DNA of 54,964 nt from Salinadaptatus halalkaliphilus (GTDB taxonomy: Archaea > Halobacteriota > Halobacteria > Halobacteriales > Natrialbaceae). Positions 1-54,964 of this stretch are shown in pieces (position 1 is the stretch's first letter; each line of letters begins with the position of its first letter). Below the pieces are notes generated by a model. That model saw only the letters and a list, made by a program, of their open reading frames with translations. It had not been told where the DNA came from and ran no database searches. The position numbers were made by a program, and so were the translations under genes. The stretch is from contig NZ_RBZW01000025.1 of assembly GCF_006543045.1 (NCBI RefSeq), positions 1 through 54,964 on the forward strand. The letters run 5' to 3'.

Positions 1-1
1 C

Positions 2-595
2 CCTACGAAGAACTTCGTCGAGTCGTTAGCACCAATGAGATGATCTCACGGAGTCACGCTGTACCGGCTGTTGAGCCTTCGGGGTAAACACATACCAATT
101 ATTTTACTCGAGAATTGGGGTATCAAACGGAGTCACACAGCGATTCACAAATGGGTGTAGAAGGCAAATCTTCAGCCCAGAGGCGGTGAGAATCCGGATC
201 GCGTTGCGGTCGATCAGAAGGCAATCCGAATCAACGATGAACAGTACTGGCTGTGCGCCACGGTTGATCCGGAAACCAATAGAATCACCCACTCGCGGTT
301 GTTTCCGACGTATACAATCGCGATTGCGCGAGAGTTTCTCACCGAACTGGCCGAGATACACGATGTCAGAGACGCCGGGTTTCTCATCGATGACGCCGAT
401 GATCTCATCGGAGAACTCCGTCAAGAAGAGCTCAGCTACCGTGTTCAACTCCACGGATACAGGAATCAGGTCGAACGTGTCTTTCGTGAGATACAGCGAC
501 GTACCTCTTCATTCTCAAACTGTTTCAGCTACGCCAATCCGGCTACCGCAGAAACGTGGCTTCAAGCCCACGCCGTCTGGTGGAATTACGTCTAA
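2..595 (+). pseudogene. IS6-family transposase remnant (broken)
   Basis: A single frame reads as a haloarchaeal IS6-type DDE transposase. It includes HTAIHKWV, then VAVDQKAIRIND and YWLCATVDPETNR, and ends with RNQVERVFREIQRRTSSFSN and a WLQAHAVWWN tail. The RNQVERVFREI segment is the typical IS6 C-terminal region around the last catalytic Glu. The frame is closed by an in-frame TAG at 158-160, where relatives have Gln (HKWVQKA), and by a TGA near 38. The N-terminus and helix-turn-helix part are barely recognisable. The segment expected to carry the second catalytic Asp (usually FLVDGAPW) reads FLIDDADD. No intact terminal repeat is visible. I regard it as a dead copy; identity follows from recognised family motifs and was not searched. 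Confidence 0.85.
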
Positions 596-662
596 GTTAA
601 CACCGCCCCTGACATAGGGGTGAAGTCTTTTAGAAGGTGAGGGCCCGGTATATCATATAGCG

Positions 663-1010
663 CTATACCGAACCGAGGTCGTGATACGTCCGAATCGTCC
701 CAACGACTTCGACACCGTCACATACGCCGGCGATATCGCCGAGTTCTACGGGTTCCGCATCTCGAGGCCGAATTCTACCCCAGTCTCGGCATATGGCAGA
801 CTCAGCAGTATCGACTTTATGCTCTCGCCACAGTGTGACTTCCTCGTCGAAGGCGGAGAAAGGGGGCCCCAATATCGAGGTACAGAGCGGTATTATTCCG
901 GTGAATTCGATGTGTTCTCTCGAGGCGACCGGAGGAACCAGGGCGGAAAAAGGGATCGCTCTCACCGGTAGACACTGAGATAGGTCCCACTCGAGAGTCG
1001 GCGTCGCCAA
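663..1010 (-). CDS. Hypothetical protein, possibly decaying
   Basis: I do not recognise this gene. The C-terminal two thirds (FDEEVTLWREHKVDTAES onward to GVEVVGTIRTYHDLGSV) look like real protein. The N-terminal part is less convincing, and a second frame on the same strand (817-1086) reads plausibly up to YLDIGAPF. The two frames meet at a GGGGGCCCC run near 868, so an original gene may have been split by an indel. It lies between two clear pseudogenes, which supports decay. The start codon is uncertain and no upstream promoter stands out. The stretch 1087-1173 holds nothing I can name. Confidence 0.3.
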   Translation of the reverse strand: MATPTLEWDLSQCLPVRAIPFSALVPPVASREHIEFTGIIPLCTSILGPPFSAFDEEVTLWREHKVDTAESAICRDWGRIRPRDAEPVELGDIAGVCDGVEVVGTIRTYHDLGSV

Positions 1011-1173
1011 CTACGTTATGGCCAATGACGAAATCGGGGATACGCGATTTGCACGGAGAAATTGAGGACAACGACGCAGACGCCATTCGACAGTTGAAAG
1101 CACCGGCTCATAATCCCGCCGAGTGTGACTTTATGACTCTACGGGCTGTGAGTGGTCCAAGTGATACTGATCC

Positions 1174-1600
1174 TCAATGAATTCCACGAGTCTCGAGAAA
1201 CGACACCTGTCGATACATCCGATAGCCGAGGCAGAAACCGGTTGTCGCGGCCAGTCCTGCGAGGAGACCGACCAGTGCGGCGATCCCGAATCCAACCCCA
1301 GAGGTGTCGCCGACCAGCGCCAACGTAGCGAGTGCGGATCCGACTACACCGAGCAGTTTCGCGAACCGATGCGGTGCAGCGGTTTCGAGTTCGTCCCGTC
1401 GACCGACAATCGGAATCAAGAGCCGGTTCCATAGCAGCCGATACCATCGAGCTGCCAGTCGGAGACGACCGCAAGCCAGAGGATCGCTGCGACGGCATAT
1501 ACGAAGGCCGGTTCAGCCAACGCGACGCCGACGGGCAACAGCGTCGCGGAATTGATTGTCCGAAATAGGGCACTCGCTGATCGAGCCTCGAGGAGGTGGC
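1174..1600 (-). pseudogene. DUF4395 membrane protein, frameshifted
   Basis: Three successive minus-strand frames together read as a DUF4395 membrane protein. LDQRVPYFGQ near 1585-1556 matches the family start (DPRAPRFGQ). TINSATLLPVGVALAEPAFV follows from about 1559 in a second frame. From 1419 a third frame gives IPIVGRRDELETAAPHRF and then two hydrophobic helices ending TGFCLGYRMYR. The joints need two frameshifts, near 1557 and 1430. The conserved APHRFAKLLG and CLGCRMYR-like motifs are intact, so the inactivation looks recent. The function of DUF4395 is unknown to me. Adjacent decayed genes and the IS remnant suggest a region no longer under selection. Sequencing error is the alternative and cannot be excluded here. 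Confidence 0.75.
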
Positions 1601-1740
1601 TTCGCGGGAGTCGGAGTCCCCCGAATATTCCGACGTGGGGACCATGGTCACACGAGCCATACGTCGTCGTGCGCAAAGAGGCTGTAGTCAGGAAGGGCAA
1701 CCAGTCGAAAAGCGAGAGAATGGTCGAATCGTCGACCGGG

Positions 1741-1974
1741 TCAGTGAGTCGCCGTCCGGACGTCTTCGACGCGATAGAGGTCCTCCTGAATACCCTCGCC
1801 CTCGCAGTCGTCCTTGGGACACTCGTAGTGCCACCCATCCTGGGTCGCATCACCTTCCCGGAATCGGTTACCACATACTTGACAGAGAAGTTGTCCTTTT
1901 GTGCACGTATCCCGGTGGAGTTCGAGGGCTAGTTCGGTCTGAAACGACTGGTTGCAGTTGCGACAGGTGTGCAT
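1741..1974 (-). CDS. Small double zinc-finger protein
   Basis: A 77-residue haloarchaeal protein. It has two Cys-rich clusters: CRNC with a following LHRDTC (C2H2-like, residues 3-23), then CQVC and CPKDDC (residues 31-56). The first unit resembles a C2H2 finger and the second a zinc ribbon. The C-terminus LYRVEDVRTAT is typical of a conserved haloarchaeal family that I know only as uncharacterised. I chose the start at MHTCRNC; a start nine codons upstream (2001) is possible. Such small zinc proteins often act in regulation or RNA contacts, but nothing here shows which. It is the first intact gene after the decayed segment, with a 248-base gap to fumC on the same strand. Confidence 0.75.
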   Translation of the reverse strand: MHTCRNCNQSFQTELALELHRDTCTKGQLLCQVCGNRFREGDATQDGWHYECPKDDCEGEGIQEDLYRVEDVRTATH

Positions 1975-2222
1975 ATTTTGTCTGACGACAGCCTCCATCA
2001 AAACTGCTTGGGTTCTTTTATTCCGTCGTGAATGAGCGTGATTAGGCCCCTTTGTACGGATTTGACGGGCTCAATCACGGAAAAAAGAACGAAGGTGCTG
2101 GGTGGGTACTCGATATCGAGTATACGATAGGCCGTCAGATCGCTCGAGTACTGAGTCGTGAAAATACGCCACACGAACCAGTGACAGATTTTCGATGTGA
2201 GCGGTCCGGCTCGGGTGACCGG

Positions 2223-3638
2223 TCAGTCGTCCTGGCCGAGAATTCCGCGCTGGGCCATCTTGCGTGGATCGAGCACCTCGTCGGCTTCGTCCTCGTCGAG
2301 GTAGCCCTTCTCGAGGACGACCTCACGAACCGTCTTCTCCTCTTTGAGCGCGGTTTTTGCGACCTCGCTGGCCTTGTCGTAGCCGATGTGGACGTTCAGC
2401 GATGTCGCCATCGCCATCGACTGTTCGACCTGGTTCGCACAGAACTCCTCGTTGGCCTCGAGCGGGTCGACGAAGCGATCGGCGAAGACCTGGCTCGCGT
2501 TCGCGATGAGTTCGGCCGACTCAAGGAAGTTGTGGGCCAGCACGGGCTTGTAGAGGTTGAGGTCGATCTGGCCTTCAGCTGCGCCCGCGGAAACCGCGGC
2601 GTCGTTACCGACGACCTGCTTGTGGACCTGGTTGACGGCCTCGGCGACGACCGGGTTGATCTTGCCGGGCATGATCGAGGAGCCGGGCTGGTTCTCGGGC
2701 TGTTCGATCTCGCCGAGACCGTTTCGCGGTCCGGAGGCGAGCAGGCGGAGATCGTTGGCGATCTTGTTGAGCGAGCCCGCGACGACCCGCAAGGCGCCGT
2801 GGGCTTCGGACATGGCGTCGTGGGCGGCCTGGGCCTCGAAGTGGTTGTCGGCTTCGCGGAACTGGACGCCGGTCTCTTTGGTGATGTACTCGGCGGCGCG
2901 GCCGGGGAACTCCTCGTGGGTATTCAGACCCGTCCCAGTCGCCGTACCGCCCAACGCGAGTTCGGCGAGGTGTTCGCGAACCTTGTCGACTCGGGAGAGC
3001 CCTTTCTCGACTTGGGTGCGGTAGCCGCCGAACTCCTGACCGAGCGTGACCGGCGTCGCGTCCTGCAGGTGCGTTCGACCGGTCTTGACGACATCGTCGA
3101 ACTCGTCTTCTTTGGCCTCGAGCGCTTCGCGGAGCGTATCGAGCGCCGGAATGACATCCTTTTCGACGGCCTCGAGGGAGGCGATGTGCATCGCGGTCGG
3201 GATGACGTCGTTGCTCGACTGGCCGTAGTTGACGTGGTCGTTGGGGTGGACGACGCGGTCGCCGATCTCGCTGCCCATGATCTCGGCCGCACGGTTGGCG
3301 ATGACTTCGTTGGCGTTCATGTTCGAGGATGTCCCCGAGCCGGTCTGGAAGACATCGACCGGGAACTGGTCGTCGTGCTCGCCGGCGATGACCTCGTCGG
3401 CGGCCTCGACGATTGCCTCGGCGATCTCATCCTCGACGAGCCCGAGGTCGCGGTTTGCCTGTGCGGCGGCCTTCTTGACGACGCCGAGCCCGCGAACGAA
3501 TCGCCGACTGAACGAGATGCCCGAGATGGGGAAGTTCTGGATCGCCCGCTGGGTCTGTGCACCCCAGTAGGCGTCTTTCGGTACCTGCATCTCGCCGAGA
3601 CTGTCCTCCTCGATACGGTAGTCGTCTTCGTCTCCCAT
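2223..3638 (-). CDS. fumC: Class II fumarate hydratase
   Basis: Fumarase of the aspartase/fumarase superfamily, which interconverts fumarate and L-malate in the cytosolic citric acid cycle without an Fe-S cluster. The three family regions are present: SGTSSNMN (residues 101-108), TGRTHLQDA (187-195) with the catalytic His, and the signature GSSIMPGKINP (319-329) with the mobile-loop Ser. The length of 471 aa is normal for class II enzymes. The start MGDEDDYRIEEDSLGEMQVP is preferred over an extension to 3707, because family members begin just before the EEDSLG-like segment. The gene stands alone, with about 100 bases to the upstream PH-domain gene. An aspartate ammonia-lyase role is less likely given the overall FumC-like sequence. 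Confidence 0.95.
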   Translation of the reverse strand: MGDEDDYRIEEDSLGEMQVPKDAYWGAQTQRAIQNFPISGISFSRRFVRGLGVVKKAAAQANRDLGLVEDEIAEAIVEAADEVIAGEHDDQFPVDVFQTGSGTSSNMNANEVIANRAAEIMGSEIGDRVVHPNDHVNYGQSSNDVIPTAMHIASLEAVEKDVIPALDTLREALEAKEDEFDDVVKTGRTHLQDATPVTLGQEFGGYRTQVEKGLSRVDKVREHLAELALGGTATGTGLNTHEEFPGRAAEYITKETGVQFREADNHFEAQAAHDAMSEAHGALRVVAGSLNKIANDLRLLASGPRNGLGEIEQPENQPGSSIMPGKINPVVAEAVNQVHKQVVGNDAAVSAGAAEGQIDLNLYKPVLAHNFLESAELIANASQVFADRFVDPLEANEEFCANQVEQSMAMATSLNVHIGYDKASEVAKTALKEEKTVREVVLEKGYLDEDEADEVLDPRKMAQRGILGQDD

Positions 3639-3739
3639 ACGCGGTGGCTCGCGGTGGGTCAGGTAAAATCCACCGAAACGTTCGGCCCGCACGGACGACG
3701 GCGTCACGTGCCACAGTCGGCGATCTGAACAGACGGCGG

Positions 3740-5422
3740 TTACGTGAAGTCGACGGAGAGCCCGGCCTCACCCGCCGCGCGCTTTCGAAGCGCCGACTGG
3801 AGTCGCTTCCGGCTGGTTTCGTTGACGTCACGGCCGTCCTCGAGGGAGACGTCGTAAATCGTCGGGGCGGCCCAGACGAACGTCCGCGAACTCGCGGTGT
3901 CGACGACCACGGAGGCGAGTCCGAGTCGGCGCTGGAAGATCGACCGTCGGGTCGAGACCGTCTGGATCCGGTAGTAGGGAATGATCGTCGTCCGTCGCCG
4001 CCAGAACCCCCGGCGAACGACGAGGTGGTCCTCGCCGACGTAGTAGCCGAGGTTGACGTACCGCAGGTGTGCGGCCGGCGGTACCGCCGCGAAGGCGATT
4101 ACGGCGAGATACCACCGCTCGAGGGGCGAGATCATCGAGAGTCCGAACGCGACCGCGACGATCGAACCCGCGATCAACGAGTACCGCGCGAGGTATCGAC
4201 GTCGTGCAAGCGGCGGCGGTCGTTCGAACGACGGCGTCTCGACGCCGGTCAGATTTTCCGCGAATCCGTAGACGCGGTCGTGTTGGGCCAGCGGGACCGC
4301 CGATTGACTGCCGCCGTTACTGTCGGGCCCGTAACCGGCCGTCTCGACCCAGAGCCCCGCGTAGCCGATCAGTCGCTGGGCCGGGTTGTCGGTGGCCGTC
4401 ACCGACTGGACCTTCTCGACTGGGACGGAGCCGCTGTAGCGCTGGAGCAGACCACGCTCGTAGACGAAGTCATCGCCGATGCGCCCGAGCTGGAAGTCGT
4501 AGTAGGTCGCGAACGTGTAGGCGACGCTGAGTAGGTACGTGATGACCAGGCCGTTGACGAACGAAACGATGGTGAAGATGCCGTAACTGCTGGTCGTCCC
4601 GGTCCCTAGATCCTCGGGGCCGCCGACCGGCTGAGACATCGCAAGCAGTATCTCGATGATCGTATCCGAGGCCAGAAAGAAGACGAACAGGACGGCAGCG
4701 ACCGCGGCGGGTCGAAACGAGGTAAAGGAGTACAACAGCAGCTCTCGTGCCTCGAGGTCGAAGAGTGACCGCCGCTTCGGACCGGTCGGCTCGTCGAATG
4801 GCCGATCCCGATCGGGAACGGTATCACCCGCTCCAGCGCCGGGACCGAGCGGACCTGTCTCCGAGTCGGTAGCCGTAGTTTCCGTCGGTTCGACGACACC
4901 GCTCGAGTCGGGGGTCGCGTCGTCAGTCGCCGCGGTCTCGTCGCCAGTGTGATCGCCGGCCTGTTTGCGGCGCTGTTTGACCGCCGCGGTTCGCGTTCGG
5001 ATCTCGTTTTGGAGTCGCGTCGCCTCGGCCTCGGAGACGAAGTTCAGCGAGGCTTCGGTGTCGCCGCCGCCGGCCGTTTCGATGGAGACGATAGCGAGGC
5101 CAAACAGCCGGTGAAAGACGCCCTGTTTGATGTCGACGTTCTGGACGCGGCCGTAGGGTATCTCGCGGGAGCGGCGGGCGATCACACCCGAGGCCACGTC
5201 GAACGTGTCGTCGGTGATCTGGTAGCCGAACCGGTAGTAGTAGGCGATTCCGTAGGCGACGCCGACGGCGAACCCGAGTGCGCCGACGACGGGAATCCAG
5301 GTCAGCGAGACGAACTCGAGGATAGTCGCGAGCCCGAACAGCAGAAAGATCGGGATCCAGAGCCAGAAAAAGCCGTACTGGATCGCGTAGACGACCGCGC
5401 TGAGTGAGTGGAGCCGGTTCAT
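3740..5422 (-). CDS. PH-domain membrane protein, YdbT-like
   Basis: A 560-residue membrane protein with three bacterial PH (bPH2) units. Two N-terminal membrane segments (residues 12-60) precede unit 1 (about 65-145, with IPYGRVQNVDI). A charged Ser/Thr/Asp linker follows (150-230). A second membrane pair and unit 2 come next (about 315-390, VPVEKVQSV), then a third pair and unit 3 (about 470-550, IIPYYRIQTVST). This alternation matches YdbT of Bacillus, whose role with YdbS is in envelope stress tolerance. The linker is longer than usual. It is encoded 28 bases after the YdbS-like gene, so the two are surely co-transcribed and probably form a complex. Confidence 0.85.
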   Translation of the reverse strand: MNRLHSLSAVVYAIQYGFFWLWIPIFLLFGLATILEFVSLTWIPVVGALGFAVGVAYGIAYYYRFGYQITDDTFDVASGVIARRSREIPYGRVQNVDIKQGVFHRLFGLAIVSIETAGGGDTEASLNFVSEAEATRLQNEIRTRTAAVKQRRKQAGDHTGDETAATDDATPDSSGVVEPTETTATDSETGPLGPGAGAGDTVPDRDRPFDEPTGPKRRSLFDLEARELLLYSFTSFRPAAVAAVLFVFFLASDTIIEILLAMSQPVGGPEDLGTGTTSSYGIFTIVSFVNGLVITYLLSVAYTFATYYDFQLGRIGDDFVYERGLLQRYSGSVPVEKVQSVTATDNPAQRLIGYAGLWVETAGYGPDSNGGSQSAVPLAQHDRVYGFAENLTGVETPSFERPPPLARRRYLARYSLIAGSIVAVAFGLSMISPLERWYLAVIAFAAVPPAAHLRYVNLGYYVGEDHLVVRRGFWRRRTTIIPYYRIQTVSTRRSIFQRRLGLASVVVDTASSRTFVWAAPTIYDVSLEDGRDVNETSRKRLQSALRKRAAGEAGLSVDFT

Positions 5423-5450
5423 GGGTAGGGAGAATGGGTCCGGTTCATCG

Positions 5451-5912
5451 TTAGACGGCGTCGTCGGCCTCGCTCTCGACGGCGAGTTCCCGAAGTGTAT
5501 CTTGTAGATCGCGTGCGCGATCCGGCGTCAACCCGGGAATGCGGACATCGGCGTTTCGCGAACCGGCCGTGTAGACGACGACGCTCGAGAGCCCGAGCGC
5601 CCGCTCGATGGGCCCGAACTGGGTGTCGACGTGCTGGACGCGAACGAAGGGGACGGCCGTCTCGACGAAGGTGACGACACCGCGCTCGAGATAGAGGGCG
5701 TCGCCCTGCAGTTCGAACTGCCAGACCTGGTAGAGGCGGACGGCGTACGCGATACCGAGGACGAGGACGGCCGCGACGACGCCCCCGTAGGCCGCAGTCG
5801 GGATATCGACGAGCCACCGGTCGACGCCAGCGAGGACGAGGCCGACGAGGACGGCCGCGATGACGCCTTGCCCAATCCAGAGCAGTCGGATCCGTGGGTG
5901 CAGCGCTTCCAT
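5451..5912 (-). CDS. PH-domain membrane protein, YdbS-like
   Basis: A 153-residue protein with two N-terminal membrane helices (about residues 14-32 and 38-58) and one bPH2 domain (about 62-145). The domain has the usual YLERGVVTFVETAVPF strand pattern and VRVQHVDTQFGPIERALGL. It matches the small partner (YdbS type) of the YdbT-like protein encoded next. The start at 5912 (ATG) begins MEALHPRIRLLW, a usual start for the family. The pair likely sits in the cytoplasmic membrane; no ligand can be read from the sequence. The upstream gap to bolA is 112 bases and bolA is on the same strand. Confidence 0.85.
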   Translation of the reverse strand: MEALHPRIRLLWIGQGVIAAVLVGLVLAGVDRWLVDIPTAAYGGVVAAVLVLGIAYAVRLYQVWQFELQGDALYLERGVVTFVETAVPFVRVQHVDTQFGPIERALGLSSVVVYTAGSRNADVRIPGLTPDRARDLQDTLRELAVESEADDAV

Positions 5913-6024
5913 ATGGGTATCCTATCAGGACTGAAGGATAAACCTGCGGTTCCCTGCTGGCGGTGAGAATCAGCTGGTGGTGACAAATCGGACACCGCCG
6001 TATCGATAGCGGGCGAGTGGCGAA

Positions 6025-6276
6025 CTACTGCTGTTCGTCGTACTCCTCGGGCGTATACGTCGAGAGCTCGAGAGCGTGGATGTCGGTCGTCATGTGATCG
6101 CCGAGGGCGTCGTAGACCTGCTGGTGTTGCTGGACGAGCGGGCAGTCTTCGAACGTCGGCGAGACGACCGTCGCCGCCAGATGGTCGTCGTCGTGTTCGT
6201 CGCGAGCGTGGGTGACCGTCGCCTCGGCATCCTCGAGTTCGGATTCGATGCGATCTTCGACATCCTGTAGGTCCAT
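6025..6276 (-). CDS. BolA family protein
   Basis: An 83-residue BolA/IbaG-like protein. The helix-turn-strand fold is recognisable. VEDRIESELEDAEATVTH opens the domain, a histidine-rich loop (DEHDDDHLA) follows, and then comes the conserved hallmark segment LVQQHQQVYDALGDHM with the invariant His, followed by DIHALELSTYTPEEY. BolA proteins bind monothiol glutaredoxins and [2Fe-2S] clusters; an Fe-S or redox-linked role is therefore likely. I take the start at MDLQDVEDRI, because the upstream nine codons are not typical of the family. No glutaredoxin gene is adjacent. An IscA-type gene occurs at 51381 but is unlinked. Confidence 0.85.
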   Translation of the reverse strand: MDLQDVEDRIESELEDAEATVTHARDEHDDDHLAATVVSPTFEDCPLVQQHQQVYDALGDHMTTDIHALELSTYTPEEYDEQQ

Positions 6277-6391
6277 ATCCGGTCGAACGGACGCTCGAGG
6301 CAAAAGCGCCGCGGTCGCGGTGTCGAGTGGTGAAACTACGCTACCGCGAACTAGTCACCCTGACCGACAATCAAGAACGCTGTGAGACAGA

Positions 6392-6427
6392 GTTAAGTAT
6401 GGATGTAACGTGTGCTTTACTGTAAAG
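6392..6427 (+). promoter_or_regulatory. Promoter and candidate operator of 6459-7105 operon
   Basis: TTAAGTATG at 6393-6401 resembles a haloarchaeal TATA element. About 25 bases downstream lies the palindrome CTTTAC-T-GTAAAG (6415-6427), where transcription should start. A perfect inverted repeat at that spot, upstream of an operon that ends in an Xre regulator, suggests autoregulation. This is inference from position only. Confidence 0.4.
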
Positions 6428-6458
6428 GAGGCTTTCCACGCGCTCCTGGTGTCCACGC

Positions 6459-6899
6459 ATGTCCGAACCGATCACCAGCGGCCGACAGCAACTCGAGCAG
6501 CGAAACCGATACCGACGGCTGATGAACGTCTCGCTCTGGGGTGGGATCGCCGGCCTGTTCGTCGCGACGCTGATTTGGGTCTTCGTACCCGACGATCTGA
6601 TCGTCTTCGCCGGCGTCGGCGTCTACTGGCTCGGTTTCGTGGGATATCTCGCCATCTGGAAGGGGACCTGCGAAACGCTGTTCGACGAGCGAGAACAGGC
6701 GATGGAACTGAAAGCCAGCGGCCTGACGCTTGGCGTCCTCGCCTACGTCGTCGTCTTCGGTGTGCCCGGCATGGTCGTCCTGTCGGCGACCGGAACCTAC
6801 ACCGTTCCGTCAGCGATCTGGGACGCGCTCGTCGGCTACGTCGGCGTGTTCGTCCTCTTTGCGATCGCGTACACCTACGTCCAGTACACGCATTCATGA
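6459..6899 (+). CDS. DUF2178-like membrane protein
   Basis: A 146-residue membrane protein with four predicted helices (about residues 22-42, 47-66, 88-110 and 118-142). A DEREQAMELKASG motif sits after helix 2. The D-E-R motif followed by a helix is the hallmark of DUF2178-type small membrane proteins that travel with an Xre-family regulator. Here the downstream HTH gene overlaps by four bases (ATGA), giving translational coupling. The function of the membrane partner is unknown; a signal-sensing or modulating role for the regulator is inference. The start ATG at 6459 follows a promoter-like element and a palindrome. Confidence 0.8.
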   Translation: MSEPITSGRQQLEQRNRYRRLMNVSLWGGIAGLFVATLIWVFVPDDLIVFAGVGVYWLGFVGYLAIWKGTCETLFDEREQAMELKASGLTLGVLAYVVVFGVPGMVVLSATGTYTVPSAIWDALVGYVGVFVLFAIAYTYVQYTHS

Positions 6900-7105
6900 A
6901 CAACGAGGTCAGAACCTATCGCGAAGCGGCCGACCTCAGCCAGGGCGACCTCGCGGCCGCCGTCGGCGTCTCGAGGCAGACGATCAACGCGATCGAACGC
7001 GAGCGGTACGATCCCTCGCTCGAGCTCGCGTTCGAACTGGCTGCCTACTTCGATTGTCAAATCGAGGATCTCTTCGAGCCAACTCTGAACGGCACGAACG
7101 AGTGA
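6896..7105 (+). CDS. Xre-family HTH transcriptional regulator
   Basis: A 69-residue regulator that is a bare HTH_3 domain. LSQGDLAAAVGVSRQTINAI (residues 16-35) is the helix-turn-helix, and ERERYDPSLELAFELAAYF and IEDLF follow. This matches the short YozG/PlsX-type regulators coupled to DUF2178-like membrane proteins. The ATG overlaps the stop of the upstream gene. The stop codon TGA (7103-7105) is itself the first three bases of a palindromic repeat element. A likely target is its own promoter, where a 13-base palindrome lies at 6415-6427. Confidence 0.9.
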   Translation: MNNEVRTYREAADLSQGDLAAAVGVSRQTINAIERERYDPSLELAFELAAYFDCQIEDLFEPTLNGTNE

Positions 7106-7184
7106 TACGGATTACTGTACCGATTTACCGGCCTAGCCGCCCGGGTCGCGGGTGAGCGGAACTGACGTACAGTAAACCGTATGA
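7103..7184 (+). repeat. Palindromic element, copy 1 (worn core)
   Basis: It begins TGATACGGATTACTGTACC and ends TACAGTAAACCGTATGA, with the CCGCCCGGGTCGCGGG core between. The outer ends are imperfect inverted repeats of each other. The inner stem is damaged here (CCTAGCCG on the left and GTGAGCGG on the right). The first TGA is the stop codon of the HTH gene. After the right end, GAGACGGTTTGCTGTA (7184-7199) looks like the start of a second, truncated unit. Confidence 0.85.
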
Positions 7185-7301
7185 GACGGTTTGCTGTAGC
7201 CAGGCCGTACGAGCCGACGTTGTCGGTATTTTCCCGTCTCCGTTCCCGTCGTAACTGCCGGAGTCCGGGCGTTTATATCGGCCGGCTCCGGTGTCCCGGA
7301 C

Positions 7302-7802
7302 ATGTCGTTAGCCGCCGATACCCGGCAGGCACTCGAGGAGTATCCGTTCTTGCAGACGGCACTGCGCGCCGATGTCGTAAACTACACCGCCGCGGCTCGG
7401 TTCCTCTCGGTCGACGGCGACACCGACGCCGTCGCGACTGCCCTCCGCCGGTATGCTGAGGAGCTGCCCCCCTACGACTGCGAGTCTCGCGATGTCCGCG
7501 TGCGCATGGAGAGCGGGTTCGGTCGTCTCGAGAACGGGACGAACGGCGAGGCGTTCCTCCGGGCCGGTACCGCCGTCTTCGGCCCGACTGGCGGCGATCT
7601 CACTGTGATCGTCGCGACGGGCGAGGTCGACTCGAACGCGCTTACGGCCGTGCTCTTGCGAGTACACAGCCAGGAGGTGACGCCGGTCGCGGCGGGCGTC
7701 AGCGAGGACGCCCTAATCGTCGTCGTCGATCACCTCGAAGGAGCGACGGCGCTGCGGGCGATCGAGAACGCGCTCGAGACCGTCGTAGCCTCGCATCACT
7801 GA
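7302..7802 (+). CDS. Haloarchaeal conserved protein (DUF7523-like)
   Basis: A 166-residue cytosolic protein. An N-terminal helical part (residues 1-60, TRQALEEYPFLQTALRADVV and AAARFL) resembles a winged-helix-like fold that haloarchaeal families use before a regulatory domain. The C-terminal part (about 75-165) has alternating strands and helices (LTVIVATGEVDSNALTAVLL and LIVVVDHLEGATALRAIENAL), suggesting an ACT-like fold. The family appears specific to haloarchaea; I recall it as DUF7523 but could not check. It stands alone between two palindromic elements, and its stop codon TGA (7800-7802) is the first three bases of the second. Confidence 0.75.
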   Translation: MSLAADTRQALEEYPFLQTALRADVVNYTAAARFLSVDGDTDAVATALRRYAEELPPYDCESRDVRVRMESGFGRLENGTNGEAFLRAGTAVFGPTGGDLTVIVATGEVDSNALTAVLLRVHSQEVTPVAAGVSEDALIVVVDHLEGATALRAIENALETVVASHH

Positions 7803-7885
7803 GACGGATTACTGTACCGATTTACCGGCGCACCCGCCGCCCGGGTCGCGGGTGCGCCGGAAATGACGTACAGTAAACCGTATCA
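7800..7885 (+). repeat. Palindromic element, copy 2
   Basis: A full element starting with TGAGACGGATTACTGTACC. The inner stem GGCGCACCCGC pairs with GCGGGTGCGCC around the loop CGCCCGGGTC. The right end is TACAGTAAACCGTATCA. The left end overlaps the stop codon of the upstream gene. The right end runs into the 3' end of the minus-strand gene at 7822-8010 and provides its last codons and stop. Confidence 0.95.
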
Positions 7886-8010
7886 CCGTCGTCGGTTTCG
7901 ACGGTGACCACACAGTGTCCGTCCCGGTCCTCGACTTCCCGGATCGTGCCGACAGACCACCGGTCGCGATCGTGGGTCGGTTGTCGAGCGTGGATGCGGT
8001 CGTGGGCCAC
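7822..8010 (-). CDS. Small protein with repeat-encoded C-terminus
   Basis: A 62-codon ORF with a GTG start at 8010. Residues 1-43 (MAHDRIHARQPTHD through VGTIREVEDRDGHCVVTVET) have strong haloarchaeal codon bias and look like a real small beta-rich domain of unknown function. The last 18 residues (VYCTSFPAHPRPGRRVRR) and the stop TAA lie wholly within palindromic element copy 2. They are the standard translation of that repeat on this strand. The simplest reading is that the element landed in or next to the gene and replaced its 3' end. Whether the hybrid is expressed is unknown. cysS lies divergently upstream, 124 bases away. Confidence 0.5.
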   Translation of the reverse strand: MAHDRIHARQPTHDRDRWSVGTIREVEDRDGHCVVTVETDDGDTVYCTSFPAHPRPGRRVRR

Positions 8011-8097
8011 GGTCGTACGACGGGTGCCAACACCGTATAGTTCTCCCTACGGCCAGCCGCCGTCTACCGGGTCGCGCCTGTGGAAACGCGGCTATTG

Positions 8098-8112
8098 ACA
8101 GCGTTTAACTAC
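8098..8112 (+). promoter_or_regulatory. TATA-like element of cysS
   Basis: GCGTTTAACTACG lies about 28-35 bases before the cysS ATG. This is the usual spacing for a leaderless haloarchaeal transcript. Confidence 0.4.
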
Positions 8113-8134
8113 GGGCCGGCGGTAGACGTACGTA

Positions 8135-9652
8135 ATGACCCTACACGTGACGAACACGTTGACGGGCGAGACCGAGCCGTTCGAGCCACAGGACCCCGAG
8201 AATGTCTTACTCTACTACTGTGGCCTCACGGTGTCGGATCCGCCCCACCTGGGCCACGCACGGTCGTGGGTCCACGTCGACGTCATGCACCGCTGGCTCG
8301 AGTATCTGGGCTACGACGTGCGCCACGTCGAGAACTTCACCGATATCAACGAGAAAATCGTCGCCCGCGTTGGCGAAGACGATCTCGGCGAGGACGAGGC
8401 CGCCGTCGCCGAGACCTACATCGAGCGCACGCTCGCTGATATGCGTTCGCTCAACCTCCTCCGAGCGGAGGTCTACCCACGGGTCTCCGAGCACGTCCCC
8501 GAAATCGTCGACCTCGTCGAGACGTTGATCGAGAAGGACTACGCCTACGAGGCAAACGGCTCGGTCTACTTCGATGTCACGAGTTTCGACGACTACGGGA
8601 AACTCTCGAATCAGGACGTCGAGGAGATCGAATCCCAGGGCGATCCCGACGAGCGATCCGAGAAGCGCCACCCCGCCGACTTCGCACTCTGGAAGGCGGA
8701 CGGTGTCGACGTGGACGCGATCGACGAACACCACCACGAGGGCGCCGCAGATCCCGAACACGCCTGCGGAACTGCCCAGACGTGGGACTCCCCGTGGGGC
8801 GAGGGTCGTCCCGGCTGGCACATCGAGTGCTCGGCGATGAGCATGACCCACCTCGGCGAGACGCTCGATATCCACGTCGGGGGCCGGGATCTGGTCTTTC
8901 CCCATCACGAAAACGAGATCGCCCAGTCCGAGGCCGCGACCGACCGATCCTTTGCCAACTACTGGCTGCACTGCGAACTGTTCCAGATGGACGACGAGAA
9001 GATGTCCTCGAGTCTGGGCAACTTCGTCACCGTCTCCCGGGCCGTCGAACAGTGGAATACCAACGTCTTGCGGACGTTTCTCACCGCTGGCTCCTACAAC
9101 AGCAAGCAACTCTACTCCGACGAGACGATCGCCGAAGCCCGCGAACGCTGGGACCAACTCGAGCGCGCCTACGACGCGGCCGTCGAGAGCCTCGATTCTC
9201 CGGACGCGCGAACGAAAGTGGAAGACGAGTCCCTGCGGTCGGCCGTCGACCGCGCTCGCGAGCGGTTCGTCGCGGCGATGAACGACGACTTCAACACCCG
9301 CGAGGCGCAATCGGCGCTGCTACAGGTTGCGACGGCGATCAACACCCATCTCGAGGGGGGCCCGACCGACGACCGCGGCGAGTCGTTCGACGAGAATGGC
9401 TACGATTACCGAGGTCTCAGGAGCGCCGTCGAGGCCCTCGAGGAACTCGGCGACGTGCTCGGTCTCTCCTTCGCCGGCGAGACGACCGGCAGCGCGGATC
9501 TAGCTGGCGATGTCGTCGAACTCGTCCTCGACGTGCGCGAGCAGGAACGCGACGCCGGTAACTACGAACGGGCCGACGAACTGCGCGACGAACTCGAGGG
9601 GCTCGGCGTCGAAGTGCAAGATACCGACGAAGGGCCAAGCTACCGGTTATAG
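8135..9652 (+). CDS. cysS: Cysteinyl-tRNA synthetase
   Basis: A class I aminoacyl-tRNA synthetase of 505 residues that charges tRNA-Cys. Cys29 (LLYYCGLTV) is the first zinc ligand. The HIGH-type motif is PHLGHAR (37-43). The remaining zinc ligands fall in the GWHIECSAM and FPHHENE segments. The KMSKS loop reads KMSSS (289-293), within [13 protein letters not shown]. The C-terminal anticodon-binding helical domain ends with [19 protein letters not shown], which is typical. The length is normal. The gene is monocistronic, with a short leader and a divergent small gene upstream. No oddity was seen. Confidence 0.97.
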
Positions 9653-9743
9653 CGTCCGTCAAATCGCGAACAACGTCGCCGTCGTTCCCTCACCGGCTGC
9701 AGCCGGGCCCGGTGTTTTTACCCTCAACTGTGGTCGAACACCT

Positions 9744-10502
9744 ATGAGCCGACCGCGATGCGATCGTGACGGGGCCGCTGGCTCGCGACGCGATCAGGGA
9801 CTCGCCAGTCGACGGCGGTTGCTGTCGGCACTCGCAGCCGGGGGACTCACAGCGACGGCTGGCTGTCTCGAGGACGCCGTCGAGAGCGTGACCTCATATT
9901 CGGCCGCGCCGGCGGTCGTCTCGCCGGCAGTCGTCGAGGACACCGGCTACGAGTATCACGACACTGCGGCCCGCGTCGACACCGAGACGGTGGCGGGGGC
10001 GTCGGTCGAAATTACCTACTACGTGAGTTCCTACGTTCGAACGATCGAGATCCCGATTCTCGGTATCGACTCCCTCGAGGTCGGTCTATTCGGCGTGCTC
10101 TCGACGCCGGACGTCAGCGTCGCCGGCCGGGAGTTCAACCCGCTCGCGGACGCGAGTCGCGACGAACTGGTCGATCAGGTCCAACAGGAGGGCGTCGATC
10201 TCGAGATCGGCGACGCCGCTGGAAACCGTACCGTCACGGGACTCGGCGAAGAGATCGCCGTCGACACCTTCGAAGGCACCGCGTCGTTCGAGGGCCAGGA
10301 CGAACTCGAGGTGTTTCTCGACATCGCCCAAGTGTATCACGACGGCGACTACCTCGTGATCGTCGGCGGGACGCCCGACGACGACCGACTCGATACCGAG
10401 GCGGAACGCGAGCGCGTCGATACCATGATCGGCGGGATCGAGCACGGCGACGATGTCGACGTAGCGACCGACGAAGACGCGGCATCGAACGGCGATCGCT
10501 GA
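9744..10502 (+). CDS. Tat lipoprotein, DUF6517 family
   Basis: A 252-residue secreted protein. The N-terminus has a Tat-type signal (RRRLLSALAAGG, about residues 26-37) followed by a lipobox (TATAGC) with the lipidated Cys near residue 43. The mature part contains VVEDTGYEYHDT, a strand-rich region, and FGVLSTPDVSVAGREFNPLA. This matches my memory of the haloarchaeal DUF6517 family, which has no known function. The ATG at 9744 was chosen because it precedes the Tat motif by the usual distance. The protein should be anchored on the outer face of the membrane. It is followed closely by a convergent HD-domain gene, with stop codons 21 bases apart. Confidence 0.8.
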   Translation: MSRPRCDRDGAAGSRRDQGLASRRRLLSALAAGGLTATAGCLEDAVESVTSYSAAPAVVSPAVVEDTGYEYHDTAARVDTETVAGASVEITYYVSSYVRTIEIPILGIDSLEVGLFGVLSTPDVSVAGREFNPLADASRDELVDQVQQEGVDLEIGDAAGNRTVTGLGEEIAVDTFEGTASFEGQDELEVFLDIAQVYHDGDYLVIVGGTPDDDRLDTEAERERVDTMIGGIEHGDDVDVATDEDAASNGDR

Positions 10503-10523
10503 GGGGAGCTCGAGCGGAGCAAC

Positions 10524-11081
10524 TTAGGCCTCGAGTTCGGCCAGTAACGTGTGTGCTCGATCTCGAAACTGCTCGCGGACATCGTCGATCGAATCCGCCC
10601 GAAGGTCGTAGGCGCGATCCGGCGGGTCCGGCGCCCACGAGGCATCTGCGAGGAGGAGATCCGCCTCGTAGGCCAACAACCGGTCGTCGGCGGCCATCAC
10701 GCGGTCCCACTCGGATTCGGTCGGTGCCTCGAGATCGAACGCCGTCCACACCGCCCGGAGAATTCGGTCTTCGACGCGTTCGAACGCCTCGAACTCGGCT
10801 TTGATCGGGCGAGGAACGTCGCCAACGTAGGCCTCGCCGGCGTCGTGAAAGAGACCGAGCAACTGTAGTCGGGGGGCGTCGGCCGGCAGCTCCCGGCTGA
10901 CGTGAATGGAGTGGTGGGCGACGCTGTAGAACTGGGTGCAGTGGCCGCCAAACCGACAGGTGTGTGCAAGCCCCGCGGCGATATCCTCGAGGCGGACATC
11001 ACGCGGCGCTGGATCGAAGACGTCGAACGGATGGCCCGTGTAGGTCTCGATCCGAGCAGTTCGATCAGGAGAGCCGGACAT
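10524..11081 (-). CDS. HD-domain hydrolase, YfbR-like
   Basis: A 185-residue HD phosphohydrolase. The metal-binding set is visible: His in SVAHHSIHVS (about 49-54), the HD pair in GLFHDAGEAYVGDVPRPIK (about 77-95), and a downstream Asp in MAADDRLLAYEADLL. This layout matches YfbR/YGK1-type 5'-deoxynucleotidases, which remove phosphate from dNMPs. The ETYTGHPFDVFDP start is typical. The start MSGSPDRTARIE is used; a longer ORF to 11162 adds non-conserved sequence. Substrate is inferred from the family only. Confidence 0.85.
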   Translation of the reverse strand: MSGSPDRTARIETYTGHPFDVFDPAPRDVRLEDIAAGLAHTCRFGGHCTQFYSVAHHSIHVSRELPADAPRLQLLGLFHDAGEAYVGDVPRPIKAEFEAFERVEDRILRAVWTAFDLEAPTESEWDRVMAADDRLLAYEADLLLADASWAPDPPDRAYDLRADSIDDVREQFRDRAHTLLAELEA

Positions 11082-11203
11082 CGTGCTACGCACAACGATT
11101 CGATTCGACGATAATAACCGTCCCGGTGGCGAGCGGATCGTCGGTGGAAGTGGCGTTTCCAAACGGTGGCCGTCGGAACTCGAGTGCCCGCGTTCGAGGC
11201 CCG

Positions 11204-12244
11204 TTACAATCCGAGTGCCGTCGCGAGCGAGAGGCCACTGGCGAGCGCGCCGACGAGGTAGCCGCCGATCGCACCGCCGTTGAGCAGTGGCAACCCGGCG
11301 TGGGCGCGGCCCTCGAGCACCATGTACATGAGCACGAGGAGGCCGGCGATCGTGCCAATCAGCGCGCCGAGGGCGGGGACGTTGAGCAACAGGCCGGGGA
11401 CCTCGAGCGCGCCGGCATCGAGGAAGAAGGCCGCGCTCACGACGAGGATCGAGGGGATGACGGCGTCGCCGAGACCGATGTAGAGCGCGTCCCGGTCGAA
11501 CGAGCGCTCGTCGTCCCCCACCGACTCAGCATCCGTCGTCGCCCCCGCGGACGCATCGGCAGGAGAGCTACCGTCGGCTGCCGAGTCGGTTTCGGCGGGT
11601 GCGAGTTCCTCGTCGCCCATCCCGCCGTCGGACTGGCCACTCGAGAGGTAGGAGTACGACAGCGAGGTCGGGACGATGAGGATGACAGGTATCTTGAGGT
11701 CCATGACGCCCTCCGCGAGGTCGAGCATGTGTTCGGTGCCGTAGACACTGATGGCGTCGTAGATCGCGAGAGCGGTAAGCAACAGGAGTGCGGGCAACAA
11801 CCCGAAACTGATGCCAAACAGCGCCGCCGCGCCGGCCCCCATCAACACCCCCGAGAGGTCGATGACGTACCACTCCGGATAGACGAGCAAGGCGAGGCCG
11901 ACGATCAGCGCCCCCAGGACGGCGAGGACGTTCGCGCCGCCGACCGTGACCGCGGGCGGGACGAGTTCGGTGAAGACGAACCACGAGAGCATCACGCTCA
12001 CGCCGACGATCAACCCTCGGATCGTCCACTGGAGGTCGTACTTGAACGCCGCGAGCATGAACGCGGTCGCGACGAGGATGATCCCGAAGTAGACGGCACT
12101 GTTGGTCGGGTTCTGGGGATCGTCGACGGCCTGGCGGTCCGACTCGTAAAACGGCTCGATCAGCGCCAGCGAGCCGAACTGCACGCCGAGAAAGAGAAGC
12201 ACGGTAAAGCCGACAGCGGCGAAAACCCGAATGCGGTCGTTCAT
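11204..12244 (-). CDS. Presenilin-like intramembrane aspartyl protease
   Basis: A 346-residue polytopic protein of the archaeal presenilin homologue (PSH, A22) family. Nine membrane helices are expected. The two catalytic aspartates lie in IYDAISVY (Asp163) and GLGD (Asp260). The C-terminal PAL-like element reads GLPLLNGG (about 317-324). A large acidic, Ser/Ala-rich loop (about 203-250) separates helices 6 and 7, as expected for the region cut or disordered in presenilins. It cleaves substrates within the membrane; natural substrates in haloarchaea are unknown. It neighbours gar1-srp19, also on the minus strand, after a 126-base gap containing a 25-base direct repeat. Confidence 0.92.
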   Translation of the reverse strand: MNDRIRVFAAVGFTVLLFLGVQFGSLALIEPFYESDRQAVDDPQNPTNSAVYFGIILVATAFMLAAFKYDLQWTIRGLIVGVSVMLSWFVFTELVPPAVTVGGANVLAVLGALIVGLALLVYPEWYVIDLSGVLMGAGAAALFGISFGLLPALLLLTALAIYDAISVYGTEHMLDLAEGVMDLKIPVILIVPTSLSYSYLSSGQSDGGMGDEELAPAETDSAADGSSPADASAGATTDAESVGDDERSFDRDALYIGLGDAVIPSILVVSAAFFLDAGALEVPGLLLNVPALGALIGTIAGLLVLMYMVLEGRAHAGLPLLNGGAIGGYLVGALASGLSLATALGL

Positions 12245-12307
12245 GCCCCGCCGTTTGGGCGTGGCTGTTATGGGTGTTTTCCTCTCGATCTGCAGGCTCG
12301 AGACGGG

Positions 12308-12361
12308 ACGGCGACTCGTCGTGACGCCCGCTGCAAACGGCGACTCGTCGTGACGCCCGCT
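12308..12361. repeat. 25-bp direct repeat
   Basis: Two identical 25-base units, each starting ACGGCGACTCGTCGTGACGC, lie at 12308-12332 and 12337-12361, separated by GCAA. They sit in the gap between gar1 and the presenilin-like gene. This looks like a recent tandem duplication. No function is evident, though each unit has a weak hairpin (CGACTCGTCG). Confidence 0.8.
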
Positions 12362-12370
12362 TCGATGTCC

Positions 12371-12622
12371 CTACCGCGCGTACAGCGTCGAGCCGACCAG
12401 CGACGGCAGGTGAACCCCTTCGGGTGTCACCGCCAAATACGGACGATCGGCCGGGCCGAAGACGTCGACAACGCGACCGACCTCCTCGAGGGAGTCGTCG
12501 AGTACCATCGTTCCAATTTCGTTCCGAAGCGTGTCGCTATCGACGCCGTCCTCGCCCGGCTCGTCGACCCGCAGTATCGCGAGCCCCTGGGCCGTCCGGA
12601 CGACGGATCCAACGCGACGCAT
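12371..12622 (-). CDS. gar1: H/ACA RNP protein Gar1
   Basis: An 83-residue Gar1/Naf1 core protein. It has [20 protein letters not shown], a central beta-barrel, then GTMVLDDSLEEVGRVVDVFG and PYLAVTPEG. The GxVxDVFGPxxxPYxxV pattern is diagnostic. Gar1 binds Cbf5 in box H/ACA particles that guide rRNA pseudouridylation. The start ATG overlaps the last base of the SRP19 stop codon (TGATG), so the two are translationally coupled, the usual archaeal arrangement. The long upstream extension to 12724 is only the shadow of srp19. Confidence 0.93.
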   Translation of the reverse strand: MRRVGSVVRTAQGLAILRVDEPGEDGVDSDTLRNEIGTMVLDDSLEEVGRVVDVFGPADRPYLAVTPEGVHLPSLVGSTLYAR

Positions 12623-12903
12623 CACTCCCGGATCGCGACGACGTACGCCGCGACCGCCTGGACGAGGTCGTTTTTCGTCGAATCGTCGGCCCCGCGGACG
12701 ACCACACGGCCGCGATCGGCCCACGGCTCCCGCGAGTAGGTTTTGTCCCGTTCGACTACGGCGTCGTAGCCGATCTGCTGGACGGCTTTCGCGATCTCGT
12801 CGACCGTCGGCTCGTCGACGGCCAGATCTGCCGGTACGCGCCGTCCCTCCGCCCGTGAGAGGGTCGCATCGAGATAGGCGGGCCAGATGACGTTCTCGAC
12901 CAT
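12622..12903 (-). CDS. srp19: Signal recognition particle protein SRP19
   Basis: A 93-residue SRP19 that assembles on 7S RNA and promotes SRP54 binding. Family signatures are [20 protein letters not shown] (residues 5-24), [20 protein letters not shown] (27-46), and [13 protein letters not shown] with basic RNA-binding residues. The length is usual for archaea. It is the first gene of the srp19-gar1 operon and is followed by gar1 with a one-base overlap. There is an 86-base gap to btuF upstream, with btuF also on the minus strand. Confidence 0.95.
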
Positions 12904-12989
12904 ACGAACACTGCGGGGGCCGCCGAGTAAACGCTTTTCAAAATGGGACGAACCACTCGAGTGACACGCCGGCCCGGTCGCCGCTGGTT

Positions 12990-14243
12990 CTATCGACCGG
13001 CTCGGACGCCGATCGCGACTCGAGTGACGACGAGCGTGATTCCGACGAGCGCGGTGGCGAGTCCGAATCCGGGCATCGAATCGAACCCGTCGCTTTCGCC
13101 GTCGGTCGCGCTTTCATCGTCGGCTGGGTCGCCATCGTCGGTACTCCCGCTTTCGCTCTCGCCGTCGGCGGCGTCGCTCTCGGTGCCGTCGCCAAGGCCG
13201 TTGTCCACACCGTACTCCTCGTCGACTGCCTCGAGGTCGCTTTCGATCTCGTCGTAAACGTCCGGGTGGACAGTTTCGACGAGGTGGTCGACGACGGAGA
13301 CGATTCCAGGCGCAGGCTGGCTCATCGCATTGTCGTCGACTGCCACGACGTTGCCTTCCTCGAAGGCGGTCGTCGTCTCGATGCTCTCGACGATCGGCGG
13401 TTCGTCCACCCAGTCCGGGTAGATGATCCACTCGGGATCTTCATCGACGACGACTTCGGCGCTGATCTCCTGCCAGCCCTCGATACCGGCGCGTTCGGCG
13501 ACGTTTTCGAGCCCTGCGGCGTCGAGGACTTCGTGCTGGAACGTGTCCGTGCCGGGCGTCGTTCCCTCGTCGTCGCTGACGTAGTAGGCCAGGGGATCGT
13601 CTTCCTCGGCGAGCGCGTCGTCGACGACCTCGAGGCGGTCGTCCATCCAGGCGATCGATTCGTCGGCGCCGCTGCACTCGCCGGTGAATTCGCCGGTCGC
13701 CTCGACGTTCTCGCGCACGTCGTCGATCGACATCGCTCTCTCGTGGACGTAGGCCGTAATGCCGGCGTCCTCAAGTTGCTCGATGAGGGCTTCTTCACTC
13801 ATCGCGATATTACCGGCGATAACGACATCGGGATCGAGTGCGACGATCTCCTCGGCGACCGGCGTGACGCCGTCGTCGGCGCTGATATCGGTCTGGTCGT
13901 CGACCTCGAGCGAGTCGGTAAATGGGCCGATCGGCATTCCGACGATGCGGTCCTCGGCACCGATCTGGAAGGCTAACTGGGCGTCACCCGGATAGAGGGC
14001 GACGACCTCGTCGGGTTCGTCCTCGAGGGTTACGGTCTCGCCGCGCGCGTCGGTTCGCTCGAGGGGGTACTCGCAGGTCGCGTCGGATTGGCTGGTGCTG
14101 ATCGACGTTCGATCAGTCGTCGGTTCGGTTGCCGTCTGACTCCCCGCCACAGTCGAATCTGCGGTCGCGACGGCACCGAGGGGAGCCACACAGAGCGAAC
14201 CGACCACCAGTACACAGAGCAGTATCGAACGGAGTCTTCGCAT
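12990..14243 (-). CDS. btuF: Corrinoid-binding protein BtuF, PGF-CTERM anchored
   Basis: A 417-residue extracellular binding protein. A Sec-type signal (residues 1-28) is followed by a Thr/Ser-rich stretch. The periplasmic-binding fold of the BtuF/FecB type spans about 55-345 ([20 protein letters not shown], then [15 protein letters not shown] and [20 protein letters not shown]). An acidic Ser/Asp/Glu spacer (350-390) and a PGF-CTERM tail (MPGFG, a hydrophobic helix, final Arg) mean archaeosortase processing and lipid anchoring. It diverges from btuC-btuD across a 60-base intergenic region, so promoters overlap. Cobamide as ligand follows from the haloarchaeal BtuFCD family, but haem or siderophore is not excluded by sequence alone. 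Confidence 0.88.
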
Positions 14244-14303
14244 TGTTGTGTCCCACCACTCACTTCAACAAATATTTGACTACTGCAACCGGGATTGTAC
14301 TGT

Positions 14304-15404
14304 ATGTACGCGCCAGTTCGAACGCTTTCGTGGTCGGTCGGACTGGCGGTCGTCCTCGTCGGCGTCATGATCGCCAGCGCGGCACTCGGCCCCGTCAGGA
14401 TCGATCCAACCGTCGTCGCCATGGCGATCCTGAACGCCATCGTCGTCCCGACTGGGGTCGTTTTCGACGGCTCGGTCACGATCCCCGGCCTCGAGTGGGG
14501 GCTCCCGGTTCCCGGCCTCGAGTACGCGTCCGTCTTCAAATTCGCGGTCCCAGACACCCACCAGACGATCGTCGGGGATATCCGACTCCCGCGAATCGCG
14601 CTCGCGGCGGTCGTCGGCTTCGCGCTCGCGGCGGCGGGGACGGTGATGCAGGGATTTTTCCGTAATCCGCTTGCCGATCCGTCGATCATCGGCGTCTCCT
14701 CGGGCGCGGCTGCCGGCGCGGTCGCCGCGATCGCGTTTCCGACGTTGGTTCCCTTCGCCAGCCTCCACCTGTCGGCGTTCGTCGGCGCACTCGGTGCGGC
14801 GTTTCTCGTCTACGCCATCGCGACCGAAGGTGGTCGGACCCCCGTCGCGACGCTGTTGCTCGCGGGCGTCGCGATCCAGGCGTTTCTCGGCGCGATGATC
14901 TCCTACATGCTCGTCCACAGCGGCGACGACCTCCGGCAAGCCGTGTTGTGGATGATGGGGCGGCTCAACTACAGCACGTGGAGCGACGTCGGCTTCGCGT
15001 TGCCAGTCAGCCTCCTCGGTGTAACCGTCCTCTGTGCCTACACCCGGGAGTTGAACGTCCTTTTGCTTGGCGAGGAAGACGCTCACCATCTCGGCGTGAA
15101 CGTCGAACGGACCAAGATCCTCCTGCTCGCACTCGCCAGCGTCGTCACCGCAGCCGGGGTCGCCGTGGCCGGCGTCATCGGCTTCGTCGGCCTCGTCGTC
15201 CCCCACATCATGCGCCTGATCGTCGGCCCGGATCACCGCATCCTGTTGCCCACAAGCGCGCTGGCTGGCGCTTCATTCCTGGTCGCAACCGATACGATCG
15301 CTCGAGCCGGCCCCGCCGAAGTCCCCGTCGGCATCGTCACGGCCGCCCTCGGCGCGCCGTTTTTCCTGTTCTTACTGACCCGCAAAGAGGTGCACTCGGT
15401 ATGA
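14304..15404 (+). CDS. btuC: Corrinoid ABC permease BtuC
   Basis: A 366-residue FecCD-family permease with about ten membrane helices. The conserved segments are [19 protein letters not shown] (about 95-113), [19 protein letters not shown] (about 121-139), the [17 protein letters not shown] coupling-helix region (near 295-312) and [16 protein letters not shown]. It imports cobamide with BtuF and BtuD. ATG 14304 is used; a TTG three codons upstream is less likely. Its stop overlaps the btuD start (ATGA). Confidence 0.92.
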
Positions 15405-16909
15405 TCGGTACCGACGCTCCCCGCGCAACTGACGAGACGACAGACGATGAGTCGACCACGATCGACATCGAGGACGTTTCGCTATCGTTCGGCGACCACG
15501 ACGTCCTCGAGGACGTCTCGATCGGCGTCGAATCCGGCGAGTTCGTCGGGCTCGTCGGCCCCAACGGCGCGGGGAAGACGACCCTGCTTCGAGCTATCAG
15601 CGGGGCCCTCGAGCCCGATACCGGTCGGATCGCGATCAACGGGACGGACGTTCACGAGGTCGGCTCACGAACCTCGAGTCGACTCGTGGCGGTCGTTCCA
15701 CAGGATACGTCGCTGTCGTTTTCGTTTCCCGTCCGCGACGTGGTCGCGATGGGCCGCCATCCCCACCGCTCGCGGTTTTCGACACCGGACCAGCACGATC
15801 GCGAGGCCGTCGACGATGCCCTCGAGCGCACCCGAACGACCGACCTCGCGGAGCGCCCGATCGACGAGGTCAGCGGCGGCCAGCGCCAGCGCGTGGTGCT
15901 TGCGCGGGCGATCGCACAGGAGACGCCAGCGCTGTTGCTCGACGAACCCACCGCGAGTCTCGACATCAATCACCAGATCGAGACGCTCGAGCTCGTCCGG
16001 GAACTCCTCGCGGACGGACAGGCCGTCGTGGCGGCGATTCACGACCTCACGCTCGCGGCACGCTACTGCGATCGGCTGGCGTTGCTCGCCGACGGCGGCG
16101 TTCACAGCGTCGGTTCGCCCGCGGCGGTCCTCTCGACGGACGCGCTCTCGACGGCCTTCGACGCGACTGCAACTGTGACGACGAATCCCGTGACCGGAAC
16201 GGAGACGGTGACCGCGTTGCCGAACGAATCGCTAGAGACGGATGTCCTGTCGTCGGTGGAATCGGACTCGAGCCAGTCGGCCGGCCAGTCCACCAGACAG
16301 GTATCCGGTCGGCCCTCCAATCCCCGAGTTCACGTCCTCGGATCGGGAACGACTGCTGCAGGCGCGTTGGCTCGACTCGAGACTGCCACCGTCGACCCTG
16401 CTGCCGATGATGAAGACGATGATCGCGAGTGTGGAGACGATGATCGCGGGGATGGCAACGGTGAGGACGCAGTGTCGGAGTCGGCCGCCCTCGAGGTGTC
16501 GGTCGGGCCCGTTGCACGCGGCAGCGTCGCGGCCGATCTCGCCGATCAGTTCGCCACTGACTCGGTGATCGTCAACCCGTTCACGGCGCTCTCGAGCGAG
16601 CACCGCGAGCGGATCGACGACTGGCTTCGGGCTGCAGACGTCGTCGTCCTCGCGGATGCGGATGGCGGCTCTCGAGATGGCCCGGGAGCGTTCCTCGAGC
16701 GACTGGAGACTGCCGATTCGTTCGTGCCCGAACACACCGTCGTGGTCACCGATCGGTCGTCGGTCGCGGATCGTGCCGTCGGCGACGGCGGCTCGGGGTG
16801 GCGGTACGATCAGTGTCGCGAACAGGGCTACGAGGCGACCGTCGAGACAGTTTTCGAGGCCGTCGGGGCGAGTCTCGAGGACCGAGTCGGTTCGGACCGA
16901 CTCGAGTAG
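15401..16909 (+). CDS. btuD: Corrinoid ABC ATPase BtuD with C-terminal extension
   Basis: A 502-residue ATPase. The ABC module covers about residues 18-262: Walker [10 protein letters not shown] (53-61), Q-loop VVPQDTS, signature SGGQRQR (158-164), Walker B LLLDEP (178-183), and switch His in AAIHDLTLA. After an acidic, low-complexity linker, a second domain (about 305-500) starts [18 protein letters not shown]. It includes [18 protein letters not shown] and [10 protein letters not shown], giving a Rossmann-like alternation. That extension is also seen, from memory, in other haloarchaeal BtuD/HmuV-like proteins. It has no assigned role; nucleotide or corrinoid handling would be speculation. 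Translationally coupled to btuC. Confidence 0.9.
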
Positions 16910-17163
16910 CGCTCGAGCGGCGGCGACGATCACCGTCCACGATTCGTTTTCGGAAATGTCGTACTGTGCTGGCGAGTGCTGTGTTCGTCGCTACGACGAG
17001 AGAGTGGTGTCGTTAGAACAGATAAATTGTATTTCAATATCCGATTGGCGAATGATGGCACAACTTCGGGATAGAGAGTACGACCCACTAGTCTTCCAGC
17101 TCGAGATTTCGTCGAGCGCCAGGATCGGTATCCCTTATGCGACATCGTGAGTAGCGACCGACG

Positions 17164-17892
17164 ATGCACCTCGAGACGAGTACCTGGACCGATGTCGAAG
17201 ACGCGACGCCGACGGTAGCACTGTTCCCCATCGGGAGCACGGAACAACACGGGCCACACGCACCCGTCGGTACGGACACGATCGTCGCCCGGGCAATGGC
17301 GACAGAGGCGGACCAGCGCAGCGATCTCGACTCGGTCGTCTTGCCGACGGTTCCTGTTGGGATCACGCCCTATCACGGTCACTTTCCGGGTACGCTATCA
17401 GTCTCTGCGGAGACGCTTCGACGGTACGTCCGAGACGTTCTGGACTCGCTGTCGGACTCGAGCATCGAGATCGTCGTGTTCGTCAATGGCCACGGCGGGA
17501 ACGGTGGGACGCTCGGGAACCTGGCCCGCGACGTTGCCGACGACTCGACAGTCGACCTCGATGCGTTTCTCTGGGAGTGGATGCGCGCCGTCGACGACCA
17601 CGTTGGCCACGCCGGCGAACTCGAGACCTCGGTGTTACTCCACCTCCGCCCAAACGATGTCGGCGAGCCAGTAGCCGGCGAGGCCGATGCCTGGGACGAC
17701 ACGGTCGACGGTGGAGTCCTCCATCAGTTCACCGACGACTTTAGCGAGAACGGCGCGGTTGGCGACGCGACCGACGCCTCAACCGAACAGGGTGAAGCGG
17801 TGTTCGAGACGGCCGTCGACGCGCTCGTCTCGTTTCTCGAGCGCGCCAGGGAGACGAAACGGCAATCGACCGAACGGGGTAACGACTCGTGA
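17164..17892 (+). CDS. Creatininase-family amidohydrolase
   Basis: A 242-residue creatininase-fold metalloenzyme. Metal-binding and active-site signatures are GSTEQHGPHAPVGTDT (residues 25-40), PYHGHFPGTLS (64-74), VNGHGGNGGTL (102-112) and HAGELETSVLL (about 143-153). Archaeal members include ArfB, the Fe-dependent formamide hydrolase of riboflavin/F420 synthesis, which is the most likely role; creatininase itself is unlikely. I cannot separate ArfB from other paralogues by eye. It is followed by a methyltransferase gene whose GTG start overlaps the stop (GTGA). A 250-base upstream gap holds an AT-rich segment (17018-17045) that probably carries the promoter. Confidence 0.8.
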   Translation: MHLETSTWTDVEDATPTVALFPIGSTEQHGPHAPVGTDTIVARAMATEADQRSDLDSVVLPTVPVGITPYHGHFPGTLSVSAETLRRYVRDVLDSLSDSSIEIVVFVNGHGGNGGTLGNLARDVADDSTVDLDAFLWEWMRAVDDHVGHAGELETSVLLHLRPNDVGEPVAGEADAWDDTVDGGVLHQFTDDFSENGAVGDATDASTEQGEAVFETAVDALVSFLERARETKRQSTERGNDS

Positions 17893-18587
17893 CGGACGCA
17901 CCCCGGTCCACCGAAGACGCGGACGCTGCTAACAGAGTCAAGAAGACCGTCCAAGCGTACTGGAACGGTCGCGCAGCGGAGTACGACGAGGACGGAATCT
18001 CCGGTATTCACACCACCGACCAGCGCGAGGCGTGGCTGTCCATGCTCCGGTCGCGGACGGGTGAGGGCGCTCGGCGCGTTCTCGATCTCGGCTGCGGAAC
18101 GGGCACGGTCTCGTTGCTGCTGGCCGAACTGGGTCACGAGGTGACGGGTGTCGATCTCTCACCAGGGATGCTCGAGCGCGCTCGGAGAAAGGCCCAGGCG
18201 AGGGATCGAGCGGTCGAATTGCGCGTCGGTGACGCCGAGGCGCTCCCGTTCGCCGAGAACGCCTTCGACGTCGTCACGGCGCGTCACCTCATCTGGACGC
18301 TGCCCAACCCCGAGCGGGCGATCGCGGAGTGGCGTCGCGTCGTTCGCCCCGGCGGTCGACTCCTCCTCGTCGAGGGCTACTGGGACTTCGACGACGCCTG
18401 GGAGGGCTACCGCGAAATCCGTGACGACCTGCCGCTGTACGACGGCCGTCCGCCGGCGGAGTTGGTCGAGTTTCTCGCGTCCAGGGGGCTCGAGCAGACC
18501 GACGCGGAGCCGTTGATGGATTCGACGCTGTGGGGACAGAACCCACAACAGGAGCTGTACGTCGTGGCTGTCGACGTGCCGAACTAA
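17889..18587 (+). CDS. Class I SAM-dependent methyltransferase
   Basis: A 232-residue methyltransferase with an 11-type Rossmann fold. Motif I is VLDLGCGTGTVSLLLAELGH (about 62-81), followed by VTGVDLSPGMLERARR with the acidic residue for SAM ribose. VGDAEALPFAENAFDVVTAR forms motifs II-III, and VVRPGGRLLLVEGYW is motif post-III. It is UbiE/Methyltransf_11-like. The acceptor substrate is unknown. The GTG start overlaps the upstream stop codon, so it is coupled to the creatininase-family gene, though the pair need not share a pathway. Confidence 0.88.
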   Translation: MTDAPRSTEDADAANRVKKTVQAYWNGRAAEYDEDGISGIHTTDQREAWLSMLRSRTGEGARRVLDLGCGTGTVSLLLAELGHEVTGVDLSPGMLERARRKAQARDRAVELRVGDAEALPFAENAFDVVTARHLIWTLPNPERAIAEWRRVVRPGGRLLLVEGYWDFDDAWEGYREIRDDLPLYDGRPPAELVEFLASRGLEQTDAEPLMDSTLWGQNPQQELYVVAVDVPN

Positions 18588-18654
18588 CGCTCCCGCGCCG
18601 TCGGCCATCCTCGGTGGCGAAGACGAGCACCAGCGGCCGGTGCCGACGCAGACT

Positions 18655-18670
18655 GAACGGTTTTTTACCC
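18655..18670 (+). promoter_or_regulatory. TATA-like element of gatE
   Basis: A T6AC run (18661-18668) ends about 25 bases before the gatE ATG at 18693, fitting a leaderless promoter. Confidence 0.35.
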
Positions 18671-18692
18671 CTCCGTCACCGAGCACACCTCA

Positions 18693-20579
18693 ATGAGTGC
18701 GAACGAGGAGACGGCCGATTTCGACTACGAAGCCCTCGGACTCGTCGCCGGGCTGGAGATCCACCAGCAACTCGATACGGCGACGAAACTGTTCTGTCAG
18801 TGTCCGACCGAGCTTCGCGACCCCGAAGCGGCGACGCGGACGTTCACCCGGTATCTCCACCCGACCCGGAGCGAACTGGGCGAACTGGACGACGCCGCCG
18901 TCGAGGAGAGCAAGGTCGACCGCGAGTTCGAGTACCTCGCCTACGACTCAACCTGTCTCGTCGAGGAAGACGACGAGCCACCCCACGAACTCGACGAGGA
19001 AGCCCTCGAGACGACCCTCGAGGTCGCCCAGCTGATGGCAATGGAGCCCGTCGATCAGGCCCACATCATGCGCAAGATCGTCGTCGACGGCTCGAACACG
19101 TCCGGCTTCCAGCGCTCGACGCTGATCGCGACCGACGGCGAGATCGAAACGAGTGAGGGTACGGTCGGCATCGAGGACCTCCTGCTCGAGGAGGAGAGCG
19201 CCCAGCGAGTCGCAGAGATCGACGACGGCGTCCGCTACAGCCTCGACCGTCTCGGCATCCCGCTGGTCGAAATCGGGACGAAACCGGACATCTCGAGCCC
19301 CGAACAGGCCCTCGAGGCGGCCGAACGAATTGGAATGCTCCTGCGATCGACCGGGAAGGTCAAACGCGGACTGGGGACGATCCGCCAGGACGTCAACGTC
19401 TCGATCGAGGAGGGGGCTCGCGTCGAGATCAAGGGCGTCCAGAGTCTCGACGACATCGACGACATCGTCCGCAACGAGGTCGCCCGGCAGGCCACGCTCG
19501 TCAAGATCGCGGACGAACTGACCGAGTGCGAGGCCGCGGTCGGGGACCGACAGGACGTGACCGACGTCTTCGAGGAGACCGACAGTGGCGTTATCGCGGG
19601 CGCGTTGGGTGATGGTGGGTCGGTGATGGCCGTCCCACTCTATGGCTTCGACGGCGTCGTCGGCCGGGAGATCGCGCCCGACCGCCGCCTGGGAACCGAG
19701 CTCTCCGATCACGCCAAGCGCCACGGTGCCGGCGGTATCTTCCATACCGACGAGCTACCGGCCTACGGTGTCACCGCGGACGAAGTCGAGGCCCTCCGCG
19801 AGGCCGTCGGCGTCGATCCCGAAGACGCCGTCGCCATCGTCGCCGACGAGACCGAGGTGGCCGACGCCGCGATCGAAGCGGCGGGCGAACGCGCCGAGAC
19901 CGCCCTCGAGGGCGTGCCAGAAGAGACTCGCGGTGCGAACGACGACGGGACCACCCGCTATCTGCGACCGTTGCCCGGTGCGGCGCGGATGTATCCCGAG
20001 ACTGACGTGCCGCCGGTCGAACCCGATCCGAGCGACGTGCCCGAACCCGAACTGCTCACCGAGAAGGTCGAGCGCTATCAGGACGAGTACGACCTGAGTT
20101 CGGGACTTGCCGAACAGGTCGCCTACGGTAAGTACATGCCCCTGTTCGAGGATGTCGTCGCCGACGGCATCGATCCGACGCTTGCTGCCAGCACGCTCGA
20201 GTCGACGCTGACCGAACTCCGCCGGGACGATGTCGATGTCGAGACCCTCACTCGACAGCATCTCGAGGACGTACTCGGACTGGTCGACGACGGTGAGCTC
20301 CCCAACGAAGGCGTTACGGACCTGCTGACCGCACTGGCGACAGACCCCGACCGGACAGCCCAGGAGGCAGCCGAGGAGGCCGACCTCGGTGGCGCCGACG
20401 AGGACGAGGTTCGAGACGCCATCATCGATGTCGTCGAACGAAACGAAGCGCAGGTCGAGGAGGAAGGTATGCAGGCTTTCTCGGGTCTCATGGGCGAGTG
20501 TATGGGAGCCCTCCGGGGCAAAGCCGACGGCGACCTCGTCAGCGAACTGCTGCGCGAGGAGATTCAAAAACGCTCCTGA
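18693..20579 (+). CDS. gatE: Glu-tRNA(Gln) amidotransferase subunit E
   Basis: A 628-residue archaeal GatE, which with the asparaginase-like GatD converts Glu-tRNA(Gln) to Gln-tRNA(Gln). It opens with LGLVAGLEIHQQLDTATKLF, the GatB/E cradle signature. It continues with IMRKIVVDGSNTSGFQRS, IPLVEIGTKPDI, the REI insertion around GRTG-like TGKVKRGLGTIRQDVNVSI, and a GAD insert domain near 290-410 that is specific to GatE. The C-terminal tail domain (YqeY-like, ending MQAFSGLMGECMGALRGKAD) recognises tRNA. The length is normal. gatD is not in the window. Confidence 0.96.
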   Translation: MSANEETADFDYEALGLVAGLEIHQQLDTATKLFCQCPTELRDPEAATRTFTRYLHPTRSELGELDDAAVEESKVDREFEYLAYDSTCLVEEDDEPPHELDEEALETTLEVAQLMAMEPVDQAHIMRKIVVDGSNTSGFQRSTLIATDGEIETSEGTVGIEDLLLEEESAQRVAEIDDGVRYSLDRLGIPLVEIGTKPDISSPEQALEAAERIGMLLRSTGKVKRGLGTIRQDVNVSIEEGARVEIKGVQSLDDIDDIVRNEVARQATLVKIADELTECEAAVGDRQDVTDVFEETDSGVIAGALGDGGSVMAVPLYGFDGVVGREIAPDRRLGTELSDHAKRHGAGGIFHTDELPAYGVTADEVEALREAVGVDPEDAVAIVADETEVADAAIEAAGERAETALEGVPEETRGANDDGTTRYLRPLPGAARMYPETDVPPVEPDPSDVPEPELLTEKVERYQDEYDLSSGLAEQVAYGKYMPLFEDVVADGIDPTLAASTLESTLTELRRDDVDVETLTRQHLEDVLGLVDDGELPNEGVTDLLTALATDPDRTAQEAAEEADLGGADEDEVRDAIIDVVERNEAQVEEEGMQAFSGLMGECMGALRGKADGDLVSELLREEIQKRS

Positions 20580-20679
20580 ACGCGACGACCCGCCCGGTCG
20601 TCTCGGAACGCCGAAGGCGAATTCTGAGCCATCGACAACGTTTATTAGCAGTGCCGTTGGCCACTCCCATGATTACCCC

Positions 20680-21336
20680 ATGAGTGATGTCTCATCCGAA
20701 ACAACGGTCGTCTGCCACGTTCGTGCGCCGTTACTACTCGAGCCGATCGACCGCCAGGTCGAAACGCTGCAGGCCTGCGAGTCCGAGGGGACGATCGACG
20801 AACTACTGCTTCGAAGTTGGCCCAAGGAAGTGGCTCGTTCGGAGTCGAGTGCCCACCAGGAGGTCCTCGAGCTCTACGATCGGTTCTCGGCGTGGGCTCG
20901 AGAGCGTGGCGTGAGCATCGCGCCACCGTTTACCGAGCGCTCGAGTACGTCCCAGATAACGGGTGAGACGACCGAGTTACTCGTGACGCCGCTGTTGTGT
21001 CTCGAAGTGTATGCCGGCGACGACTTGGTCGGCGTCTACCCCCACTCTGCGGGCGAAGAAACGTACACGGCCAACGAAGTCATCGCGGCGCTTCGAACGG
21101 GAACGGTGCCGACACCGCTCGGGAAGGCAACCGAAGACGTGGCATCGGTGGCCGACGACTGTCCGGCGTGTGGCGGGGAACTCGTCGACGGACAGGGGTT
21201 GTTCGCCTGTAGCGATTGTGGGTGGATCGCCACGATGACGCCGTCGGGCGAACTCGCCGACCGATCCGAGGCCAGTGCCGACGATCGGTCCGGGACGGAT
21301 ACCGACCTCGAGGCGGCGGTCGACAATATCGACTGA
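20680..21336 (+). CDS. Zinc-ribbon protein, uncharacterised
   Basis: A 218-residue soluble protein. The N-terminal 150 residues (CHVRAPLLLEPIDRQVETLQ, then LLRSWPKEV and AWARERGVSIAPPF) form a mixed alpha/beta domain that I do not recognise beyond haloarchaeal conservation. A C-terminal zinc ribbon has CPAC and CSDC (residues about 162-187). An acidic tail follows. The start ATG 20680 lies about 34 bases after TTTATTAGC, a TATA-like box. Zinc ribbon plus acidic tail would fit nucleic-acid or transcription contacts, but this is not shown. Confidence 0.7.
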   Translation: MSDVSSETTVVCHVRAPLLLEPIDRQVETLQACESEGTIDELLLRSWPKEVARSESSAHQEVLELYDRFSAWARERGVSIAPPFTERSSTSQITGETTELLVTPLLCLEVYAGDDLVGVYPHSAGEETYTANEVIAALRTGTVPTPLGKATEDVASVADDCPACGGELVDGQGLFACSDCGWIATMTPSGELADRSEASADDRSGTDTDLEAAVDNID

Positions 21337-21427
21337 TCGCCAGTTGCCCGAGACATGGTCCGAGCGGACGACCTCGAGACGGAGAGCCGTTCCTTTCGTG
21401 AGTATCCGACGGCAACTCGATTATCAG

Positions 21428-21442
21428 GGCCCAAATTATTAT
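21428..21442 (+). promoter_or_regulatory. Promoter-like AT-rich box
   Basis: CCCAAATTATTATGTC lies about 70 bases before the HEAT-repeat gene and is the only AT-rich tract in that gap. It implies a leader of about 40 bases. Confidence 0.35.
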
Positions 21443-21507
21443 GTCGGACTGAACTAATTTGAAGACGAGACCGTCACAGACGGGGAGGGGAACGCCTGAT
21501 CGCCAGC

Positions 21508-22773
21508 ATGCTAGACGACGATACGACATTTCTGTACGACCTCGCACGAAATTCCGAGGAGCTGCAACTCATCGAGTATCTCACAGGCGCGGAGAAACCG
21601 ATGATTCGCCACCGTGCAGCGGAGCTGCTCGGTGGACTCACGACGGGAACCTCGCCCGAGGTCCAAGAGCGGATTACGCGGGCACTGCATCGAACGGCAA
21701 AGGCCGACGATAGCGACGCCGTGCGTGCAGCCGCGATCGATGCCCTCTACCTCCGTAACGAGGATTCGCTCGAAAGCCTGATCGATGCCGTCACGGAGGG
21801 TGATATCGACGACACACCGGCGTGGATGAGAACCGAGCGGGTAACCGACTGGCTCGAGAGCGACCACGCGGAGTTGCGACTGATCGCCGCGGCGGCGCTC
21901 GGTCGAATTGGTGATCGAGCCGCTACCGAGCCACTCGTGGGCGTCTTCGACGATCCCGACGTCCGCGTTCGAGCGCGGGCGGTGCAGTCGTGCGGGCAGC
22001 TCGGCGATCCCCGCTGTGTCGACGCTCTCGCAGCACGGCTGACCGACGGGCACGATCAGGTGCGGCGCGAAGCTGCGGCTGCTCTGGCCTCGATCGGGAC
22101 CGAATCCGCGTTGCAGGCGCTTGCACCCGCGGCACGCTCCGATAGCGAAGCGGTTCGCCGGATCGCTCTCGGTGAACTCGGTCGGTTCGAGACGCTCGAG
22201 CCGCTTCCGTTGCTCCTCGAGGGTCTGGACGATTCGGACGAACTCGTCCGACGAACGGCGACACGATCGTTGCTCGAGTTGCTCGCGAACGCGCCATCGG
22301 ACAGCAGTCATGACGTTCGAAACGAAGTCGCATCCGCGGTGATGTCCGCGACGCCACCGGATCTCGTCTCGCAACTGCTGACCATTCTCGGGGGAAACCA
22401 GCCGGACTACATCCGCCGCAACGCGACGTGGCTGCTCGGCCAGGTCGTCGATAGCGAGACGGCACGTCTCCAGGATGCCCAGACGACTCTCGTCGAGGCG
22501 CTCGACGATCCGGACGACATCACCGCGAAGTTTGCGATGTCGACGCTGTCGGAACTCGAGGGAGCGAATCTCCTCGTCCGATTGCGCCGGTACGCCGAGC
22601 GCGACGATATCTCGGCGGCCGCCCGTTCCAGGGCCGAGTTCGTCTGCCAGAAACTCGAGGGGAGCCCGTCCCGAACGGCCGTCACGAACGCCGTCGAGGT
22701 AACGTACGTGAGCGATCCGGCCGACTATACGGCGAAAAAACGCGAGCGAGATATCGAATCGGCCGACGAATGA
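21508..22773 (+). CDS. HEAT-repeat protein
   Basis: A 421-residue alpha-solenoid. At least eight HEAT/PBS-lyase-type repeats are visible, for example IRHRAAELLGGL (36-47), ELRLIAAAALGRIGD (about 117-131), VRVRARAVQSCGQLGDPRCV, VRREAAAALASIGTESAL and VRRIALGELGRFETLEPLP. No catalytic motif is seen. In haloarchaea such proteins act as scaffolds; one class links chemotaxis proteins to the archaellum, but no che or arl genes are present here. It precedes a zinc-finger/RecA-like gene by only 20 bases on the same strand, suggesting a functional pair. Confidence 0.85.
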   Translation: MLDDDTTFLYDLARNSEELQLIEYLTGAEKPMIRHRAAELLGGLTTGTSPEVQERITRALHRTAKADDSDAVRAAAIDALYLRNEDSLESLIDAVTEGDIDDTPAWMRTERVTDWLESDHAELRLIAAAALGRIGDRAATEPLVGVFDDPDVRVRARAVQSCGQLGDPRCVDALAARLTDGHDQVRREAAAALASIGTESALQALAPAARSDSEAVRRIALGELGRFETLEPLPLLLEGLDDSDELVRRTATRSLLELLANAPSDSSHDVRNEVASAVMSATPPDLVSQLLTILGGNQPDYIRRNATWLLGQVVDSETARLQDAQTTLVEALDDPDDITAKFAMSTLSELEGANLLVRLRRYAERDDISAAARSRAEFVCQKLEGSPSRTAVTNAVEVTYVSDPADYTAKKRERDIESADE

Positions 22774-22793
22774 CGACGACCGAGAACTGATCA

Positions 22794-23615
22794 ATGGTAT
22801 ATCGCTGGAACTGTAATCGGTGTGAGTTCGTCGTGTGGGCAGAGTCGGGAGCGGCGCTGCGGACCGGCGTCCAGTCACACCTGCTCGATCACGACCGAGA
22901 GACGCTCTACAAGGAGGGGTTCAAGATCGGCTGGAACTGCCCGCACTGTCAGGCCAGTTCGCTGGGTCACGACGTCGACGAGGCGGTTTCCCAGTACGAA
23001 CGACACCTCTTCGAACACGTCGAAGATCAGATACGGTCCGGCGTCCACGTCGGCAACGAAATCGGCGGGACGGGCAACGTCCTCGTGTTGTCACCGCCTG
23101 GAACCGACGGCGCCGACGACGCTCGCATTCACTTTACCGCCCCTGCAGATGTCGCGCTGTTCGTGACGACGAACGTCGACGATCGGTTGGACACACTAGC
23201 CACCCGACTCTCGGAGTGGCCGACACGAACCATCGTGCTGACGACGAGCGAGCGGCCCTTGGAAGGGATCGAGAGCGACCTCAGCGACGTCTCGCTCGAG
23301 ATCGTGAAACTGGATAGCGGTCTCGGGCTTGCCGGCCTCGGTGAGACGATCTCGCGAGTTATCGACGAACACAACGACCCAGGCTACAAGCTCTCGGTCG
23401 GGTTCGAAATCGTCTCGGAGATCGTCGCGAAGTTCGACCTCGAGCGCGTGTTCCGATTTCTTCACTTGCTTACTTCCCGTATCGAAAGCGCCGACGCCTT
23501 GGGCCACTACTACTGGCATCCCCAACAGCAAACGGGACCGACCCTGAACCTGCTGGGAGAACTGTTCGATCTGCAACTCGAGACGACTGCAAACCGGTTC
23601 GTTTCGACAGGCTAG
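22794..23615 (+). CDS. Zinc-finger plus RecA-like domain protein (DUF7504-like)
   Basis: A 273-residue protein. The N-terminal 80 residues hold two C2H2-like zinc units: CNRC with HLLDH, and CPHC with HLFEH. Residues about 95-270 form an alpha/beta domain (VLVLSPPGTDGAD, VALFVTTN, TIVLTTSERPLEG and LSVGFEIVSEIVAKFDLERV) that resembles haloarchaeal KaiC/DUF835-like regulators (DUF7504). It lacks a Walker A motif, so it is probably not an ATPase. The finger-plus-sensor architecture suggests a DNA-binding or protein-binding regulator. It is encoded 20 bases downstream of the HEAT gene and ends directly against trmJ, with no base between the two convergent stop codons. Confidence 0.7.
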   Translation: MVYRWNCNRCEFVVWAESGAALRTGVQSHLLDHDRETLYKEGFKIGWNCPHCQASSLGHDVDEAVSQYERHLFEHVEDQIRSGVHVGNEIGGTGNVLVLSPPGTDGADDARIHFTAPADVALFVTTNVDDRLDTLATRLSEWPTRTIVLTTSERPLEGIESDLSDVSLEIVKLDSGLGLAGLGETISRVIDEHNDPGYKLSVGFEIVSEIVAKFDLERVFRFLHLLTSRIESADALGHYYWHPQQQTGPTLNLLGELFDLQLETTANRFVSTG

Positions 23616-24377
23616 TCACGTCTCGGCAGGACGCTCCGTCGCTCGCCGCAAGAGCCCGAGCAACGTGTTTGCCTCGCGTTCGGTCAGATCTGCTCGACCG
23701 TGGACACGTCGCAGCATTCGCATCGTCTTCGGACGTTTCTCCGTGGGGTGGTTGAGTTCCGCGAGCAAGGCACCCCACTGGTCGTAGAGTCGCTCGAGGG
23801 TCTGTTCGTCCGCACGAACGCGTTCGACATCGGGAAGTTGAGTCTGTTCGTCGGCGAGTGCGAGCGATCGAAGCTCGTAAAGGGTGATCGTTGCGGCCTG
23901 GCCAAGGTTGAGCACCGGATACTCCTCGTTGGCCGGGATCGAACAGATTTCGTCGATACGAGCCAACTCCTCGTTTGTCAAGCCGACCCGCTCGCGACCG
24001 AAAACGAGTGCGGTGGGTGCCTCGACCGTCGGTAACCGGCGCCGGAGTTCCGACGGCGTCGCGAACGGAAACCGAATGTGGCTTCGGTCGTCCTCGTTGG
24101 GTACGGCCGTACAGCCGATGGTATGATACCGGCTAACGAGGTCGTCGAACGACAGTTCGGTCGCATTCGGGAGGATATCGTCTCGAGCGTGGCCGGCGAA
24201 CCCGTAGGCTTCACCGTCGGGATCGAGTTCGGGCGGATCCACCAACAATAATTCCTCGAAACCGAAGTTCTTCATCGCTCGAGCGATCGTCCCAACGTTG
24301 CCGGGAAACTGGGCATCGACGACGGCAACGGCAGGTGGTGTCCGACAGGTCGGAGTTGAAGATGGCGAGTCAGTCAT
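23616..24377 (-). CDS. trmJ: tRNA/rRNA 2'-O-methyltransferase, TrmJ-like (SPOUT)
   Basis: A 253-residue SPOUT methyltransferase of the TrmH group 1 type. The knotted-fold signatures are VVDAQFPGNVGTIARAMKNF (about 18-37), ALVFGRERVGLTNEEL (about 114-129) and ICSIPANEEYPVLNLGQAA (about 134-152). In archaea TrmJ methylates cytidine 32 of tRNA. A C-terminal helical extension (about 160-253) fits the dimerising tail. The start MTDSPSSTP is chosen; the ORF extension to 24581 runs into non-coding tandem repeats. It is convergent with, and directly abuts, the DUF7504-like gene. Confidence 0.88.
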   Translation of the reverse strand: MTDSPSSTPTCRTPPAVAVVDAQFPGNVGTIARAMKNFGFEELLLVDPPELDPDGEAYGFAGHARDDILPNATELSFDDLVSRYHTIGCTAVPNEDDRSHIRFPFATPSELRRRLPTVEAPTALVFGRERVGLTNEELARIDEICSIPANEEYPVLNLGQAATITLYELRSLALADEQTQLPDVERVRADEQTLERLYDQWGALLAELNHPTEKRPKTMRMLRRVHGRADLTEREANTLLGLLRRATERPAET

Positions 24378-24715
24378 CGGTGTCTGTGGCCGGATACCGA
24401 TACAGTCGGTGTATCCAGCCAAAAGTGATGTGTTCTCTCTCCGACTCGAGCATCGGTCCCAGGAGAGATTGCCGAGAGGACATCGAATCAATTCGATTGC
24501 AAGACGGCAACACAGCGTCGAATACACATGCCGGAGACACAGTGTCATGCGTATATACACACGAAGGTGTATGGTAATCACGAAGGTGTATGGTAATCAC
24601 GAAGGTGTATGGTAATCACGAAGGTGTATGGTAATATCTAGACTAGATAGTTACTAGTTGTATACTTAGTTACTAGTTATATATTATTCATATGGGATAT
24701 CATGCGACCTGCTAT
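24378..24715. other. Intergenic region with iterons and AT-rich tract
   Basis: No gene is seen. It holds part of the trmJ 5' region, a 19-base tandem repeat (24561-24636), and a strongly AT-rich stretch (24636-24712). The AT-rich stretch has the direct repeat TAGTTACTAGTT (24649, 24667) and the palindrome CTAGACTAG. It lies about 0.9 kb from the origin boxes. Confidence 0.7.
24561..24636. repeat. 19-bp tandem repeat, four units
   Basis: The unit ACGAAGGTGTATGGTAATC begins at 24561, 24580, 24599 and 24618; the first three are identical and the fourth differs only at its last base. The left flank ATACAC with GTGTAT in unit 1 can form a hairpin. The region directly to the right is AT-rich. It could be an iteron array, a regulatory site or slippage. 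Confidence 0.95.
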
Positions 24716-25411
24716 TCATAATAGAATATCATTCGGCGATGATAGCAGGGCCTCGAGGGACGGAATCCGATACGTTGGATCGAACTGTGGTGGTGGGGAC
24801 GACTCGGAGAGCCACACGGAATCGAGTCCAGCAGCGGTAGCACCAGCAACGTCCGTTTCGAGAGAATCACCGACGTGTATCGTCGTTTCGGGAGCAGTTC
24901 CGAGAGAGTGGACGACCCGATCGAACGGTTCTGGATCCGGCTTCGGTTGTGTCTCGTGACCGGCAACGACGATCGTATCGATCCAGCGCTCGAGGTCGAC
25001 AGCCTCGATTTTCCGCCGTTGTGCATCTCGTGTGCCGTTCGTTACGATCGCTAATTGATATTCCTGGGACAGAGTGGCCAAGACGCGGGTGGCGGCCGGG
25101 AGAAGTTCGACGTTCGATTGATCGCGTTCGGAACTGAATGCTGCTGCAACCTCCCGCCCTTGGTGGCGTTCGTACCCGTTCTCCGCGGCGAGCGTTGCAA
25201 AGCATTCCGAGCGGAGTTCGGTTATCGATTCACACCTCTGTGCGAACTCGTCGAAGCGATCGTAATACTGTTCGACGGAAAATATCGGTGAGAGCTCGAG
25301 CCGGTCGAACGCTGCCTGTAGTACTTCGCCCGGGGATCGGTTGTACTGTAGCAAGGTGTCGTCGAGGTCGAAGGATATTGCTTCCACGTGATCGCTGCTG
25401 TTGGTATTCAT
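24716..25411 (-). CDS. HAD-superfamily hydrolase
   Basis: A 231-residue haloacid dehalogenase-type phosphatase. Motif I is ISFDLDDTLLQYN (about 12-24, nucleophile Asp and general acid Asp). Motif II is LAIVTNGT (about 118-125). Motif III is the Lys in TQPKPDPEPFDRV, and motif IV is IHVGDSLETDVAGATAAGLD. A helical cap lies between motifs I and II (type C1). It is likely a phosphoglycolate or nucleotide phosphatase, but its substrate cannot be read. It sits between the iteron region and the origin boxes and is transcribed away from the origin. Confidence 0.9.
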   Translation of the reverse strand: MNTNSSDHVEAISFDLDDTLLQYNRSPGEVLQAAFDRLELSPIFSVEQYYDRFDEFAQRCESITELRSECFATLAAENGYERHQGREVAAAFSSERDQSNVELLPAATRVLATLSQEYQLAIVTNGTRDAQRRKIEAVDLERWIDTIVVAGHETQPKPDPEPFDRVVHSLGTAPETTIHVGDSLETDVAGATAAGLDSVWLSESSPPPQFDPTYRIPSLEALLSSPNDILL

Positions 25412-25530
25412 TGATAGACGCCCTACGTGTTTCGACTATTCGAATCGGGAAGAGTGTGTTTCATCGTCGATAGAATACCGTATTGCAGTCCGTAGCAGTC
25501 GCCTTCAGTCGTTCCTTTTAGCCCTTTCGG

Positions 25531-25562
25531 AAGGGGGGACACACCCCGTTCGCGTTTGTAAC
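25531..25562 (-). other. Origin recognition box A (inverted)
   Basis: On the minus strand it reads GTTACAAACGCGAACGGGG then TGTGTCCCCCC. It matches boxes B-D in the GTTACA-x-CGCGA half and in the G-rich TGTG half. It has opposite orientation to C, D and E. Confidence 0.8.
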
Positions 25563-25588
25563 GGTAGTTGTCCGTGGGACAGTTGGAT

Positions 25589-25617
25589 GACAACACACCC
25601 TCGTCGCGGATGTAAAT
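25589..25617 (-). other. Origin recognition box B (inverted)
   Basis: The minus strand reads ATTTACATCCGCGACGAGGG then TGTGTTGTC. It is 26 bases from box A and in the same orientation, at the left edge of the AT-richer tract. Confidence 0.8.
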
Positions 25618-25684
25618 CTGGGTGAATAGAGGCAATTATACGAAGAATTTGGGGATGCGATCTGGATGCCCCCACCCTTTTACC

Positions 25685-25713
25685 GTTACATACGCGACGG
25701 GGGTGTGTGTCCC
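25685..25713 (+). other. Origin recognition box C
   Basis: It reads GTTACATACGCGACGGGGG then TGTGTGTCCC. It is the best match to the consensus of the five and lies at the right edge of the AT-richer tract, facing box B. Confidence 0.85.
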
Positions 25714-25910
25714 GAATGGTGTGAGCAGACGTGCATTCGACCCCCGGCGGACCGGACGAAACGCGGTTTCTCACCCGGAGACTCGAGGAAATTGGGGTCC
25801 AGTACTGAACAATCGTCGTCCGTGCGGCCGTGGACGACGCGAATAGCGTCCGCGGTTCGACACTCCCCGACCGGTTATCGTCGTCGTTAACTAGGGTAGA
25901 CGCGTTCGGT

Positions 25911-25940
25911 GTTACACCCGCGAGGGGGGTGGGTGTCTCC
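25911..25940 (+). other. Origin recognition box D
   Basis: It reads GTTACACCCGCGAGGGGGG then TGGGTGTCTCC. Same orientation as C, about 200 bases further toward orc1/cdc6. Confidence 0.8.
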
Positions 25941-26033
25941 GACCTGATTTCCCGTTAGACCCGCGATGATAGCTCTTTGTCGATGTCTCGTGGTATCTCC
26001 TTTGAATCGGGCTATTGTGGGCTAACACAGAGA

Positions 26034-26056
26034 ATTTACACCCGCGATCGAACCCC
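26034..26056 (+). other. Origin recognition box E (partial)
   Basis: It reads TTTACACCCGCGATCGAACC, keeping the TTACACCCGCGA half without the GTGTGT half. It lies just before the orc1/cdc6 TATA-like box, so binding by the initiator could repress its own gene. Confidence 0.6.
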
Positions 26057-26072
26057 ATACATTTATTTCAGT
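26057..26072 (+). promoter_or_regulatory. TATA-like element of orc1/cdc6
   Basis: CATACATTTATTTCAG lies about 30-40 bases before ATG 26099, right after partial ORB E. Confidence 0.45.
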
Positions 26073-26098
26073 CTGGTCTGAAGGCACCGGGTACTGCA

Positions 26099-27358
26099 AT
26101 GTCCGCCAACGACGATCGTGATCCTCTCTTTCGGTACGACGATCCGGTCTTTGCCGACGAGCGATTGCTCGAGATCACACATCTTCCCGGTCCGGACCGG
26201 ATCGTCGGACGCGACGAGCAAATGCAACGAGTTGCGGACGCCCTGAACCCCGCGATATTCGGGAGCGAACCGAACCATCTGTTTATCTTCGGGAAGACGG
26301 GTACCGGCAAGTCGCTCATCTCGCGGTCGGTTACAAAACGCGTCATCTCGGAGGCCCAAAAGGACGACGTGACCGTCAAGTACGCGTTCATCGACTGCGG
26401 CGAGCAAAACACCGAAGCGTCGATCATCAAGACGATCGCCCAAATCGTCAACGAACCCGACGACAGCGGCGTCTCGATCCCTGACCGTGGACTCGGAACG
26501 GGCGACTACTACAAACGACTCTGGCAGTCCGTCGACCGCTGTACCGACGTGACCATCGTCATCTTGGACGAGATCGACATGCTCGAGGATGACGAAGTGC
26601 TGCGAAAACTCTCGCGTGCGGGCGAGAACCGTCGAATATCTGACTCGAGCATCGGCATCATCGGTATCTCGAACAAGATCGACTTCCCAGATCATCTCTC
26701 CGAACGTGTCAAATCGAGTCTCTCTCGAGACGAACTCGTCTTTTCGCCCTACGACGCCAACCAACTCGTCGAAATCCTCGAGAAACGACGCGACGCGTTT
26801 CACGATGGAGTGCTTTCGGACGACGTGATTCCGCTCACCGCAGCGCTTGCCGCCCAGGAACACGGTGATGCACGCAAGGCGATCGACATTCTCCGCAACG
26901 CAGGTCGAATCGCGAAGAAACGAACCGATACGCGCGTGACCGCCGATCACGTCCGCGACGCAAAAGAAAAGACCGAGGCCGACCGGTTCAACGAGCTGAT
27001 CGAGGGCTCGCCCCAGCAGGCGAAGGCGATCCTCTACGCGCTGACGCTTCTGACCGAAAACTCGAGTGAGAAGGAGTTCCCGACGAAGATCATCTACAAC
27101 CAGTACAAGGCGATCGCCCGTCAACTCGAGTTCGACGTGCTTTCCGAACGGCGCGTCCAGGAGATCTTACAGGAGCAAAACTTCCTCAACGTGATCCAGT
27201 CCGAGCGGGAAGGCCGTGGACGCGGACGCGGTGCACATGCCAAACACCGACTCCTCGAGAACCCATCGATCGTCAAGAAGGTACTGCTTCGCGACTCTCG
27301 TCTCGCGGTCCTCGAGGGTGACGGCGAGGGGCCCAGTGACACGCCAACCGACCGATAA
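26099..27358 (+). CDS. orc1/cdc6: Orc1/Cdc6 replication initiator
   Basis: A 419-residue AAA+ origin-binding protein. ITHLPGPDRIVGRDEQM leads into the ATPase. Walker A is GKTGTGKS (65-72), Walker B is VILDEID (154-160), and sensor 1 is in GIIGISNKIDF (about 184-194). Arg in EHGDARKAIDILR is sensor 2. A C-terminal winged helix covers about 310-400 (YNQYKAIARQLEFDVLSERR and EREGRGRGRGAHAKHRLLE). ATG 26099 is preferred; the upstream frame to 26015 overlaps origin box E and is not protein-like. Haloarchaea carry several orc1/cdc6 genes and this one is tied to its own ORB set. Confidence 0.95.
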   Translation: MSANDDRDPLFRYDDPVFADERLLEITHLPGPDRIVGRDEQMQRVADALNPAIFGSEPNHLFIFGKTGTGKSLISRSVTKRVISEAQKDDVTVKYAFIDCGEQNTEASIIKTIAQIVNEPDDSGVSIPDRGLGTGDYYKRLWQSVDRCTDVTIVILDEIDMLEDDEVLRKLSRAGENRRISDSSIGIIGISNKIDFPDHLSERVKSSLSRDELVFSPYDANQLVEILEKRRDAFHDGVLSDDVIPLTAALAAQEHGDARKAIDILRNAGRIAKKRTDTRVTADHVRDAKEKTEADRFNELIEGSPQQAKAILYALTLLTENSSEKEFPTKIIYNQYKAIARQLEFDVLSERRVQEILQEQNFLNVIQSEREGRGRGRGAHAKHRLLENPSIVKKVLLRDSRLAVLEGDGEGPSDTPTDR

Positions 27359-27515
27359 GGGACCGCGTCGACCTCGCCGATGCGCGTGTTGATTGACAGC
27401 TGGTCGACAGCACTCATACGAATGCTTTTAGGAAAACCCTATCGAGGCATTGTGGGTTAATATCTTATATTCCATTGCAGATAACACTAACACGCGTAAC
27501 TGAATGGTAGTGTAT

Positions 27516-28664
27516 ATGTCCAATATACTCACCATTCTCCAACGTATCGTCATGGAGAACAAATCTCGGACGGCGATCGATGGGGAGTCGCCGGTGACGT
27601 ACTCGACTCTTTGGTCTCGAACCGACGCGTTTGCCGGCGGACTACAGGATCGAGATATCACCGCCGGCGACGCCGTCGCAATTGGAGTTTCGAATCCACG
27701 GGCGTTTCTCGTCGCGTTATACGGCACGCTCAGAAACGGGTGTATCCCCGTAACCGTCCCGTCGGAGTACTCCACGCGGGACATCGTTTCCGTATTAGAC
27801 GCGACGGGTGCCACCGCTTACGTTACCGACGAGACGCCGTTTCTGTCGATTCTCCACGGTGCAGACGACGTCCGTCTCGCGATTACGGTCGATTGTGATG
27901 CACAGATGGGCGTCGAGCTGTCGACGTTCCTCGAGAACGATGGGATAAACAGCGCCGGATCGCGGACCGGAATCGATATCGTGAGTCAATCGGATACCGA
28001 TCCCGGACTGATCGCGTACGTCGGGTACGAGGACCGCGAGCCACTCGGCATCGTCTACACGCACGCGACGCTGGCGGCCGCCGCCGAACGCGGTGGGTCG
28101 CACCTCGAACCGGACGAACCGACGCATCTTGGCGTCCTCCCGTTGTCGAATCCGCTCGAACTTCTCTACGGTGTGACGGGGACGATTCTCGATGGCGGTA
28201 CGTACGTTCCACACATCTCGTGGGACCCTGAAACGGTTCGGTCGATACTCTATACGGAACGCATTCGGACGTTCGTCACACCACGGCAGTACGAGACGCT
28301 GCTGTCGTTCGATACCCCTGCCGAGGATGCCGTTGCAGTGATCGAGCCGACCAGTTCGTCGCTCGAGTCAGCCGTCGACGGCGCGGCGACACGAGTACGT
28401 GGCCGCCCGGAAACGGGCCTGACTCATGTCCGAACGCCGGACGACGCCGACGCGAATCGGCTCGGCAACCCCCTGCCCGGTATCGAGACGCGGCTCATCG
28501 AGGGCCCCTCGTCGGGGGAACTCGCGGTCGCCGGTCCGACGACGATGGACGGCTACGTCGATCGACCGACGCTAACCGAGGATCGGATTCGTACGATCGA
28601 CGGTCAGCGGTGGGTTCGAACCGGTCTTACCGAGTGTGAACGAACGGACATCGAATCCGTCTGA
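27516..28664 (+). CDS. Degenerate adenylate-forming enzyme homologue
   Basis: A 382-residue relative of AMP-dependent synthetases. The N-terminal domain is recognisable: TAIDGESPVTYSTLWSRTDA (about 15-34), GDAVAIGVSNPRAFLVALYG and GCIPVTVPSEYSTRDI. The phosphate-binding loop, normally S/T/G-rich plus Lys, reads GYEDREPLGIVYTH and lacks the TSGTTGxPK residues. The tail TMDGYVDRPTLTED resembles the A6-A7 region, but the TGD Asp is replaced (VRTGLTE), and the C-terminal lid domain with the catalytic Lys is missing. It is probably inactive as a ligase. Start MSNILTILQ (27516); 27504 is also possible. It follows the initiator gene on the same strand. Confidence 0.7.
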   Translation: MSNILTILQRIVMENKSRTAIDGESPVTYSTLWSRTDAFAGGLQDRDITAGDAVAIGVSNPRAFLVALYGTLRNGCIPVTVPSEYSTRDIVSVLDATGATAYVTDETPFLSILHGADDVRLAITVDCDAQMGVELSTFLENDGINSAGSRTGIDIVSQSDTDPGLIAYVGYEDREPLGIVYTHATLAAAAERGGSHLEPDEPTHLGVLPLSNPLELLYGVTGTILDGGTYVPHISWDPETVRSILYTERIRTFVTPRQYETLLSFDTPAEDAVAVIEPTSSSLESAVDGAATRVRGRPETGLTHVRTPDDADANRLGNPLPGIETRLIEGPSSGELAVAGPTTMDGYVDRPTLTEDRIRTIDGQRWVRTGLTECERTDIESV

Positions 28665-28736
28665 GCACGGCGGCTGTTACCGCTCGCAACCGTCGCCAAC
28701 CGCGGTACCTATAGGGCTGTCCTCCCCAGTCCGGAT

Positions 28737-29930
28737 ATGAACGGCGTCGACGCAGCAGGACTGGGGATCGGCGGGGGCAACCCGCCACGGATTATGGGCG
28801 TGCTGAACGTCAGCGAGGAGTCACCCTACGATCCAAGCGTCTACGATGATCCGGGCGACGCGGCCCGGTACGTCGACAAGGAACTGATCGACGAGGGCGC
28901 CGACATCGTCGACATCGGGCTCGAGTCGGCCAACAAACGGTTCGACGTACTCACCGCCGAGGCGGAACTCGAGCGACTGCACGTGGCTCTCGAAACGATC
29001 GAGAGCGTCTCCGGCGACGCGATCTTTTCGATCGAGACCAGATACGCCGAGGTCGCCGAGGCCGCCCTATCACAGGGGTTCGACATGGTCAACGACATCT
29101 GCGGGTTCGCCGACCCGGAGATGCCCGAGGTTTGTCGGGAGTACGACGTTGCGGTTGGAAAGATGGCCAGCCCACCGGACCTAACGCGGCCCGGTGCGGT
29201 CGAGGAAACCGATTGGGCCGGTCGCAAATCAACTGGCTGGGCCGCCGAAGCCGACTACGTCGACCAGGTCTACGAGGCGTTGAAACAGCACGGCCTCACC
29301 GAGAAGACGATCGTCGATCCGGCATTCGGCGGCTGGAGCGAGGCGCAGACGGTTGCTGACGACCGCAAGACGTTCCATCGGCTGGGAGAGTTTCGCGTGC
29401 TCGGGCAACCGATTCTCGTCTCGATCAATCGGAAGAACTTCCTCGGCGACCTCGTCGACCGGGAGACCGACCAGCGACTGGCAGCCAGTCTCGCAGCGAC
29501 CTCGATGGCCGTCGAGCGAGGTGCCGACGTGATTCGAACCCACGATGTCGCCGAGACGCGCGACGCGGCCCTGATCGGAGACGCCTTCGCAGACTCCTCG
29601 CATGCGATATCCGACTCGGTGTCGGTCTCGCGACTCGAGGTCCGATCACCCCGAGCGCTTCGACGACAGTTGCGAGAACGGGGCATCGATCCCGCTGTCG
29701 CCGACGAGTGCCAGCCCATTGCCCTCGACATCGACGGGCTGTCGATCGGAGAACGCCGGCACATAGACGCCCTCGTCACCGACCGAGACGCGTCCTGGCA
29801 TACGGTGACGGACCACTCCGGATTGTTGGTCGGTTCTGTCACCGATATCCGAGACATTTCACGGGGTCTACGTGAGGAATACGACTCGTCTGACGGCCTT
29901 CGTGACGCACTTGCAGAGTTACTACAGTAA
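28737..29930 (+). CDS. folP: Dihydropteroate synthase family protein
   Basis: A 397-residue pterin-binding TIM-barrel enzyme. ILNVTPDSF-type strand 1 reads IMGVLNVSEESPYD (19-32). DEGADIVDIGLESAN (about 52-66) gives the pterin-site Asp/Glu. GFDMVNDICGFADPEMPEVC (about 114-133), KMASPPDLTRPG and TIVDPAFGGWSE complete the barrel. It ends with VIRTHDVAETRDA near residue 276. A further 110 residues follow (RLEVRSPRALRRQLRERGID onward) that are not part of classical FolP. It condenses pterin pyrophosphate with p-aminobenzoate in folate or pterin-cofactor synthesis. mptE follows on the same strand after 214 bases, giving a pterin pair. Confidence 0.88.
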   Translation: MNGVDAAGLGIGGGNPPRIMGVLNVSEESPYDPSVYDDPGDAARYVDKELIDEGADIVDIGLESANKRFDVLTAEAELERLHVALETIESVSGDAIFSIETRYAEVAEAALSQGFDMVNDICGFADPEMPEVCREYDVAVGKMASPPDLTRPGAVEETDWAGRKSTGWAAEADYVDQVYEALKQHGLTEKTIVDPAFGGWSEAQTVADDRKTFHRLGEFRVLGQPILVSINRKNFLGDLVDRETDQRLAASLAATSMAVERGADVIRTHDVAETRDAALIGDAFADSSHAISDSVSVSRLEVRSPRALRRQLRERGIDPAVADECQPIALDIDGLSIGERRHIDALVTDRDASWHTVTDHSGLLVGSVTDIRDISRGLREEYDSSDGLRDALAELLQ

Positions 29931-30144
29931 GAGAAAGCTTATGACGGAGGCTTCGAAATGAGCGAGTGGACGCCGGGCGGCCTCCCGGGTAGGGGTACTT
30001 TGGAGGCGACTCCCGGCCCACAACACGGAATTATTGTGGCACTACTCATCCGTAGCGACGCAACCACCGAACAGAGCCGCGTGGCGCGATCGGCTCCCGG
30101 CACAACCAGTACAGCCAAACGGATCGAACCTCGAGTAGCACGTG

Positions 30145-30843
30145 ATGGAATTCGAGGAGTGGGAACCCGTCTACGAGGCGATCTGCCGTGACTTCGGTTA
30201 CGACCGGGCCGGTGACGAGCGTGCACGCGACGAACTCGCATCGTTGAGTGACCCGTTCGACCTCGAGCGGCTCTCGGCCGCTCGCGGGGCGACGGTCGCA
30301 GTCGCGGGTGCGGGACCGTCGCTATCGGACCGGCAGTCACTCGAGCGAGCGCGAGACGCGGACCTCGTCGTCGCCGCCTCCACGGCGGTCGATGTCCTCG
30401 AGTCCAAGGATGTCGAGGTCGACTGTATGGTGACCGACCTCGACAAGAATCCGGCGACCGTCCGGCGACTGACGACCGAGGGCACACCAGTGGCCGTCCA
30501 CGCCCACGGGGACAACCTCGAGGCGGTGCGGAGCGTCGTTCCCGCCTGTCGCGACCGGTGGGTGTTGCCAACTACCCAAGCAGCGCCTTGTGGTCCCGTC
30601 CGAAACTTCGGCGGCTTCACCGACGGCGATCGGGCTGCGTTCCTGGCGGATCATCTCGGGGCCGACCGCCTGATCTTCGTCGGCTGGGATTTCGACGACG
30701 ACGCCGTCGGACAGATGAAAACTCGAAAACTCGAGTGGGCCGAGCGACTGCTGTACTGGCTCGAGTCGCGTCGAAACGACCGATTCGGAGTGTTAGACGA
30801 GCGCCGGGAGGAAATCGACAGCGGCGCTATTTCACTCGAGTGA
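30145..30843 (+). CDS. mptE: 6-hydroxymethyl-7,8-dihydropterin pyrophosphokinase MptE
   Basis: A 232-residue archaeal MptE (DUF115 type), which makes the pyrophosphorylated pterin used by dihydropteroate synthase. Features are VAVAGAGPSLSDR (about 51-63, nucleotide-binding Gly-rich loop), DADLVVAASTAVDVL, VDCMVTDLDKNP (about 92-103) with acidic metal ligands, VHAHGDN (113-119), and IFVGWDFDDDAVG. The N-terminal helical DFGYDRAGDERARDEL segment is usual. ATG 30145 follows a GTG, and either could be used. Position next to folP supports the pathway. The 214-base gap between folP and mptE (29931-30144) shows no gene I can support. Confidence 0.93.
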   Translation: MEFEEWEPVYEAICRDFGYDRAGDERARDELASLSDPFDLERLSAARGATVAVAGAGPSLSDRQSLERARDADLVVAASTAVDVLESKDVEVDCMVTDLDKNPATVRRLTTEGTPVAVHAHGDNLEAVRSVVPACRDRWVLPTTQAAPCGPVRNFGGFTDGDRAAFLADHLGADRLIFVGWDFDDDAVGQMKTRKLEWAERLLYWLESRRNDRFGVLDERREEIDSGAISLE

Positions 30844-30862
30844 CACCGGAGCACCCGTCCGT

Positions 30863-30947
30863 TCATACGGACCGTTGTAGTTCTTTACCGGTGATCACCC
30901 GGACGGGGTCGGTGATCACCGGTAAAACGCTACAACAATCCATATCA
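30863..30947 (-). repeat. Palindromic element, variant core
   Basis: It keeps the family ends: the left TCATACGG with GTTGTAG, the right CTACAACAATCC with ATATCA. It carries a different inner palindrome, TTTACCGGTGATCACC and GGTGATCACCGGTAAA around CGGACGGGGTC. It lies between mptE, whose stop is 20 bases away, and a convergent zinc-finger gene. I treat it as a subfamily of the 7800-type element. Confidence 0.8.
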
Positions 30948-31002
30948 GTATCACGACCGAACCGGTCGTCTGTCGGCACCGACCGTGGTCGATCCCGCGG
31001 GG

Positions 31003-31194
31003 CTACTGGATCCGATACGTGACGATGTCCTCACAGCCACAGGTCGGACACTCGGGACCGCGCGATTCGATCGTCGTCCCACAGCGGCGACACTCTTCGA
31101 TCGTGGTCGACTCGTCGGTTCGAAAGAGGACGGATTTGACCGTTTCCCGCACCGCCGACGATGCCGTTCGTTTGGATTGCTTCGAACTGGCCAT
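31003..31194 (-). CDS. Small zinc-ribbon protein
   Basis: A 63-residue haloarchaeal small protein with a basic, Ser-rich N-terminal half (SSKQSKRTASSAVRETVKSV) and a C-terminal CRRC and CPTC zinc ribbon (residues 35-53). The size class and motif match zinc-finger micro-proteins of haloarchaea; some of those affect motility or biofilm, but this one is not assigned. It is convergent with mptE across the variant palindromic element, and its 5' side faces the cetZ stop codon at 31353. Confidence 0.75.
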   Translation of the reverse strand: MASSKQSKRTASSAVRETVKSVLFRTDESTTIEECRRCGTTIESRGPECPTCGCEDIVTYRIQ

Positions 31195-31352
31195 AGAGCC
31201 ACGACAGACTGTACCTAATTCGTTATCCTCACGATACCACGAGTATCACGACTATTGATATATGCGACGTACGAATCGGCGAGAAAACATCGCCGAAATC
31301 GACCGTTAACCAACTGGTATTGCGTCCGTAACCGATGTTGCGAAGCGACGGT

Positions 31353-32513
31353 TCAAAACAGCGCGTCGAGTTCGCCGCCCGTGTCGACGAGCGACGTGAA
31401 CTCCTCGTCGGCGTTGGCCTGCAAGTTTTCGGTGCGATCCTGCGCGTCGATCGCAACTTGCTGGAGTTTCTCGATGCGAGGCACGTCGGTGACACCCGAC
31501 AACAGCACGATCGCACCGACCTCGTCGCGGTGGGGCATCGGGTAGTCGCCGCCGCGAATCTCCATGCTGCCCGTCTCGTCCTCGAGCCACTGGCGACCGC
31601 GTTCGACACCTTTCCGATTCAGTTCCTCCGGTGGGCCAGTCGCGACGACGAGGCCGCGATCGGCACTCGAGACGTCACAGGGGAGGGTGAGTCGGCCGAG
31701 GGTAGACTTACGTACGAGACTCGTCATGCGATTTGTCGCCGTCCCCTCGTCGAATCCGTCCTCCTCTTTGAACGACGAGAGAAGCCCGTTGCCCGTGGTA
31801 TCGACGGTTTCGCTGGCGTAGCCGATCGTGGAGATTCCGTCGTTGAGCGTGTTGATTATCTCCGAGGAGTCGACGACGCTTTCGGCGACGTGATCGCCGT
31901 TGCCGACTTCGCCCGCAGCGAACAGGAGGCCGAATCGCTCGACGATCTCGCGGTTGATTCGATCGTAGCCGTCGGCGACCGATTCCCCGGCGCTGCGCCA
32001 GACATCGTTGTCGAAGACGAGCAGGTTGTCGACCTCGCGGACGAACGTCTGGAACGAGCGGGCGGCGTTGAGCGTATAGATCCCGCCCTCGTCCATCGCC
32101 GGGAGGATGCCCAGCCCGAAGACCGGTTGGCTGTAGATTTTCTTCAGGTGCGTCGCGAGGACGGGCGCGCCGCCCGAACCGGTGCCACCGCCCATGCCAG
32201 CGATGATAAGGAAGGCGTCGATCTCGTGGACCGGAATCCGATCGATCGCCCCCTGGATTTCGTCGATGTCTTCCTCGGTTACCGTCGCGCCGAGTTCGTT
32301 GTCGGCACCGACGCCGTGTCCTTTCACGCGTGCCTGTCCGATGAGTACGCGATTCGCCCGTGGTACGTTTTCAAGTCCCTGAATGTCAGTCGTCGCCGAG
32401 TTGACAGCGATCGCTGATTCGATAAAGCCGCCACCGATCGCATCGTCGTACGCCAGGAACTCGTCGACGATCTTCCCGCCTGCCTGACCGAAGCCGATTA
32501 GTGCGAGTTTCAT
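31353..32513 (-). CDS. cetZ: Tubulin-like protein CetZ
   Basis: A 386-residue member of the CetZ family of the FtsZ/tubulin superfamily, involved in haloarchaeal cell shape and motility. It has MKLALIGFGQAGGKIVDEF, a nucleotide loop VKGHGVGADNELGA, and the tubulin signature GGGTGSG (108-114). EVDNLLVFDNDVWRSAGESV carries the T5 region, and VVDSSEIINTLNDGISTIGYA the T7-like region with catalytic acids. The C-terminal half runs RLTLPCDVSSADRGLVVATG to SGVTDVPRIEKLQQ and an acidic tail. The start MKLALIGF is preferred over 32546. It stands alone, with a 348-base region upstream. Confidence 0.95.
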   Translation of the reverse strand: MKLALIGFGQAGGKIVDEFLAYDDAIGGGFIESAIAVNSATTDIQGLENVPRANRVLIGQARVKGHGVGADNELGATVTEEDIDEIQGAIDRIPVHEIDAFLIIAGMGGGTGSGGAPVLATHLKKIYSQPVFGLGILPAMDEGGIYTLNAARSFQTFVREVDNLLVFDNDVWRSAGESVADGYDRINREIVERFGLLFAAGEVGNGDHVAESVVDSSEIINTLNDGISTIGYASETVDTTGNGLLSSFKEEDGFDEGTATNRMTSLVRKSTLGRLTLPCDVSSADRGLVVATGPPEELNRKGVERGRQWLEDETGSMEIRGGDYPMPHRDEVGAIVLLSGVTDVPRIEKLQQVAIDAQDRTENLQANADEEFTSLVDTGGELDALF

Positions 32514-32861
32514 GGTTGTCTCTCGTGGGCTCGCCCCGCCGAACACAAGCGGTCGCTAGCGATCGTTCGTCGACCGCTAGAGATCGTTCGAGTTCGATTA
32601 CTGTGGGGGCAGGCACCACGTACCATTTGTCGGCTATCGGAGCCATTGTTATGGCCAGCATACGATCGAAGAAACCACTGTCTTCGAATAACGACATTCG
32701 CTTGAGAGCTATAGTCGCTGGTTAACGAGTGTGTACTCGACTACTACTTTCAGACAGTGAGAACGACGAGTTTCCGCGAACGCAGTCGTCGATACCACCC
32801 GAACGGACCCATCTTCCGTTGACGTAAGTCCTATACTCTGTGATAGCTTACCGGCCCACAC
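32514..32861. other. Intergenic region with a 16-bp direct repeat
   Basis: No convincing gene. CGCTAGCGATCGTTCG (32554-32569) and CGCTAGAGATCGTTCG (32575-32590) are direct repeats 21 bases apart, 41-77 bases upstream of cetZ. They are candidates for regulator binding. The right half presumably contains the promoter of the binding-protein gene, with CTATACTCTG near 32831. Confidence 0.55.
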
Positions 32862-34604
32862 ATGGACGAGGGTGCGTCGCGGGTTAGTCGGCGAACGATA
32901 CTTGCAGGTGCCGGGAGCCTCGGCGCCAGTACCCTTGCTGGCTGTTCGGAACAGTTCTGGTCGCGAGCCGAAGACACCGGCCCGGAACAGGTCGAATTGA
33001 CGATCAAGACCCTCCCGGCTGACGACGACGCGGTCGCTGCCAAACTCATGAGTCAGCTCCGGGAGAATTATATCGCAGCCGGCATCGACGCTACGCACGA
33101 ACCGCTGGGGAGAGCCGATCTCTATCGCGATATATTTCTCGAGGGCGACTACGATGTCTTCGTTATTCGCCATCCTGGCCTCAAAGAGTTCGATGCGCTT
33201 CGTGGCTTGCTTCACTCCTCGTTTACCACCGAGCGAGGGTGGCAGAACCCGTTTCGATTCTCCGACGTGACTATCGACGACCTCCTCGAGTCACAACAAT
33301 CCAGCAACGCCGATCGAGACGAGTCGTTGGCGGAGCTGTTCGAATTTCTCGAGGAAACAGCACCGTATACGACTATCGCGTATCCCCACCAGGTCGGTGG
33401 CGTTCGGCCGGATCTCGACGTTTCGATCTCACCGCGGCACCCGCTCGAGTACGTCGACGTGTTGGCTACCGAACGCGCTGACGGCCCTCGAGACGGACCG
33501 ATAGCGATCGGCGTCTACGGCGAAGGGTTGACCAACCGGTTCAACCCGATCGTCGTCGATCAAAATTCGATTCCTGGACTGCTCGGACTGGTGTACGATC
33601 CACTCGCTCGGCGAGTTCCATCCGAGGACGATGTCGTTCCGTGGCTCGCCGAGTCCGTGTCCTGGGACGAAACCGACGACACGCGAGCGACGGTTACCCT
33701 ACACGAAGGCACTCGCTGGCACGACGGTGCCGAACTCGATGCCGACGATGTCGTCTTTACGATGGAGTTTCTCGAAGATACGTCACTCGGTGCCATCGAC
33801 GGGAGCGTTCCGGCACCGAGATATCGCGCTCGATTGGCCCTTCTCGAAGGGGTGACTCGTATCGACGAGCGGACGGTCGAATTGTCGTTTGGATCGACCC
33901 GTCGATCGGCTGCGGCCCGCGTACTGACGATACCGCTGTTGCCCGAACACATCTGGGAACCACGAAGCGAGGTCGTCGCCGAACACCGAACTGAAGCGGT
34001 GCTTGCAGACAACGAGGAACCGATCGGCGCTGGCCTCTTTCGGTTCGAGTCGGTCACCGCTGACTCGCTCGAGCTTGCGCCGTTCGACGATCACGTCCTT
34101 CGCGATCCGGTAGCCCAACCCGAGATCCTCGACGGGGAGTCGGCGTTTACGGGCATCCACTTTCGGATCGATCCGAACGTCGGTGCGATGATCGACGCGT
34201 TGCTCGATGGTGAGATCGATCTGACCGCGAGCAACATCCCGCCATCGGAACTCGATACGTTCCGTGAGGCGTCTGGGGCCACCATCGTATCTACACAGAG
34301 CCGAGCCTTCTACATGATCGGCTACAACTATCACCACTCGTCGCTCGTCAACCCCCACTTTCGGCGAATCCTCTCGCGGCTGATCGACCGCGAACACGTC
34401 GTCTCGGAACTGTTCGACGGACTCGCCGAGCCAGCAATGTCACGGAACTCACTCGTCGGGATCACCGACGATGCGTGGGACGACAATCGAGCATCGTCGG
34501 TGACAACCTTCCCCGGAACCGACGGCGAGATCGCCACACAGGAGGTTCGATCCCTCTTCGAAGATGCCGGCTATCAGTACGAAAACGACGCGCTGATCGA
34601 GTAA
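32862..34604 (+). CDS. Substrate-binding lipoprotein, SBP_bac_5 type, circularly permuted
   Basis: A 580-residue protein with a Tat signal (SRRTILAGAGSLGAST) and lipobox LAGC. Residues about 44-165 (LTIKTLPADDDAVAAKLMSQ, then DYDVFVIRHPG, NPFRF, TIDDLLESQ, EFLEETAPYTTIAYP) look like the C-terminal lobe of family 5 binding proteins. Residues about 190-580 then give the normal N-terminal order: NRFNPIVVDQNSIPGLLGLV, LAESVSWDE, HEGTRWHDGAELDADDVVFT, IGAGLFRFE, MIDALLDGEIDLTA and PHFRRILSRLIDREHVVSEL. The chain stops with the helix that usually precedes the moved part. No permease or ATPase is adjacent; a PAP2 gene follows. Confidence 0.85.
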   Translation: MDEGASRVSRRTILAGAGSLGASTLAGCSEQFWSRAEDTGPEQVELTIKTLPADDDAVAAKLMSQLRENYIAAGIDATHEPLGRADLYRDIFLEGDYDVFVIRHPGLKEFDALRGLLHSSFTTERGWQNPFRFSDVTIDDLLESQQSSNADRDESLAELFEFLEETAPYTTIAYPHQVGGVRPDLDVSISPRHPLEYVDVLATERADGPRDGPIAIGVYGEGLTNRFNPIVVDQNSIPGLLGLVYDPLARRVPSEDDVVPWLAESVSWDETDDTRATVTLHEGTRWHDGAELDADDVVFTMEFLEDTSLGAIDGSVPAPRYRARLALLEGVTRIDERTVELSFGSTRRSAAARVLTIPLLPEHIWEPRSEVVAEHRTEAVLADNEEPIGAGLFRFESVTADSLELAPFDDHVLRDPVAQPEILDGESAFTGIHFRIDPNVGAMIDALLDGEIDLTASNIPPSELDTFREASGATIVSTQSRAFYMIGYNYHHSSLVNPHFRRILSRLIDREHVVSELFDGLAEPAMSRNSLVGITDDAWDDNRASSVTTFPGTDGEIATQEVRSLFEDAGYQYENDALIE

Positions 34605-34734
34605 GCACTAGCCACGCTCGTGGTCGTTTCCGGACGGACATCCACTTCACCCAAACAGCGCTCGATGGGTCCCGTCGACTCCGTCGACCGATCGCTATTA
34701 GTGTGGTCCAGCCATACTCTAGCGGACAGACCGT

Positions 34735-35652
34735 ATGTCTCTCGTTGCCGTCGCCCTCGAGCTCGCCCTCATCGTCGCGACGATGCTCGTCACGGGAGCA
34801 TTAGCCATGATCGGCCCGCGTCGACTCGTCGCTTCGCTCCGGGAGTTCCGATGGCGACTCGAGGTGTGTGCCCTTCCGGTGGCCATGCTTGCAGTCGTGC
34901 TCGTGATTCGGTGGTCGACGGTAGACATCACGATGCGTCTCGAGCGGCGCGTCATCGGCAACAACATCACGCCGCTTTTGTTCGGCATGGAACGGGCACT
35001 GTTGCCGGAAAACCCCGTCATCGTCTTGCAGTCGTTCCAGTCGCCGGAGCTGACGTCGTTTTTCGTGTTCGTCTACATCTATGGCTACGCATTCTTGCTC
35101 CTGTTTCCGTTTCTCGCCTACTTTGTGCTCGATTCGATGGACGATTTCTCGACGCTCATTCTCGCGTTTACGGCGAACTACGCGATTGGATTACTCTTCT
35201 ACATTCTCTTTATCGCCTACGGCCCTCGTAACTTCGATCCGATGCTGTTCGAGGGGCTGCTGTACGATGCGTTTCCCCAATCGCGGATGCTCACGAATCG
35301 GGTCAACCAGAACACGAACGTTTTCCCGTCGCTTCACACGTCGCTCTCGATGACCGTCTTCTTCCTCGCGTGGCTCACCCGAGCGAAGTATCCGCTTTGG
35401 GTGCCGATCTCCGGCGTTCTCGCCGTGAGCGTCGCGGCATCGACGATGTATCTCGGCATTCACTGGTTTTCCGATGTCGTCGCCGGCACCGCACTCGCAG
35501 CGATAAGCGTCTACATCGGGCGAAACTACACGGCCAACGGACTCCTCGAGATGGGGCGACGATATCTCGGTCCACACGTGGGCGGACTCACCGGCTACGT
35601 CGCCGATCGACTGTCCGCAATCAACCGATTCGTCCGCGACCGTCGCTCCTGA
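34735..35652 (+). CDS. PAP2-family membrane phosphatase/phosphotransferase
   Basis: A 305-residue membrane protein with about seven helices and the PAP2 active-site set. YGPRNFDP is the region around motif C1. FPSLHTSLSM (about 199-208) carries the motif C2 His, and GIHWFSDVVAG (about 242-252) the C3 His/Asp. The long loop before C2 and overall length resemble inositol phosphoceramide synthase-like (AUR1) PAP2 proteins rather than soluble phosphatases. In archaea these may act on polyprenyl or phospholipid phosphates; the substrate is not known. It lies 130 bases after the binding-protein gene on the same strand. Confidence 0.85.
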   Translation: MSLVAVALELALIVATMLVTGALAMIGPRRLVASLREFRWRLEVCALPVAMLAVVLVIRWSTVDITMRLERRVIGNNITPLLFGMERALLPENPVIVLQSFQSPELTSFFVFVYIYGYAFLLLFPFLAYFVLDSMDDFSTLILAFTANYAIGLLFYILFIAYGPRNFDPMLFEGLLYDAFPQSRMLTNRVNQNTNVFPSLHTSLSMTVFFLAWLTRAKYPLWVPISGVLAVSVAASTMYLGIHWFSDVVAGTALAAISVYIGRNYTANGLLEMGRRYLGPHVGGLTGYVADRLSAINRFVRDRRS

Positions 35653-35793
35653 TATCGGTACGACCGACCGTCCGACACCTCGAGACCACCCGTTCTGTTT
35701 GTCTGGACCACAGTGTCCGTTTGCGCGTCATACGAGCGCACGGCTCGATCGGTTACGTATCAGGTCTTTGCCCCTCGAGTCCCTCCCTCGAGT

Positions 35794-37206
35794 ATGGTCA
35801 TCCACTGGCACCGCCGCGATCTCCGTCCAGCCGACAACCTCGGTCTCGACCGTGCGCGATCGGTCGACGAGCCGATCGTCGGACTGTTCGTCCTCGATCC
35901 CGCCGTCTTAGAACACTCCTCGCCGGTTCGGACGGCGTGTCTGCTCGAGGGGCTGTCGGCTCTTCGGGCGTGGTATCGCGACCGCGGAAGTGATCTCCTC
36001 GTTCGACGGGGGACGCCGAGTGACGTTCTCACGACGGTCGCAACCGAAACAGGTTCGTCGACCGTCGTCTGGAACGCGGACTACAGCGGGCTCGCACAAC
36101 GACGGGACGCCGCAGTCAGATCGGCGCTCGAGGGGGACGGTATCGAGGTCGAGACGGTCCACGACGGACTGTTGTCCGAACCCGGGTCGATCACGACGAA
36201 CGCGGGCGAACACTATTCGGTATTTTCCTACTTCTGGAAGAAGTGGCGCGATCGCGAGAAACGCGATCCGGTCGACCCGCCGGCGGCCAAAGCGCTCGCT
36301 ACTGAATCGATCGAGGGCTGCCGTTCGGAACGCCCCTCGATCACGGACCTCGGGGTCGACCCGCCGGAAGCGAACCGACCGACGGTGACACCCGAGGGGG
36401 CTCGAGATCGGGTGGCGTCGTTTTGTGGCGGACCGATCTACCGATACGAGACCGATCGCGAGTATCCCGCGCGGAGTGCCACGTCGCGACTCTCCGTCCA
36501 TCTAAAGTGGGGGACGATCGGCCTCCGAGAGCTGTACGCCGCCACCGAACGAGCGGCCACAGACGCTCCTAACGAAGCCGCTCGAGAGAACGTCAGCGCG
36601 TTCCAGCGCCAACTCGCGTTCAGGGAGTTTTACGCACACGTCCTGGCGTTCAATCCCGAAACGGTGTCCGAGAATTTCACCGACTATCCAAACGAGATCG
36701 AGTGGCGCGACGAACGAGCCGAACTCGAGGCCTGGCAGCGCGGCCGGACCGGATATCCGATCGTCGACGCCGGGATGCGACAGCTCCGGACGGAAGCCTG
36801 GATGCACAATCGGGTGCGAATGCTGGTCGCGTCGTTTCTGACCAAGGATCTGTTGATCGATTGGCGACGCGGCTACGAGTGGTTCCGGCGACACCTCGCG
36901 GATCACGATACCGCAAACGATGTCGGTGGCTGGCAGTGGGCGGCCTCGACTGGGACGGATGCACAGCCGTATTTCCGGGTGTTCAATCCGATGAAGCAGG
37001 GCCGGGAGTACGACCCGGACGCAGAATACATCACGACCTACGTTCCGGAACTGGCCGCGGTCGATCCGGAACAGATCCACGAGTGGCACGAACTGTCGAC
37101 GGACGAACGGAATCGACTGGCGCCGTCGTATCCGGGACCGATCGTCGACCACGCCGAGCGACGGGAGCTGGCAATCGAGCGATTCGAACAGGCGAAAAAC
37201 GGGTAA
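35794..37206 (+). CDS. phr2: Deoxyribodipyrimidine photolyase (class I CPD)
   Basis: A 470-residue light-driven DNA repair flavoprotein. The N-terminal alpha/beta antenna domain starts MVIHWHRRDLRPADNLGLDR. The FAD-binding C-terminal domain has SVHLKWGTIGLREL (about 229-242), FQRQLAFREFYAH (about 272-284), GYPIVDAGMRQL (about 324-335), WMHNRVRMLVASFLTKDLLI and WQWAASTGTDAQPYFRVFNP with the Trp/Asp FAD contacts. It matches haloarchaeal Phr2, the CPD photolyase. ATG 35794 is used; the ORF extends upstream to 35713 without family similarity. A palindromic element begins 8 bases after the stop. Confidence 0.93.
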   Translation: MVIHWHRRDLRPADNLGLDRARSVDEPIVGLFVLDPAVLEHSSPVRTACLLEGLSALRAWYRDRGSDLLVRRGTPSDVLTTVATETGSSTVVWNADYSGLAQRRDAAVRSALEGDGIEVETVHDGLLSEPGSITTNAGEHYSVFSYFWKKWRDREKRDPVDPPAAKALATESIEGCRSERPSITDLGVDPPEANRPTVTPEGARDRVASFCGGPIYRYETDREYPARSATSRLSVHLKWGTIGLRELYAATERAATDAPNEAARENVSAFQRQLAFREFYAHVLAFNPETVSENFTDYPNEIEWRDERAELEAWQRGRTGYPIVDAGMRQLRTEAWMHNRVRMLVASFLTKDLLIDWRRGYEWFRRHLADHDTANDVGGWQWAASTGTDAQPYFRVFNPMKQGREYDPDAEYITTYVPELAAVDPEQIHEWHELSTDERNRLAPSYPGPIVDHAERRELAIERFEQAKNG

Positions 37207-37213
37207 GGTGGTC

Positions 37214-37299
37214 TGATACGGATGACTGTACCGATGTACCGGCGCACCCGCCGCCCGGATCGCGGGTGCGCCGGAAATGACTGACAGTAAACCGTATGA
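37214..37299 (+). repeat. Palindromic element, copy 3
   Basis: It begins TGATACGGATGACTGTACC and ends ACAGTAAACCGTATGA, with inner stem GGCGCACCCGC/GCGGGTGCGCC and loop CGCCCGGATC. Close to copy 2, with a few changes. The left TGA lies 8 bases beyond the phr2 stop instead of overlapping it. Confidence 0.95.
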
Positions 37300-37374
37300 A
37301 GCGCCGTCTTCGGCCCGGACTCGTCGTTCGAACCCGCCACTATTCTTATCCGCGTGAACATCCTACCGCCTAGT

Positions 37375-37683
37375 ATGTCTCCCCCGGACGATTCGCCGTC
37401 GACCGGTGGCACTGTCCCTCCGTCCCAGGCTATCATCGAGCGCGTCGCCCAGCGGGAAGGTGTCGACGTAACCGACATCGAACCCCCGGCGTACGAACCG
37501 CTCTATGCCGTCGTCAACCCCGACGCGCTCGATGCGCTGTTCCAGTCCGCTTCGCGGCCGAACCCGGTCCGGGTCACTCTCGAGTACGAGGGCTACGACA
37601 TCGTCGTCCACAGCGACGGTGATGTCGATGTCAGCGAGACTCCTCCGTCGGATGATTCCCCCGACAGCGCCATCGAAGAGTAA
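37375..37683 (+). CDS. HalOD1 output domain protein
   Basis: A 102-residue protein made of one haloarchaeal output domain 1 (HalOD1). It has SQAIIERVAQREGVDVTDIE (about 17-36), PLYAVVNPDALDALFQSA (about 42-59), and a C-terminal strand pair (VRVTLEYEGYDIVVHSDGDV). Such single-domain proteins are numerous in haloarchaea, and HalOD1 is predicted as a signalling output; a direct partner is not visible. ATG 37375 is used. TATTCTTATC at 37341-37350 is the likely TATA element, about 25 bases upstream. Confidence 0.9.
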   Translation: MSPPDDSPSTGGTVPPSQAIIERVAQREGVDVTDIEPPAYEPLYAVVNPDALDALFQSASRPNPVRVTLEYEGYDIVVHSDGDVDVSETPPSDDSPDSAIEE

Positions 37684-37706
37684 GCAAGCGTGACGTTTTT
37701 GCCGAG

Positions 37707-38675
37707 TCACGTCGCCCAGTCTGGCTCGCCCGGTTGCGTCCGGAATATCGCGCGCTCGAGCAGTTCGATCGCCTTCTCGAGTCCTTCTTGCGGACTGGTC
37801 AGCGAATCTTCGTGTTCGATACTGAGTACGTCGTCGTAGCCGACCATTCGAAGCGTCGAAACGATGTCTTTCCAGTGTGATTCGTCGTGGCCGTAGCCGA
37901 CCGATCGGAAGATCCACGATCGGTTCGGTTCGTCTTCGTAGGCGGTGGTATCCAGAACCCCCTTCTCGCGAGCTTGAGCGTCGTAGATGCGCGTATCCTT
38001 GGCGTGGACGTGATGGATCGCATCCCGTGCGCCGAGATATCGGATCGCATCGAGCACCGACACTCCCTGCCAGTAGAGATGTGAGGGATCGAAATTCGTG
38101 CCGATACGGTCCCCGGTTTCCGCTCGCAGGCGTGCCATCCCGTGGGGTTCGTAGACTAGCATATTCGGGTGCATCTCGATGGCGATATCGACGCCGTGCT
38201 CGTGGGCGACCGTCGCGAGATCGTCCCAGTAGTCGATAGCCTGGCGCCACTGGTATGTGAGGGCGTCGGCGTGTTCCGGTGGCCACGGTGCCGTGATCCA
38301 GTTTGGCACCGTATCGTCGGGCGCGCCGGCCGGTAACCCCGAAAAACAGGTGATCACGCCGACCTCGAGCTGGCTCGCGAGCCGGATCGCCTCGCGCAGT
38401 TCGGTGTCGGCACGCTGTGCGCGGTCGTCGTTCGGATGCAACGGGTTGTTGTGCGTCGCCAGGGCACTGAGACGGACGTCATACTCGTCGAGGATCGACT
38501 GGAGGTCGGCCTGTGCGTCCTCGTCGTCCAGATAGACCTCACGGACGAGGTGGTCCTCGCCGGGATGGCCGCCGACGCCGGGTTCGATCGCGTCGACGCC
38601 CCGTTCGCTGAGATACGCGAGTGTCTCCTCGAGGGATTCGTCTGCCAGCGCTGGGGTGTGAACGCCGAGATCCAT
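37707..38675 (-). CDS. Sugar phosphate isomerase/epimerase (AP endonuclease 2-like)
   Basis: A 322-residue TIM-barrel protein of the xylose isomerase-like family. It starts MDLGVHTPALADESLEETLA. EPGVGGH (about 32-38), VITCFSGLPAGAPDD (about 106-120), IAIEMHPNMLVYEPHG (about 163-178, metal-binding Glu), GTNFDPSHLYWQG (about 190-202), HHVHAKDTRI and LSIEHEDS (metal-binding Glu) follow. It probably works on a sugar or inositol intermediate with the Gfo/Idh dehydrogenase encoded just upstream. The metal-ligand pattern is complete. It is the last gene of the minus-strand sugar block. Confidence 0.9.
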   Translation of the reverse strand: MDLGVHTPALADESLEETLAYLSERGVDAIEPGVGGHPGEDHLVREVYLDDEDAQADLQSILDEYDVRLSALATHNNPLHPNDDRAQRADTELREAIRLASQLEVGVITCFSGLPAGAPDDTVPNWITAPWPPEHADALTYQWRQAIDYWDDLATVAHEHGVDIAIEMHPNMLVYEPHGMARLRAETGDRIGTNFDPSHLYWQGVSVLDAIRYLGARDAIHHVHAKDTRIYDAQAREKGVLDTTAYEDEPNRSWIFRSVGYGHDESHWKDIVSTLRMVGYDDVLSIEHEDSLTSPQEGLEKAIELLERAIFRTQPGEPDWAT

Positions 38676-38738
38676 ACGACGACACGGACACCGCAAGCGA
38701 AAAGAAATCGATGGTGGCAGTTTCCTGCATCGACGGCT

Positions 38739-38818
38739 GGTACGGCCCGTTGTCGTTCCGTACCGGTGATCGCTCCCGTTCGAGTTGGTACCGGTCCAAC
38801 GCGACGCCAATTCCGCTG
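38739..38818 (+). repeat. Palindromic element, degenerate copy
   Basis: GGTACGGCCCGTTGTCGTTC then TACCGGTGATC, and on the right GGTACCGGTCCAACGCGACG then CCAATTCCGC, resemble the 30863 variant with many changes. It lies between the isomerase and the small Ig-like gene, both on the minus strand. Confidence 0.45.
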
Positions 38819-38853
38819 ACTCGAGCGAACGGCCGCGACTCGCTGCCGTCGAG

Positions 38854-39150
38854 CTACGGCATCGCTCGAGCGCGTTGGGACCGTGGCAACACGCGCAACA
38901 GTCCGGATATCGATCGGTAACTGTGACGATCGGTCGACGGTTTGCTCGCGACGATCTTCCAGAAGCCCGGCGACCGGAGCGAGATCGTACAGTAACCTCG
39001 GGCGTCGGTTCGCTCGCGTGTCGAACCCACCGCGACGGTCGCGTCCTCGACCGGCCGACCACTGCGGTCGCGAACGCGGACCGTGACCGGCCGCCCGACG
39101 GGCAGTTCGTGGCGTTCGACCTCGAGGACGAGTTGGCGCTCGACTCTCAT
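38854..39150 (-). CDS. Small Ig-like/carboxypeptidase regulatory-like domain protein
   Basis: A 98-residue protein without signal peptide. MRVERQLVLEVERHELPVGR then VTVRVRDRSGRPVEDATVAVG and TDARGYCTISLRSPGFWKIVA forms a beta-sandwich of the carboxypeptidase regulatory-like type. I recognise the pattern in uncharacterised haloarchaeal proteins with the same GRPVEDATV and SPGFWKI segments. The C-terminus is basic and Ser-rich. Why it sits inside the sugar block is unclear, and it may be an unrelated insertion. Confidence 0.65.
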   Translation of the reverse strand: MRVERQLVLEVERHELPVGRPVTVRVRDRSGRPVEDATVAVGSTRERTDARGYCTISLRSPGFWKIVASKPSTDRHSYRSISGLLRVLPRSQRARAMP

Positions 39151-39237
39151 GGTGAGTCCTCCCACACCAGTGGGCTAAAACCCCGGGCTGTGATCAGCGC
39201 GGGGGTCGGGACGGTCCGCGATGCAATCGTTGGACGG

Positions 39238-40311
39238 TCACGATTGCTCGTCGATGTGTATCGTTCGCTCGTCCTCGCTCGAGCGGTAGATGCCGTCGAT
39301 AACCCGCTGTACGGAGAGCGCTTGTTCGATGCTCGTTTGATTGAACGCACCGGCCTCGATGCCCTCGAAGAATGCGCGCTGTTCGACCGAGTGAGTGTCG
39401 TTTTGACGCGTTTCGATCGCGGTATCCTCGAAGTGATCGGGACCGTCGGTGCTTGCTGAATGGAAGCTCAGTTCGCCCTCGAGAAGATCGAACCGGGCGG
39501 CCGCCTCGGTGCCGTGGATGACGAACTCGTGGTTTGACGGCCGGTTCGTCGCCCACGCGACCTCGAGGTTGATCGTCCGCCCGCCAGCACAGCGGACGAA
39601 CGCGCTCGCGGAGTCGTCGACGTCGAACTCGCCCGGGCCGTCGTCGTCGGCCCACATCTCGAGGTAGGCGTAGTTCTCGCGTGAGCCGAACTCGTCCCGG
39701 GTGACGCCGGTGACTTCGTCGACGGGCGGGTACGAGAGAAGATAGAGCGCGAGGTCGACCGCGTGGACGCCGAGATCGATGAGCGCGCCGCCGCCGGCAA
39801 TCTGCTGGCGCGTAAACCACGTTCCGCGTCCAGGTATTCCGCGGCGGCGAACGTAGTTGGCCTCGACGTGTGACACTGCCCCGAGCTCGCCGCGTTCGAT
39901 TCTGCGTTTGACGATCTGAACCGTGTTCGCAAACCGGTTGTTGAACCCGACCATGCTGTAGCTCTCGGCGTCTGCAGCCGCCTCGGCGATCCGCGTTGCG
40001 CTCTCGACGGAGTGTGCGAGTGGCTTCTCGAGGAGGACATGCAGGTCGCGCTCGAAGGCATCGACGGCGTATTCCTCGTGGTACCGGTTCGGCGTCGTGA
40101 TGATGACGGCGTCGACGCCCTCGTAGAGCGCCTCGTGATCGTCGTAGACGGGGACGTTGTACCGTCGAGCGAATCGCTCACGGGCCTCGGCAGCGACGTC
40201 CATGCCGCCGGCCAGTGACTGGTTGCTATCGACGAGTCGCTCCGCGTGGTACTGCCCGATGTTGCCGAGGCCGACGATTCCGGTTTCGATGTCCGTTCCG
40301 TTGGGTGTCAT
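39238..40311 (-). CDS. Gfo/Idh/MocA family oxidoreductase
   Basis: A 357-residue NAD(P)-dependent sugar or inositol dehydrogenase. The Rossmann domain has GIVGLGNIGQYHAERLVDSN (about 12-31), DHEALYEGVDAVIITTPNRY (about 61-80) and VLLEKPLAHSVESATRI with the catalytic Lys in EKP (about 99). The C-terminal beta-sheet domain includes GGALIDLGVHAVDLALYLL (about 171-189) with the active-site Asp and His. It fits oxidation of a sugar taken up by the adjacent ABC transporter. It is followed by the Ig-like gene and the isomerase on the same strand. Confidence 0.9.
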   Translation of the reverse strand: MTPNGTDIETGIVGLGNIGQYHAERLVDSNQSLAGGMDVAAEARERFARRYNVPVYDDHEALYEGVDAVIITTPNRYHEEYAVDAFERDLHVLLEKPLAHSVESATRIAEAAADAESYSMVGFNNRFANTVQIVKRRIERGELGAVSHVEANYVRRRGIPGRGTWFTRQQIAGGGALIDLGVHAVDLALYLLSYPPVDEVTGVTRDEFGSRENYAYLEMWADDDGPGEFDVDDSASAFVRCAGGRTINLEVAWATNRPSNHEFVIHGTEAAARFDLLEGELSFHSASTDGPDHFEDTAIETRQNDTHSVEQRAFFEGIEAGAFNQTSIEQALSVQRVIDGIYRSSEDERTIHIDEQS

Positions 40312-40427
40312 CAGTAGATCTGTGGGGGTCTCGTTCCGAGCTAATACACTCGTTAACGCTATATCGAATCTTCGTGCCGCAGCACCTTCCCTTCGTTGCC
40401 AACGAACTGCCGTGCTCGCCCCGACAC

Positions 40428-41609
40428 CTACTCGGCTTCCGTCGCTGGCGGTCCGGAGTCGGGGTCGGCGTGGCCGGTCACGTCGTGTGTCAGTGCGACA
40501 CCGGTCGCTCGCTCGAAGAGGTGGACTCTCGAGCGGTCGAGGACGACCTCGACGGATTCGCCCTCGCGGATGTCCGTATCCGGGGGGAGACTCATCAACA
40601 ACTGTCCGGCTGCCGCTGCCGGTTCCTCTGCCATCGACCGTTGCACGTCGTCGGCGAGCAGGAGGTAGACGAAAATCTCGTCACCCATCGGCTCGAGGAC
40701 ATCGGTCTGGGCGTCGATCGGCGCGGTCGGCTCGCTCACTGCCTGGGCCTCCGCGAGATGGACATCCTCCGGGCGGACGCCGACGGTCACCTCGTCGCCG
40801 ACTGCGGCATCCGCAACGATGTCGGGGCCGAGGTCGATGTCGAAGTTCGGCGTCTCGACCCGATCTTCGTGTAGCGTCCCCTCGAGGAAGTTCATCGAGG
40901 GCGAGCCGATGAATCCCGCGACGAACCGATTGGTCGGTTCATTGTAACAGGTAAGCGGCGGCGAGATCTGCTGGAGTTTTCCCTCGTTCAAGATGGCGAT
41001 CCGATCGGACATCGTCATCGCTTCCGCCTGATCGTGGGTCACGTAGATGATCGTCGTCTCGAGTTCGCGGTGCAATCGCTGGAGTTCGGTGCGCATGTGC
41101 ACCCGAAGCTTCGCGTCGAGATTCGCAAGCGGTTCGTCCATCAGGAAGACATCGGGGTTCCGGACGATCGCCCGAGCGATCGCGACACGCTGGCGCTGAC
41201 CGCCCGAGAGCTCGTCGGGCATCCGCTCTAGCATCCCCTCGAGCTGGACGATATCGGCGGCCTGCTCGACGCGTCGGCGGATCTCCTCGTCGTCGTAGGT
41301 TCGCAGCCGAAGGCCAAAGGAGATGTTGTCGAAGACGTCCATGTGGGGAAACAGCGCGATGTTCTGAAAGACCATCGCGATGCCCCGATCCTTGGGGGCG
41401 AGGTCGGTGACGTCGTCGTCGCCGATGTAGACGCAGCCTTCTGTAGGTCTGGTGAGCCCGGCCACGGTCTCCATCGTCGTCGACTTGCCACAGCCCGAGG
41501 GGCCGACGAAGGTGACGAACTCGCCGTCCTCGATCGCCATGCTCACGTCGTCGACCGCGGTGACATCTTCGTAGCGTTTCGTGACGTTCTCGAGTCGTAC
41601 TCGTGCCAT
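40428..41609 (-). CDS. Sugar ABC transporter ATPase, MsmK/UgpC-like
   Basis: A 393-residue ATPase for the sugar importer. Walker A is GPSGCGKST (about 35-43), Q-loop VFQNIALFPHM, signature [14 protein letters not shown] (about 134-147), Walker B VFLMDEPLANLD (about 154-165), and switch His in IIYVTHDQAEAMTM. A C-terminal TOBE/OB extension (about 235-393) includes VTVGVRPEDVHLAE and MGDEIFVYLLLADD, typical of MsmK/UgpC/MalK. The start is two bases after the stop of the upstream permease. It should serve the MalF/MalG-like pair encoded upstream. Confidence 0.95.
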   Translation of the reverse strand: MARVRLENVTKRYEDVTAVDDVSMAIEDGEFVTFVGPSGCGKSTTMETVAGLTRPTEGCVYIGDDDVTDLAPKDRGIAMVFQNIALFPHMDVFDNISFGLRLRTYDDEEIRRRVEQAADIVQLEGMLERMPDELSGGQRQRVAIARAIVRNPDVFLMDEPLANLDAKLRVHMRTELQRLHRELETTIIYVTHDQAEAMTMSDRIAILNEGKLQQISPPLTCYNEPTNRFVAGFIGSPSMNFLEGTLHEDRVETPNFDIDLGPDIVADAAVGDEVTVGVRPEDVHLAEAQAVSEPTAPIDAQTDVLEPMGDEIFVYLLLADDVQRSMAEEPAAAAGQLLMSLPPDTDIREGESVEVVLDRSRVHLFERATGVALTHDVTGHADPDSGPPATEAE

Positions 41610-41611
41610 AT

Positions 41612-42679
41612 TTATTCTTTGAGTGCGCCTGCGGTCAGTCCACTCACGATCTTCTCCTGGGCGACGATTACGAGGACCGCGACCGGGATGACGCCGATGA
41701 TACTCGAGGCAGCCATCAGGTGGTACATCACCTCGTACTGCCCCTGATACCCGAGAATGCCCTCGAGAATCGGCGCCCAGTTCTCCGGCTGGCCGTCGGT
41801 CATCAAGAAAGAGAAGAAGAATTCGTTGTAGACGGCGATAAACGTCAACACGCCCGCGGTCGCGACGCCGGGTGCAGAAAGCGGGATGATGACCCGAAAC
41901 AGCGCGCCCAATCTCGTGGTGCCCTCGACGCGGGCGGCGTCCTCGAGTCCGTCCGGAATCTGGCTGTAGAACGTCGTCAGGATGAAGATGGCGAGCGGCA
42001 TGAAGATCGCCGACAGCGGCAACACCATCGCCCCCGGCGTGTTGTACAGCGTCCCGTCGCCGGTGATCGGCTCGAGCACGAAAAATGACGTGTTGAACAG
42101 GTCGTTGAGCGGGATGAAGAAGGCGGCCGGCGGGAAAAAGGAGATGACCAGCACGAGCAACATCAGGGGAACCCGGCCCGGAAACTCGAGGCGGCCGAAG
42201 GCGTAGCCCGCCAGGCTTCCGATGATCAAGACGACGATCGTCGAGGCCGTCGCGATGACGAAGCTGTTGAACATGTACCAGTGAAACGGGATCACCTGAA
42301 AGACCTCGACGAACGCGCCGGGGTTGAAGCCGTTCGGCGTGAGGATGATGTCTTGCTGTTGGCCCTCGGGCGTCAGCGCGACCATGAGCAGCCAGTAGAA
42401 CGGAAACAGCGTCGTGAGCAGAAAGAAGATCGTCGCCGTGTAGAACATCGCCCGATACGCGCGTTCGGGGCGCTGGATCGAACGCGCGACCCACCGCTGG
42501 AGTGGCCCCCGGTCGAGTTCGGTGTCCTCGTCCTCGAGCAGGACGCCGCTGCGCTGGGCGTCGTGACCGCCGTCGGTTCGACCCTGAAGTGGCGTAGGAG
42601 GATTGTCCACGCGGTTCACGGCTTCGCCGCTCACTTGGTCCGAGGATTCACTGGGTTCGTCCTCGAATTCCTCGCTCAT
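41612..42679 (-). CDS. Carbohydrate ABC permease, MalG/UgpE-like
   Basis: A 355-residue inner-membrane permease. An acidic cytosolic N-terminus of about 75 residues precedes six helices. The EAA loop reads DAARVEGTTRLGALFRVIIP (about 266-285), contacting the ATPase. SFFPPAAFFIPLNDLF and FNSFVIATASTIVVLIIGSL are other conserved membrane parts. Its start overlaps the stop of the first permease by one base (TGATG). Sugar identity cannot be read from the permease; a glucose or related importer is suggested by the surrounding genes. Confidence 0.92.
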   Translation of the reverse strand: MSEEFEDEPSESSDQVSGEAVNRVDNPPTPLQGRTDGGHDAQRSGVLLEDEDTELDRGPLQRWVARSIQRPERAYRAMFYTATIFFLLTTLFPFYWLLMVALTPEGQQQDIILTPNGFNPGAFVEVFQVIPFHWYMFNSFVIATASTIVVLIIGSLAGYAFGRLEFPGRVPLMLLVLVISFFPPAAFFIPLNDLFNTSFFVLEPITGDGTLYNTPGAMVLPLSAIFMPLAIFILTTFYSQIPDGLEDAARVEGTTRLGALFRVIIPLSAPGVATAGVLTFIAVYNEFFFSFLMTDGQPENWAPILEGILGYQGQYEVMYHLMAASSIIGVIPVAVLVIVAQEKIVSGLTAGALKE

Positions 42680-43728
42680 CAGTACAGCCCTCCCTCGGTG
42701 TCGCGGAAGACGACCACGTACACCGAGATGATCAGCCCGATCACGAGCGCCGTCGCGAACGCGACGGCGGCGGCCGTCGCGAAGATTCTGGTGCCGCCGA
42801 ACATCGCCTCGACGACGAGACAGGTCAGCGACGGCACGGTCGTACAGCCGGCGGTCGACTCGATCAACCCGTAGACCCGCATCGCATCCATCGTCCGGAA
42901 CAACATCGCGACCAGCAGCGCCGGGAGCACGAGCGGCAGCGTAATTAGCTTGAATCGCTGCCACGGCGATGCGCCGGCAACCCGGGCGACATCGTAGAGA
43001 CTGCGATCGACGCTCTGGAGACCCGCGAGGATGAGCAAGGCCATGAACGCCGCGGACTTCCAGATGTCCGCCACGAGGATGATGATGAAGGCGTCCTGGC
43101 TGTTTGCAAGCGGGTTGGGACCGAACACGCCGAGCCACTGCATGAGATCACTGCCGAAGCCGACCTCCGGCTGAAACAGCAGGAAGAAGATCATTCCCTG
43201 GATGACGATCGGGACGGCCCACGGCAGGATGATCGCGACCCGCACCCAGCGCCGCCCGCGAAAGTCCTGATCTAGCACGTAGGCCTGCCCGAAGCCGATG
43301 ACCGTCTCCACGACCACGCTGATCACCGCGAACGTGACGGTGACAAACAGCGCCTGCTGGAGGAACGGCGTTCCCAACTCGAGAAACGGAAAGGACGACG
43401 ACACCGACACGTCCAGAAACTGCCGGGCGAGCCTGGCGTTACCGGTCAGGATGTCGACGTAGTTCTCGACCCCGACGAAGCCGCCCAGCGGCTCGAGGCC
43501 GCGTGTCTGGTCCTCGCGAAGGGACATCACGAACGTCATCACCAGCGGGTAGAACGCGATCAGCGCGAGCAACGCGAACGCGGGAGCAAGCAACAAATAG
43601 GCGTAGGCCGCCTCGCTCAGATTTTCCATCCAGTTGACGACGCCGTTGCCCGACCGGTCGCGTTCGGTATCGGGCTCCTCACTGCCGATCAAGACATCGT
43701 TTCGATCCGATTCGGTGTCAGTCGCCAT
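42679..43728 (-). CDS. Carbohydrate ABC permease, MalF/UgpA-like
   Basis: A 349-residue permease with an N-terminal acidic stretch of about 40 residues, then helices starting AYAYLLLAPAFALLALIAFY. The EAA loop reads DVARVAGASPWQRFKLITLP (about 255-274). RWVRVAIILPWAVPIVIQGM is the typical strand before it. It forms the first permease of the importer. Its start codon overlaps the 3' end of the binding-protein gene by 11 bases, so translation of the operon is coupled. Confidence 0.92.
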   Translation of the reverse strand: MATDTESDRNDVLIGSEEPDTERDRSGNGVVNWMENLSEAAYAYLLLAPAFALLALIAFYPLVMTFVMSLREDQTRGLEPLGGFVGVENYVDILTGNARLARQFLDVSVSSSFPFLELGTPFLQQALFVTVTFAVISVVVETVIGFGQAYVLDQDFRGRRWVRVAIILPWAVPIVIQGMIFFLLFQPEVGFGSDLMQWLGVFGPNPLANSQDAFIIILVADIWKSAAFMALLILAGLQSVDRSLYDVARVAGASPWQRFKLITLPLVLPALLVAMLFRTMDAMRVYGLIESTAGCTTVPSLTCLVVEAMFGGTRIFATAAAVAFATALVIGLIISVYVVVFRDTEGGLY

Positions 43729-45217
43729 CGGTCTCCTCCTGATCCAGTCGTTCGCTCTCGGCGACATCGGCCTCGCTGCGCTCGAGGCGCTCGGCCAGAT
43801 CCGCCATCGCCGATTCGGGCGTCTTCGCACCGCGGTAGGCGGCGTGGACTTCCTGAAAGATCAGCGCCGATTGCTCCGGCCAGACATCGGTGACCGGCCG
43901 CGCGACGGCGTTGTCGCCGGCTAACCGAAGCTGGTCGGTGTACCGTGCGATCGGTCCAATTTCGCCGGGGTCGGCTTCTTCGACCAGCTCGAGGTGGGGC
44001 GGGAGAAAGCCCTGCAGTTCGAAAATCGTTAACATGACTTCCTCGTGGGTGAACGCCTCAAGAACCTCGAGAGCCAGTTCGGTTCGGTCGCTGTAGGGAC
44101 TGACCGCGAGATGCCAGCCACCGACCGCGGCGGCGGTGCCGCCGACACCCTCGAACTCGGCGTCGTCCGCCGAGACCGCGTAAGGTTGGGTCATCACGCC
44201 CAGATCCTCCGCGAAGACGTCGTCCGCACCGGTCGCGGCGATCGCGAACGGCCAGTTGCGGTGGGACACGGCGTCACCGGACTCGAATGGAGCGAGTGAC
44301 TCCTCTTCGGTCCACTGAACGATCGACGAGGGGGCGATCTGGGGGTAGCCCTCGAGAGCATAGTCGTCGGCTTCCCCGTGGATGAACGACCGCATCATTC
44401 GAATCGCGTCGAGCACCGCGTCGTCGGTGACGGTGATCGGGCGATCGCCGGCCGCAAACAGATCGTCGGTACCCCCGAAGTAGCCCCCGCCCCAGGTCGA
44501 CATCACCTCGGTGAACGTACAGCAGGCCAACCCCTCGTAGGCGGCGGCCTGCGTCGTGTAGCCGTAGTCGATGTCGTGTTCGTCCCGTGCGTCGGCGACG
44601 GCCGCAGCGAACTCCTCCCAGGAGGGCGGCTCAACGTCCCAGCCGCCGGTATCGTAGCCAACGTTCTCGAGGAGATCCTGCCGATACAGGAGCATTCCGA
44701 AGTCGGGCCACAGCGGCAGCGCGTGGATGTCCCCCGTCTCAGGATGACGAGCGGTCTCGAGGGCCGCCTCGAGATAGTCGTCCTCGACCCGACCGACGAT
44801 ATCGGTCGGTAACGCCTCACTCAGGTTCGTCGTCTGTTCGCGGAGGATAAACGGGATGGTCCACCCGCTGTCCATCATGTGGATATCCGGCGGCGCGCGT
44901 CCCGCCTGCAGCGTCGACTGGGCGTCCTGCATCCGTTGGGCCGAATCGCTGACGACGGTCTGGAGTTCGACGGAGATGTCCTCGTCGAGGCCCGCGTCCC
45001 ACAGCGCCTGCTGGACCGACGGCTCGCCTTCGTCAGTGTGCAAAATCTCCTCGAAATCCGTCGCACCGGTCATCACGACGGTAGTCGGCTGTCGACCGCG
45101 ACCGAGACAACCGGTCACCGCCAGGGTGCCGGTCGCTGCGGATGTTGTCGTTGCCGCGAGCATCGACCGCCGGGACAGGACCGATCGGGGATACCGTCCC
45201 GCGTTGTCTGAGGCCAT
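43718..45217 (-). CDS. Sugar-binding lipoprotein, extracellular family 1
   Basis: A 499-residue sugar-binding protein. Tat motif SRRSMLAATTTSA and lipobox VTGC (Cys about 38) anchor it outside the cell. The family 1 fold is seen in VELQTVVSDSAQRMQDAQST (about 79-98), PDIHMMDSGWTIPFIL, GDIHALPLWPDFGMLLYRQD (about 158-177), SWEEFAAAVADARDEHDI and VGGWHLAVSPYSDRTELALE (about 367-386). The acidic C-terminus overlaps the next gene. It lies directly upstream of permease genes and 198 bases from the TrmB-type regulator gene, which is on the same strand. Confidence 0.92.
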   Translation of the reverse strand: MASDNAGRYPRSVLSRRSMLAATTTSAATGTLAVTGCLGRGRQPTTVVMTGATDFEEILHTDEGEPSVQQALWDAGLDEDISVELQTVVSDSAQRMQDAQSTLQAGRAPPDIHMMDSGWTIPFILREQTTNLSEALPTDIVGRVEDDYLEAALETARHPETGDIHALPLWPDFGMLLYRQDLLENVGYDTGGWDVEPPSWEEFAAAVADARDEHDIDYGYTTQAAAYEGLACCTFTEVMSTWGGGYFGGTDDLFAAGDRPITVTDDAVLDAIRMMRSFIHGEADDYALEGYPQIAPSSIVQWTEEESLAPFESGDAVSHRNWPFAIAATGADDVFAEDLGVMTQPYAVSADDAEFEGVGGTAAAVGGWHLAVSPYSDRTELALEVLEAFTHEEVMLTIFELQGFLPPHLELVEEADPGEIGPIARYTDQLRLAGDNAVARPVTDVWPEQSALIFQEVHAAYRGAKTPESAMADLAERLERSEADVAESERLDQEETDGD

Positions 45218-45334
45218 CCGACCCTACTATAGGGCATTTCGGGGCTTAATTGACGGGCTTGCACACTATCACCGGCGAAAACAGTCTGCCGTCGGTACCG
45301 AACGCGGGGATCGATCGACGCCGTCGACGACCCG

Positions 45335-45420
45335 TTATACGGACTGTTGTAACGCTTTCCCGGAACAACCGCAAGCCGTCCTGGATTGGCCCGGTGACGA
45401 GTTACACCAGACCGGTTACT
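45335..45420 (-). repeat. Palindromic element, degenerate copy at regulator stop
   Basis: TTATACGGACTGTTGTAACG at the left and GTTACACC then GACCGGTTA at the right recall the family ends. The inner palindrome is largely lost. The right end includes TTA at 45416-45418, which is the TAA stop of the regulator on the minus strand. The orientation toward the stop matches the better copies. Confidence 0.5.
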
Positions 45421-46480
45421 CCTCGAGTGTCGGGGGTTCGTGGCGTCCGATGTGTATCTCGTGGGCCTCGATGTCCTCGAGCGCGGCGACGCGGCCACCG
45501 ACCGAGAGTTCGTCGCCGTCGGTCGTCTCGAGGGTGAGCGAGGCGACCTCTTCGCTGACCTCGAAGGAGACGTCGAGGATCCGCCCACTGACGACGCGAG
45601 AACCGCCAACTTCGACGTCGCGACCCTCGATCGTCGCGTAGAACTCGCCACCCTCGTCCATGAGATCTTTCACGCAGCGCCTGATCGAGGCGTACCGGCG
45701 CGGGTAGGACCGTCCGGCGCCGTTCTCGCCGAGCGTTCGTTCGGCCGTCGTCCAGAGGACGGTCCCGAAGAACCCCGATACCAGGAAGCCAAGCGCCGAG
45801 CGGTTGAAGATGACGCCGTAGCGGTCCTGGTCGTCTCTGAGAGCGTCCTGGGTGGCATAGACCGAGTAGTTACCGTCGGCGACGGCGACGACCGGCGTGG
45901 TGATGCCACGGCGGGCACGCGCCGTCGTCGCAACCTCGAGGTAGTCGAACTCGGACGGATCGGGTGCTTCGCTCGCGGGCGTGACGATCAGGTCGACGCT
46001 GACGCCGGCATCGACGGCCGCTGCGAGCTCTTCCTCGTAGCGAACGAGCAGATCCGGCGTCAACGACAGCGAGAGTTCGAACTCGGCGGCGTCGATCACC
46101 TCCTCGACGTAGCGCAGGATCGTCGATCGGGACTTGACCAGCGAGACGGCCTCCGTGTCTCGAGCGGGCGCCGTATAGCGGGCCTCGAGTTCGTCGACCA
46201 TCTGGGCCAGCGAGGTCTGGACATCGTCGAAGGCCTCGTCGGGATCGATCGCGACGACTTTCATCGGACGGGACTCGCGCAGTTCGACCAATCCGCGGTC
46301 ACTCAGGCTGCGGACGGTGTCGTAGACGCGCGGCTGTGGGATGTCGGTTCGGTCGGCGATCTCGCTCGCGGTGAGCTGTCCTTGCTCTAACACAGTAAGA
46401 TAGGCGTCGATCTCGTACTCCCCGAGGTTGAACCGATCCCCGACACGCTCGACCGTCGAGCGCAGTTCGTCTGGTGCCAT
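45416..46480 (-). CDS. TrmB-family sugar-responsive regulator
   Basis: A 354-residue regulator. The N-terminal winged helix (about 5-85) has [20 protein letters not shown] with [17 protein letters not shown]. The C-terminal TrmB sugar-binding and PLD-like domains (about 105-350) have [19 protein letters not shown] and [17 protein letters not shown]. TrmB controls sugar uptake and central carbon flow in haloarchaea. Start [11 protein letters not shown] is preferred over 46489. It lies immediately upstream of the importer operon on the same strand and probably controls it. Its stop overlaps a worn palindromic element. Confidence 0.9.
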
Positions 46481-46587
46481 ATTGTCCATCACGGTGGCGA
46501 TGGATAAATGATTTATTATGCTTCGAGTAGCACCTGTTTTCGAAATTAAGTAGTCAACCGCCCGACTCGAGCGGCGTCTCTACAGCG

Positions 46588-46631
46588 GCCGACGATGTGA
46601 CTCGGTTTGGGATTCGAATCCCGCTGTCGGC
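46588..46631 (+). other. tRNA 3'-end-like hairpin
   Basis: GCCGACG (46588-46594) can pair with TGTCGGC (46625-46631), a seven-base acceptor-like stem with one G-U. Inside lies GGGATTCGAATCCC (46609-46622), which resembles a T-arm with TTCGAAT. The anticodon arm is missing, so it cannot be a working tRNA. A remnant of a tRNA gene or an integration site is possible. Confidence 0.3.
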
Positions 46632-46683
46632 CACGTACGGACCGGTCAGAACCCTTAACCACCATGGGACTGAGTCTGTTTGC

Positions 46684-47673
46684 ATGCGCGGCCTCCTCGC
46701 GGCAGGCGAGAACGGCGTCCCGGACGAAGTCCAGGGGTGGCTTCCGTCGTCGTTTCCCGAACCATATCAGATCGGACTCGCAATCGCCGTAATGCTGATC
46801 GGCTGGTTCCTCTCGAAACTCGCCGTCCGGGTGTTGGGTCGCACTGTCGCGCGCAAGATCGAGCGCCCAAGCGTCACTCGAACCGTCCTCCGCGGGATCA
46901 GGGCCTCCGTGTTGCTGCTGGCCAGCGCGATCGCAGCCGGGATTCTCGGGGTCAGCGGTACCGAAATCCTCCTCTCGGTGACCGTCATCTCGGCGGTTAT
47001 CGCCGTCGTCCTCGCGCCGCTTGTGGGCAGTTTCATCAACGGCTTCTTCGTGCTCGCCGATCGCCCCTACGAGATCGGCGACATGATCGAGATCACCGAC
47101 GAGGGCCACACGGGTTTCGTCGAGAATATCACGATCCGCTACACCAAGATCTTCACGCTCCAGAACACGTTCATCGTCATTCCGAACTCCGAGATCCAGC
47201 AACGAGATGTCATCAACTACTCCGCGGAAGACGAACGAACCCGCCTCTCCGTCGAGTTCGAAATCACCTACGAGAGCGACCTCGATGCCGCCCGCGACGC
47301 GGCCGAACGAGCGGCCCGGAACGTCGATTCGGTGATCTCCGGCGGTCCCGCGATTCGCATCGGCAGCGCACGCTACGGTGCGGCACCCGTCTGTACGGTC
47401 TTGGAGTACGCCGACAACGGGATTATACTCGAGCTTCGGTTCTGGGTCCAACGGCCGTACAAGCGCGCGCTTGCCCGTTCTGCGGTACAGTCGGCTATAC
47501 GGGACCGCTACAGCGATCTCGATGTCGAGTTCGCCTACCCGCATCGCCACCACGTTTTCGACGACACCAGCGGCGTGTCCCACCTCGGTCTCGACGGCTC
47601 TCGACCAGCCCGGCAGTCTCCACACTCGTCAGCCGAGCCGGGTGTCGAACCCTCGGCCCGCGACGACGAGTGA
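46684..47673 (+). CDS. Small-conductance mechanosensitive channel, MscS-like
   Basis: A 329-residue channel. Helices run at about 30-50 and 62-85, then the pore helix with ISAVIAVVLAPLVGSFINGF (about 103-122) and FVLADRPYEIGDMIEI. The beta domain follows: GFVENITIRYTKIFTLQNTF and VIPNSEIQQRDVINYS (about 162-177). These are the classic MscS core motifs. It protects against osmotic downshock. Start MRGLLAAGENG (46684) is preferred; upstream codons overlap the tRNA-like hairpin. The C-terminal Ser/Pro-rich tail is not conserved. Confidence 0.93.
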   Translation: MRGLLAAGENGVPDEVQGWLPSSFPEPYQIGLAIAVMLIGWFLSKLAVRVLGRTVARKIERPSVTRTVLRGIRASVLLLASAIAAGILGVSGTEILLSVTVISAVIAVVLAPLVGSFINGFFVLADRPYEIGDMIEITDEGHTGFVENITIRYTKIFTLQNTFIVIPNSEIQQRDVINYSAEDERTRLSVEFEITYESDLDAARDAAERAARNVDSVISGGPAIRIGSARYGAAPVCTVLEYADNGIILELRFWVQRPYKRALARSAVQSAIRDRYSDLDVEFAYPHRHHVFDDTSGVSHLGLDGSRPARQSPHSSAEPGVEPSARDDE

Positions 47674-47771
47674 CGTAGCGATACACGCGAGCCGAATATG
47701 AAGGGCCGAAGTGGTTCGGGGTTCCGTGTCGCAGTGATTTATACGGACTCCGACCAAACGCTCGAGATAGC

Positions 47772-48203
47772 ATGTACGACAACATTCTCGTCCCGACCGA
47801 CGGAAGCGAAACCGTTCCCGAAACGCTTGCACACGCGCTCCCGATCGCAACGGACAACGACGCGACCATTCACGGGCTATACGTCGTCGACAGTCGTATC
47901 ACCGCCGCAGCGTCGGAGGATAGCGCGACCGATCTCACCCAGTCGCTCGAAGCCGACGGCGAGGCAGCCCTCGCGGACGTCGAACAGCGGGCGACCGACG
48001 CCGGTCTCGATACCGTCAGCGAGATCGAAACCGGCACGCCTGCCAAAACGATTCTCGAGTACACCGAGGACAACGAGATCGATCTGATCGTCATCGGCAC
48101 GAAAGGAAAGAGCCCTCGAGAGAAAGTCACCTCACTCGGCAGCGTCTCCGAGCGCGTCGTCGACAACGCATCCGTGCCAGTGTTCGTCGTTCGAAACGCG
48201 TAG
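47772..48203 (+). CDS. Universal stress protein (UspA)
   Basis: A 143-residue Usp domain. MYDNILVPTDGSETVPETLA (1-20), VDSRITAAASEDSATD, and the ATP-binding GTKGKSPREKVTSLGSVSERV (about 111-131), with the GxxGxxx...GS(V)S pattern and VPVFVVRNA at the end. The nucleotide-binding motif reads G-x2-G-x9-G-S, so this copy likely binds ATP. It is convergent with a second Usp gene, the stops being 33 bases apart. Confidence 0.93.
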   Translation: MYDNILVPTDGSETVPETLAHALPIATDNDATIHGLYVVDSRITAAASEDSATDLTQSLEADGEAALADVEQRATDAGLDTVSEIETGTPAKTILEYTEDNEIDLIVIGTKGKSPREKVTSLGSVSERVVDNASVPVFVVRNA

Positions 48204-48236
48204 ACGCCAGACCGTATCAAGCCGCGTTACGCTCAC

Positions 48237-48647
48237 CTACGCGCGGGCGCTCTCGACGGTGATAACCTCACACTCGAGGTGCGTTCGCAGATAGCGATCG
48301 ATATCCGGATTGTCGGTAAAGCGCTGAAAGAGCCGTCGGAGGCGACTGGCCTGCTTGCCGCCGATAACGACCGCGTCCGCGTCTTCGGCTGCGACCTCGT
48401 CGAGAATACTCTCCTCGACCAAAAACCCCGATCGAACGACGTAGCGTGCGTTCTCGATCGATCCGAACGCCCGTTCGACGGCAGTCTTGAGATCGATCCG
48501 GGTCACATTTTTCCCGCTTTGATAGAGATTCACGTGCAAGACCGTCAGCGTCGCATCCCGCTCGTCGGCGAGTTGAATCGCCTTCTCGAGGGTGCGTCGC
48601 GAGTGTTTCGTCAGAGGATATCGAACAGGAACCACGACCAGCGCCAT
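48237..48647 (-). CDS. UspA-family protein, divergent
   Basis: A 136-residue UspA-like protein starting MALVVVPVRYPLTKHSRRTL. It has the central LADERDATLTVLHVNLYQSG and a C-terminal AVVIGGKQASRLRRLFQRF followed by VITVES. The ATP motif (G-x2-G-x9-GS) is not clear here (GGKQASRLRRLFQRFTDN), so nucleotide binding is uncertain. It faces the ATP-type UspA tail to tail. Confidence 0.8.
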   Translation of the reverse strand: MALVVVPVRYPLTKHSRRTLEKAIQLADERDATLTVLHVNLYQSGKNVTRIDLKTAVERAFGSIENARYVVRSGFLVEESILDEVAAEDADAVVIGGKQASRLRRLFQRFTDNPDIDRYLRTHLECEVITVESARA

Positions 48648-48793
48648 TAGCAAGGCGAACGAGGTGCGTCCGGGTAAAGGTTTCAGTTGCCTCAATTCGT
48701 GTGGTATTACCACGCAATACTGGGGCGTTGGCAGCCCTCTCGTTCCCGATTCGGAGAGACAGTCATTTACCGATCCCAGTGCTAGATCTCGGC

Positions 48794-49033
48794 ATGCGAT
48801 CGATTTCGATCGAAGATGGGGAGACGGTCTACGTCTCCGAGACCGACGGCGATAGAGGATCGAAGGGCCCGTTTCTCGTCACCTACGCCTCTCAAGAACG
48901 GGACCACCGATACGGCTGGTTCTGTACGAACTGCGAAAGTCTCGATAACGCGATGGACTCGATGGGACGAATCAAGTGCAACGTGTGTGGAAACTTCCGA
49001 AAGCCAACCGAATGGGACGCAGCCCACGAATAA
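48794..49033 (+). CDS. DUF5816 zinc-binding protein
   Basis: A 79-residue small protein ending with a zinc-binding WFCTNCESLDNAMDSMGR and CNVCGNFRKPTEWDAAHE (two CxxC pairs, about 46-70). I recognise the pattern as the DUF5816 family of haloarchaea. The beginning (RSISIEDGETVYVSE) forms strands. Function unknown. ATG 48794 is the only start that keeps the family N-terminus. Confidence 0.85.
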   Translation: MRSISIEDGETVYVSETDGDRGSKGPFLVTYASQERDHRYGWFCTNCESLDNAMDSMGRIKCNVCGNFRKPTEWDAAHE

Positions 49034-49112
49034 CGTCGCTTATATCTCGGACATAGACAACAATCGCCACAGTGGCAACACTTATCATGGACGGGGTCGT
49101 ACATCGTAGTGA

Positions 49113-49436
49113 ATGGGTCCTGTTAACATGCGTCTCGTCGAGCAGGCCAGGTCGATCTTCGCTGAGCTTGGATACACCGTCGAAGGAACCGGGCCGGCGT
49201 TCCGTGCGGAACGAGCATGGAAAGTCGTCCACGTCAATACCGTTCTCGAGCAGGGATCGTTGCCGACATCGTCGTCGGGACAGTTCCACTGTTTCGTCGC
49301 CGATGCCGACGATGCCGACGATCTCGAGACACGACTCGAACGGGAAGATCCCAGCTACGAGTGGGCGATTATCGTCGTCGACGGGGAAGACTATCAGGTC
49401 GAACGAGCCCCACCAGGACCACGCGCATCAGTATAG
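49113..49436 (+). CDS. Haloarchaeal conserved protein (DUF7116-like)
   Basis: A 107-residue soluble protein. LVEQARSIFAELGYTVEGTG (about 8-27), FRAERAWKVVHVNTV and FHCFVADADDADDLETRL form a compact alpha/beta unit. I recall a DUF7116 family with the same LVExARSIFxxLGYxV and RAERxWKVV patterns; I could not verify. An alternative start is the ATG at 49128. A TATA-like ACTTATCATG (49080) lies about 27 bases upstream of 49113, supporting that start. Confidence 0.75.
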   Translation: MGPVNMRLVEQARSIFAELGYTVEGTGPAFRAERAWKVVHVNTVLEQGSLPTSSSGQFHCFVADADDADDLETRLEREDPSYEWAIIVVDGEDYQVERAPPGPRASV

Positions 49437-49479
49437 AAGTCAGAATCGCCGCCAACTCGAATTTTTATAACAGACCGTC

Positions 49480-50685
49480 TCACTCCTCGAGCGCACGCCG
49501 TGTCGCCGTCACACCGGCGCCCGGATCGACGTCTGCGCCCATCGACTCCAAGACATCACCGAGTGCCGTCACGACGTAGATGACGTTTGCCGGCCGCGCG
49601 GAGTGGCCCATACAACCGATCCGGAAGATTTCGCCGTCCAGATCGCCCAGACCGCTTGCGATCTCGAGGTCGTAGCGCTCGAGCAGCGCCGAACAGACCT
49701 CGCCGTCGTCGATACCGCCTGGCACGCGGACGGCGTTCAGACTCGGCAGCCAGTACTCGTCGGGCGCGTTCATCTCGAGGCCCATCTCCTTGACACCTGC
49801 TTTCAGCGCGCCAGCTACCCGCTCGTGGCGGTTCCAGCGCTCTTCGATTCCCTCCTCGGCGACCAGCCGCAGCGCCTCTCGGATCGCGTAGACGTTCGTG
49901 ATTGGGGCGGTGTGATGGTAGGCCCGCTCGTCGCCCCAGTAGCCCTCGAGCAAGGAGAGATCGAGGTACCACGACCGTGGATCTTCGTCTCGCGAGAGAA
50001 CTTTTTCCATGGCTTCGTCCGAGAGGGTGAGCGGGCTCGCACCCGGCGGACAGGAGAGACACTTCTGTGGCCCCGCGTAGGCAACGTCGATATCCCAGTC
50101 GTCGACGCGGAGTTCGACCCCGCCGATCGAGGTGACGGTGTCGGCGATCACCAGCGCGTCGTGGTCGTGAGCCGCCGCGGTCAGTTCCGGAACCGACGGC
50201 TGGAGGACACCCGTACTCGTCTCCGCGTGGACGAACCCGAAGACGTCAGGGTCGTGTTTGGAAAGCGCATCGGAAACATCGGCTGGCTCGAGGGGCTCAC
50301 CCCATGGCGCATCGACCTCGACGACCTCCCCACCGGCCCGTCGGGCCATCGAGGCCATCCGGCCGCCGAAGTAGCCGTTCGTCGGGACGAGCATCGTATC
50401 GCCCGGCTCGACGACGTTCCCAATCGCCGCCTCCATCGCTGCGGAGCCGGTGCCAGACACCGGGATCGTCCACTGGTTGTCCGTTCGGTACGTATACCGC
50501 AACAGCTCCTGGACCTCGTCCATGATCTCGACGAAGGACGGATCGAGATGGCCCACCAGCGGCGTGCTCATCGCCCGAAGCACTCGAGGATGGACGTCGC
50601 TCGGACCCGGTCCCATCAGCGTTCGGTTTGGCGGCGTCAATTCGTCGATTTCGGTCACGTCGATCGCATCGTCAGCGCCAGGCAT
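49480..50685 (-). CDS. Class V aminotransferase (serine-pyruvate/alanine-glyoxylate type)
   Basis: A 401-residue PLP enzyme. It starts TPPNRTLMGPGPSDVHPRVL (substrate-side GPG). SGTGSAAMEAAIGN (about 78-91) binds the phosphate and HAETSTGVLQ follows. VIADTVTSIGGVEL (about 189-202) carries the Asp, and YAGPQKCLSCPPG (about 213-225) has the Lys that forms the Schiff base. RIGCMGHSA is the C-terminal marker. It likely uses alanine, serine or glyoxylate; reaction direction is not known. Alone on the minus strand, with dodecin 180 bases away in the opposite direction. Confidence 0.9.
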   Translation of the reverse strand: MPGADDAIDVTEIDELTPPNRTLMGPGPSDVHPRVLRAMSTPLVGHLDPSFVEIMDEVQELLRYTYRTDNQWTIPVSGTGSAAMEAAIGNVVEPGDTMLVPTNGYFGGRMASMARRAGGEVVEVDAPWGEPLEPADVSDALSKHDPDVFGFVHAETSTGVLQPSVPELTAAAHDHDALVIADTVTSIGGVELRVDDWDIDVAYAGPQKCLSCPPGASPLTLSDEAMEKVLSRDEDPRSWYLDLSLLEGYWGDERAYHHTAPITNVYAIREALRLVAEEGIEERWNRHERVAGALKAGVKEMGLEMNAPDEYWLPSLNAVRVPGGIDDGEVCSALLERYDLEIASGLGDLDGEIFRIGCMGHSARPANVIYVVTALGDVLESMGADVDPGAGVTATRRALEE

Positions 50686-50866
50686 GTTCGAAACGTGGTA
50701 TCGGCACCCTCAAAAACGTTCACGCCTCGGCCAGTTCGACGCCGCCTCAGTTCGTTGCCCGAGCGCTTCTGTCTCACCGTATTCGTCACCGAATCGATCA
50801 CGAATGCTGAGGGCTGCGCTCTCCTGACACACATTAATAGGGATTCGCACCGTAGTTCGACAGGCG

Positions 50867-51067
50867 ATGGTCTTCAAGAAGATCACTCTGATCGGAACGA
50901 GTACCGAGAGTTTCGACGACGCGGCCGACAACGCTATCGATCGCGCCGAGGACACGCTCGACAATGTCTACTGGATCGAAATCGACGAACTCGGCGTCGA
51001 AATCGCCAGCGTCGAAAACCGCGAGTATCAGGCGGAAGTGACCGTCGCCTTCGAACTCGAGGATTGA
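50867..51067 (+). CDS. Dodecin
   Basis: A 66-residue dodecin, which forms hollow dodecamers that store riboflavin or [23 protein letters not shown] (1-20), with [20 protein letters not shown] (about 32-51) carrying the flavin-stacking Trp (Trp36), and [13 protein letters not shown] at the end. Matches halophilic dodecin in size and pattern. Its stop TGA (51065-51067) is the first three bases of a palindromic element. Confidence 0.95.
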
Positions 51068-51150
51068 TACGGATTGCTGTAACGATTTACCGGCGCAACC
51101 GCCGCCCGGGTCGCGGGTGCGCCGGCAATGACTTACAGTAAACCGTATGA
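51065..51150 (+). repeat. Palindromic element, copy 4
   Basis: It begins TGATACGGATTGCTGTAACG and ends TTACAGTAAACCGTATGA. The inner stem GCAACCGC/GCGGGTGC surrounds the loop CGCCCGGGTC. The first TGA is the dodecin stop. GGCGGTCTGCTGTA follows the right end, as a possible truncated second unit. A near-identical copy lies inverted at 51946-52031. Confidence 0.95.
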
Positions 51151-51380
51151 GGCGGTCTGCTGTACGACAGTATCGCCGCGACCGTCACCTGCCCCTCGGT
51201 CGCGCCGGTACACGGGAACAACAGATTCCCTGAGACAGACATCCGTGAGTGCGGGCTCGGAGGGAGGTCACTGCTCACGAACCAACTGTCCGCAGGTCCC
51301 TCCAGCTACTCCCATTTGAGTCGTCACTCCGCGAGCAACTAACTCCGAACACGACCGTGGATACCGGCGGTTAAAACGGG

Positions 51381-51755
51381 TTACGTGCGGAACGATTCGC
51401 CACAGCCACATTCGCTCACCACGTTTGGATTCTCGACGTGGAACCCTTCGGCCTGGAGGCCGGACTCGTAGTCCAGCACGCTTCCTTCGATATACTTCAG
51501 GCTCGCGGGGTCGACGAAGACGCGCAGCTCGTGGTGCTCGTAGATCGTGTCGTCCTCGTCGGGCGCATCGTCGAACCGCATTCCATAGGACAGGCCCGCA
51601 CACCCGCCTTGTTGAACGAACAGCCGTAGGCCGGACTCTCCGGGGTCCATGCCCTCTCTCTCAAGCAACGAGAGTGCCTGCTGGGCTGCCGTTTCGGTCA
51701 CTTCGATCTCGGGGCGCGTCTCGGCGTTCCCGCCGTCCACGGATTCCGTGCTCAT
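51381..51755 (-). CDS. Iron-sulfur cluster assembly protein, IscA/HesB-like
   Basis: A 124-residue A-type carrier. The conserved Cys triad is present: QQGGCAGLSYGMRF (Cys about 52) and ECGCGESF (two Cys near the C-terminus). IEVTETAAQQALSLL opens the domain and LRVFVDPASLKYIEGSVLDY (about 76-95) is the usual centre. It delivers Fe-S clusters. Start MSTESVDGG is preferred over the longer frame. It is flanked by two palindromic elements (51065 and 51946). The region 51151-51380 contains nothing I can name. Confidence 0.93.
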   Translation of the reverse strand: MSTESVDGGNAETRPEIEVTETAAQQALSLLEREGMDPGESGLRLFVQQGGCAGLSYGMRFDDAPDEDDTIYEHHELRVFVDPASLKYIEGSVLDYESGLQAEGFHVENPNVVSECGCGESFRT

Positions 51756-51945
51756 ATCACCCCATTCCGGCGCAACGATGTTAACTGTGACGCCACCAAC
51801 TCGTCCGGTCGCTAGTCTCATCTGGTTTCGTCCCCCAGGATACCGGTACTCGAACGGGACGGGTGTCATACCATCTACTGTGATTCGTTACTGGTGGTCG
51901 CTCGACTGGACCAGCGACCCCGGTAAAACGCACCAATAGGCCGTC

Positions 51946-52031
51946 TCATACGGTTTACTGTAAGTCATTGCCGGCGCAACCGCCGCCCGGGTCGCGGTTG
52001 CGCCGGTAAATCGTTACAGCAATCCGTATCA
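51946..52031 (-). repeat. Palindromic element, copy 5 (loop inverted)
   Basis: Read on the minus strand it begins TGATACGGATTGCTGTAACG, like copy 4. The loop is GACCCGGGCG, the reverse complement of copy 4's CGCCCGGGTC, while the ends keep their orientation toward the hisD stop. TGA 52031-52029 is the hisD stop codon. The right part ends at TCATACGG (51946). Confidence 0.95.
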
Positions 52032-53312
52032 GTCGTCCACGAGTCGTCGTCGTACGCTCTCGGCGTGGGCCTCGAGTCCTTCCGCTTCCGCGAGCGTCGT
52101 GATCGTTTCGCCGATGGCGTCCAGTCCGTCCCCGGAGAGCCGCTGAACCGTCGTCGAACGCAGAAAGGTCTCGACCGCGAGCCCGCCGGTCACGCGTGCA
52201 CCGCCGTTGGTCGGGAGCACGTGGTTCGTCCCGCTTGCATAGTCACCTGCGGCGACGGGCGTGTTCGGCCCGAGGAAGACGCTGCCGGCGCTGTCGATAC
52301 GATCCAAGATCGATTCGTCGTCGTCGGCTACGATCGTGAGGTGTTCGGGCGCGTACGCCTCCGTAAAGAGAATCGCCTCGCTCATCGATCGTGCGTGGAG
52401 GACGGCGCTGGCGTCGTTCTCCAAGGCCGCCCGAATCACGTCCTCGCGCTCGCGCGCGCCCGCTTGATTCTCGACGGCCTCGGCGATGGCCTCCGCAGTC
52501 GCCTCGTCGTCCGTGATCGCGACGACCGGCGCGTTCGGATCGTGTTCGGCCTGTGCGATTACGTCCGCGGCGACGAGGTCCGGATCGGCCGTTTCGTCGG
52601 CGACGACGACGATTTCGCTCGGGCCCGCGAGGAAGTCGATCTCGACATCACCGCGAACTACCGCCTTGGCTGCGGTCACCCACTTGTTCCCAGGCCCGAC
52701 AATCTTCTGGACGCGCGTGATCGTCTCCGTCCCGTAGGCCAGTCCCGCGATCGCCTGCGCACCGCCGACGCTGTAGACCGCGTCCGCGCCCGCGAGGTCG
52801 ATCGCCGCGAGCGTCGCCGGATTGAGCTCGTCGGCCGGCGGCGTGACGACCGCGACGTGCCCGACCCCGGCGACGACGGCCGGCACGATCCCCATGATCG
52901 CACTCGAGGGATAGGCCGCTGACCCACCGGGAACGTAGACGCCGACCCGATCGATCGGTCGGAATCGCCGGCCGAGCTCCCGACCGTCGTCGAACTCCCG
53001 CCGCCAGTCCTCGGGTAGCTGCGCCTCGTGAAACGCCCTGACGTTTGCGATAGCGGTCTCGATCGCCTCGCGTAACTCGTCGTCGATCTCCTCGAGTGCT
53101 CGTTCGCAGTCGTCGGTGATCTCGAGATTGCCGACCGAGACGCCGTCGAACTCCTCGCTGTACTCGCGGACGGCAACGTCGCCCTCCTCGCGAACCCGGT
53201 CGACGATCTCGCCGACGTCGTCCGTGACAGCTTCGATACCTGCATCACGCTCGAAAAAGGCAGCGCGATCGTCCGGTCCGAGATCGGCGACTGCCCGAAC
53301 GTCGATACTCAT
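52029..53312 (-). CDS. hisD: Histidinol dehydrogenase
   Basis: A 427-residue enzyme that catalyses the last two steps of histidine synthesis (histidinol to histidine, NAD-dependent, zinc). The conserved PIDRVGVYVPGGSAAYPSSA (about 118-137), YSVGGAQAIAGLAYGTETI (about 180-198), KIVGPGNKWVTAAK, and DFLAGPSEIVVVADETADP (about 226-244) are present. AEHDPNAPVVAITDD carries the first His ligand, EAYAPEHLTIVADD the catalytic Glu/His region, and YASGTNHVLPTNGGAR the C-terminal Gly/His region. Length is usual. Its stop overlaps a palindromic element. No other his gene is adjacent. Confidence 0.96.
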   Translation of the reverse strand: MSIDVRAVADLGPDDRAAFFERDAGIEAVTDDVGEIVDRVREEGDVAVREYSEEFDGVSVGNLEITDDCERALEEIDDELREAIETAIANVRAFHEAQLPEDWRREFDDGRELGRRFRPIDRVGVYVPGGSAAYPSSAIMGIVPAVVAGVGHVAVVTPPADELNPATLAAIDLAGADAVYSVGGAQAIAGLAYGTETITRVQKIVGPGNKWVTAAKAVVRGDVEIDFLAGPSEIVVVADETADPDLVAADVIAQAEHDPNAPVVAITDDEATAEAIAEAVENQAGAREREDVIRAALENDASAVLHARSMSEAILFTEAYAPEHLTIVADDDESILDRIDSAGSVFLGPNTPVAAGDYASGTNHVLPTNGGARVTGGLAVETFLRSTTVQRLSGDGLDAIGETITTLAEAEGLEAHAESVRRRLVDD

Positions 53313-53349
53313 GTATACGCGTTCGGATGGCGACCGAAAAACGGTTTCC

Positions 53350-53571
53350 TTACGCGTCGGTGCGTTCGACTTCCCAGATGCCGACGGCGTCCAGCGTCGC
53401 CCGCACGAAGAGACAGACGAGGATCCCGAATCCGACGAGGAGAATCGGTGCCTGGAAGAGCTCTGCGGTGGGCCGCCCGATCACCAACTGTCCGAAGCCT
53501 CGAACGAAGAAACTCGCGATGACGAACCCGAACCCGATCACCGCGAGCTTGACGAATCCTGACTGGTTCAT
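53350..53571 (-). CDS. Small membrane protein, uncharacterised
   Basis: A 73-residue protein with two hydrophobic helices (about 8-28 and 40-62) and a short acidic tail (WEVERTDA). I do not recognise a family beyond small haloarchaeal membrane proteins. It is upstream of hisD on the same strand (37-base gap), and opposite to the next membrane gene. Coding potential and a clear ATG start support it. Confidence 0.65.
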   Translation of the reverse strand: MNQSGFVKLAVIGFGFVIASFFVRGFGQLVIGRPTAELFQAPILLVGFGILVCLFVRATLDAVGIWEVERTDA

Positions 53572-53755
53572 AGTGCCCGTATCGGTGTCTCTACGGCCTC
53601 AAGGGCTAAATTCTATCGATCGAACGACTCGATTCGAACGGCCGACTCGAGACAGTAGTATACTTACGCTCGACGGTCAACGTGATACGCATGCGCGGTC
53701 GCGACCGCATTATCAGATGGTCGGTCGACGGTCACCCGGAGGTCGACGAGCCGTG

Positions 53756-54448
53756 ATGTCGGTCTCCGTCGCCGGCCGATCGATCACGATTCCACGGCCG
53801 ACGCCGATTACGGTTGCCACGTGGCTGACCGTCCTGGTCTTTCAGACGGTGCTCGTTGTGACGTACGCAGCCGCCAGTAACGCTCAAATCGGGCTCTTCC
53901 ACGTCTATCCGTTCGTCTGGATCAACCTCAGCCTCTGGGTCTTCTGGCAAACCGATATCCCAACGGCGGACCGCCGACAACACGCCCTCGCCGGGTCGAT
54001 CGCCATCGGCTACTTCGCAATTCTTGGGTTCTTCGGCGGACTATACGGCTGGCTCCCTCTGTTCGACCACCCGGAACACCATCTCCAATATTTTGAACAG
54101 ATGCAGGGATTCGATCTCGCAGTGACCCTGCCGCCAGGGTACGGTCCAGCGCTGTTCTACGTCAGTCCCACGCTCGCCCTCTCGATTACTCCCTACGCGC
54201 TTATCGGCTATCTGACGCTTGCGTACCTCGTCTACGTCACCGTTCTCGACGCCGCGAACGCGGCCGCCCCGGGGATCCTCGGACTCTTCGCCTGTATCAG
54301 TTGCACCTGGCCGATCATCGCCTCGGCGTTCGTCGGCGCCGGGACATCCACGACACTCGTAGCGGGTATCTACGCGCAGGCGTACGAACTCTCGACGATC
54401 GCGTTCGTCCTGACAGTCTTGCTCCTCTACTGGCGGCCCCTCGAGTAA
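53756..54448 (+). CDS. Multi-pass membrane protein (DUF7546-like)
   Basis: A 230-residue membrane protein with about six helices: TVATWLTVLVFQTVLVVTYA (about 18-37), YPFVWINLSLWVFW, AIGYFAILGFFGGLYGWLP, ALFYVSPTLALSITPYALIG, APGILGLFACISCTWPIIAS and AYELSTIAFVLTVLLLYW. Its function is unknown; I recall a haloarchaeal DUF7546 family of this shape but could not check. ATG 53756 is used; a GTG one codon upstream is possible. It ends just before the putative rRNA operon leader. Confidence 0.7.
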   Translation: MSVSVAGRSITIPRPTPITVATWLTVLVFQTVLVVTYAAASNAQIGLFHVYPFVWINLSLWVFWQTDIPTADRRQHALAGSIAIGYFAILGFFGGLYGWLPLFDHPEHHLQYFEQMQGFDLAVTLPPGYGPALFYVSPTLALSITPYALIGYLTLAYLVYVTVLDAANAAAPGILGLFACISCTWPIIASAFVGAGTSTTLVAGIYAQAYELSTIAFVLTVLLLYWRPLE

Positions 54449-54544
54449 CGGCTGCTCGAGACCACGTTGTGTGAGCGGTATTGGACCGAGGGCTATGGGA
54501 CTGTCCAGCATCTTCGACACTGATCAACGCAGACCACGCCGGGC

Positions 54545-54892
54545 TCGAGACGACGGCCTTATGTACGAACCCGGTCCTCGTATTGAATGCGAACGACGTG
54601 GCGCAAGTCGCCGCGTCCCCTCCGGCCGTTTCCCGGCACGGAGGCTGACACATCCACCCTGTACACGGGGCATTCGGCGCCGGTCTCGACCGACGCCCTT
54701 ATATGCTCCAGTGGCGTACCGATAAATCGGACCAATCGCCCGCCGGATGCGGTTTCCGGCGGCGACCCCGATCCGACGCCCTTAAGTGTATTAGGGTACT
54801 CGGATGGTAATGCAACAGACGATGTGACTGACCGGGCGTTCAACTCGCTCGGTCGTCTCGGGCCGTCAGAGTTCGAAGGGGTTATGTACCCC
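54545..54892 (+). promoter_or_regulatory. Putative tandem rRNA operon promoters
   Basis: Four motifs recur on the plus strand: GACGGCCTTATGTACGAACCC (centre 54560), CGACGCCCTTATATGC (54691-54706), CGACGCCCTTAAGTGT (54774-54789) and TTCGAAGGGGTTATGTACCC (54872-54891). The TTCGA/CGACG plus CTTAWGT pattern resembles the multiple rRNA promoters known upstream of haloarchaeal 16S genes. Spacing is about 83 to 135 bases. Orientation points out of the window to the right. No gene is visible between 54449 and the window end, which supports a leader. Not confirmed, because the 16S gene is outside the window. Confidence 0.6.
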
Positions 54893-54964
54893 GGATGGCT
54901 TACGATTAGGTCCGAAGGAAATGAGGATCCTACCCCTGCGGTCTTCCGTACAGATGGGATCTGA
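54893..54964 (+). other. Probable start of rRNA leader
   Basis: The last 72 bases after the fourth promoter motif show no ORF with support. The sequence CCTACCCCTGCGGTCTTCCG and the following GATGGGATCTGA resemble the 5' leader and processing region before haloarchaeal 16S rRNA as I remember it. No 16S start (ATTCCGGTTGATCC) is present. Confidence 0.4.

Follow-up and report, generated by a model that had tools for sequence, protein, structure and literature searches.

The window analysed here is a stretch of 54,964 nucleotides from Salinadaptatus halalkaliphilus, and it contains a gene for a solute-binding protein (SBP) that, judged by sequence, is a member of family 5 (SBP_bac_5, cluster C) and, by topology, a variant of it. 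The Pfam profile PF00496 matched this protein with 128.8 bits against a cut-off of 32.4. Its first 28 residues are taken, from general knowledge of haloarchaeal export, to be a Tat/lipobox signal. An earlier note on this DNA had placed a Tat signal at the start of the protein, and the alignment agrees, with Cys28 invariant across 24 homologues and Arg10 and Arg11 kept in at least 90%.

The SBP and the PAP2_3 membrane enzyme encoded after it are flanked by a divergent CetZ gene and a photolyase gene, and an Orc1/Cdc6-like gene was recognised by reading elsewhere in the window (Table 1). The CetZ-SBP-PAP2 gene order is kept in Natrialbaceae. About 5 kb from the SBP, the opposite strand encodes an ABC ATPase of the sugar type (MalK-like by reading), and what appears to be permease sequence lies upstream of it. 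The earlier note had held that the locus is free of permease and ATPase genes; this stands for family 5, to which that ATPase is unrelated, but not for ABC genes of the sugar type.

Table 1. Features assigned in the window, with the basis of each assignment
Feature	Position	Strand	Basis
Orc1/Cdc6-like gene	26015..27358		reading
CetZ, divergent	31353..32546		
Circularly permuted family-5 solute-binding lipoprotein, 580 aa	32862..34604	+	ORF, translation, Pfam PF00496, permutation tests
Tat-type lipoprotein signal, residues 1-28 (RR at 10-11, lipobox Cys28)	32862..32945	+	homologue alignment
Moved segment, residues 43-205 (canonical C-terminal segment, from the strand after the 'AGY' helix up to the natural C-terminus)	32988..33476	+	hhalign, AppA match
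Core, residues 224-575 (canonical N-terminal and middle part, usual order)	33531..34586	+	hhalign, Pfam, AppA
PAP2_3 membrane enzyme, 305 aa (putative catalytic His201, His243, Asp247)	34735..35652	+	PF14378, homologue alignment, fold match
Photolyase	35713..37206		
Sugar-type ABC ATPase, MalK-like	40428..42494	-	reading

Segment order in the window SBP

The protein had been described in the earlier note as circularly permuted, with what is normally its C-terminal lobe segment in front. The SBP_bac_5 match covers residues 258-576 only, corresponding to profile positions 2-283 of 368; what it lacks, the last quarter of the profile, sits in front. When the N-terminal segment was compared alone with Pfam and NCBIfam no family matched, so that the segment is invisible to a single-sequence search; it is detected by profiles. 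In a rotation test, residues 43-210 were moved to the end of the protein, and the same segment in shuffled form served as the control. The rotated protein scored 142.8 bits with the Pfam profile covered to position 345, and the shuffled control scored 123.9 bits with coverage to 286. Rotation likewise raised the Pfam scores of the other three permuted SBPs of this genome, from 141.0 bits (native) to 155.7 for the protein on contig C9, from 148.5 (native) to 159.4 for that on C28, and from 167.4 (shuffled) to 185.1 for that on C42.

A profile of the segment built from 77 homologues was then aligned by hhalign with seven canonical SBPs from the same genome. Residues 45-188 were placed on canonical columns 357-498 with a probability of 97.6% and an E-value of 4e-12. 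For residues 224-575 the match was to columns 54-353 (probability 99.9%, E 6.5e-36). Both placements are in keeping with the expectation that the two parts would align with SBP_bac_5-type proteins. The two column ranges adjoin without overlap and other placements score about zero, which bears out the earlier claim that all the expected pieces are present once. A search with the family profile against AppA (1xoc; hmmsearch) gave the same arrangement, with profile positions 228-542 matching AppA residues 35-318 and positions 24-186 matching residues 340-499. The core ends with the helix EVRSLFEDAGY, and the protein thus stops, as had been described, at the helix that usually precedes the moved segment.

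An AlphaFold model of the window SBP (mean pLDDT 76.8, pTM 0.77) superposed through residues 207-580 on AppA residues 17-355 (Z 20.7, rmsd 4.4, 330 aligned residues; sequential aligner, core only). Across the same residues the model also matched NikZ and AccA with Z of about 20. Foldseek and VIA-align follow chain order, and the superposition therefore speaks for the core and not for the moved segment (residues 43-205). No permuted family-5 order was seen in solved structures, the best matches among those listed all lying in the core.

Together, the Pfam rotation against the shuffled control, the profile-profile alignment and the AppA alignment concur, and on these sequence comparisons the segments of the window SBP are in circularly permuted order, with the C-terminal segment first and each part occurring once. 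The cut lies in the loop after the 'AGY' helix, and the old termini are joined. This order is kept over the full length of the protein across Halobacteria. It could be argued that the N-terminal segment was instead acquired by fusion from another gene and merely resembles a C-lobe segment: its identity is low (15% in the hhalign comparison), and the same caveat was raised about the permuted SBP TpMglB-2 (PMC4990184). However, the segment fits precisely the canonical columns that the core lacks, with no overlap and no remainder, it matches AppA separately, and the AGx helix travels with it in a second permutation type described below; fusion is regarded as extremely improbable.

Distribution and origins of permuted family-5 SBPs

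The window SBP is matched at E 1e-10 in 227 of 292 Halobacteria genomes, and in 191 of these strongly (E < 1e-25, a threshold chosen after a gap was seen between about 7e-21 and 2e-30). The suggestion that the protein belongs to a lineage-wide haloarchaeal family is therefore confirmed by full-length relatives throughout Halobacteria, and the family extends beyond the haloarchaea. Among plasmid records, 38 were matched by a query spanning the junction, and in 37 the match took in 80% or more of the query; these long matches come from haloarchaea or from Alphaproteobacteria (Microvirga, Nitratireductor, Neorhizobium, Roseomonas, Ketogulonicigenium and Maritalea). A different class of the same phylum of archaea has one further permuted family-5 SBP, which carries a PGF-CTERM anchor at its C-terminus (L125:7730-9472). 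Permuted family-5 SBPs carry plain annotation as ABC transporter proteins.

Across all loci, SBPs were classed according to whether the core or the tail profile came first, which gave 82 distinct permuted proteins in loci long enough for their context to be judged. PAP2 genes lie near 59 of these and ABC genes near 17, and none has both nearby. Included among the 17 ABC-operon proteins are three from Alphaproteobacteria, encoded on plasmids at the head of ABC operons (L110, L112 and L114), and two from the window genome, in which four of the 11 family-5 SBPs are permuted. Besides the window gene these are an SBP at C9:7.8 kb, followed by its own PAP2_3 gene; one at C28:29 kb (L106:9115-10833), followed directly by two permeases and two ATPases; and one at C42:107 kb (L107:6977-8626), also followed by two permeases and two ATPases. 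The occurrence of two permuted SBPs of this genome in complete dpp-type ABC operons indicates that permutation is compatible with ordinary import, and the operon context of L106 makes a part in import probable for permuted SBPs. The view that such an order is by itself a sign of a role outside transport, as had been suggested for the window protein, was rejected in view of the 17 proteins in ABC operons; a loss of transport fits the PAP2-linked clade only.

Two cut sites were distinguished. In most permuted SBPs the cut follows the 'AGY' helix and lies near DppA residue 372. In a second type, comprising the C42 protein (L107) and L139:7858-9504, the cut lies before this helix, which is now N-terminal; both of these proteins head complete dpp-type operons. 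Trees were built from sequences rotated to canonical order, by quick searches and with long branches. In these, the first-type proteins form one clade (SH-aLRT 97-98) and the second-type pair groups with a canonical haloarchaeal SBP (SH-aLRT 95-96). A single origin for all permuted SBPs was rejected (p-AU 0.0096); one origin became acceptable once either L125, whose position in the tree is uncertain, or the second-type pair was omitted (p-AU 0.149 and 0.122, respectively). As the rejection vanishes in either case, a repeated origin of the permuted order is favoured by the trees, not proved.

Natural circular permutation of an SBP is already known from cluster B. TpMglB-2 of Treponema pallidum is a membrane-tethered cluster B sugar SBP, classed as 'Type Ic / Cluster Bc', in which the first three strands of the N-lobe have moved to the C-terminus, and it has been proposed to act in transport or chemoreception (PMC4990184). 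The window SBP is like it in being permuted and tethered and differs in belonging to family 5 and in its cut site. No report of natural permutation in cluster C or family-5 SBPs was found in the open-access literature. Permutation as an adaptation to tethering was an idea raised for TpMglB-2 (PMC4990184); it is weakened by the three Alphaproteobacterial proteins, in which no lipobox is evident.

Pairing with the PAP2_3 enzyme

Within the main permuted clade, the window SBP falls in a branch supported by an SH-aLRT of 100, whose neighbours in the tree are ABC-linked permuted SBPs. Members of this PAP2 clade have a PAP2_3 gene directly downstream on the same strand. That a PAP2 enzyme follows the window gene had been remarked in the earlier note, and the survey revealed a coupling stronger than was claimed: both partners occur in 190 of 292 haloarchaeal genomes and neither in 101, one genome has the SBP only and none has the PAP2 only, counts that are not 292 independent observations because the genomes are related. 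In 41 pairs read from genome tables, both matches have the same orientation and their ends are separated by 12-94 bases. A PAP2 gene is present in 51 of the 55 loci of the clade; in the remaining four (L059, L084, L085 and L086) none adjoins the SBP, and each of their genomes has one or more PAP2 matches. The most frequent genuine neighbour after PAP2, a mechanosensitive channel, occurs at 11 of 38 loci, origin-linked Natrialbaceae loci being left out of that count. The linkage of SBP and PAP2 thus outlasts wholesale change of the neighbourhood, and the coupling is strong; the co-occurrence shows a functional linkage, without giving its direction. No ABC genes were found beside PAP2-clade SBPs in the loci examined, and neighbour clustering gave no constant third gene, with no kinase or transducer recognised. 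The open-access literature yielded nothing on haloarchaeal SBP-PAP2 pairs.

Several loci have further features. Tandem SBP-PAP2-SBP-PAP2 arrays occur at four Natrialbaceae loci (L014, L018, L068 and L069). At seven others (L063, L065, L066, L085, L086, L087 and L113) the SBP has an arylsulfotransferase gene nearby, together with one for a large multi-spanning membrane protein, with PAP2 adjacent in five of the seven, and Haloferax gibbonsii L146 has sugar-nucleotide-type genes and an aryl-sulfate sulfotransferase. The arylsulfotransferase and multi-spanning protein are in keeping with envelope work.

The enzyme of the window matches PF14378 with 61.2 bits against a cut-off of 27 (E 1.5e-16) and contains the motifs FPSLHTS and STMYLGIHWFSD. 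Its residues His201, His243 and Asp247 are kept in every one of 76 homologues. In Foldseek comparisons, which were weak (best E 1.1e-3), the nearest structures to the model were Aur1-Kei1, LpxE, another IPC synthase and a PAP2-type phosphatidylglycerophosphatase, all of which act on membrane lipids by transferring phosphate groups or cleaving them off. The predicted structure points to an Aur1/IPC-synthase fold, a resemblance of fold only.

On the side of the SBP, the sequence motifs GWQNPF and DTSLG/PAPRYRG are conserved specifically in the clade and suggest a specific ligand site. Cluster C proteins such as AppA (1XOC), DppA, OppA and NikA share with the window SBP their sequence family, their character as exported binding proteins and probably their two-lobed fold, whereas the window SBP has permuted segments and no adjoining ABC partner. 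In DppA, R383 and D436 form salt bridges to the dipeptide (PMC12136057). These residues are not kept in the PAP2 clade, where one of 28 proteins has the Arg and two have the Asp; this is weak evidence on the ligand since most canonical members in the set are without them too. A reading of an anionic ligand from the DppA peptide-site residues was dropped, as canonical members in the set also vary there.

Candidate role of the SBP-PAP2 pair

We infer, at a probability of roughly 0.6, that the permuted flytrap lipoprotein is an extracellular ligand-binding or regulatory subunit of a PAP2 lipid phosphatase or phosphotransferase. The active sites of PAP2 lipid phosphatases mostly face outward. The two proteins would work together as a unit at the outer membrane face, the lipoprotein being placed there by its signal and the enzyme by this usual orientation. 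The flytrap may bind a small ligand outside the cell, which could be a head group, a signal, or a glycan or phosphate-bearing fragment, and it would either pass this to the PAP2 active site or switch the enzyme on or off. The enzyme would then dephosphorylate a membrane lipid or lipid-linked precursor, or transfer a head group. Permutation would have been inherited from transport-type ancestors and would not itself be the new function; through it the lipid anchor, otherwise on the N-lobe, would come to sit on the opposite lobe.

This proposal draws on two precedents. The Aur1-Kei1 IPC synthase resembles the pair in being a PAP2-type phosphotransferase of the membrane that needs a second subunit; it differs in being a eukaryotic sphingolipid enzyme, and Kei1, a membrane protein, is not known to be an SBP. 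Kei1 is an essential component of the Aur1 enzyme (PMC10333220). LpqW, a mycobacterial lipoprotein built on an SBP scaffold, regulates the synthesis of PIM, lipomannan and LAM (PMC12421883 and PMC3229680, citing Marland 2006), and so provides a case in which such a scaffold is tied to the synthesis of envelope lipid glycans. The window SBP is likened to it by analogy of function; LpqW belongs to another organism with PIM/LM/LAM partner enzymes, and permutation is not reported for it in PMC12421883 or PMC3229680.

The SBP might still act in transport, delivering its ligand to an ABC permease encoded elsewhere after PAP2 has dephosphorylated the nutrient outside the cell, as a scavenging pair. 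An SBP can serve an unlinked permease, haloarchaeal genomes hold several family-5 ABC operons, and the nearest permuted relatives are operon-linked. Against this, the near-perfect pairing of the clade is with PAP2, ABC genes are missing beside its SBPs, and PAP2_3/Aur1-type enzymes usually act on lipids within the membrane; such a scavenging role is considered unlikely. Sensing, the example of a non-transport role given in the earlier note, would also suit the clade-specific motifs: in a sensor pair the flytrap would read an outside signal, with PAP2 as an accessory enzyme and signalling through an unlinked partner. This is judged distinctly unlikely, given that even the commonest third neighbour, the mechanosensitive channel, is far from constant and that neither a kinase nor a transducer was recognised. 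Finally, the gene order could be frozen by descent without functional coupling, since in Natrialbaceae the pair lies in a conserved CetZ-photolyase neighbourhood near an Orc1 gene. Outside that family, however, the neighbours change and the pair persists, and the presence of the two genes is coupled as well as their order, which leaves descent alone highly improbable.

A fuller form of the subunit proposal is put forward tentatively, at somewhat less than even odds. It holds that across Halobacteria the pair is a two-part surface enzyme in which the permuted flytrap, as one subunit, would either gate an Aur1-like lipid phosphotransferase in response to ligand or present substrate to it, and that cluster C permutation had at least two origins.

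Permuted family-5 SBPs constitute a natural experiment on permutation and on change of the anchoring lobe in flytrap proteins. The near-complete co-occurrence of SBP and PAP2 reveals an unstudied envelope enzyme system in most of the sampled Halobacteria genomes, and the pairing offers a direct, testable function for a protein that is automatically annotated as part of an importer.
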